IMG/VR virus record: IMGVR_UViG_3300042383_000066
Coordinates: 1 to 28,251 of that record
Length of the DNA: 28,251 bases
Strand: one strand, 5' to 3'
Origin: a virus
Below, one piece after another: positions 1 through 28,251 of the stretch (the first letter of the stretch is position 1; every line of letters begins with the position of its first letter). Below the pieces are notes generated by a model that did not search any database, was not told where the DNA came from, and saw nothing but the letters and a program-made list of their open reading frames with translations. Made by a program: the position numbers and the translations under genes.

Positions 1-1705
1 TGCCGCTGCCGTTGATGGCTGCTGACACGCGGCCATCTGTCAATTCAGTTGGACGGCTGACAAGGTTAGTTGTCCAATCAGCGCCATCTGTTGCGCCAGG
101 CTCAATCTGGCCCATCACCCAGCTTGCGGCGTTGCGGCTGTCAAACACAACCGGCGGCACGGGTGTCACCTGTGCGCTTTCGTTGCGATCCCATGCGTAA
201 ATGCTGGCATCCTCTTCGCGCAATGTTAGTTCGATTGTGGCATCAGGGTTGAACGTCATTGCCCGAACGCGGAACAGCTTGCCCGTCCAACCGCGCGCGT
301 TTGACGTAACCGCAACCACCTGATTGCGCGTCAACTGCCAGCCGCGAACGCCAACTGTAACGTTAAACGTGCCTTGATACAGGTTGCGTTGTGCCGTTTG
401 TTTGGCAATGCGTTCCGCCCGGCGTTGATCCTGCACAACAGACAATTCCAGAGTGTAGGGTCGCGGCGCAAGTGATGTGCGCGGAATGGACACCTCTGGA
501 TAATCCACCATGCTATACAATGACGTTGGGGTTGGCTCACTGTAGCGGCCACGCACAACCGTAAACTGCTGGTCAATCGGCCCGGTTGGCTGCCATGAAT
601 AGCCGGAAACAAAATCATCATCAGTAAGCGCCACTGGTGAAACCAAGTCGTTTACCGAAACGCGCAGCGCAAGCCGCCCGCCGTCATCCACCAATTCGCC
701 GTTCATGCCTTTGAGCAATTCGCCAATGACTGCAAGCGGATCATCTGCATCAGAGAATGCCCGCCCGGCTTCAAACCGGCGTTGCGTGCCACCGATCGAA
801 AGAGCAATAGGCTCATCACACAAAGCCGCAGCAACCGCAAACGAGGCTAGATCAAGGGTATCTGCCGGCAATCCTACGCCAACAGAGATTTGCCCGCCAA
901 CTCGCCAGCCCAGAAGATACGACAGCATTTGCAGCGCGGGGTTGTTGCCGCGCGTCACGCCACTGGCGGTATAAAGCCACGTTGTTTGATCATTGGCGCG
1001 CTGGCTGCCGCTGCCGCCCGGCACCGTGCTATCACGCGCCGGATCATAGACAGGCATCCCAGTGCCAATGACAGCCCAACGCCCTGCAATGCCGCTAGAA
1101 AATGGTGACTGGCTGCTTTTGCTGTTTGCTGAACGTTTGACACGCACCTTCATTGTGGTGCTGCCCGTCATGCGCGTTGTGCTGCCCCAAGTGGTGCCAG
1201 CATTGACAGTGTGAAATGCGCTTGGGCCAGATTCAAGAATAACTTCGATGGTAAGATAACCAACGTATTTGCCCTGCGCACCGCCGGCAGATGTCCATGC
1301 AAGATCATTTTCAATGTATATGGTGTCTACGCTGGTAGATTTGTGCGCGGCAAGCGCAAAGATGTAATCAACAAACTCTTGATCGGTGCCGCTGGGTTCC
1401 GCATATTTTAGATCAACCGGAAATGCCGTTTGCCCTAGCAACAGCTTTCGCGGTGCCGCTGGATCAGCGTTAATCGCTTTAGGGTCAAAAGCTGATAGTG
1501 ATGCGCCGGCACCACGCAAAGCGCCTAAGCCATAGATGCCAAGGCCCGCAGTTATTGCACCAACAGCAATGGTGCCAATCAGCGCGGCACCACCAGCGGC
1601 AGCACTGCTGCCAATAATAAATGCACCAACAGCGTTGCCAACGCCCGGAACAAACATCAACGCTGCGGCGGCAATAAGCGCAATTATTCTTAGAGGTTTA
1701 CCCAT
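1..1705 (-). CDS. Tail tip / central tail hub protein (lambda gpJ-like), 3' end cut by window edge
   Basis: An uninterrupted reading frame starts at ATG 1705-1703 and runs off the left edge, giving more than 560 residues with no stop. The first ~65 residues are strongly hydrophobic and small-residue rich (starts MGKPLRIIALIAAAALMF). This is common at the N-terminus of tail-tip proteins of this type and may insert into or cross the host membrane. The following part carries motifs I associate with phage host-specificity/tail-hub proteins (DQEFVDYIFALAAHKS, IYIENDLAW, RDSTVPGGSGSQR, NDQTTWLY). It probably forms the distal hub that contacts the receptor and guides DNA ejection. The start overlaps the stop of the upstream NlpC-like gene by 8 bases, matching the lambda K-to-J order. 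The C-terminal, host-specific end lies outside the window. The exact family was assigned from memory of homologues. Confidence 0.85.
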   Translation of the reverse strand, partial: MGKPLRIIALIAAAALMFVPGVGNAVGAFIIGSSAAAGGAALIGTIAVGAITAGLGIYGLGALRGAGASLSAFDPKAINADPAAPRKLLLGQTAFPVDLKYAEPSGTDQEFVDYIFALAAHKSTSVDTIYIENDLAWTSAGGAQGKYVGYLTIEVILESGPSAFHTVNAGTTWGSTTRMTGSTTMKVRVKRSANSKSSQSPFSSGIAGRWAVIGTGMPVYDPARDSTVPGGSGSQRANDQTTWLYTASGVTRGNNPALQMLSYLLGWRVGGQISVGVGLPADTLDLASFAVAAALCDEPIALSIGGTQRRFEAGRAFSDADDPLAVIGELLKGMNGELVDDGGRLALRVSVNDLVSPVALTDDDFVSGYSWQPTGPIDQQFTVVRGRYSEPTPTSLYSMVDYPEVSIPRTSLAPRPYTLELSVVQDQRRAERIAKQTAQRNLYQGTFNVTVGVRGWQLTRNQVVAVTSNARGWTGKLFRVRAMTFNPDATIELTLREEDASIYAWDRNESAQVTPVPPVVFDSRNAASWVMGQIEPGATDGADWTTNLVSRPTELTDGRVSAAINGSG

Positions 1706-2111
1706 CTGCGCGCCCCACTGGCCAAGCCATGACAGGCGCAATGCGTATCATGCCGTCGTGACTAAATGCAATTGCAGAGCCTATCATCATGACGCCCAGC
1801 ACGCCACCATCACTAACTATATCGCCACGCATGGCTTGCAGCGGCGCAATGCGTTCACCAAGGCAAGCATCCGCCGCATCTGTCAGCGATCGCCAGCCCA
1901 TGTCTTTAAGCCACCGACCTTGGCCTGCTTCACTGCGATACGGACGTGCGCCGTCAAATGCTAGCCGCTCACCGCTTACCGCTTCAATTGCGTCTAGCAC
2001 AAAGGCCACGCAATCCTGGCCCCAACCAAACGCATATTCGCGCTCTTGCCAATTTGCCAAAACGGCGTGCAAGCGCGGCTCCCATTCTGGGTGACGGGTA
2101 GTTAAGCGCAT
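1698..2111 (-). CDS. NlpC/P60-like tail-tip protein (DUF6950 type)
   Basis: This is a protein of 137 residues starting at ATG 2111, which overlaps the upstream stop as TGATG; a GTG three bases upstream is an alternative. It has a Cys in GWGQDCVAFVLDAI (Cys34), a RGDIV motif near residue 96 and a His in FSHDG (His118). This Cys / GDIV / His spacing fits a compact NlpC/P60-like (DUF6950) fold. Such proteins occupy the position of lambda gpK just upstream of the tail-hub gene, where they are thought to act in tail-tip assembly or as a peptidoglycan-cleaving activity during entry. Activity is inferred, since only the candidate catalytic Cys and His are visible. It lies in the middle of a translationally coupled tail-tip gene series. 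Confidence 0.75.
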   Translation of the reverse strand: MRLTTRHPEWEPRLHAVLANWQEREYAFGWGQDCVAFVLDAIEAVSGERLAFDGARPYRSEAGQGRWLKDMGWRSLTDAADACLGERIAPLQAMRGDIVSDGGVLGVMMIGSAIAFSHDGMIRIAPVMAWPVGRADG

Positions 2112-2752
2112 CACCGTTCCCTTGTAAAATCTTCAAGGCCAGGGTTGCGTGATCCGCCACCGCCGGGAATAATGTTAGGCGTCCATCCGCCAGCCTTAAT
2201 GACCGCGCTTGATGTGTCACCGGCATCATATAAAGTAGACTGCAAGTAGGTGCGATTTTGAGCATTGCTTAACAGGCTCAAATAGTTTTCCGACTGCATG
2301 GTGATAATGTAACTTTGCGCGTCTGCCTCTTGCGATGGCTGGGTCATATAGCCGCGATACAATGGCCGCAATTGCGTAACCGTTGCGCCGCCGCTTGTTA
2401 CCGTTTCAATGTCATATATGGCAAGCCAAAGGCGCACGCGCCGGCCAACATAAAGCGCCGGGGTTTCAATTGCGCTCATAAGCGCCGTATCTGCCGGATC
2501 GGCCAACAACCTAAACCCTAGCGCATCACCACCGCCCTGTTCCTGTGAAACAGGTTCGACAGACAGCACATCGCTATTGGCCACAGGGAATGTAATGTTG
2601 GCGCAATCAGCGTCACTGTCAGCAAGACCAGTCGGAACGTGGATCGGGCATGGCGCAAACGCACCGCGCAATGGCAAATCTTGAAAATCTGCAAAAAACA
2701 AAATTGCGCCGGTAACGCCATCAGCCGATAGGGTAGCGTTATTAAGTGCCAT
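2111..2752 (-). CDS. Tail-tip associated protein (gpL-like position)
   Basis: The protein has 213 residues and begins MALNNATLSADG. A start nine bases further upstream is possible, but it would sit directly on the AGAGGA ribosome-binding sequence. The ATG at 2752 has that sequence 9 bases upstream and overlaps the previous stop as TAATG, so I prefer it. The sequence is rich in beta-forming segments (RRVRLWLAIYDIE, SYIITMQSENYLSLLS) and ends with a Gly-rich stretch (IIPGGGGSRNPG). I recognise it only as the conserved tail-protein type found between the tape measure and the NlpC-like gene in alphaproteobacterial siphophages. By position it is equivalent to the baseplate/hub assembly proteins (lambda gpL). 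Its two Cys near residues 34 and 49 could bind metal, as the C-terminus of gpL does, but that is speculative. Confidence 0.65.
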   Translation of the reverse strand: MALNNATLSADGVTGAILFFADFQDLPLRGAFAPCPIHVPTGLADSDADCANITFPVANSDVLSVEPVSQEQGGGDALGFRLLADPADTALMSAIETPALYVGRRVRLWLAIYDIETVTSGGATVTQLRPLYRGYMTQPSQEADAQSYIITMQSENYLSLLSNAQNRTYLQSTLYDAGDTSSAVIKAGGWTPNIIPGGGGSRNPGLEDFTRER

Positions 2753-3369
2753 TAGAACCATTCCTCTGCGCTAATGGTTCCAATCTCATACACGGTGCCA
2801 GGCGTTGCAGCCCATCTAATAGGATCACGCAAACGCATAACAGCAACCGGCGTGTGCAGGCGCACCGTAGCGCCATTGGATGGTGATTGGCGCAATGGGG
2901 TTGCTAGTGTTGCAATGCCAACGCCGCTGCCATCACCCGTCAACGGTGCCGCCAAAGCACACAGTTGTTCATCACCATTGGGCAACGCAATGCTGATAAG
3001 CGATCCGTTAGCAAGGTTTGTTACGCCAGTTGCCAAGCCGGTTAGTGACAGCGTAAATCCAAGCTGGCTGCCACCGTTGACGGTGCAAGTGGCTGGCACG
3101 GGTGCAGAGGCTTGCGCCACTTCAACCGCCGGCAAACGAAAGCCCACGGTCGTGGCGTAGCTAAAGGCTAGCCATTGCCGGATGTTTCGCAATTGCGCTT
3201 GGCTGGCGGTCGGCACAACTTCCAAATCGCAAAACCACCGGGCAGATGGGCCAATTCTGACAGCCCGCGTGCGCCCGGTAAACTCGCTGCGGTTGTAGAT
3301 AATGCCGCCTTGCTGCCGCCAGTTTGCGCTGCGGAAAACAACGCCAGCGGGAAGATCAACAATGCTCAT
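2752..3369 (-). CDS. Minor tail protein (distal tail / gpM-like position)
   Basis: This is a 205-residue protein starting MSIVDLPAGVVFRSANWR, directly downstream of the tape measure (one base between stop and start). It is mostly beta-type sequence with a central Gly/Thr/Leu-rich part (TLSLTGLATGVTNLANG). The C-terminus is DPIRWAATPGTVYEIGTISAEEWF-like, with Trp and Tyr residues. No catalytic motif is visible. Immediately after the tape measure, siphophages usually encode the distal tail protein or its equivalent, which caps the tube and starts the tip complex. That role is inferred from position and beta-rich character, not from a recognised domain. It is coupled by TAATG to the next gene. 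Confidence 0.6.
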   Translation of the reverse strand: MSIVDLPAGVVFRSANWRQQGGIIYNRSEFTGRTRAVRIGPSARWFCDLEVVPTASQAQLRNIRQWLAFSYATTVGFRLPAVEVAQASAPVPATCTVNGGSQLGFTLSLTGLATGVTNLANGSLISIALPNGDEQLCALAAPLTGDGSGVGIATLATPLRQSPSNGATVRLHTPVAVMRLRDPIRWAATPGTVYEIGTISAEEWF

Positions 3370-3370
3370 C

Positions 3371-5104
3371 TTAAGCCCCTGCTGACATCATCATTCGTGG
3401 CCGCGCGGCCTTGCGCATTTGCTCACCTGCTGCCGCCGTTGCGCCTTGCACAACCGTTGTGACAAACAGCGGTGACGGCTCAACCATTACACGCACTTGC
3501 TGTTCACCGCCAGTGCCACCGCCAGACTTGTTGGCATTGATATAACCGGAAGAGTTTGGAACAAATAATTCCGGCCCCCGCTCACCAACTAGGTAGGCGT
3601 TGCCCATAGACACAGGCCCGCCATTAGCACGAGCGCCGCCAAAAACTTTACCCAAGCCGCCAAGGCTGCTACCAAAACCAACGCCAAATGCGCCGCCGGA
3701 TATGATGTTGAGCAAACCGGCACTAAGGATTTGCGCGGCCAAGCCTTTAAGCACATCACCAAAGCTGCGGCCATAAACAATTGCCTGCGCCAATCCAGTG
3801 GTAAGCGTTTCAGTGTAAGCTTGCGCCAGTTCAATCTGCTGTCGATCAACCAGATCAAGGCTAAAGTCATATTGCTGCAAGTCGCGCATGGTTTCGGCCA
3901 CGCCTTGCAACGCTTCATTAGTCAATTCAATATTGGCAGGCGTTCCAGCGTCAAGCAGTTGCCGCAATTCAAAGCCGCTTTCCATGTTGGCAGCGGTAAA
4001 ATCTTTGGTTTCTTTGCTTTTTTTAGTTTTCTTTGCTGTTGTTTTCATGCCGATCATCGGCCCAGTGCCAAACCTGCCGCTAGCATTAAGCGGAAACAAG
4101 CGTGACATTGGATCGGTCAAAGCCGGATTTTCCATTTCCTGCTGTCGCAGCAAATTTTGTAGCTCACGTTCTCGCGCGCGCGCATTGGCAATAGCTTGCG
4201 GCGCAACCGGGATAAAGCCAAACGTGCCGGCTTCAAGATTTTCCCGCGTTTCACGAGCCTTCATTAAAGCGGTAATAGTTCCGCTGCGAGTGCTAGTATC
4301 TTGCTTGCCTGTAATATTATCAAACGCAACACCCAACCGTTGCAACAGCGTAATTGTTTCGCCGGCCCAAATTGTCAAACGATTCGTGGATTGCGTGGCA
4401 AAAGCGTCAATGCTTTCATTAGCATCTGCCAGCTTTTTAACCATTGTCTCATCAATAACTGCGCCAGTTTTGCGGAAATTATCTTCCGCAGTTTTTAGCG
4501 CAATGCCGCCATCGGCCAAAGCGGCAGCTAGTTGTGGCCCCATTTTCTGGCCAACCAATGCAGAAACATCAGCGGCAAATCTGGCTTGCGTTGTATAACG
4601 CCCGGCAGTTTGAGCAATGGCGTCAAGCAACCCGTCCGTTGTGGAAATTTCACCGTTCAAAATGCGGGAAGTAATTCCCATTCGGTCAAGCACTTCAACC
4701 GTGCCTTTAGCCGCCGTGCCGCCTTGAACATCGCCAAGCGTTGTCAGCAGTTTTTGAAAAATCTTTTGCTGCTGCTCTGCGCCAACTTCCAAGCTACGCA
4801 ATGCGTCACGCAACGTTTGAAAGCGTTCAACGCTAATACCGGCTTGATCTGCCGCCGTTGCCAAATCATCAGCAAAGTTTAGAATTTTGCTGCTAAAACT
4901 TGCAATTGCGCCAACTGAAAGAACGCTAATAAATCCTTTCATTGCGCCGCCCATAAATTCAATGGACGCACTAGCCCTTTGCGTTTGGCGTTCTGTAGTG
5001 CTGGCAAAACGATCAATGGCTTTTTCGCCAGCGGTCAATTGCTGCCGCAGCAATGTTGTGCTGGCGTCAATCTGCAACAGCAGCCTTTGCACATCTTCAG
5101 CCAT
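3371..5104 (-). CDS. Tail tape measure protein
   Basis: At 577 residues this is among the longest structural genes here. It starts at ATG 5104 with a GAGGTG ribosome-binding site. The N-terminal ~60 residues look coiled-coil (LLLQIDASTTLLRQQLTAG, then Ser/Thr/Gln-rich). A hydrophobic segment follows at about residues 50-75 (GAMKGFISVLSVGAIASF). The C-terminal part has a second hydrophobic, Gly-rich region (SAGLLNIISGGAFGVGFG) and the signature ANGGPVSMGNAYLVGERGPE, which is typical of lambda-H/TMP_2 tape measures. The protein sets tail length and is ejected with DNA. It follows the frameshift-linked chaperone genes, which is the universal order in siphophages. From its size a tail of about 85-90 nm is expected. 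Confidence 0.92.
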   Translation of the reverse strand: MAEDVQRLLLQIDASTTLLRQQLTAGEKAIDRFASTTERQTQRASASIEFMGGAMKGFISVLSVGAIASFSSKILNFADDLATAADQAGISVERFQTLRDALRSLEVGAEQQQKIFQKLLTTLGDVQGGTAAKGTVEVLDRMGITSRILNGEISTTDGLLDAIAQTAGRYTTQARFAADVSALVGQKMGPQLAAALADGGIALKTAEDNFRKTGAVIDETMVKKLADANESIDAFATQSTNRLTIWAGETITLLQRLGVAFDNITGKQDTSTRSGTITALMKARETRENLEAGTFGFIPVAPQAIANARARERELQNLLRQQEMENPALTDPMSRLFPLNASGRFGTGPMIGMKTTAKKTKKSKETKDFTAANMESGFELRQLLDAGTPANIELTNEALQGVAETMRDLQQYDFSLDLVDRQQIELAQAYTETLTTGLAQAIVYGRSFGDVLKGLAAQILSAGLLNIISGGAFGVGFGSSLGGLGKVFGGARANGGPVSMGNAYLVGERGPELFVPNSSGYINANKSGGGTGGEQQVRVMVEPSPLFVTTVVQGATAAAGEQMRKAARPRMMMSAGA

Positions 5105-5112
5105 TGTTCACC

Positions 5113-5226
5113 TCATTGCCGTTTGTTCATTTCCTTGTGAACTTCCAGCGCGGCCCAAACTTCATGCGGCGTGGCCTGCCAAAAGTTGGACGGAGGCAAA
5201 TGAAACACCGCCGTCCATATACCCAT
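5113..5226 (-). CDS. Second tail assembly chaperone ORF (T-like), in -1 frame to the first
   Basis: This short reading frame ends just upstream of the tape measure and encodes LPPSNFWQATPHEVWAAL. The FW-x-x-TP-x-E pattern is characteristic of the small tail-chaperone partner (rcc01693/TAC type). From the ATG at 5226, which overlaps the first ORF's stop as TGATG, it gives only 37 residues. The frame stays open upstream to at least 5328 and is in the -1 frame relative to the 5226-5648 gene. This is the geometry of lambda G-GT. Made by frameshift at the G5 run (5276-5280), it would be the tail of a 178-residue fusion with a Gly/Asp-rich linker (EAGDGDGDGDPRRR). No good Shine-Dalgarno precedes the ATG, so frameshift fusion or translational coupling is more likely than free initiation. 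Confidence 0.7.
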   Translation of the reverse strand: MGIWTAVFHLPPSNFWQATPHEVWAALEVHKEMNKRQ

Positions 5227-5648
5227 CAGCCGGCGTCGGGGATCACCGTCTCCGTCTCCGTCACCGGCTTCCACTCCCCCGATGACGTAACGCCGCCAGT
5301 CGCAGCAGCCATCAGCACAATCGCGCAACGCTCTGTAGCCCTAACGATCCCGCCTTCGTGGATTAGGCTGGCAACCTTTTTGACGTTAGCACCTGCTGCG
5401 CTTCGCGTGATTGGCGTTGCGTTGCCTTCTGCAACTTGTTGCTTGCCCCAAGATTTGATGCACTCGGTCACGATGATAGCCGCATCGCCAAGCTTCAATT
5501 CGCCCTGCGCTGCCATATTGACCAGCGCAACAATGCCGCGATTAGTTTGGCTTTCAATCTCTTCGATCGCCTCATAACTGGGTCGCATCACATATGTCGC
5601 GTCAAGATCAATTGTGACCTCGCCACGGCTGTTAGGTTCATTCGCCAT
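5226..5648 (-). CDS. Tail assembly chaperone (GTA gp10-like, G-like)
   Basis: This 140-residue protein begins MANEPNSRGEVTIDLDATY. It contains YEAIEEIESQTNRGIVALVN and GELKLGDAAIIVTECIK, which match my knowledge of the gene-transfer-agent gp10 / Phage_TAC_11 tail chaperones. These proteins bind the tape measure and keep it soluble during tube polymerisation. Its position between tail tube and tape measure supports this. The 3' end (GAGACGGAGACGG repeats coding VTETETVIPDAG) overlaps the open -1 frame of the second chaperone. The likely slippery run is G GGG GAG at 5280-5274; a CCCC run at 5238-5241 is a weaker alternative. The start overlaps the end of the preceding small gene by 11 bases. 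Confidence 0.82.
   Translation of the reverse strand: MANEPNSRGEVTIDLDATYVMRPSYEAIEEIESQTNRGIVALVNMAAQGELKLGDAAIIVTECIKSWGKQQVAEGNATPITRSAAGANVKKVASLIHEGGIVRATERCAIVLMAAATGGVTSSGEWKPVTETETVIPDAG
5274..5280 (-). other. Candidate -1 ribosomal frameshift site in tail chaperone genes
   Basis: On the coding (minus) strand the first chaperone reads TCG GGG GAG here. A tRNA-Gly on GGG can slip back one base and re-pair perfectly with GGG. That leads into the -1 frame, which encodes the FW-x-x-TP chaperone partner and ends before the tape measure. The heptamer resembles the G-rich slippery sites reported for lambda-like G/GT pairs (GGGAAAG in lambda), but the A-site codon re-pairs poorly. A C4 run at 5238-5241 (ATC CCC GAC) is a second, less likely site. 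Confidence 0.5.
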
Positions 5649-5898
5649 CAGTCACCTTTGGTTCGGGGTAGAATTCAAGCAACGCATTACGCCACACAAA
5701 TTCATCACCGGCAAGCGCCATCGCCTGCGCTAGCACATCAGCCTGGCGCTTATCACCTAGCATAGGCCCAGCAATAAGCGCCAGCACTGACCAACCGGGA
5801 GGCATAGGCCCGGTCAATGCTTCACGCGGAAAGCACCCGCAGCCCGCCAGCACAGCCACATCGTGACCTGCTGGCGGCGCTTTGATCTTGTCCAGCAT
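5638..5898 (-). CDS. Small conserved-looking protein of unknown function in tail module
   Basis: This encodes 86 residues, starting MLDKIKAPPAGHDVAVLAGC. The start overlaps the tail tube stop as TAATG and its end overlaps the chaperone start by 11 bases, so it is almost certainly translated as part of the tail operon. It holds a Cys-Gly-Cys (AGCGCFPREAL), a Pro-rich turn (GPMPPGWSVLALIAGPMLG) and a helical C-terminal half (ADVLAQAMALAGDEFVWRNA) ending in acidic residues. I do not recognise the family. Its position between tail tube and chaperone suggests a role in tube assembly, but nothing in the sequence shows a specific activity. Confidence 0.7.
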   Translation of the reverse strand: MLDKIKAPPAGHDVAVLAGCGCFPREALTGPMPPGWSVLALIAGPMLGDKRQADVLAQAMALAGDEFVWRNALLEFYPEPKVTDGE

Positions 5899-6320
5899 TA
5901 GGCCAGAAGATCAGTGGTAGGCGCTGCGGTCGGCGTCAGGCTAACCGTCGTCGCGTGAACGTCATTCAGCGGGCTGCTAGCGCCCATGCTGGCAACGCGC
6001 ATAATGCAAGCAAACACCACGTCACCGGACGCGAAAGGCGACTTGCGCACCTGAACGCCAGCAGACGCGCCGCTAGCATAGATGGTTTCAAGCCGCGCGT
6101 GACCGTTGGCGTCGGGCAGATCAGGCCGATATTCCATCGACATTGCGTAGTTGCGCATGGCACGTTCCGTGACTTCAACCGTGCTGGCCTTGTCAACAGT
6201 GCTATACGAAACTTCGCCGCGATCAATGGTATGGCTAATTTGACCAGCCACCACGTTGAACGAACCAGTTGTCGCGCTTTCGATAAAGACGCGGTAGTTG
6301 TTAGCTGAAAGTTTAGGCAT
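5898..6320 (-). CDS. Major tail tube protein (TP901-1-like)
   Basis: The 140-residue protein starts MPKLSANNYRVFIES and continues with FNVVAGQISHTIDRGEVSYS, RNYAMSMEYRPDLPDANG and ASGASAGVQVRKSPFASGDV. This pattern (short N-terminal strand with a variable loop, then xMxxxPDxPDxxGxxRLExxY) fits the TP901-1/phage_tail_2 major tail proteins of alphaproteobacterial siphophages. It polymerises as stacked hexameric rings into the non-contractile tube. It lies between the tail terminator and the chaperone/tape-measure genes, as expected. It has a good AAGGAG-type site upstream and a 12-base gap from the terminator gene, the largest in this module, which would suit independent high-level initiation of an abundant protein. 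Confidence 0.85.
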   Translation of the reverse strand: MPKLSANNYRVFIESATTGSFNVVAGQISHTIDRGEVSYSTVDKASTVEVTERAMRNYAMSMEYRPDLPDANGHARLETIYASGASAGVQVRKSPFASGDVVFACIMRVASMGASSPLNDVHATTVSLTPTAAPTTDLLA

Positions 6321-6332
6321 TGATTGGACTCC

Positions 6333-6752
6333 TTACAAAACTATGACTTCAAACGTCTGGCGGCCAACGTGAACCAAATTGGCCTCGGTCGCTTCTTCAC
6401 CAACACCGGACGATTGAAGCCGGCACTCTCCCACCGCGAAGCCGGAAACGGTAAGAGAAACTTTTTCAAGCCGCGTATAAATAGCAGCAATGATAGCCTG
6501 TGCGCTAGCCTTTGATCGCCCGCGATAGACAGTCACAATGTTAATACTAACGCGCCGATCAAAGCCAGCTTTGGTTTCGGTCGGCCCTAGGTCTACGCCA
6601 TCAACAACAATGACTGCCGGCAGGGTTTCATCAGGCACGCGCTGATAGACCGGCACATTATAGCTAGTGCCGCCCTCCGTGTAGGTAATGGCCGGCGATG
6701 CCAGTGCGTTCAACACCGCCAACGCGATCGGCCCCGTTGGATCGTTCGCCAT
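6333..6752 (-). CDS. Tail terminator / tail completion protein (DUF3168)
   Basis: This encodes 139 residues: MANDPTGPIALAVLNALAS followed by VPVYQRVPDETLPAVIVVDG, RRVSINIVTVYRGRSKASAQ and a C-terminal HVGRQTFEVIVL strand. The pattern (helical N-terminus, PY-x-x-VP-x...LPAVVV, long helix starting in the KASAQAIIAAI region, final strand ending the protein) is that of DUF3168. This family has the fold of lambda gpU / SPP1 gp17 tail terminators. Such proteins form a hexameric ring that stops tube growth and mates with the head. Its place between the gp10-like gene and the tube gene is canonical. Confidence 0.82.
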   Translation of the reverse strand: MANDPTGPIALAVLNALASPAITYTEGGTSYNVPVYQRVPDETLPAVIVVDGVDLGPTETKAGFDRRVSINIVTVYRGRSKASAQAIIAAIYTRLEKVSLTVSGFAVGECRLQSSGVGEEATEANLVHVGRQTFEVIVL

Positions 6753-6754
6753 TA

Positions 6755-7240
6755 TCAGCCCCCGACAGACAGTCGTTTAACCGCACTGCCCAAAACTTTG
6801 CGAAGGTTTTCGCCCAGTGTCCGCTCCATAAACTCTTGGGTGCGGCCCCTAACAAAATCATATCGCCCTGCTGGTATAGCACGAATTTTCATTAAATACA
6901 CGGCTACGCCACCAGAAACAGGTTTGCGCCGCTTGACGGTGACAACCTTTGACTTGCGGCCATATTCCAAAATGCGCGCATACCAAACGCGGCGTTGCAC
7001 TGCTTTAGTCAAAAGCCCTACGCGCAAGCGCAAGGTTTTGGGAAATACCTTAAACGCCAGCGCCGCCCTCAGCTTGCCTGAACGTGATGGCGTCTCACTG
7101 CGCGCATAGGCCAAGATGGCAGGCGCATGTCGCTGATACGCGCTTACAATTTCCTTTTCGGTTTCCGGCCCGATGTTAGACAAGATGCGCCGAATGCGAA
7201 TCCGATCGCGTGTTGCAAACTGGCTTTTGCTGCGCGCCAT
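6755..7240 (-). CDS. HK97 gp10-like head-tail protein
   Basis: This is a 161-residue basic protein, starting MARSKSQFATRDRIRIRRIL. It has the APAILAYARSETPSRSGKLR stretch (the ...A..xxPxxSGxLRxS signature of HK97_gp10/Minor_tail_Z-type proteins) followed by VWYARILEYGRKSK (the YAxxxEyG motif) and a C-terminal amphipathic helix. In HK97-like phages this gene sits between head closure and tail terminator, and the product takes part in tail completion or head-tail joining. The C-terminal segment FMERTLGENLRKVLGSAVKR is typical. The start overlaps the upstream stop as TAATG. It is slightly longer than many family members because of a basic insert (KVVTVKRRKPVSGG). Confidence 0.8.
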   Translation of the reverse strand: MARSKSQFATRDRIRIRRILSNIGPETEKEIVSAYQRHAPAILAYARSETPSRSGKLRAALAFKVFPKTLRLRVGLLTKAVQRRVWYARILEYGRKSKVVTVKRRKPVSGGVAVYLMKIRAIPAGRYDFVRGRTQEFMERTLGENLRKVLGSAVKRLSVGG

Positions 7241-7578
7241 TACGTTGGCACACCAGCCGTGGCCTGAATGACTAAATGCGTCCTGCGCCCGTCAATGTCT
7301 GCCACGCTGTCAATCCGCAGCGGCGTTTGTTGGGTGCTATCAATCCACATTAGTCGGCAGTCTGGCGTTACGTCACGGCGATAACGCATGTGCAATTTGT
7401 AACGCTGTTGGCCAATCGAAATAAGATCAGCCTCATCAATTTTTGTGCCGCCTTGTGGCAGCAATTCAGCCCACACAGTGGCAAGGCTGGCCCAAGCTGT
7501 CACCTCACCACCAGCGCCATCGCTGATGTTGTTTGGTGCCTCAATGCGCACCAGATGACGCATTTTGCCAATGCGCAT
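7240..7578 (-). CDS. Head closure / head-tail adaptor protein (SPP1 gp16-like)
   Basis: The 112-residue protein begins MRIGKMRHLVRIEAPNNISD. The pattern MRxGxLRHxVxIExP...D-x-GGEVxxWASLATVWAEL, then the RYKLHMRYRRDVTPDCRLMW segment and IDSVADIDGRRTHLVIQATA, is the textbook phage head-tail joining family (PF05521). It forms the ring beneath the connector that closes the DNA channel. It lies between the connector and the gp10-like protein, and both junctions are TAATG overlaps, so expression is strongly coupled. Confidence 0.9.
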   Translation of the reverse strand: MRIGKMRHLVRIEAPNNISDGAGGEVTAWASLATVWAELLPQGGTKIDEADLISIGQQRYKLHMRYRRDVTPDCRLMWIDSTQQTPLRIDSVADIDGRRTHLVIQATAGVPT

Positions 7579-8468
7579 TAGGACACCCGCTTAACGCGAT
7601 AATGCGTAATCAAGCCGTCATAGGCCATTGGCACCGTCACTGGCGATCGGTCACTATTCACCGCCTCACGGTTTTCATACCAGTGGCCAATCAGCAGAAG
7701 CGCCGCTTGCCGCAAGCTAGACGGCACAGCGTAATTGTTGGCATATCCAGCGTTATAGATGACACGCACGCAACCGCTTACATTTTCAAGCTCTGGCCAT
7801 GACACGCCATTGGCAGGCACAATTACCTTTGCGCCCCAATAGTCCCGCAGCCGATACTGATTGGCCGCTAAAGTTTGCTGCGCTCCGTTTGGATCATCAT
7901 ACACAATTGACGTAACGCTGTTTGCTGGCCCACGCCACAGCGGCAGGCTGTGACCGTTCCAATTATCAAAGGCAATGGCCACGTCTCGCGCCCGCAAGAC
8001 CAGCCCAGTGTCATTTTCCACCTTGTCCTGCGCCGCGCGGATGAGAGCAATGACAAAATCATCTTCTGCATCATCAACAATGCGAAGATGCGCCTTTGCT
8101 TCTGTAATGGTCACAGGTGCCGGCAGCGTATCAGACTGCTGCACGCGCACCAGAACCGATCGCTGGAACGTGCGGGCTGGTGTGGCGCTTGTCGTAACGG
8201 TTGCGGTGACAACCGCCAAGACGCCAGCAACAAACGCGGTGTTGCTAGGCTGATTGCATGTCAGCCAAAACTTGACGTTCTTCACAGCGGCAATGGGCGC
8301 ATAAGCACCAGAGCCAATGGCCAAGCCAACAGCCGTGGATGCCGCGTCAATCGAAACAGATTGCAGCGTAACAACCTCTGCCGTTTCTAGCAGATCATCA
8401 AACTTGATCAGATAATCAGCAACGTCAGCCGGATCATGGCTGCCAACGTATAGCGGTGCGTCACTCAT
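7578..8468 (-). CDS. Head-tail connector (HK97 gp6-like) with N-terminal beta-domain extension
   Basis: At 296 residues it is far longer than usual gp6-like connectors (about 100-190). Residues ~115-296 are the connector: LPAPVTITEAKAHLRIVDDA, a long helix (DFVIALIRAAQDKVENDTGL), PSSLRQAALLLIGHWYENRE and a C-terminal LITHYRVKRVS. Residues 1-~113 (SDAPLYVGSHDPADVADYLI, ... LETAEVVTLQ..., ... TVTTSATPARTFQRSVLVRV) look like a small Ig-like beta domain. I know that type as a separate ~100-residue phage protein often encoded just before head-completion genes. Here the two appear joined in one frame with no stop or internal ribosome-binding site evident. The connector part binds portal; the added domain may decorate the head-tail neck. 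The start overlaps the repeat-protein stop as ATGA. Confidence 0.82.
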   Translation of the reverse strand: MSDAPLYVGSHDPADVADYLIKFDDLLETAEVVTLQSVSIDAASTAVGLAIGSGAYAPIAAVKNVKFWLTCNQPSNTAFVAGVLAVVTATVTTSATPARTFQRSVLVRVQQSDTLPAPVTITEAKAHLRIVDDAEDDFVIALIRAAQDKVENDTGLVLRARDVAIAFDNWNGHSLPLWRGPANSVTSIVYDDPNGAQQTLAANQYRLRDYWGAKVIVPANGVSWPELENVSGCVRVIYNAGYANNYAVPSSLRQAALLLIGHWYENREAVNSDRSPVTVPMAYDGLITHYRVKRVS

Positions 8469-9325
8469 ATAGCTACCTCGCGCCGGTTGCCGGCCAGCTT
8501 CACAATGCGCCGTGCTGCATTGGTCAAGCCATCTGTCAATATATTAACATTACTGCCAACCAAACCCAACTGTCCATCGTTGGCAACCACAATAACCGTC
8601 ACGCCAAGCGTGGCTTGCTGACCCACTAGGCCGATCACACCGGCATCAGCCAACACGCCCGCGTTGGCGCTTAGTGTAGCTTGCAAGCCCGCCAGGCCAA
8701 ACGTGCCATTGTCAGGTGCAATGGTAGCATCTGCGCCAAGTGTAGCTTGATCGCCAGCCAAACCGATCGTGCTATTATCCGCACTGAACAGGATTGTTAT
8801 GGCTAGCGTGGCCTCTTGGCCAACCAGCCCCAGTGTGCCAGCATCCGGTGCAATGGCGGCATCTGCGCTAACAGTGGCTTGCTGGCCTGACAAGCCAATC
8901 GTGCCGGCATCTGGTGACAGAGTTGCAACGCCGGTAAAGCTTGCCTCCTCACCAACCAGCCCCAATGTGCCGGCATCTGCGGTGATAAAGGCAGCGGCTC
9001 CAAGGGTTGCGGTGCTGCCAACCAGGTCAAGCGTGCCAGCATCAGCCGTAACAGTGGCGTCTGCCGTGAATGACGTTGTGTCACCCAACAAGCCAAACGT
9101 GCCAGCGTCAGCAACAACGTCAGCAACCGCGCCGATCGTTGCAGCGCCACCAACTAGGCCAAGCGTTCCCGCGTCCGCCGTGATAGCCGCATCAGCAGAT
9201 AGCGTGGCCTCTTGCCCGACAAGCCCGATCGTGCCGCTGTCAGCAACAAAGTTTGTGTCAGGCGGTTGGACAAACGCAAACCCGCCGTCCGGTTGGCCGC
9301 CTAGCGGATATGCGCCAAGAAACAT
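8465..9325 (-). CDS. Repeat protein: eleven 22-residue GLVG repeats, probable virion surface or fibre component
   Basis: The protein has 286 residues. After a 27-residue lead (MFLGAYPLGGQPDGGFAF) there are eleven head-to-tail repeats of exactly 22 residues (residues 28-269), consensus ADAGTLGLVGQEATLSADAA plus two. A basic C-terminal tail follows (ARRIVKLAGNRREVAI). The regular alternation of Gly/small and hydrophobic residues suggests a beta-solenoid or stacked beta-hairpin rod. The lead resembles the short N-terminal segments of other phage tail/head accessory proteins (GAYPLGG). No enzyme motif is present. It sits between a tail-fibre-type cluster and the connector, and its end overlaps the connector start (ATGA), so it is co-expressed with virion proteins. 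The function is unknown; a fibre, neck whisker or head decoration are the reasonable options. Confidence 0.75.
   Translation of the reverse strand: MFLGAYPLGGQPDGGFAFVQPPDTNFVADSGTIGLVGQEATLSADAAITADAGTLGLVGGAATIGAVADVVADAGTFGLLGDTTSFTADATVTADAGTLDLVGSTATLGAAAFITADAGTLGLVGEEASFTGVATLSPDAGTIGLSGQQATVSADAAIAPDAGTLGLVGQEATLAITILFSADNSTIGLAGDQATLGADATIAPDNGTFGLAGLQATLSANAGVLADAGVIGLVGQQATLGVTVIVVANDGQLGLVGSNVNILTDGLTNAARRIVKLAGNRREVAI
8519..9244 (-). repeat. Eleven tandem 66-bp coding repeats
   Basis: The gene above contains eleven in-phase 66-bp units coding 22 residues each. The most conserved positions are (A/P)D-x-G-x-(I/L/F)-x-L-x-G-x-x-(A/T)-(T/S) and then a variable 7-8 residue part. Units differ at many silent sites, so the array is old enough to have diverged but keeps exact length. 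This points to selection on periodicity. Confidence 0.85.
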
Positions 9326-9334
9326 GACGGTTCC

Positions 9335-9835
9335 TTAAACCGGAAGCGCCGGCCACTCAATGTGAAATGGATCAGCTTGCGTAGTAATATCACGCAAAGC
9401 CTGCCGATACAAAGCCCATTGGCTTTTGTCCGTGTTGGCAATTGGCGTGTCGTCTAGCTGCGTCCAGTCGGTGTCGGCCAGGCGCTTGTTGCGGTCGGTG
9501 CGGATGGCCTCCCACTGCGCGTGATCCTTCTGCGCTTTGTAAGCGGCTTCCTGCTCTGCCGCTGTGTGCGTCACATCTTCATCGTCGGTGTAATCAGCAA
9601 ACACCGGGCCGATGGCATATTTGGTGAACCACTTGCCGTTGATCTCTTCAACGCCGTCGCGGAAGCTAAATTGATACACGGTTGTCGTCGCAGGCTGCGG
9701 CCCTTCCAGCACCGGATCAACGCCCAGAAACTCCAAGTCTGCCGGCGTCAGCACAGCAGGCAAGCTGGCGTTGGGAAACGCGCCCTTTAGGTCGGTGATG
9801 ATTTCGCCGGTTTCTTTGATACGGTATTCGGGCAT
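9335..9835 (-). CDS. Tail fibre assembly-chaperone-domain protein (Phage_tail_APC type)
   Basis: This is a 166-residue protein. The N-terminal part (MPEYRIKETGEIITDLKGAF, then PAVLTPADLEFLGVDPVLEG) resembles the start domain seen in many small tail-fibre-associated proteins. The C-terminal part RNKRLADTDWTQLDDTPIA, SQWALYRQALRDITTQADPF and the ending EWPALPV match the phage tail assembly chaperone-like domain (R-N-x-x-L-x-x-TDWTQ...W-x-x-YRQALRDI...WP-x-x-P). Such proteins are usually encoded directly next to tail fibres and are thought to help them fold or attach. Here the neighbours are the six-domain adhesin-like protein upstream and the repeat protein downstream, consistent with that role. 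Confidence 0.78.
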   Translation of the reverse strand: MPEYRIKETGEIITDLKGAFPNASLPAVLTPADLEFLGVDPVLEGPQPATTTVYQFSFRDGVEEINGKWFTKYAIGPVFADYTDDEDVTHTAAEQEAAYKAQKDHAQWEAIRTDRNKRLADTDWTQLDDTPIANTDKSQWALYRQALRDITTQADPFHIEWPALPV

Positions 9836-9846
9836 GGTGTCAGTCC

Positions 9847-11793
9847 CTACGCGATGGCCAAGAAAATATAGGTAGCACCGTTGACGTTGATGTTCGTTGT
9901 GCTGTCTTGGTTGACGACGAAGCCGGTGCTATCAGGATCAACGCTGTCAATGCCGGTTGTTTCGGCAGCGGTGCTGTTAAGGCGCAGCGCAGGGTCGTTA
10001 GCTGACACGATGCCACGCGCCGTATCCCACACCCACCAGTCGCCCGTGCTGTCGGTGCGCTTGATAAGCACGAACCGTGCGCCCGTTGTGAAGGCGCAGT
10101 TGATCGTCTGGCTGCTGCCGTTGCCGGTGTAAGAGCCGACCTTGCTCACGCCGGGGCATGAGGCGAAGAGGTAGGCGACGTAATTCTGACTTGAAGTAAG
10201 ACCCTGAAACTGCACATTGCTGGCTGTTGGCTGTGCCGCAGTAACGGTCCCTAGAGAATACGCAGTAACAGTGGCAGCATCGGTCCTGTTAAGATATGCT
10301 TCCCCACAAGTAGATGCGGTAAAACCGTAGTTTACAAACCAAAGCTGCGAGGCACTGCGATTTTTGATAATAATTAACTCAGGCGCAACACCAAGGTTGT
10401 GCGCTTGATTTTGTACGCCGCCTGTCCCCGTATAACAAACCTCATCGAAGAAGCCGGGGGCGCGGCGGAAGTTCAACGCCCATCCAGCACCTGTGTAATT
10501 ATCGCCAACCAGAAACCTTACGTTGTCGTAGTTATAGTTCATTGAACCATTATTGTCTTCGATGGCAGTGGAGTTTGTCCGCAATATAGGTTGGTTAGAA
10601 TTTGTTGTTGATGTGTTTAAACCCCGTAATCTGTCAGTAACAACATTACTGTCCGCGCTGGCCATATACTTTGAAATCTGCATATCAACGGGGAAGTTTG
10701 TCGTAATTGTCGAGCCGGTTGAGGAAGTCCAGCGGTTCGGACTAAACACACTCGTCCCCAGCGTCGGGGTACGCATCGGGCCGCGACGGATGGCCATGTA
10801 GATGTAGGTAGTTCCGGGATTGTTTATTGCCCCATCGCTTGTTTTAATCTGAAAGCCGGTTGCGGCTACATCAATCAACGGCCAAGTTGCCTCTGAAAAA
10901 GCATTGTTAGGATTCAAAACATTAGCTGCGGACCCGACAGGCAAGCCTCTCATGTTGTCAACTATTAACCAATCCGTTGTAGTATTTGTGCCTTTAATCA
11001 GCAGCCACTGCGGCTCCCACCCCAGCGTCACAACCGGGCCGGTGCTGCTGCCGTTGCCCGTATAGCTTCCACACTGAATGATCCCGCCCGATCCGGGGAC
11101 GTGGGCGAAGAGGTAGGCGACGTAAGTGCTGCCGCCTGCATTTGAGCGAGCATCATTTGCTACACGAAAAAAAGTACTAGTGAACGAACTTGCGTTTGTG
11201 GTGTATCCACCACCGTAAGGCCCCCAAGGACCAAAATTGTCTGCTGCTGTGGCTGCCGTGGTGTTTAATACAAGATATTTACTTGGATCAGACAAGGAGT
11301 TTTGCCAAACAACCCAATTAGCAGTAGAGTTAGTGCACTTGACAATGACCATTCCCGGCGCAACGCCAAGGTTGTGCGCAATTTCCCGACCAGCAACGCC
11401 ATTCCCCGTATACGTCACTACGTCAAAAAAGTTGGGCGCTTCGCGGAATGTCCATGAGACGTAGGTGGTCCCCACTGAGTTTGTTATAGCAGACGTTCCG
11501 ACAGAAAACCCACTAGAAGTAAACGCTGTAACCGTATTAAAGCTAGGTGTTGACCCGTCTGTGCTGTTAGAGATCAGCGTGTTGAGTGCGCCGCGCACCG
11601 TGTCCACAAGGCCATTCGAGAACCCGCTCGATCTAGCTTTTGTCCAAACCAACCCACCCTTACCGGCAAGATCAATGCCGTTGGTAATGGTCTGTGTGCT
11701 GCTGTTGCCCGTGTAAAGCCACGTGGAAAAAACTGATTCCACTGCTAGGGTGTCATCGGCTTGTTGTGGAAAGAGGCGCTCAAGCACGGCCAC
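9847..11793 (-). CDS. Large multi-domain virion protein with six DUF7483-like domains, probable receptor-binding/fibre protein
   Basis: The protein has 648 residues. The start is GTG 11793 with GGAAGG just upstream; its first bases overlap the HNH gene's end. About six tandem domains of ~105 residues are visible. Each begins with (S/T)YTGNG..., passes a hydrophobic (L/M)(V/L)I(V/I)K strand and a W...D-x-x-RG segment, and ends with TYV-x-Y-x-F-x-x-x-PG(FFD). Examples are VVTYTGNGVAGREIAHNLGV, GSYTGNGSSTGPVVTLGWEP and VCYTGTGGVQNQAHNLGVAP. The fourth copy is the most diverged. I know this repeat (DUF7483-like) from phage structural proteins in environmental and marine phages. A surface-exposed carbohydrate- or cell-binding role is likely but inferred. 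Several stretches use more A/T than neighbouring genes, which fits exchange of this region. Confidence 0.75.
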   Translation of the reverse strand: MAVLERLFPQQADDTLAVESVFSTWLYTGNSSTQTITNGIDLAGKGGLVWTKARSSGFSNGLVDTVRGALNTLISNSTDGSTPSFNTVTAFTSSGFSVGTSAITNSVGTTYVSWTFREAPNFFDVVTYTGNGVAGREIAHNLGVAPGMVIVKCTNSTANWVVWQNSLSDPSKYLVLNTTAATAADNFGPWGPYGGGYTTNASSFTSTFFRVANDARSNAGGSTYVAYLFAHVPGSGGIIQCGSYTGNGSSTGPVVTLGWEPQWLLIKGTNTTTDWLIVDNMRGLPVGSAANVLNPNNAFSEATWPLIDVAATGFQIKTSDGAINNPGTTYIYMAIRRGPMRTPTLGTSVFSPNRWTSSTGSTITTNFPVDMQISKYMASADSNVVTDRLRGLNTSTTNSNQPILRTNSTAIEDNNGSMNYNYDNVRFLVGDNYTGAGWALNFRRAPGFFDEVCYTGTGGVQNQAHNLGVAPELIIIKNRSASQLWFVNYGFTASTCGEAYLNRTDAATVTAYSLGTVTAAQPTASNVQFQGLTSSQNYVAYLFASCPGVSKVGSYTGNGSSQTINCAFTTGARFVLIKRTDSTGDWWVWDTARGIVSANDPALRLNSTAAETTGIDSVDPDSTGFVVNQDSTTNINVNGATYIFLAIA

Positions 11794-12403
11794 GCATCCT
11801 TCCGGTTAGGGCTTCTTCAACCGACAAGCCGCGATTGACGCGCGCCCACAAGGTTTGAATTTTCATATCAAACTCTTCTGCCCATTCAGCCATGCTTTTG
11901 CGCTGGCTTTTGAACTCAAGAAATACGGTTGAGCGACGGTTGCGTGCCTGCGTCTTTGCCGATGCCCAGATGACGTTTTCAAGGCAATAGTCGCCATTGT
12001 TGTCAACCCGCTCAAGGGACATACCTTCTGGCCTATCGCCCATGTCGGAATAAAAGCCTAAAAAATTCTGCCACCGCTCACAGACGTTGATACCCCTCCC
12101 GCCATAGCGTTGATAGGCGTGGCTGTTCTTGTCGTAGCAGCGTTGCATCATTGAACGCCATACGGCGTAGATCGGGGTTCCAGACATATCATGCGTAACG
12201 CAAAACGCGCGAACGGCATCCTTATGTAGACACCCGCAAGACTGCACATCTCCACGCCGCAAAAGAAAACCTAAAACCTCTTTTTCTCTGCCGCACTCAC
12301 AAGTGCAGTGCCATAAAAGCTGATTATGACGATTGCGGCCAACAACATTGTGTGCCGTCAAGCGGCCAAAGTTTTCGCCGGATATGTCAACAAAGTGACC
12401 CAT
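11780..12403 (-). CDS. HNH homing-type endonuclease inserted between fibre genes
   Basis: The protein has about 207 residues, starting MGHFVDISGENFGRLTAHNV at ATG 12403 (TGATG overlap with the fibre stop); a GTG three bases upstream is the alternative. The N-terminal domain has LLWHCTCECGREKEVLG and DVQSCGCLHKD, the Cys pattern of the zinc/AP2-like DNA-binding module seen in free-standing phage HNH nucleases. The nuclease core follows: WRSMMQRCYDKNSHAYQRYG, GGRGINVCERW, GMSLERVDNNGDYCLENVIW (the LERxDNxGxYxxxNxxW motif) and TQARNRR. The C-terminus AEWAEEFDMKIQTLWARVNR is a helix-turn-helix. These enzymes cut DNA and spread as selfish elements, often next to variable tail genes. It overlaps both neighbours by a few bases, so it sits without disrupting either. 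Confidence 0.9.
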   Translation of the reverse strand: MGHFVDISGENFGRLTAHNVVGRNRHNQLLWHCTCECGREKEVLGFLLRRGDVQSCGCLHKDAVRAFCVTHDMSGTPIYAVWRSMMQRCYDKNSHAYQRYGGRGINVCERWQNFLGFYSDMGDRPEGMSLERVDNNGDYCLENVIWASAKTQARNRRSTVFLEFKSQRKSMAEWAEEFDMKIQTLWARVNRGLSVEEALTGRMRGRA

Positions 12404-14217
12404 CACTTGCTGTCCTTGGAAATCAGCACACCGCGCCAGTTAGAGCCGCCGTCGTCGGTCATAAAGCCCAGCAGATCAACGCCAGCAGAAGTCAGCGTCG
12501 GAGCCGTGCCACCAGCCCAGCGGGTGTTGGTGAACCACGTCTGCGTTCCGGTGCCGCCGTTGGTCAGTTCAAGGATAAAGCTGTAAGCGCGGCTGGCCGG
12601 GATATTGCTGAATGACCAGGATGCAGCGCCGCTTACCGTGCGCGTGAAATAGTTGCCTGTCGCGCAGTCAATCGCTGTGCCGGCAAGTGCCACCACGTTA
12701 GATCGGAAAGAGCCGTTTACAAAAGGCAAGCCGGTTAGCTCAGGTGATGCAGACAGCACCACGTTGCCCGTGCCTGTGCTGGTTGTCACGCCCGTGCCGC
12801 CACGCGCAACAGGCAATGTGCCGGTAACTGTGCCGGTGGAAAGATCAACAGCCAACGTGCCGCCAAGTGTGAGGTTGCCCGATCCCGTGACGGTGCCGGT
12901 TAGCGTCAAACCGTTGACCGTGCCGGTGCCACCAACGCTGGTAACGGTGCCGGTAAAAGCATCGTTAGAGGTGATCGTAAAGCTGGGATAGGTGCCGCTG
13001 ATGCTAGTCGTGCCAGCGCCTGTCAGCGATACCGTTTGATCCGGTGCCGTGTTGGCGATCGTGATCGCGCCAGCAGCATTGGTGACGCTAATGCTGGTGC
13101 CAGCGGTTAGCGTGTTATTTTCCCACCGGGCTTGCGCAGCGTCATAGATCAACACTTGCCCGCTAGCCAAGCCGGTGATCTGCACATCGTGCAATTCACT
13201 AAGCAATTCGCCAGTCTTAGCGCGCACAAACACGCTGCCATTGCTAGAGCTAACGGTTGTCACCACCGCCACGGGTGAATGCCAAGCTGGCGCAACTGGC
13301 TGCACGTTGGTCAGTTCGCCAGGATATGCCGCATCAAAATACAAAAAGTCGCCGACGGCCCACGTTTCTGGCACCGTCTTGTTAGCGCCAGTCGTGTTGA
13401 AACCGCGCACCGTGCCAAACTCAACAACGTAACCAAAGTCACCGTTAGCCACCGTTTGCGCAGCAATGCCCATGATATATTCATGGCTAACCGTGCCGTT
13501 AGAAACAGCGTTGGTATATTCTAACTTGCTAGAACCGCCGACAACGCCGGCAAACATAACGCCGCGCCCTTTGGCAATTGATCCGCCGCTGTCATTCTTG
13601 GCGTGAAAAATAACATCTTGGCCAACGTGCAACGGAAACGCGCCGGTCAAACCCGCGTGAAACGTCTCAGCATCAGCATCCCAAGCAATGCGCCCTGTCG
13701 TCACCGCTGCCGCTGCGGCAATATCAAACGTCACAAAGTCCGCCGTGGCAATGCCGCCTGTTAGGCCGGTCATTGACGTAATATCGGCATTTGCCCCCGA
13801 TGCCGCCGCGCTCAGATTGGCGCGCGCCCCAGCGGCATCCGTGGCCCCCGTGCCGCCGTCTGCCACTCCCAGCGTGCCGATCAAATCGGCGCTGCCCAAA
13901 TCAATCACATCACGCGGATTGATAGCAAAAACCCGCTTTGCGCCTGCGGCAAAATCAATGCGGCTTCCGGTGCTGCTGTCCCGCAGCGTGCCACGGGACA
14001 GCGTATCCGGTGCCGTAAAGGTGGTGTCGCAAATCTCAAAAGCCCCGGTTGGCCGGCCCGCACTGTCAATTGCCTCAATGACGATTGTTGCAGTGTCAGC
14101 GTTTGCCAACTCAGCCGTAAATGCCAGATAACCAGCCACCGCGCCGGCTAGGGTGATGTTCCCCGTGCCGGTCGTGGTGGAAGTTTCGGCTACACGGTAG
14201 GGCCGAAGATATGCCAT
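12403..14217 (-). CDS. Tail fibre protein
   Basis: This 604-residue protein begins MAYLRPYRVAETSTTTGTGN. Residues ~1-110 form an N-terminal domain common to phage fibre proteins (AFEICDTTFTAPDTLSRGTL..., RVFAINPRD...). It is followed by the classic fibre repeat LGVADGGTGATDAAGARANL. A central beta-rich region (~180-330) comes next, then Gly/Thr-rich strands (TGTVTSVGGTGTVNGLTLTG) with a second fibre motif LPVARGGTGVTTSTGTGNVV. The C-terminal head (~500-604) has FTRTVSGAASWSFSNIPAS and WRGVLISKDSK. The (V/L)A-x-GGTG-x-T motifs are a hallmark of tail/side fibres. It probably binds the host surface. It is coupled to the HNH gene downstream and preceded by a small structural-type gene. Confidence 0.85.
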   Translation of the reverse strand: MAYLRPYRVAETSTTTGTGNITLAGAVAGYLAFTAELANADTATIVIEAIDSAGRPTGAFEICDTTFTAPDTLSRGTLRDSSTGSRIDFAAGAKRVFAINPRDVIDLGSADLIGTLGVADGGTGATDAAGARANLSAAASGANADITSMTGLTGGIATADFVTFDIAAAAAVTTGRIAWDADAETFHAGLTGAFPLHVGQDVIFHAKNDSGGSIAKGRGVMFAGVVGGSSKLEYTNAVSNGTVSHEYIMGIAAQTVANGDFGYVVEFGTVRGFNTTGANKTVPETWAVGDFLYFDAAYPGELTNVQPVAPAWHSPVAVVTTVSSSNGSVFVRAKTGELLSELHDVQITGLASGQVLIYDAAQARWENNTLTAGTSISVTNAAGAITIANTAPDQTVSLTGAGTTSISGTYPSFTITSNDAFTGTVTSVGGTGTVNGLTLTGTVTGSGNLTLGGTLAVDLSTGTVTGTLPVARGGTGVTTSTGTGNVVLSASPELTGLPFVNGSFRSNVVALAGTAIDCATGNYFTRTVSGAASWSFSNIPASRAYSFILELTNGGTGTQTWFTNTRWAGGTAPTLTSAGVDLLGFMTDDGGSNWRGVLISKDSK

Positions 14218-14220
14218 TTT

Positions 14221-14583
14221 TTACACCAGTGCAGTTGCTGTGACCGTAAAGTTGGCAACAGTGATCGACGAACCACTGTTCGCCGTCTGCGCCGTGCCTG
14301 TGGTAACATACAGCAATGAGGAGCTAGTTGCTAGGGCAACGTGATCAACGGTGCCAGTGCTGTTGGCCACCACGTTTTTGCCGGTCACAGTCAGCACGCG
14401 GTTGCCGGTGCTGGTGGTCTTGGCATAATCACCGCCAGCCATAACAATGGCAGACGCATGACGGGCCTTGGCAATGGCATCAGCACGATCGGTCGGCTGA
14501 CCGTTGCAGATATACATTTCCGTAGCTGTAGCGATAACATCAAGCGGCGCATCCTGCACAGCTTGGCTTGCGAATTTAGCCAT
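14221..14583 (-). CDS. Small phage structural-type protein of unknown function
   Basis: The protein has 120 residues: MAKFASQAVQDAPLDVIATA, then TEMYICNGQPTDRADAIAKA, SAIVMAGGDYAKTTSTGNRV, and a Thr/Ser/Val-rich C-terminal half of alternating strands (HVALATSSSLLYVTTGTAQT). I recognise the arrangement (MAKFAxxxxxDxALxxI, a xxxCxxQPxxxxEA segment, then beta strands ending TATxLV) as a conserved hypothetical found beside capsid or fibre genes in alphaproteobacterial phages. A head decoration or accessory structural role is plausible but unproven. The start overlaps the glycosyltransferase stop by 8 bases (ATGGCTAA) and has a GGAAAAGGAA ribosome-binding site. Confidence 0.7.
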   Translation of the reverse strand: MAKFASQAVQDAPLDVIATATEMYICNGQPTDRADAIAKARHASAIVMAGGDYAKTTSTGNRVLTVTGKNVVANSTGTVDHVALATSSSLLYVTTGTAQTANSGSSITVANFTVTATALV

Positions 14584-15313
14584 ATTTCAATTCCTTTTCC
14601 ACCGGATCGGCTGGGCCGTCCAACTCTAGCACCTGGGACAAATCACCTTTCCAAGCCCAACCGCCCCAGTGGTTAAGCTTAAGATTTGCGGCCATCCAAA
14701 TACTGCCGCCTAATGCGCGCCAGCGTTCGCAAAAATTATAATCTTCGCTGAACTCTTGCCGGCCATACTTTGTATCACGAATTTCGAATTGAAAGAACGC
14801 ATAGTTATCTTGAAACTGCCCGTCCTTGTTGTGAGCCAGATAATGAATTTCCGGCATGGCGTCACGCATTTGCTCAAACACGCGGCGGCGCAACAGCATA
14901 AAGCCGGTGCCTCCACGCAAAACCTCTAGTGCGCCGGTCGTTTCACAAACAGCCACTTTTTCGTTGTCATGTGGGACAAACTCAAAGTTGTATTCATGCC
15001 GCTCATTCTTTTTGCGATATGGCCCAACGGCCACATCCTTGTGCAAATTAAGCAGCGCAATAATGTCCTTAACATCAAACTCGATGTCAGCATCAACAAA
15101 CATCAAATGCGTATAATCGTCGTTTTCCAAAAGCGCCTTAGCAGCCTGATTGCGCCCGCGATGCACTGCGCTATCTTTAAACAGTGCGGCTCCAAACGGG
15201 ATATCCAACGCCGCAAGATTGGCCAAAGCCATTGCGTAGGATTGCGTAAACGCTGGCGTCACAGTGTCATGAACGTGACAAGCTACTAGCAACTTAATAG
15301 GAGTTTCAGACAC
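14576..15313 (-). CDS. Phage-encoded glycosyltransferase (GT-A fold, GT2-like)
   Basis: The chosen start is GTG 15313 (VSETPIKLLVACHV), with AAAGGAG five bases upstream. A longer frame from TTG 15355 would run through the terminator hairpin and is unlikely. The 245-residue product has a beta-alpha Rossmann-type N-terminus, RGRNQAAKALLEND, a DxD metal/nucleotide-sugar motif in THLMFVDADIEFDVKDI, an acceptor-loop Gly-rich segment (RGGTGFMLLRRRVFEQM), an ED-type catalytic candidate in FSEDYNFCERWRALGG and a HWGGWAW motif. These features match phage glycosyltransferases of the family-2/GT-A type. Possible substrates are a virion protein (capsid or neighbouring fibres) or host envelope glycan. It sits directly downstream of the capsid terminator and is coupled to the small structural gene. 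Confidence 0.85.
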   Translation of the reverse strand: MSETPIKLLVACHVHDTVTPAFTQSYAMALANLAALDIPFGAALFKDSAVHRGRNQAAKALLENDDYTHLMFVDADIEFDVKDIIALLNLHKDVAVGPYRKKNERHEYNFEFVPHDNEKVAVCETTGALEVLRGGTGFMLLRRRVFEQMRDAMPEIHYLAHNKDGQFQDNYAFFQFEIRDTKYGRQEFSEDYNFCERWRALGGSIWMAANLKLNHWGGWAWKGDLSQVLELDGPADPVEKELKYG

Positions 15314-15329
15314 GCATTCTCCTTTCGTT

Positions 15330-15366
15330 AAAAAAGTGGGGCAGACCACTTCCAAGCCTGCCCCAC
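15330..15366 (-). terminator. Intrinsic terminator after major capsid gene
   Basis: On the minus strand GTGGGGCAG (15366-15358) pairs perfectly with CTGCCCCAC (15344-15336) across a 13-base loop and is followed by TTTTTT (15335-15330). This is a 9-bp GC-rich hairpin plus U-tract directly after the capsid stop at 15377. The glycosyltransferase ribosome-binding site begins only a few bases further on, so expression of the block downstream must depend on read-through or another promoter. Confidence 0.85.
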
Positions 15367-15376
15367 CAATTTCGCG

Positions 15377-16597
15377 TTAGACGCGGGTGCCGATCAGCTT
15401 GATCGCTTCGCTGTCGATCACCGTGCCGCCAACGCGCTTCAGAGCATAGAACTGCACGAAGGGCTTGTTGGTATACGGATCACGCAGCAGCGTGGTGTTG
15501 ACACGATCAACGATCGTGTAACCGCGCTGGAAGTTGCCGAACGCCACCGGGAGGGTGTTGGTAGCCACATCCGGCATGTCAGGCATTTCGACCACAGCAT
15601 AGCCAAGGATGGTAGCCGGCTGGCTATCCATCATGCCCGGACGCCAGATATAAGCGCCGTCGGCATCCTTGAACTTGCGCACGGCAGCCTGGGTCAGGCT
15701 GTTCATGCCCCAAACCGCGCCCGCGCGCAGTTCAGACTTCATGGCCATAATCGTATCAATGAACGTGTCAGCCGGATTGGCCGAAGTCGTGGTGGCAATG
15801 AAGCCGCCAGCAACGCCGGTCTTGATCATCTGAAGTTCACCGAACAGGCGGGTTGCATCACCGCTGGTCGCAACCGTAGCGGACAGGAAGCCGCGCGGCT
15901 GGTTGGTGCCGTTGCCGCTGATGAAAGCAGAGCCTTCAGCCTTGGCAAATTCAGCAGCAATTTCAGAAGCAATCCACGCTTCAACGTTGAAAAAAGCATC
16001 GTCAAGCATACGCTGGGTTGCGGCGATGTTGGCGTAGATTTCACCAACCGGCGGCGCAATTTCACGCAGTTCCGGTGCAGTCGTCGTCGGACGCGAAGCG
16101 GTTTCACCCACCCAGCCCGAAGCGGTGCCACGGACGTTGACCAGCTTCTTGTAGTCAGGCGTCGAAACAGTCACGATGTTCGCCACCGAACGGAAAGGGC
16201 TGATTTGCTTGATCAGATCAAGAATCGCACGATCCAGTTCTTCCGGGACGGCCACGCCGCCTTCGTTGGCAGTGACAGTGTTCAGGCTTGCGCCCTTACG
16301 CTGCACTTCTTCTTCGTAACGCTCACCCTTGCGCGTCCAGTTCAGGAAGGCGGTCTTGTATTCCGACTGCGCTTCAGCAGCGGCGTCAACCACCTTGCCC
16401 GCCAGCAGTTCGCGCTTGGCCGACTTCACTTCTTCCTGCATGTCCGAAATGGCCGCGTTGATGCGGTCAACTTCTTCCTTGCGAACAACGTCAGCGGTTG
16501 CGCCCTTGATTTCGGCGGCAATTACGGAGTCGTTCTTGCTCTTAAATTCTTCAAAGGCACGAGCGATGCCTTCAAGCTTTTCATTAATATCAGCCAT
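15377..16597 (-). CDS. Major capsid protein (HK97 fold)
   Basis: This 406-residue protein starts MADINEKLEGIARAFEEFKS. The first ~95 residues are a charged coiled-coil delta domain (DRINAAISDMQEEVKSAKRE), removed by the prohead protease in this family. The mature shell domain starts near residue 100 (GASLNTVTANEGGVAVPEEL). It shows typical phage_capsid (PF05065) features: the E-loop/GWVGETASRPTTTAPELREI region, RMLDDAFFNVEAWIASEIA, the GSAFISGNGTNQPRGFL motif (G-N-G-x-x-Q-P-x-G), GAVWGMNSLTQAAVRKFKDA, the YIWRPGMMDSQPATILGYAV stretch and VAFGNFQRGYTIVDR. It follows the protease with an ATGGCTGA overlap and an AAAGGAAA ribosome-binding site. The terminator just after it fits high-level expression. 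Confidence 0.97.
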   Translation of the reverse strand: MADINEKLEGIARAFEEFKSKNDSVIAAEIKGATADVVRKEEVDRINAAISDMQEEVKSAKRELLAGKVVDAAAEAQSEYKTAFLNWTRKGERYEEEVQRKGASLNTVTANEGGVAVPEELDRAILDLIKQISPFRSVANIVTVSTPDYKKLVNVRGTASGWVGETASRPTTTAPELREIAPPVGEIYANIAATQRMLDDAFFNVEAWIASEIAAEFAKAEGSAFISGNGTNQPRGFLSATVATSGDATRLFGELQMIKTGVAGGFIATTTSANPADTFIDTIMAMKSELRAGAVWGMNSLTQAAVRKFKDADGAYIWRPGMMDSQPATILGYAVVEMPDMPDVATNTLPVAFGNFQRGYTIVDRVNTTLLRDPYTNKPFVQFYALKRVGGTVIDSEAIKLIGTRV

Positions 16598-17387
16598 TTG
16601 AGTTTCCTTTCAGCATGGCAATGAGACGATCGGCAGCCTGGGCTGCCTGCTTCGCCGCTTCCGCCTCAGCATCCCGCCGATTGGATTTGGCTTCATAACG
16701 ACTCGCAATGCGAGCCGACTCAGACTTAGAATATCCGGCATCCCGCAAGAAATGCTCTAAGTCACGAATGGTATTAATATCATCAGCAGATTTGACTGAC
16801 AACACACGCGCCTTGTCATTGGCCGGAAAGCCAACAACAGACACTTCCAACAGATCAACGCTTTTTAGCGTGCGGCGCGGCTCATCTGGTCGGCTGCGCA
16901 ACGCATATTCCACCGGACGGAAGCCGATTGAAAGCCCCGTGATCGCGCCAGCCTTAAGCGCCTTGTAAGTGTCCATGCCTTGCGTGGTGTCCAGCAAGAA
17001 ACCTTTGACGCGCAAGCCAGTACTATCTTCGCTCATTTCCGTCCACTTGCCCACCGGCAACGCTTCCGGGTTGTGCGCCAGCAACATGGCCGGCATTTGC
17101 TTCAGGCCGGCACGCATATCAGCCAGCGACTTTGCAAACGCGCCTGGCGCGATTACATCACCGTAGCTGTCAATGTTGCCAAAAACCGCGCCATAGCCGA
17201 CAATCTCGCGCGTGGCCTCATTGCCCGCCTCAAACTTGAATTCAGCGTGCAGTGCTGCATTGCGGCGCTCTTCAATAAGCTCCCCAATGATCTGGCCCTT
17301 GCCTTGCAAGGCTTCCTCGGCAGCATCCCAGCTTTCAGCTTCAATCTGGGTTAGTTCAGAATTGTCTTGCACAAGATAAATGGTCAT
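16590..17387 (-). CDS. Prohead maturation protease (HK97 gp4 / peptidase S78)
   Basis: This is a 265-residue protein. The core carries REIVGYGAVFGNIDSYGDVI (G-x-A-x-V-F-...D-x-x-G-D-x-I-xPGAF), His105 in MLLAHNPEALPVGKWTEM, Ser153 in AITGLSIGFRPVEY and Glu181 in DLLEVSVVGFPAND. These are the expected His, Ser and Glu of the HK97 protease family (H65, S114, E148 in HK97). The N-terminal ~50 residues are an additional segment not seen in the shortest members. The C-terminal ~70 residues are a charged helix (KSNRRDAEAEAAKQAAQAAD) that may act as scaffold or targeting tail. It cleaves the capsid delta domain during prohead maturation. It is coupled to portal (ATGA) upstream and capsid downstream. 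Confidence 0.95.
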   Translation of the reverse strand: MTIYLVQDNSELTQIEAESWDAAEEALQGKGQIIGELIEERRNAALHAEFKFEAGNEATREIVGYGAVFGNIDSYGDVIAPGAFAKSLADMRAGLKQMPAMLLAHNPEALPVGKWTEMSEDSTGLRVKGFLLDTTQGMDTYKALKAGAITGLSIGFRPVEYALRSRPDEPRRTLKSVDLLEVSVVGFPANDKARVLSVKSADDINTIRDLEHFLRDAGYSKSESARIASRYEAKSNRRDAEAEAAKQAAQAADRLIAMLKGNSNG

Positions 17388-18661
17388 TGGTTTCCACTCC
17401 CGCCAGTGTCACGCGGGCCAAACAAATTGGCCGCTGGCGTAAACTCATTAAGAACTGCGTCAGGCAAACGCGGCAAATCCATCGCTTCGCGCATGTCGTT
17501 TCCAGTAATCGCGCCGTTTTGCCTAAGCACAGCAAGCATTTGCGCACGCTCTAGTGCGGTGCCGCGTGTCAAGCCATGCTCAACCAATTCAATTTCATAT
17601 TCTTCACGCTCTTGATCATTAAGCAAAGCGCATTCTGCTGACTGTTCAAACCGCTCAAATTGCGGGCCAAGCGTGTGCGTGCGATGCGCCAGAAACATCT
17701 GTTCCACGCTGCCATAGCTAGCAGTGCCATCCTGATGCCCGACCATGATCGGCATAACGCGGAAAAACCGGCAAATCTCAGGAATCAAAAACTTGCGGGT
17801 TTCAATATATTGCGCCTCATCAGCTTTGATTTCATGCGGCTTGAACGCAACACCACCAGCCAACAATGCCGTTTGCAGGCGGTTGCCAGCGCCTTGATGC
17901 ACGCCGTTCCAAGTCTTGCGAATTGCGTCTAGCGTTTCAGGCGACGGGGTTCCTTCCACTTCAAGGTGGCCAGACAACCGCACGCCGTTAGCAAACATTT
18001 CGCTGCCAAAGCTTTCAGTTGCCATTGCCAAGCCGATCGCATCCCGCGACAGCCGCAAAACATCCATACCGCCATAACCGTTCCACGACGGCCCACGAAT
18101 GTGCCACATCATGGCTTCTGGAATTTCAACTTCTTCAGTCTTTTCACCGCGCACCCAGTAGCGCATTGACCGATCGCGCAATTGTTCAAAGCGAACAAAG
18201 CCCGGCTCAAACGGCAGCAGTTCATTGATCCGCCCACGCGCATCGCGCATCACAACGATGAACGCATTGCCGGTTAGCAGCCAATGACTGGTGATCTGTT
18301 CCCGAAACTCAAACGCGGTTTGGTGCGCATTGGGCTTGCGATACAGCAAAGACCACAGCGGATGATTGCGCGCCTCTTCACGGCCACCGTCTGGCGTCAC
18401 GCGATAAATCTTGCACGGCACTTGCGCCAGGCCATCAGCAATAACGCGAATGCACGCAAACACGGTAGAAACGCCAAGCGCCGTCCGCAGCGTTACATCA
18501 ACGCCAGCCTTTGATCGGCCCGCCGTGATGCCCATAAGATAATTATAATATTCTGGCGAACCGACAACCGGCAAAGAGCCAACGCCAGATTTGGCTTCCA
18601 GTTCAGCAGCCGGCAATGTCTCAGGCCAGACAAACTCACGAAGATAAGAAAGCGCACCCAT
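17384..18661 (-). CDS. Portal protein (HK97 type)
   Basis: This 425-residue protein starts MGALSYLREFVWPETLPAAE. Recognisable portal-family (PF04860) segments are TLRTALGVSTVFACIRVIAD, LAQVPCKIYRVTPDGGREEA, HPLWSLLYRKPNAHQTAFEF, LLTGNAFIVVMRDARGRINE, RLSRDAIGLAMATESFGSEM and the FLIPEICRFFRVMPIMVG region. It forms the dodecameric ring at one capsid vertex through which DNA enters and leaves. The length is normal for the HK97-like portal. The start overlaps the terminase stop (TAATG) and the end overlaps the protease start (ATGA). The order terminase-portal-protease-capsid is canonical. Confidence 0.96.
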   Translation of the reverse strand: MGALSYLREFVWPETLPAAELEAKSGVGSLPVVGSPEYYNYLMGITAGRSKAGVDVTLRTALGVSTVFACIRVIADGLAQVPCKIYRVTPDGGREEARNHPLWSLLYRKPNAHQTAFEFREQITSHWLLTGNAFIVVMRDARGRINELLPFEPGFVRFEQLRDRSMRYWVRGEKTEEVEIPEAMMWHIRGPSWNGYGGMDVLRLSRDAIGLAMATESFGSEMFANGVRLSGHLEVEGTPSPETLDAIRKTWNGVHQGAGNRLQTALLAGGVAFKPHEIKADEAQYIETRKFLIPEICRFFRVMPIMVGHQDGTASYGSVEQMFLAHRTHTLGPQFERFEQSAECALLNDQEREEYEIELVEHGLTRGTALERAQMLAVLRQNGAITGNDMREAMDLPRLPDAVLNEFTPAANLFGPRDTGGSGNQ

Positions 18662-20265
18662 TACAGCACATACACCATTGGAGCAGCGGTTTCAGCTTCA
18701 GTGTTCCGCATTGCCGCAACCCCCATCGCCATCGCCAAAGCTACCATGCCATCAATGCGGCCAGTGCTGCGCGATTTGTCCAGCTTCCTATTGCCAGCCG
18801 GGTCGCGGATCGCCACCGCATTGCCGGCGCACATACTCAATACAGGATTTGCCCCGTGATTAATAGCCTCTTGCAACAACGCCTCTTCAAGCGCCGCAAC
18901 AGCGGGCGACATGCTAGCGTATCCCTGACCATATTCTTGCATCGGCAAAGATAAACCCAACCTGTCAAGTTCCAATAATAGCCCAGGCATACGCCATCGG
19001 TCAAATGCAATTGCTTTGATTGGCAAGCCCGTTGTTGCCTCAGCTATTTTTGACGCCACCCAATCAAGCGCCACCACCTTGCCAGGCGTGCCAATGATGT
19101 GGCCCTGCTTTTGCCAAATGTCATACGGCACGCGATCCGCCTTTGCCCGATCGGCAATAAGACCTTCAGCCATAAAGAAATAAGAGCGCACATGATAACG
19201 ATTGTTATAACGCGCAACTAACACGAACGCGGTCAAATCGGTTGTCTGCGACAGATCAAGCCCGCCGTAGACTTCGCCAAACCGAAACGCCTCATCATCT
19301 GGCTGTTCGCCGTTGGCCTGCCACACCGCGCGTGACACAAATGGGCTGAACGGATTGACGCGCTGGTTAAGGTGCAGCCAGCGAAACGTGTTTTCTGCTT
19401 CCGGCAGCCGTGCCGCCTTAGCTGCGCCGTCAATCAGTTCCTGCCGTGACTTGAACAGATCAAGCGCCGGGTTGGCAGCCTGCCAAGCCGCCGTGTCATC
19501 AAGCTCACAATCTTCCGGTGCGCGATACACATGGCAAACCGTTGCCGGGTCTTTCGCCGTGTCAGCGTCATCAATAAGCCGGTTAAACAAATCACCGTCC
19601 GTGCGGGCTTGTGTACTAATCCAAATCTCTAGCGGCTTTTCATAAGCGCCTTGGCTTGTCGTGATCGCTTCAAAGAACGCATTGTAAGGCCCGTCAACTT
19701 GCCCGGCTTCATCAAGAATAGCCACCAATGGGCTGCCGCCGTGCGCAGTTTTACCTTCTGCCGCTAGCGCCCGATATTCAGTGTTCATCAGCAAGCCAAT
19801 AAGTTTCTTGCTAGACGGCACGGCCCGCACCAGCCCATTCAGCGTTGGTGACATTAACGCCATCTTGCTGGCGTAGTTGTAGACTTCACCGGCTTGCTCA
19901 CGACTTAACGCGCCAGAAACCAGCCGGCTGTTTTGCACAGATTCCGGCCCTACCAAAAACACCAGCAACAGAATTGCGATCGTCGCTGTTTTGGAATTCT
20001 TGCGCGCAATGGACAGCACCGCCCGCCGCGTGTGAACGGCATTGTCTAGCACCGCATAAAAAAACTCTTCCTGAAACCGCGCAAGCCGAATGCGCTGCCC
20101 AACTAACTTGCCTTCCGGCACCACTAAGTGGCGCTCTGCAAACCCCATTGCCTTTTCGGCACGGGTCATCTGGCCTTGTTCCAGCTTGCGCCAATCACGC
20201 ACCACCGGCAGCGGGCCGGAAAGGATGGCCGGATTAGTTGACTGTCGGTCGCGCGATAAAATCAT
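18661..20265 (-). CDS. Terminase large subunit
   Basis: The protein has about 534 residues from ATG 20265 (a TTG three bases upstream is possible). Its ATPase domain has a Walker A-like loop at about residues 85-93 (VLSIARKNSKTATIAILL) and Walker B with catalytic Glu at ~181-188 (PLVAILDEAGQVDGPYNAFF). The coupling motif region QVDGPYNAFFEAITTSQGAY is typical of the PF03354/HK97-type TerL. The nuclease domain starts with FGEVYGGLDLSQTTDLTAFV (first metal-binding Asp) and continues through KVVALDWVASKIAE and the KAIAFDRWRMPGLLLELDRL region. It packages DNA and makes the headful or cos cut. It overlaps the small subunit by ~30 bases. The N-terminal PEGKLVGQRIRLARFQEEFF motif is also standard. 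Confidence 0.96.
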   Translation of the reverse strand: MILSRDRQSTNPAILSGPLPVVRDWRKLEQGQMTRAEKAMGFAERHLVVPEGKLVGQRIRLARFQEEFFYAVLDNAVHTRRAVLSIARKNSKTATIAILLLVFLVGPESVQNSRLVSGALSREQAGEVYNYASKMALMSPTLNGLVRAVPSSKKLIGLLMNTEYRALAAEGKTAHGGSPLVAILDEAGQVDGPYNAFFEAITTSQGAYEKPLEIWISTQARTDGDLFNRLIDDADTAKDPATVCHVYRAPEDCELDDTAAWQAANPALDLFKSRQELIDGAAKAARLPEAENTFRWLHLNQRVNPFSPFVSRAVWQANGEQPDDEAFRFGEVYGGLDLSQTTDLTAFVLVARYNNRYHVRSYFFMAEGLIADRAKADRVPYDIWQKQGHIIGTPGKVVALDWVASKIAEATTGLPIKAIAFDRWRMPGLLLELDRLGLSLPMQEYGQGYASMSPAVAALEEALLQEAINHGANPVLSMCAGNAVAIRDPAGNRKLDKSRSTGRIDGMVALAMAMGVAAMRNTEAETAAPMVYVL

Positions 20266-20704
20266 CAAGCCCCGCTGTCACCTCAGCTTCAACAGCTTTG
20301 GTTTGCGCCCGCCTCTTGCCAACGTCACGGGCCTCCCCATCTTTCGCGCGCGCGTGAACGCCAAGCGACCGACGATAGGCTAGCACATTTGTCATCTGCA
20401 TACGCAAAGCAGCCAAGCGCGGATTAGGCACAGGTTGCCCGCGCTCTGTTACAACCACTTCACCTTCCGATCGCAGCAGCCGCTGGTTGCGTTCAACGTC
20501 TGACATTGTGCGGGCCAGCATCGCCGCCAGTTCAAGCTGATGCGCCGTCCACTCGCTGCGCGCAAACTCACCCAACACGCTATTCCAAAATGGCATGTCA
20601 TCAATTTCAAGCGGCAAGTGCGCTGGCGGCGCAATTGTTTTTACCGACTCGGCGGCAATCACCTGATGCGCCTTGATGCTGTCAACTCGTTGCCTACGCG
20701 GCAT
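20234..20704 (-). CDS. Terminase small subunit (P27-like)
   Basis: The product has 156 residues from ATG 20704, which has GGAAGG seven bases upstream; a TTG six bases further up would fall too close to it. The sequence starts MPRRQRVDSIKAHQVIAAES and contains PFWNSVLGEFARSEWTAHQL (the xxFWxxxxxxxxxxxWxxxDL-type helix), LEAAMLART-like helices and PNPRLAALRMQMTNVLAYRR, which is typical of phage terminase small subunits of the P27 family (NP-x-x-x-...-L-x-x-x-LGL). It would bind the packaging site and bring in the large subunit. The C-terminal RRAQTKAVEAEVTAGLDDFI helix probably contacts the large subunit, whose gene overlaps this one. Confidence 0.8.
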   Translation of the reverse strand: MPRRQRVDSIKAHQVIAAESVKTIAPPAHLPLEIDDMPFWNSVLGEFARSEWTAHQLELAAMLARTMSDVERNQRLLRSEGEVVVTERGQPVPNPRLAALRMQMTNVLAYRRSLGVHARAKDGEARDVGKRRAQTKAVEAEVTAGLDDFIARPTVN

Positions 20705-20736
20705 CTGCAAACCTTCCGGTTTTTTGTATTAGCGGT

Positions 20737-20769
20737 AAAAAAGAGGCCCCCAACCGGCCCTGCGGCCTT
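20737..20769 (-). terminator. Possible weak intrinsic terminator between HNH and terminase genes
   Basis: In the 93-bp gap the minus strand reads AAGGCC, a 15-base GC-rich loop, GGCCTC and then TTTTTT. The stem is only 5-6 bp (one G-U pair) and competing GGCC pairings exist in the loop. It could partly separate replication genes from the packaging genes. Nothing else is seen in this gap except the terminase small subunit ribosome-binding site. Confidence 0.35.
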
Positions 20770-20797
20770 GGCCCTCCAATGAATTTGCCCGCCCCCG

Positions 20798-21061
20798 TCA
20801 AATTGGCCACCCGTCAAGCCCGATCGCAGGCTTTGCTTTGTGTCCCATCTGCGCCCGCGTCACATCCTGGTGACACGGCACACACAATGGCCGGCAATTC
20901 ATCGGATCAAGCAATGCACCACCTTTAGACGTTGGCACAATATGATCCACATCCCTTGCAGCAGTAACGCGCCCAACCTCTAGGCATATGCGACAAAGCG
21001 GTTCTTCCTGCAATATGCGAAGCCTCAACTTGTCCCATGCCCAAGGTCGCTTGCGTGGCAT
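20798..21061 (-). CDS. HNH endonuclease next to terminase
   Basis: This is an 87-residue protein starting MPRKRPWAWDKLRLRILQEE. It has CRICLEVGRVTAARDVDHIV, where the Cys-x-x-Cys and the DVDHIVP motif (first His of HNH) are followed by SKGGALLDPMNCRPLCVPCH, with the Asn, a second CxxC and the final His. These give the full HNH core with a zinc knuckle. Short HNH proteins of this type lie next to terminase genes in many HK97-like phages. In HK97 the HNH protein (gp74) stimulates specific terminase cutting and is needed for morphogenesis. The same packaging role is likely here, as opposed to homing. It is separated from the small terminase by the gap holding a possible terminator. Confidence 0.9.
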   Translation of the reverse strand: MPRKRPWAWDKLRLRILQEEPLCRICLEVGRVTAARDVDHIVPTSKGGALLDPMNCRPLCVPCHQDVTRAQMGHKAKPAIGLDGWPI

Positions 21062-21070
21062 GATCGCACT

Positions 21071-21304
21071 TTAAGTGATCTGCGGTGATGTAGCAACCAC
21101 CTCTCGCATCAGCCGTTCGATATACCACTTCGCCTTGCCCAAGTCTGTAGCGCCACCCTTCTCACGCCAGCGCCAAAGATATTTGATCGCGTTGGCTGTG
21201 CAGATGGCCTCAATGCCGCTTAGGTTCACCGTAGCAGCCGCCAGAGCGTCTATGCATTCAACATCGCCTTGGCGGTAGTGGTTTGGATTTATGTGATCTG
21301 TCAT
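21071..21304 (-). CDS. DUF3310 protein
   Basis: This 77-residue protein starts MTDHINPNHYRQGDVECIDA and contains CTANAIKYLWRWREKGGATD and LGKAKWYIERLMRE. The pattern NP-x-HY...G-x-xE-x-I-D-x...G-N-x-x-KY-x-x-R-x-x-xKGG-x-xDL-x-KAxWYL is the DUF3310 domain, common in phage replication regions and thought to relate to nucleotide kinase-type proteins, but without known activity. The start has a strong GAGGTG ribosome-binding site. It lies directly downstream of the iteron-like repeats and 9 bases upstream of the HNH gene. Confidence 0.85.
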   Translation of the reverse strand: MTDHINPNHYRQGDVECIDALAAATVNLSGIEAICTANAIKYLWRWREKGGATDLGKAKWYIERLMREVVATSPQIT

Positions 21305-21332
21305 TGCTCACCTCATTTAATGCCGCACCGCT

Positions 21333-21448
21333 ATCACCCTATCACCCTGCACCTTAAGGTGCAGAGGGTGAGGGAGGGTGAGGTTAGCGGCTTTTTGCCC
21401 CCTTTTTCACCCTAACCCTCACCCTCACCCTAGGGTGACTTAGGGTGA
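21333..21448. repeat. Cluster of nine TCACCCT / AGGGTGA heptamers: candidate replication origin or operator array
   Basis: Within 116 bp the heptamer TCACCCT occurs five times in direct orientation (21334, 21342, 21407, 21419, 21425) and its complement AGGGTGA four times (21365, 21375, 21432, 21442). The first two lie in a tandem of ATCACCCT, and the last four form a dense block that covers the stop codon of the primase-helicase gene (GHPKSP-stop). The middle holds a perfect 18-bp palindrome (21347-21364) and a T-rich stretch (21391-21407). Iterons next to a RepA/primase-type gene are typical of theta-type origins. An operator for a repressor is the main alternative. Confidence 0.7.
21347..21364. 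promoter_or_regulatory. Perfect 18-bp palindrome inside the iteron cluster
   Basis: The sequence CTGCACCTTAAGGTGCAG is self-complementary over its full length and is flanked by CACCCT on the left and AGGGTG on the right, so the symmetry continues imperfectly outward. It has no U-tract on either strand, so it is a poor intrinsic terminator. A dimeric protein-binding site or an origin element is more likely. Confidence 0.6.
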
Positions 21449-23451
21449 CCATTTTTAGCCATTATCATCGCGCCACGGTGCGTTGGATCGGTGAAAATCC
21501 AGCCGTGTTCCGTTGTCTCAATCATGTCTGATATGATCAGCGTTCCGATAATTTTGTCCGTATAGGACGGATTGAGCATGTTATCGACAGTGCGTTTTGC
21601 GTTGCCATCTTTTTCTAGCGCCGCGCGCAAAAATGAACGGGACAGGTAAGGCATCCCGTCACGTTCCTCTGCGCCGCTTTCCCACCAAGCTTTTTCCCAG
21701 CGTTTGCGAAATTGCGCCAGCTTACTGTCGGCCTTTGGCGTTTGTTCCGGCGCTTCGGCTGGCATAACCACAACGCTTTTGACAGGTTCGCCATCCTCAT
21801 CAACCCAGCCTGGAATAACCACTTCGACAAGATCAGCGTGCAGGAAATGATCGGGTTGCCCGTCCTTCATTTTCTTGTTTACGATCTTAAGCGGCTTGCC
21901 TGCTTGCACGCTATATTCCACGTCAAGCGCGCCTTTCCATGCTGATGAGCCTCGCGCACGGTGCTGGGCTTCATCACTCACGCCAGTGTGGTGAACGAGA
22001 ATAACGGTGCAGCCAAATTCTTCCTTAAGACCGTCTGCGGCTTGGATCATGGTTCGCACGTCTTGTGCGCTGTTTTCGTCACCGTTCATAAAGCGGTGGA
22101 CGGTATCGACCACAATCAGCGATGGCGCTTCGCCAACACCTCGCACAGCTTCCAGCACGCGGCTATAGCCCTCTGGCGTGTTTAGATCACAGCCCGTCTT
22201 TGACACCCACAGATTGATATCTTCCGGTCGGTAATGCGCTGCCCATGCTGCCAATCGGCGCTTGATGCCGTAATGGCCTTCGCCGGCTAGATATATCACC
22301 GCGCCGTGTCGTTTGACTTTGTTGCCGTGCCATTCCGGCAGGCTTGACGCTATATGCAAACACCAATCTAGCACCACAAACGATTTGCCGGCACCGCTTG
22401 GCCCATGAACCATTGCCAGTGCGTGTTGTTCAAGCCAGCCTTTGATGATCCATTTGGGTGGCGCTTGATCGGCCATTAGCGCATTGGCTTTTAACAGCCA
22501 GCCATCTTGTGTGGGCGGCAGCAATATGGCTTTTAGATCATTCCCAGCCGCCCGGTAATCGTTGGCGTCCATGCCTTCGATCGGCACTCGGACAACCCTA
22601 ACGCCATATTTAGCGGCGGCTTGATCGGCATATTTAAATCCGATCCCGCCTTTGTCATGATCTGCAACGACCACAATGTCGGCCAAGCTGCCGCGCTTTT
22701 CCCGCAACGCCTTTGCAACGGCTGGCAGGTTGCTGGCGCTGTAAGCAATCGCGCAAGCCTGGCCCGTTTCCTCTGTGATCGTGGCTGCGGTGGCGAAGCC
22801 TTCGGCAATGTATATCGTGCCGCCGTTGTCATCACCGACGATCCATTGCGCCTCAGTGGCCCGCCCGCTGGCGTGATAAAGTTTGCCGCCATCGCCGTCG
22901 ATATATTGCAGACTGACAAGGTGGCCAGCTGGGTCATACATAGGCAGGGCAAGCCGCCCGTCACCTGTAACGCGCGCGCCGTTGGGGCTGACACCCTTTC
23001 GCACCAGATACGGATGCCAATCAGGCGCACCAGCAAGGCTGGCCCAGATGGTCTCCGCCACGTCTGCAACGGCTTCCTGAATTTTGGCCTTGGCAGCATC
23101 GCGCGCCTTGACGGCTTCAGCCAGCCGTTTGGCCTCTGCCATGCGCTCTGGGATCGTCAACTCACGGCCAATGTCTGCGCGGAATGTGTTATCTATGGCC
23201 GCCCGCCAGCACCCAAACCGCCCAGCCGGAACGCCATCGGGAAACACGCAATACCAGCCCGATGTGTCATGGCCTGGCTTGCCTTTGGTGTAGCTGTCAA
23301 AGCGGTGCAGTTTGCCATCAAGTTTAATGTTAGCCGGCGGCCTGATGCCCGCCTGTTCCATCGCGGCGGCAAGCTGCACCTCTGGCGGGTCAAACTGCGG
23401 CGCTGCTGGTGGCGACCACGGGCCATCTAGAATTTTAGTTAGATCACTCAC
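21430..23451 (-). CDS. Primase-helicase (Toprim plus RepA-like AAA_25 helicase)
   Basis: The protein has 673 residues. The GTG start at 23451 overlaps the HTH gene's stop (GTGA). The N-terminal ~100 residues contain FDSYTKGKPGHDTSGWYCVF and AGRFGCWRAAID, the region that precedes Toprim domains in phage and plasmid primases. The Toprim domain shows Glu217 in TIYIAEGFATAATI and the DxD at 264-266 (IVVVADHDKGG). The helicase half has Walker A GPSGAGKS at 350-357, Walker B SLIVVDT at 444-450, and VILVHHTGVSDEAQHRARGS, the sensor-like segment of RepA/AAA_25 hexameric helicases. The C-terminal ~150 residues include an additional helical domain. It should prime and unwind DNA at the phage origin. 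The iteron cluster covers its 3' end. Confidence 0.92.
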   Translation of the reverse strand: MSDLTKILDGPWSPPAAPQFDPPEVQLAAAMEQAGIRPPANIKLDGKLHRFDSYTKGKPGHDTSGWYCVFPDGVPAGRFGCWRAAIDNTFRADIGRELTIPERMAEAKRLAEAVKARDAAKAKIQEAVADVAETIWASLAGAPDWHPYLVRKGVSPNGARVTGDGRLALPMYDPAGHLVSLQYIDGDGGKLYHASGRATEAQWIVGDDNGGTIYIAEGFATAATITEETGQACAIAYSASNLPAVAKALREKRGSLADIVVVADHDKGGIGFKYADQAAAKYGVRVVRVPIEGMDANDYRAAGNDLKAILLPPTQDGWLLKANALMADQAPPKWIIKGWLEQHALAMVHGPSGAGKSFVVLDWCLHIASSLPEWHGNKVKRHGAVIYLAGEGHYGIKRRLAAWAAHYRPEDINLWVSKTGCDLNTPEGYSRVLEAVRGVGEAPSLIVVDTVHRFMNGDENSAQDVRTMIQAADGLKEEFGCTVILVHHTGVSDEAQHRARGSSAWKGALDVEYSVQAGKPLKIVNKKMKDGQPDHFLHADLVEVVIPGWVDEDGEPVKSVVVMPAEAPEQTPKADSKLAQFRKRWEKAWWESGAEERDGMPYLSRSFLRAALEKDGNAKRTVDNMLNPSYTDKIIGTLIISDMIETTEHGWIFTDPTHRGAMIMAKNGHPKSP

Positions 23452-23624
23452 GCTGCCACACCACCCATCAAATAATCTGACAACGCCTTCATCACGTCAT
23501 ATGTCGGATTAGCTTTGCCAGTCTTGATCCGGGCAATCGTTGACCGATGCAAGCCTGTTGCCTCTGCAACAATGTCCATGCGCCTATCCCGAAGCGCAAC
23601 CGCAATCTCGTCTAGGGTTAACAT
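23448..23624 (-). CDS. Small HTH (XRE/Cro-like) DNA-binding protein
   Basis: The protein has 58 residues, from ATG 23624 to TGA 23448, with AAAGGTGG as ribosome-binding site. It starts MLTLDEIAVALRDRRMDIVA and has the helix-turn-helix EATGLHRSTIARIKTGKANP, in which the ATGL-x-x-x-T-x-x-RI-x-x-GK pattern is that of XRE/Cro regulators. It ends in VMKALSDYLMGG. It is the first gene of the minus-strand arm, coupled to the primase-helicase by a GTGA overlap. Its promoter region is shared with the plus-strand operon and contains a 9-bp inverted repeat, so it probably regulates the divergent promoters. Whether it is a repressor, a Cro-like protein or an early switch factor cannot be told from the sequence. 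Confidence 0.85.
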   Translation of the reverse strand: MLTLDEIAVALRDRRMDIVAEATGLHRSTIARIKTGKANPTYDVMKALSDYLMGGVAA

Positions 23625-23738
23625 CAATCCACCTTTTCGCTGTTATGTGCTTTTTATGCTTTACAGCCGCCGCCAAGCCCTGTAAAGCCCCAATCACACC
23701 GCGACTGGATTAGCCGACTGCGGTGCTGGAGAAAGACA
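23625..23738. promoter_or_regulatory. Divergent intergenic region between the two transcription arms
   Basis: This is the only place where transcription diverges in the window: minus-strand HTH/primase genes to the left, plus-strand recombination operon to the right. It must hold two start signals. It contains the 9-bp inverted repeat, an A/T-rich stretch (GTTATGTGCTTTTTATGC, 23642-23659) and the ribosome-binding sites AAAGGTGG (minus) and GGAGAAAG (plus). No clear consensus -10 box is seen. Confidence 0.65.
23658..23688. promoter_or_regulatory. 9-bp inverted repeat in the divergent promoter region: candidate operator
   Basis: GCTTTACAG (23658-23666) and CTGTAAAGC (23680-23688) are exact inverted copies separated by 13 bp, in the 114-bp region between the HTH gene and the plus-strand ATPase gene. 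The half sites face each other with about two helical turns between centres (22 bp), as for a dimeric or tetrameric repressor. TTTACA with 17-bp spacing to TAAAGC could also act as a poor -35/-10 pair on either strand. No stronger promoter is obvious by eye. Confidence 0.6.
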
Positions 23739-24419
23739 ATGGCTATCAACTTAAAGAGGACAGGCGGCCTATCTGCCAATGGTGTTAAGCTGTGCGTATA
23801 TGGCCAGGCAGGCGCTGGCAAAACCAGCCTGATTTCGACCTTGCCCAATGTCGTGGCAATCAGTGCGGAAGGCGGCTTGCTTTCTATTGCCGGCGCAGAC
23901 GTGCCTTATATTGAAGTCAAAAGTTTGGCCGATTTGCACGATGCCTATGCGTGGCTTACCGGCAGCGAGGAAGCCAAAGGCTTTCAATCGGTGGCTATCG
24001 ACAGCCTGTCAGAAGTTGCCGAAGTGGTTTTGAACGCTGAACTTAAAGCCAACAAAGATGGCCGCGCGGCTTATGGTGAACTTAGCACAAAGATGAATGA
24101 GCTAATCCGCGCTTTCCGTGATCTGCCCGGCAAGCATGTTTACATGTCTGCCAAGCTGGAAAAATCTCAGGATGAGATGGGGCGAATTCTTTACAATGCG
24201 TCGATGCCGGGCAAGAGCCTAACGCAAAGCTTGGCATATTTCTTCGACCTTGTGATGGCGCTTCGCGTTGAGCGTGATGCCGATGGCAACGCTCACCGTG
24301 CGCTGCTTACCGACAGCGATGGGCTTTGGCAGGCCAAGGATCGTTCCGGCAGGCTGTCTCAGTGGGAAGCGCCAGACTTGGGCGCAATCATTGCTAAGAT
24401 TGGGAGTGTGTCATGCTAA
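23739..24419 (+). CDS. AAA_24 / Sak4-like phage recombination ATPase
   Basis: This 226-residue protein starts MAINLKRTGGLSANGVKLCV with GGAG eight bases upstream. Walker A is GQAGAGKTS (22-30) and Walker B is SVAIDSLSEVAE (84-95, Asp88). Further family features are PNVVAISAEGGLLS (the xx-D/E-GG-x-x-S segment after the P-loop), KMNELIRAFRDLPGKHVYMS, KLEKSQDEMGR and MPGKSLTQSLAYFFD. This is the AAA_24 phage nucleotide-binding family, which includes Sak4-type RecA-like single-strand annealing/recombination ATPases. The DUF669 protein and nuclease two to four genes downstream fit such a recombination-dependent replication module. It is the first gene of the plus-strand operon, next to the candidate operator. 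Confidence 0.85.
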   Translation: MAINLKRTGGLSANGVKLCVYGQAGAGKTSLISTLPNVVAISAEGGLLSIAGADVPYIEVKSLADLHDAYAWLTGSEEAKGFQSVAIDSLSEVAEVVLNAELKANKDGRAAYGELSTKMNELIRAFRDLPGKHVYMSAKLEKSQDEMGRILYNASMPGKSLTQSLAYFFDLVMALRVERDADGNAHRALLTDSDGLWQAKDRSGRLSQWEAPDLGAIIAKIGSVSC

Positions 24420-24580
24420 TTGCCCTCGCCATCGCACAAGCGATTTTCGCCATTGGCGCTCTGCCGGTGATCAATGGCAACATACGCGACAGGCACGTCA
24501 ATGCAGCTTGGGGGAGCATATTTGCTTGTTTGCTGTTTAGCGTGACCGCCTACGTCCTTGCAATGGAGGGTATGCAGTGA
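24413..24580 (+). CDS. Small membrane protein, two predicted membrane segments
   Basis: The protein has 55 residues, from an ATG that overlaps the ATPase gene's stop by 7 bases, and it ends in a GTGA overlap with the next gene. It has two hydrophobic segments: LIALAIAQAIFAIGALPVI (2-20) and SIFACLLFSVTAYVLAM (36-52), separated by a charged, polar loop (NGNIRDRHVN). The spacing and coupling on both sides make it a real gene and not a gap. No family is recognised. It could anchor replication factors at the membrane or be a small accessory factor, but nothing in the sequence specifies the role. Confidence 0.65.
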   Translation: MLIALAIAQAIFAIGALPVINGNIRDRHVNAAWGSIFACLLFSVTAYVLAMEGMQ

Positions 24581-24960
24581 CCGTGCCAATCTATCAGCAA
24601 TGGCTAAACGCCAAGGCGATTGAAGAAGCCGCCATTAAGACACGCCGCGATCTAGAGGACGCAATGGCGTTCGAATTGGCTTTGCCGGCCAATCTTGACG
24701 GCACCAGCAATCACGATCGTGATGGCTATGCGGTGAAAGTTGTTGGCCGCATCAATCGCAAGATTGATTCTGACAAGCTGCAAGCCTTGGCGGCAGAGCA
24801 TGGCCTAGCCGATCATCTGCCCAGCCTTTTCCGGTGGAAGCCGGAAATCAATGCAACGGCATGGAAAGCTGCCGCTGCAACCATAACAGCGCCCTTGCTC
24901 GACGCTATCACGTCAACGCCTGGCCGCCCATCTTTTACCATCACACGAAAGGAAATCTGA
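24577..24960 (+). CDS. DUF7173-like small phage protein
   Basis: The product has 127 residues starting at GTG 24577, which overlaps the preceding stop; GGAGGG lies about 7-8 bases upstream. The sequence starts with a helical part (MTVPIYQQWLNAKAIEEAAI, RRDLEDAMAFEL) followed by the GTSNHDRDGYAVKVVGRINR region, KIDSDKLQALAAEHGLADHL and WKPEINATAWKAA, and ends GRPSFTITRKEI. The order helix, EGTN-like turn, strand GY-x-VK, R-x-x-RKID-x-x-x-L, KPE...Y/W-K-A, and a final P-S-x-x-I strand matches what I remember of DUF7173 proteins in phage recombination operons. The function is unknown. The next gene begins two bases after the stop, with an AGGAAAT site. Confidence 0.65.
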   Translation: MTVPIYQQWLNAKAIEEAAIKTRRDLEDAMAFELALPANLDGTSNHDRDGYAVKVVGRINRKIDSDKLQALAAEHGLADHLPSLFRWKPEINATAWKAAAATITAPLLDAITSTPGRPSFTITRKEI

Positions 24961-24962
24961 CA

Positions 24963-25469
24963 ATGGCTAATCTCGGAGAAAGCTTTAACGCCGACGATCT
25001 GCCCACCGGCAACAGCGGCGAATATGAACTGCTGCCCGAAGGGCTTTACAGCGCAATGATCGCCAAGGCGGAAGTTGGACAGACCAAATCCGGCACCGGC
25101 TTGAAGATTGATTTGCGTCTCGACATCACCGGGCCGACACATCAAGGCCGGGTCATCTTTGCGGCGATCAACATTCGCAATCAAAGCGCCAAGGCCGAAG
25201 AAATTGGCCGGCAACAGCTTGGCGAAATCATGCGCGCCATCGGCCTGCCACGCCTTGAAGATAGCGACCAGCTTGTTGGTGGTCAGTTGCAGATCAAGGT
25301 GAAGGTGCGCCAGCCATCACCGGATGATGTGGCGCGCGGCTATAGCCAAGCCCGCAACGAAGTCGGCGGTTATCGCGCTCTTGCTGGCGGTGGGCTTCCT
25401 GCACCGGTTGCTGCCAAAGCTGCCGCTGCACCGGCTGCATCTAGCGCCAAACCGCCCTGGGCAAAGTAA
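24963..25469 (+). CDS. DUF669 protein, putative ssDNA-binding protein
   Basis: This 168-residue protein starts MANLGESFNADDLPTGNSGE with GAAAGGAAA upstream. It continues YELLPEGLYSAMIAKAEVGQ, TKSGTGLKIDLRLDITGPTH, GRVIFAAINIRNQSAKAEEI and GRQQLGEIMRAIGL, which is the DUF669 pattern (an OB-like fold built on YxAxIxxSExKxTKxGxGxYLxLxxxI). A disordered Ala/Pro-rich C-terminus ends KPPWAK, reminiscent of the flexible tails of single-strand binding proteins, though without an acidic tip. DUF669 proteins commonly accompany Sak/Sak4 recombinases and are thought to coat ssDNA. It is the last gene before an internal hairpin terminator. Confidence 0.85.
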   Translation: MANLGESFNADDLPTGNSGEYELLPEGLYSAMIAKAEVGQTKSGTGLKIDLRLDITGPTHQGRVIFAAINIRNQSAKAEEIGRQQLGEIMRAIGLPRLEDSDQLVGGQLQIKVKVRQPSPDDVARGYSQARNEVGGYRALAGGGLPAPVAAKAAAAPAASSAKPPWAK

Positions 25470-25479
25470 CAACAAAAAA

Positions 25480-25504
25480 TGGGGCTGGTGATGAGCCAGC
25501 CCCA
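25480..25504. terminator. Intrinsic terminator hairpin between DUF669 and nuclease genes
   Basis: TGGGGCTGG (25480-25488) pairs exactly with CCAGCCCCA (25496-25504) with a 7-base loop. On the plus strand the following AGTTGTTC is only a modest U-tract, while on the minus strand the hairpin is followed by TTTTTTGTTGTT. It is thus at least as good a terminator for transcripts coming from the right on the minus strand. The downstream nuclease gene has its own strong GGGAGGAG site. Attenuation of the plus operon or blocking of antisense transcription are both possible. Confidence 0.75.
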
Positions 25505-25528
25505 AGTTGTTCATGGGAGGAGACAAAA

Positions 25529-26515
25529 ATGGCAAAGCTGCCGGAAGTCATTATAGCCGATCAAAGCGCCGTGGCAAGCATGATAGACCAGCACCACGCT
25601 GCCAAGCGTGAACGGCCACGCCCACACCTAGGCGCAAGCCTGCTTGGCCATCATTGTGATCGGTGGCTGTGGCTGTCATTTCGCTGGGCTGTCATTGAGC
25701 AATTCGAAGGCCGCATCTTGCGCTTGTTCCGCCGTGGCCATAGCGAGGAAGCGACGATTATCGCCGATCTGGAAGCCATTGGCATCACCGTTCGCGGCCA
25801 GCAAAACCGCGTTGATTTTGGCGCGCATGTTAGCGGCAGCATTGACGGGATTGGCGTTGGCATTCCCGAAGCGCCAAAGACGGAGCATGTGCTAGAATTT
25901 AAGACGCACGGCAAAAAGAGCTTTGATGATCTGGCGGCTAAAGGTGTGCGCCTGTCCAAGTGGCAGCACTTTGTTCAAATGCAAGTTTATATGGCCGGGC
26001 TTGACTTGACGCGGGCGCTTTATGTGGCGGTCTGCAAAGACGATGATCGGCTGCACTGTGAACGGGTGCGCTTTGATAAAGATGTGGCGGATGCTGCCAT
26101 TGCCAAAGGCCGGGCCATCGCATTGGCCGACAGGATACCCCCCCCTATTTCAACCGATCCGACATGGTATCAATGCGGCTGGTGTCCCGCAAAAGCGATG
26201 TGCCACAAGTCACAGCCGACGAAGGAAGTGAATTGCCGCACATGCGCCCATGCCACGCCGAAAGAGGATTCAACCTGGCACTGCGCCCGGTGGGACATGG
26301 CGATCCCGCCAGAGGCTCAGTATGACGGATGTAATGACCACGTTTTTCACCCTGACCTTGTGCCGTGGCAGATGGAAGGCAGCGACGATGGCTTGTCGGT
26401 CACTTGGCTGATTGGTCAAAGCCGCCTGCGGAATGGCGTTGGCGGGCTGACATCACGGCAGTTGCTGGATGAGACAGTGCAGGCTTTGGCTGGTAAGTTT
26501 GAGGTGGTGGCGTGA
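25529..26515 (+). CDS. PD-(D/E)XK nuclease with Fe-S cluster motif (Cas4/AddB-like)
   Basis: This is a 328-residue protein starting MAKLPEVIIADQSAVASMID with a strong GGGAGGAG site. The nuclease core has RRGHSEEATIIAD (His71, Glu74), VSGSIDGIGVG (Asp106), HVLEFKTHGKKSF (Glu123-x-Lys125) and WQHFVQMQVYMAG (Q150-x-x-x-Y154). This is the full Cas4/RecB-type set. Four cysteines that fit a 4Fe-4S cluster are Cys43 (GHHCDRW) and Cys216, Cys219 and Cys225 (CGWCPAKAMC). An additional domain at ~236-270 carries CRTC, HCARW and DGCND, a likely zinc site. The enzyme should resect or process DNA ends for recombination with the Sak4-like and DUF669 proteins. It is coupled to the methyltransferase (GTGA). 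Confidence 0.88.
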   Translation: MAKLPEVIIADQSAVASMIDQHHAAKRERPRPHLGASLLGHHCDRWLWLSFRWAVIEQFEGRILRLFRRGHSEEATIIADLEAIGITVRGQQNRVDFGAHVSGSIDGIGVGIPEAPKTEHVLEFKTHGKKSFDDLAAKGVRLSKWQHFVQMQVYMAGLDLTRALYVAVCKDDDRLHCERVRFDKDVADAAIAKGRAIALADRIPPPISTDPTWYQCGWCPAKAMCHKSQPTKEVNCRTCAHATPKEDSTWHCARWDMAIPPEAQYDGCNDHVFHPDLVPWQMEGSDDGLSVTWLIGQSRLRNGVGGLTSRQLLDETVQALAGKFEVVA

Positions 26516-27354
26516 AATACGGATCCGTTTGCAGCGGCATTGAAGCCGCAACCGCCGCATGGCACCCGCTTGGCTGGCAGCCAGCCTTCTTTAGTGAAAT
26601 TGAGCCATTTCCACGCGCCGTGTTGGCGCATCACTATCCAACTGTGCCACTGCACGGCGACTTCACCAGTATAGGAGCAGATCAATATGGAGCAATTGAC
26701 CTTCTTGTCGGAGGAACCCCCTGTCAGTCGTTCAGCATCGCCGGCCTCAGAGGCGGATTGGATGATGACCGTGGCAACTTGGCCCTTGAGTTTCTTAGGC
26801 TTGCTGACCGAACACGGGCCAGATGGGTGGTGTGGGAGAACGTCCCCGGCGTCTTGTCAAGCAACGGAGGACGGGACTTTGGTGCCATACTTGGGGGCAT
26901 GGTCGAAATCGGGTATGGGTTCGCTTACCGAGTGCTTGACGCTCAGTTCTTTGGAGTGGCCCAGCGCCGCCGCCGTGTGTTCGTTGTCGGATACCTTGGA
27001 GACTGGCGACGTGCCGCAGCGGTTCTTTTTGAGCGCCACAGCCTGTCAGGGCATCCTGCGCCGCGCCGAGAAACGGGGCAAAGTGTTGCCAGAAGCATTA
27101 GAGCGCAGTCTCAAAGCAGTCACCGCGAGGACAGCGACAACTTTGTAGCCGAATGGCCCGCAGACATAGCGCCCACGCTCAACGCAGCGTTTGGCAGCAA
27201 GCAGGGGCTAGAGGATCAGCACATTGGGGGGGGGGCTGGATTATTTGTCCTTGGCTCAGTGTCTGACGACCGGAACGGGCCAGCGATACGATGCCGAGAC
27301 GGAGACGTTAATCCCTATGCACGGAGGCGGGTTCGATGTGATTGCCTTCAGTAA
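26512..27354 (+). CDS. DNA cytosine-C5 methyltransferase, N-terminal catalytic part (frame broken)
   Basis: The frame starts at GTG 26512 (GTGA overlap, GAGGTGG upstream). It carries motif I (YGSVCSGIEAATAAWHPLGW), motif IV VGGTPCQSFSIAG with catalytic Cys71, motif VI VVWENVPGV (Glu109) and motif VIII VAQRRRRVFVVG. It continues into the variable region (VLFERHSLSGHPAPRRETGQ; PTLNAAFGSKQGLEDQHIGG). After the G10 tract at 27226 it loses homology and ends at 27354. Motifs IX and X are in the +1-shifted frame from 27224. As written the enzyme would be inactive. Either one G is surplus (nine would restore HIGGGLDYLSL and the full protein), or expression depends on slippage. Phage C5 methyltransferases normally protect against host restriction. 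A second ORF is nested inside this gene. Confidence 0.9.
   Translation: MKYGSVCSGIEAATAAWHPLGWQPAFFSEIEPFPRAVLAHHYPTVPLHGDFTSIGADQYGAIDLLVGGTPCQSFSIAGLRGGLDDDRGNLALEFLRLADRTRARWVVWENVPGVLSSNGGRDFGAILGGMVEIGYGFAYRVLDAQFFGVAQRRRRVFVVGYLGDWRRAAAVLFERHSLSGHPAPRRETGQSVARSIRAQSQSSHREDSDNFVAEWPADIAPTLNAAFGSKQGLEDQHIGGGAGLFVLGSVSDDRNGPAIRCRDGDVNPYARRRVRCDCLQ
26687..27148 (+). CDS. Alternative-frame ORF nested in the methyltransferase gene (putative overprinted gene)
   Basis: This ORF of 153 codons lies wholly inside the methyltransferase gene in the +1 frame, from ATG 26687 with AGGAG nine bases upstream. Its product starts MEQLTFLSEEPPVSRSASPA and contains GPDGWCGRTSPASCQATEDG, SLEWPSAAAVCSLSDTLETG, VPQRFFLSATACQGILRRAE and KRGKVLPEALERSL. 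I recall phage hypothetical proteins with this same LTFLSEEPP...GRTSPASC...FLS-x-x-AC-x-GILRRA-x-KRGK-x-LP pattern, so it is unlikely to be a chance shadow, but the recollection is unverified and the family may itself be a propagated alternative frame. The conserved Cys residues and basic C-terminus give no known activity. It is in the same frame as the methyltransferase C-terminal part, separated from it by three in-frame stops. Confidence 0.5.
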   Translation: MEQLTFLSEEPPVSRSASPASEADWMMTVATWPLSFLGLLTEHGPDGWCGRTSPASCQATEDGTLVPYLGAWSKSGMGSLTECLTLSSLEWPSAAAVCSLSDTLETGDVPQRFFLSATACQGILRRAEKRGKVLPEALERSLKAVTARTATTL

Positions 27355-27961
27355 AGGCGATCATGGCGCCGACGCGGGCATGAATGTCTGCCCGACCATC
27401 CGCAAGGGTGGCGACGGTGGTGGGAACATGCCGGCGATCGCGTTTGATTGGCAGTCTGGCGGCGACAGTCGCGGGCTAGACCCGAAGCCAACGGCGCAAT
27501 TGCAGCGGTCGCAAGTGCCGGCGGTGGCCTACCCAATAAACACTCAGATGGCGTTGCGCGGTGCAGATACCTCAAACACTAGTCGTGAGGGCATTGGTGT
27601 TGGCGATGATGGTGACCCAGCATTTACGCTTCAGGCTGCTCATAGCCATGCGGTGGCGTTTCAGTCGTCACAGTCTGGCGTTCGCATCGGAGACACGCAC
27701 GCGACACTAGACGCCAACAACGGCAGCAGGCGGCACAACGGCATTGCCACAGCATCCGCCGTCCGCCGCCTCACCCCGCGCGAATGCGAACGCCTGCAAG
27801 GTTTTCCTGATGATTGGACGCTGATCCCGTATCGCAACAAGCCCGCTGATCAATGCCCTGATGGCCCGCGATACAAGGCGCTGGGCAACAGTATGGCGGT
27901 GCCGGTGATGCGCTGGATTGGAGAGCGCATTGCAGCAGTGGAGGCTTTCAATGCTTCGTGA
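27224..27961 (+). CDS. DNA cytosine-C5 methyltransferase, C-terminal part (motifs IX-X), out of frame
   Basis: The frame is open from TTG 27224, just before the G10 tract, for 245 residues. It contains LAQCLTTGTGQRYDAETETL, then four similar Gly/Asp-rich modules ending in AIAF/AVAY/AVAF (DVIAFSKGDHGADAG, AIAFDWQSGGDSRG, AVAYPINTQM, AVAFQSSQSGVR). Motif IX follows at ~180-198 (VRRLTPRECERLQGFPDDW) and motif X at ~219-235 (ALGNSMAVPVMRWIG). The modules are the target-recognition region seen in phage C5 methyltransferases. This is the C-terminal half of the gene above and has no proper start of its own, so it is probably expressed only if the frame is restored. The end overlaps the helicase start by 11 bases. 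Confidence 0.85.
   Translation: MGGGLDYLSLAQCLTTGTGQRYDAETETLIPMHGGGFDVIAFSKGDHGADAGMNVCPTIRKGGDGGGNMPAIAFDWQSGGDSRGLDPKPTAQLQRSQVPAVAYPINTQMALRGADTSNTSREGIGVGDDGDPAFTLQAAHSHAVAFQSSQSGVRIGDTHATLDANNGSRRHNGIATASAVRRLTPRECERLQGFPDDWTLIPYRNKPADQCPDGPRYKALGNSMAVPVMRWIGERIAAVEAFNAS
27226..27235 (+). repeat. G10 homopolymer at the methyltransferase frameshift
   Basis: Ten consecutive G residues lie exactly where the reading frame changes. Frame 1 reads ATT GGG GGG GGG GCT GGA, while motifs IX-X need GGG CTG GAT TAT. Removing one G (or adding two) would fuse both halves. Such tracts are mutation-prone in replication and error-prone in some sequencing chemistries, so phase variation and sequence error are both possible. 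Confidence 0.85.
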
Positions 27962-28251
27962 TTACCAGCGCCGCGCCATCGACCAGCTTTACGATTGGCT
28001 TCGCTCAAACGATGGGCATCCTTGCCTTGTCATGCCAACCGGCGCTGGCAAGAGCCACATTGTAGCTACACTTTGCAAAGAGGGGCTGCAAAACTGGCCT
28101 GAAACGCGGGTGCTGATGTTGACGCATCAGAAGGAATTGATCGAACAAAACGCCGCCAAGATGCGCGAACATTGGCCTGGCGCACCGCTGGGCATCTATA
28201 GCGCCAGCATTGGCAAACGCCAGCTTGGGGAGCCGATCACGTTTGCAGGCA
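27951..28251 (+). CDS. Superfamily 2 DEAD/DEAH-type helicase, N-terminal 100 residues (cut by window edge)
   Basis: The frame starts at ATG 27951 inside the methyltransferase end (overlap of 11 bases) and runs off the right edge. The 100 visible residues are MLRDYQRRAIDQLYDWLRSN, motif I LVMPTGAGKSHIVATL (34-ish to 48), motif Ia RVLMLTHQKELIEQN, and PLGIYSASIGKRQ followed by PITFAG. The YQ at the start and the PTGAGKS Walker A are the usual features of SF2 helicases of the SSL2/type III res-like group found in phage replication operons. DEAH and later motifs are outside the window. A replication or recombination helicase is expected from the context. Confidence 0.9.
   Translation, partial: MLRDYQRRAIDQLYDWLRSNDGHPCLVMPTGAGKSHIVATLCKEGLQNWPETRVLMLTHQKELIEQNAAKMREHWPGAPLGIYSASIGKRQLGEPITFAG

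Follow-up and report, generated by a model that had tools for sequence, protein, structure and literature searches.

In phage P4 alpha, a primase, an SF3 helicase and a C-terminal origin-binding domain are joined in one protein, and the sites that belong with it are the ori/crr iterons. The winged-helix fold of this origin-binding domain is cited in PMC4234260. SaPI Rep, as summarized in PMC7581432, uses its helicase C-terminal domain to recognize short iterons located immediately downstream of the gene that encodes it, and the same helicase/iteron design has been measured for Cch2/ori of SCCmec in Staphylococcus (PMC7581432). For ORF904 of plasmid pRN1, replication requires a region of roughly 100 bp that directly follows the primase-helicase gene, and this region still functions when moved (PMC4234260). 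In Vibrio PLE RepA and ICP1 Odn, the initiator's binding domain and the iterons of the origin have both diverged, and a replication module made up of the two is exchanged (PMC8263062)—a precedent for selection on origin identity, with the differences that the initiator there is of the RepA_N kind, without helicase or primase, and that the iterons are about 30 bp long. In RSF1010, which encodes the helicase RepA, the origin is opened by RepC (PMC8965321).

The window analyzed here, 28,251 nucleotides of an IMG/VR virus record classed as linear, contains a primase-helicase gene with a patch of inverted short repeats at its end. Our best reading is that array and helicase work as SaPI Rep/ori and P4 alpha do, with another helicase and an uncatalogued domain. 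The genes and domains concerned are these:

21430-23451, minus strand: primase-helicase, 673 aa, with Toprim_3 (residues 213-302), an AAA_25 RecA-type helicase (321-492) and a C-terminal domain
21433-21735, minus strand: the C-terminal winged-helix domain, residues 573-673, proposed as array reader from its model (pLDDT 90), fold class and co-variation with the word
21574-21594, minus strand: predicted recognition helix RTVDNML, residues 620-626, of which D623 and N624 track the word
23448-23627, minus strand: Cro/XRE-like ORF, 59 aa, overlapping the helicase start
21071-21304, minus strand: DUF3310 gene, next gene distal to the array, different among relatives

Distal to the array, DUF3310 is accompanied by HNH, terminase and portal genes. 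Divergent from the helicase and XRE genes are those for a Sak4-like annealing protein, an ssDNA-binding-like protein, a Cas4-like exonuclease and a cytosine methylase.

The helicase, a relative of phage primases and helicases, matches AAA_25 in Pfam (2.2e-40) and has no D5/SF3 match there; a search of NCBIfam gave no convincing relatives. Its closest solved counterpart, and sole PDB profile match, is RSF1010 RepA (1g8y, E 2e-6), with which it shares a homologous RecA-like AAA_25 core, but which has neither primase nor winged-helix parts. Because Pfam assigns it AAA_25 and Toprim_3, and its only PDB profile match is RSF1010 RepA, the enzyme is like a SaPI Rep without being one: iterons lie directly downstream of its gene and are probably read by its C-terminal domain, but the helicase is RepA-like rather than of the Rep/Cch family, and carries a Toprim primase part in the same protein. 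Similarly, it appears from the model to unite primase, helicase and C-terminal winged helix in one protein, as P4 alpha does, but the helicase is RecA-type and not SF3 (D5-like), and no sequence relation was found between the two C-terminal domains.

Searches of Pfam and PDB for sequence relatives of the window's C-terminal domain found none that convince, whereas the SaPI/Cch2 systems differ in this respect, and the domain alignment alone is too little conserved for searching a sequence collection. The model (mean pLDDT 90) has a helix-strand-helix-helix core followed by a two-stranded wing, as winged helices do, and its top structural neighbors are mostly winged helices, each individually weak (Foldseek E at least 0.086, Z below 7). 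The P4 origin-binding domain is not among the best 50 structural matches listed, which excludes nothing.

The array itself consists of nine exact heptamers in 115 bp, five TCACCCT and four AGGGTGA, as originally counted, and is laid out as two dyad units:

21334-21448, no strand: heptamer array, nine exact copies, orientation along the helicase strand ++---++--
21334, 21342, 21407, 21419, 21425: starts of TCACCCT
21365, 21375, 21432, 21442: starts of AGGGTGA
21407-21448, no strand: helicase-proximal dyad unit, five copies (21407, 21419, 21425, 21432, 21442), overlapping the last helicase codons and stop
21334-21381, no strand: distal dyad unit, the palindrome with two copies to either side (21334, 21342 / 21365, 21375)
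21347-21364, no strand: perfect 18-bp palindrome CTGCACCTTAAGGTGCAG, dyad of the distal half
21387-21402, no strand: inter-unit spacer GCGGCTTTTTGCCCCC, retained in relatives with another word (L006-L010)
21322-21331, no strand: distal flank GCCGCACCGC (helicase strand: GCGGTGCGGC), similar in relatives (..GATGCGGC)

The gene does run into the array, as first noted: the protein ends ..HPKSP*, in codons built from the word. The palindrome, originally put in the middle of the patch, is real, but since it falls between copies 2 and 3 it centers the distal unit rather than the whole. A near copy, TAACCCT, lies inside the array at about 21413. Neighboring copies on the same strand are often 10 bp apart, approximately one helical turn, and some are 6 or 8 bp apart. 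The heptamer occurs 12 times in the window against 1.7 expected, a number reached in 0/100 shuffles, and nine of the 12 occurrences are within these 115 bp; enrichment over shuffled sequence, one of the proposed checks, is thus confirmed. When all 7-mers are counted within 120 bp, the densest cluster reaches 9 copies in the window and 3-4 in 100 dinucleotide shuffles. Several clustered copies of a short word beside a candidate initiator gene, as in iteron origins, are therefore present.

Among 79 viral loci whose helicases are related, only five very near ones (L001-L004, L011; 95-99% identical) have an AGGGTGA array. A pattern scan for three AGGGTGA at 10 bp spacing found 7 contigs. Most other relatives have an array of similar size in the same place, built from a different word. 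Within 350 bp of the helicase stop, where relatives' arrays were sought, 128/159 loci have a 6-mer whose count exceeds that in every one of 100 shuffles. More than 20 different words occur in about 220 loci, differing by lineage: GGTAAC, CGGAAC/GGGAAC, TGACCCT, GCCCCCT, GGCCCCT, CGCCCT, GGTACA, GGTTCA, CGGACC, CGTACC, CGTAAC, CGTATC, GGGACA, AGGACA and CGGATA among them. Cultured phages are included: Idiomarinaceae phage 1N2-2 (GGTACA, 11 copies), Alteromonas phage PB15 and XX1924 (GGTTCA, 13 and 12 copies, respectively) and CGphi29 (GGGACA, 6 copies). The database records of these relatives carry no origin annotation at the array sites, and a literature search, of partial coverage and no proof of absence, found no description of this helicase family's array. 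While the words change, the architecture stays: the orientation string ++---++-- is common, 10 bp is the commonest copy spacing, and a palindrome of different sequence, often with the core CCTTTAGG / CCTATAGG, sits at the same spot. This double dyad with its palindrome distinguishes the array from SaPI/Cch2, and its repeated words distinguish it from the pRN1 origin, likewise directly downstream of a primase-helicase gene, which is a structure-conserved stem-loop without recognizable iterons (PMC4234260).

In two relatives the array lies farther downstream, at 1.0 and 1.7 kb from the helicase stop (L154:7016-7118 and L165:7720-7853), and the word in both is still that expected from the helix, which speaks against any function limited to the mRNA 3′ end. 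The first of these has, in addition, a separate dense repeat upstream of the helicase, GCCAGA/GAGCCA, with 22 copies in about 290 bp (L154:1683-1975). In L061 and L151, the helicase frames are broken before or within the C-terminal domain and the array is intact; the breaks may be real or sequencing errors. A further set (L163, L164, L166, L168-L180) keeps the helicase and has no detectable array near it, with a different recognition-helix region, which speaks against the origin reading. For L163, L164, L166, L168, L169, L171-L174 and L176-L180, no array lies within 350 bp of the stop, and the region they share is longer, for example GTKSKTWRNILREDG.

The word follows the helicase tail. L005 and the window protein are 95-100% identical over residues 1-570 and 27% identical in the C-terminal domain; at the DNA level, 95% identity stops at the domain border, and the word is GGTAAC in the one and AGGGTGA in the other. 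In L007, tail and array have both been replaced, and 96% DNA identity resumes on the far side. Relatives that keep the helicase and lack the array were expected to count against the original prediction, and taken literally they exist, L005 (89% identical) for one. The heptamer is missing from such relatives because array and C-terminal domain were replaced together, however, and the architecture persists with another word. On FastTree trees, parsimony requires 43 word changes for the first 571 residues compared with 28 for the C-terminal domain.

The residues that co-vary with the word lie in the third main helix of the domain model, and helix predicts word almost without exception: RTVDNM goes with TCACCCT, RT[VI]RN with TGACCCT, RTIEND with GCCCCCT, RTAEN with CGCCCT, RTLRNR with GGCCCCT, RTAKNK with GCCCCT, SA[KR]QY with GGTAAC and SAKVY with GGAAC. 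At helix residue 4, R/K accompanies G and D/E accompanies C in 99/99 loci of unambiguous register, a count that leaves out words of ambiguous register, AGGACA and GGAAC among them. Chemically, both pairings are familiar: guanine with arginine or lysine, cytosine with acidic residues. Seven supported independent contrasts, on a tree built without the C-terminal domain, all agree with this rule (p = 0.016). Q/V at the same residue accompanies GGTAAC/GGAAC in 48/48 loci. Exceptions to the pairing of R/K with G are L103 and L238, in which K goes with A. When C-terminal domains sharing 60-90% identity are compared in pairs, the residue at position 52 is different in 88% of the 217 pairs with different words versus 0% of the 312 with the same word.

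Because the word classes had been defined after looking at the data, the rules were fixed before new loci were tested. Sixty new distinct loci were held out, success meaning that the expected word was among the top three 6-mers. Thirty-two fit a rule, and 31 of these had the expected word (the miss was L215), figures to be read with the knowledge that the new loci are partly dependent on the old ones and that many are of known helix types. Recognition of the word by the replicon's own initiator, another mark of an iteron origin, is indicated indirectly in this way, by co-variation, module swap and held-out prediction.

Origins have other signatures, too. The density of exact DnaA boxes (TTATNCACA) is 2.07 per kb in the surroundings of the arrays and 0.06 per kb in the remaining 1.06 Mb, a 35-fold difference. 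Such boxes accompany 63/141 of the relatives' arrays, typically two before and one after, with many different words, and set these arrays apart from SaPI/Cch2. The window has no exact DnaA box, and one-mismatch sites there are at or below chance. Its cumulative GC-skew minimum, to which the original prediction had pointed as a check, is not at the array but at about 23700, at the divergent promoter between the helicase operon and the recombination genes, and because it coincides with this promoter it is uninformative regarding an origin. The proposal that the patch is an origin thus draws its support mainly from the relatives, from their flanking DnaA boxes and the helicase domain that co-varies with the word, and as a whole it is upheld in part.

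Kept in relatives while its word changes in step with a few residues of the enzyme’s tail, the patch is very probably an origin read by the enzyme itself. We consider it highly probable that the array is the phage's replication origin, bound by the primase-helicase through its own C-terminal winged-helix domain, and that domain and word evolve as one module. The reader, originally taken to be a protein not yet known in this family, is by this co-variation most probably the domain in question. The computations show the array itself, its conserved architecture, the co-variation of word and helix, the module swap and, in relatives, the enrichment of DnaA boxes; from there we infer physical binding, ring assembly and a start of replication at the array, along these lines. 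The recognition helix would read the heptamer directly; the copies, about one helical turn apart and facing around two dyads, would allow helicase rings to assemble, with assistance from host DnaA in many relatives; and the helicase, once loaded, would prime replication. A change in the helix would have to be matched by change in all copies, and domain and word would be exchanged together by recombination.

Co-variation shows recognition, not purpose, and the C-terminal domain might instead bind the array to control transcription of the surrounding genes. Initiators often autoregulate as well, and the gene that comes after the array, DUF3310 in the window, is read from the same strand. But the array lies behind the helicase gene and not ahead of it, relatives do not all have the same distal gene, the region has promoter-like sites only at chance level with none at the array, and exact DnaA boxes are enriched 35-fold around the arrays. 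An autoregulatory operator in place of an origin is accordingly unlikely in our estimation; one alongside it may exist.

Considerably less probable is that the helicase mRNA ends in a structured RNA or a transcription terminator. Folded with DNA parameters, the strand reaches -38.8 kcal/mol, well below its shuffles (z -7.4), and the plus strand at 21425-21448 has a stem and T run resembling a terminator. Any inverted copies of one word will fold, however, so the hairpin is best regarded as a by-product of the inverted words. Folding requires neither identical copies within each locus nor their joint change, the word of a hairpin need not track residues of a DNA-binding domain, and the array can be 1-1.7 kb from the helicase gene. 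Rfam, searched with the array, gave no match.

More improbable still is that the array serves as operator for the small Cro/XRE-like protein whose gene lies just upstream of that for the helicase. This is a DNA-binding protein of the same operon, but the window and L003 share the word and yet are unlike in the upstream stretch. The XRE protein was also tried as array reader among the relatives, and rejected, since for XRE pairs at least 80% identical the words are different in 104 cases and identical in 50. Chance or neutral tandem duplication, to which some short same-strand spacings (6 and 8 bp) might hint, can be set aside almost entirely, given nine copies, in both orientations, where shuffles reach 3-4, and an architecture conserved while its sequence changes.

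If the array is the origin, as we think, an anonymous patch of repeats becomes the probable origin for a widespread group of phages; the rule predicts the origin word from a helix of seven residues, and offers a route to locating origins in many uncultured phages. In the cultured phages 1N2-2 and PB15, the origin would by this reading lie at 34.2-34.4 kb and 19.75-19.98 kb, respectively. Natural near-identical pairs—the window and L005, L019 and L020 with V/Q in the helix, the CGGACC and CGTACC types—make DNA recognition and the evolution of origin identity testable by small swaps. More tentatively, word and helix might form a replication identity tag, a near-deterministic residue-to-base code in which the array word switches in step and diversity is kept by selection. 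Such selection could come from nucleases directed at origins, from satellites, or from phages that infect the same cell and have incompatible origins. Should this possibility prove true, it would amount to a natural protein-DNA recognition code of more than 20 word/helix pairs, readable and predictable from sequence.

The relatives L268-L272 have a very different C-terminal region, with the words ACCCCC or CTAACA downstream. In a more distant AAA_25 relative (L108:3123-4500), ten copies of CGGACA and a long perfect palindrome of TGTCCGGTTT units lie just downstream, which suggests that the design reaches beyond the helicase family studied here.
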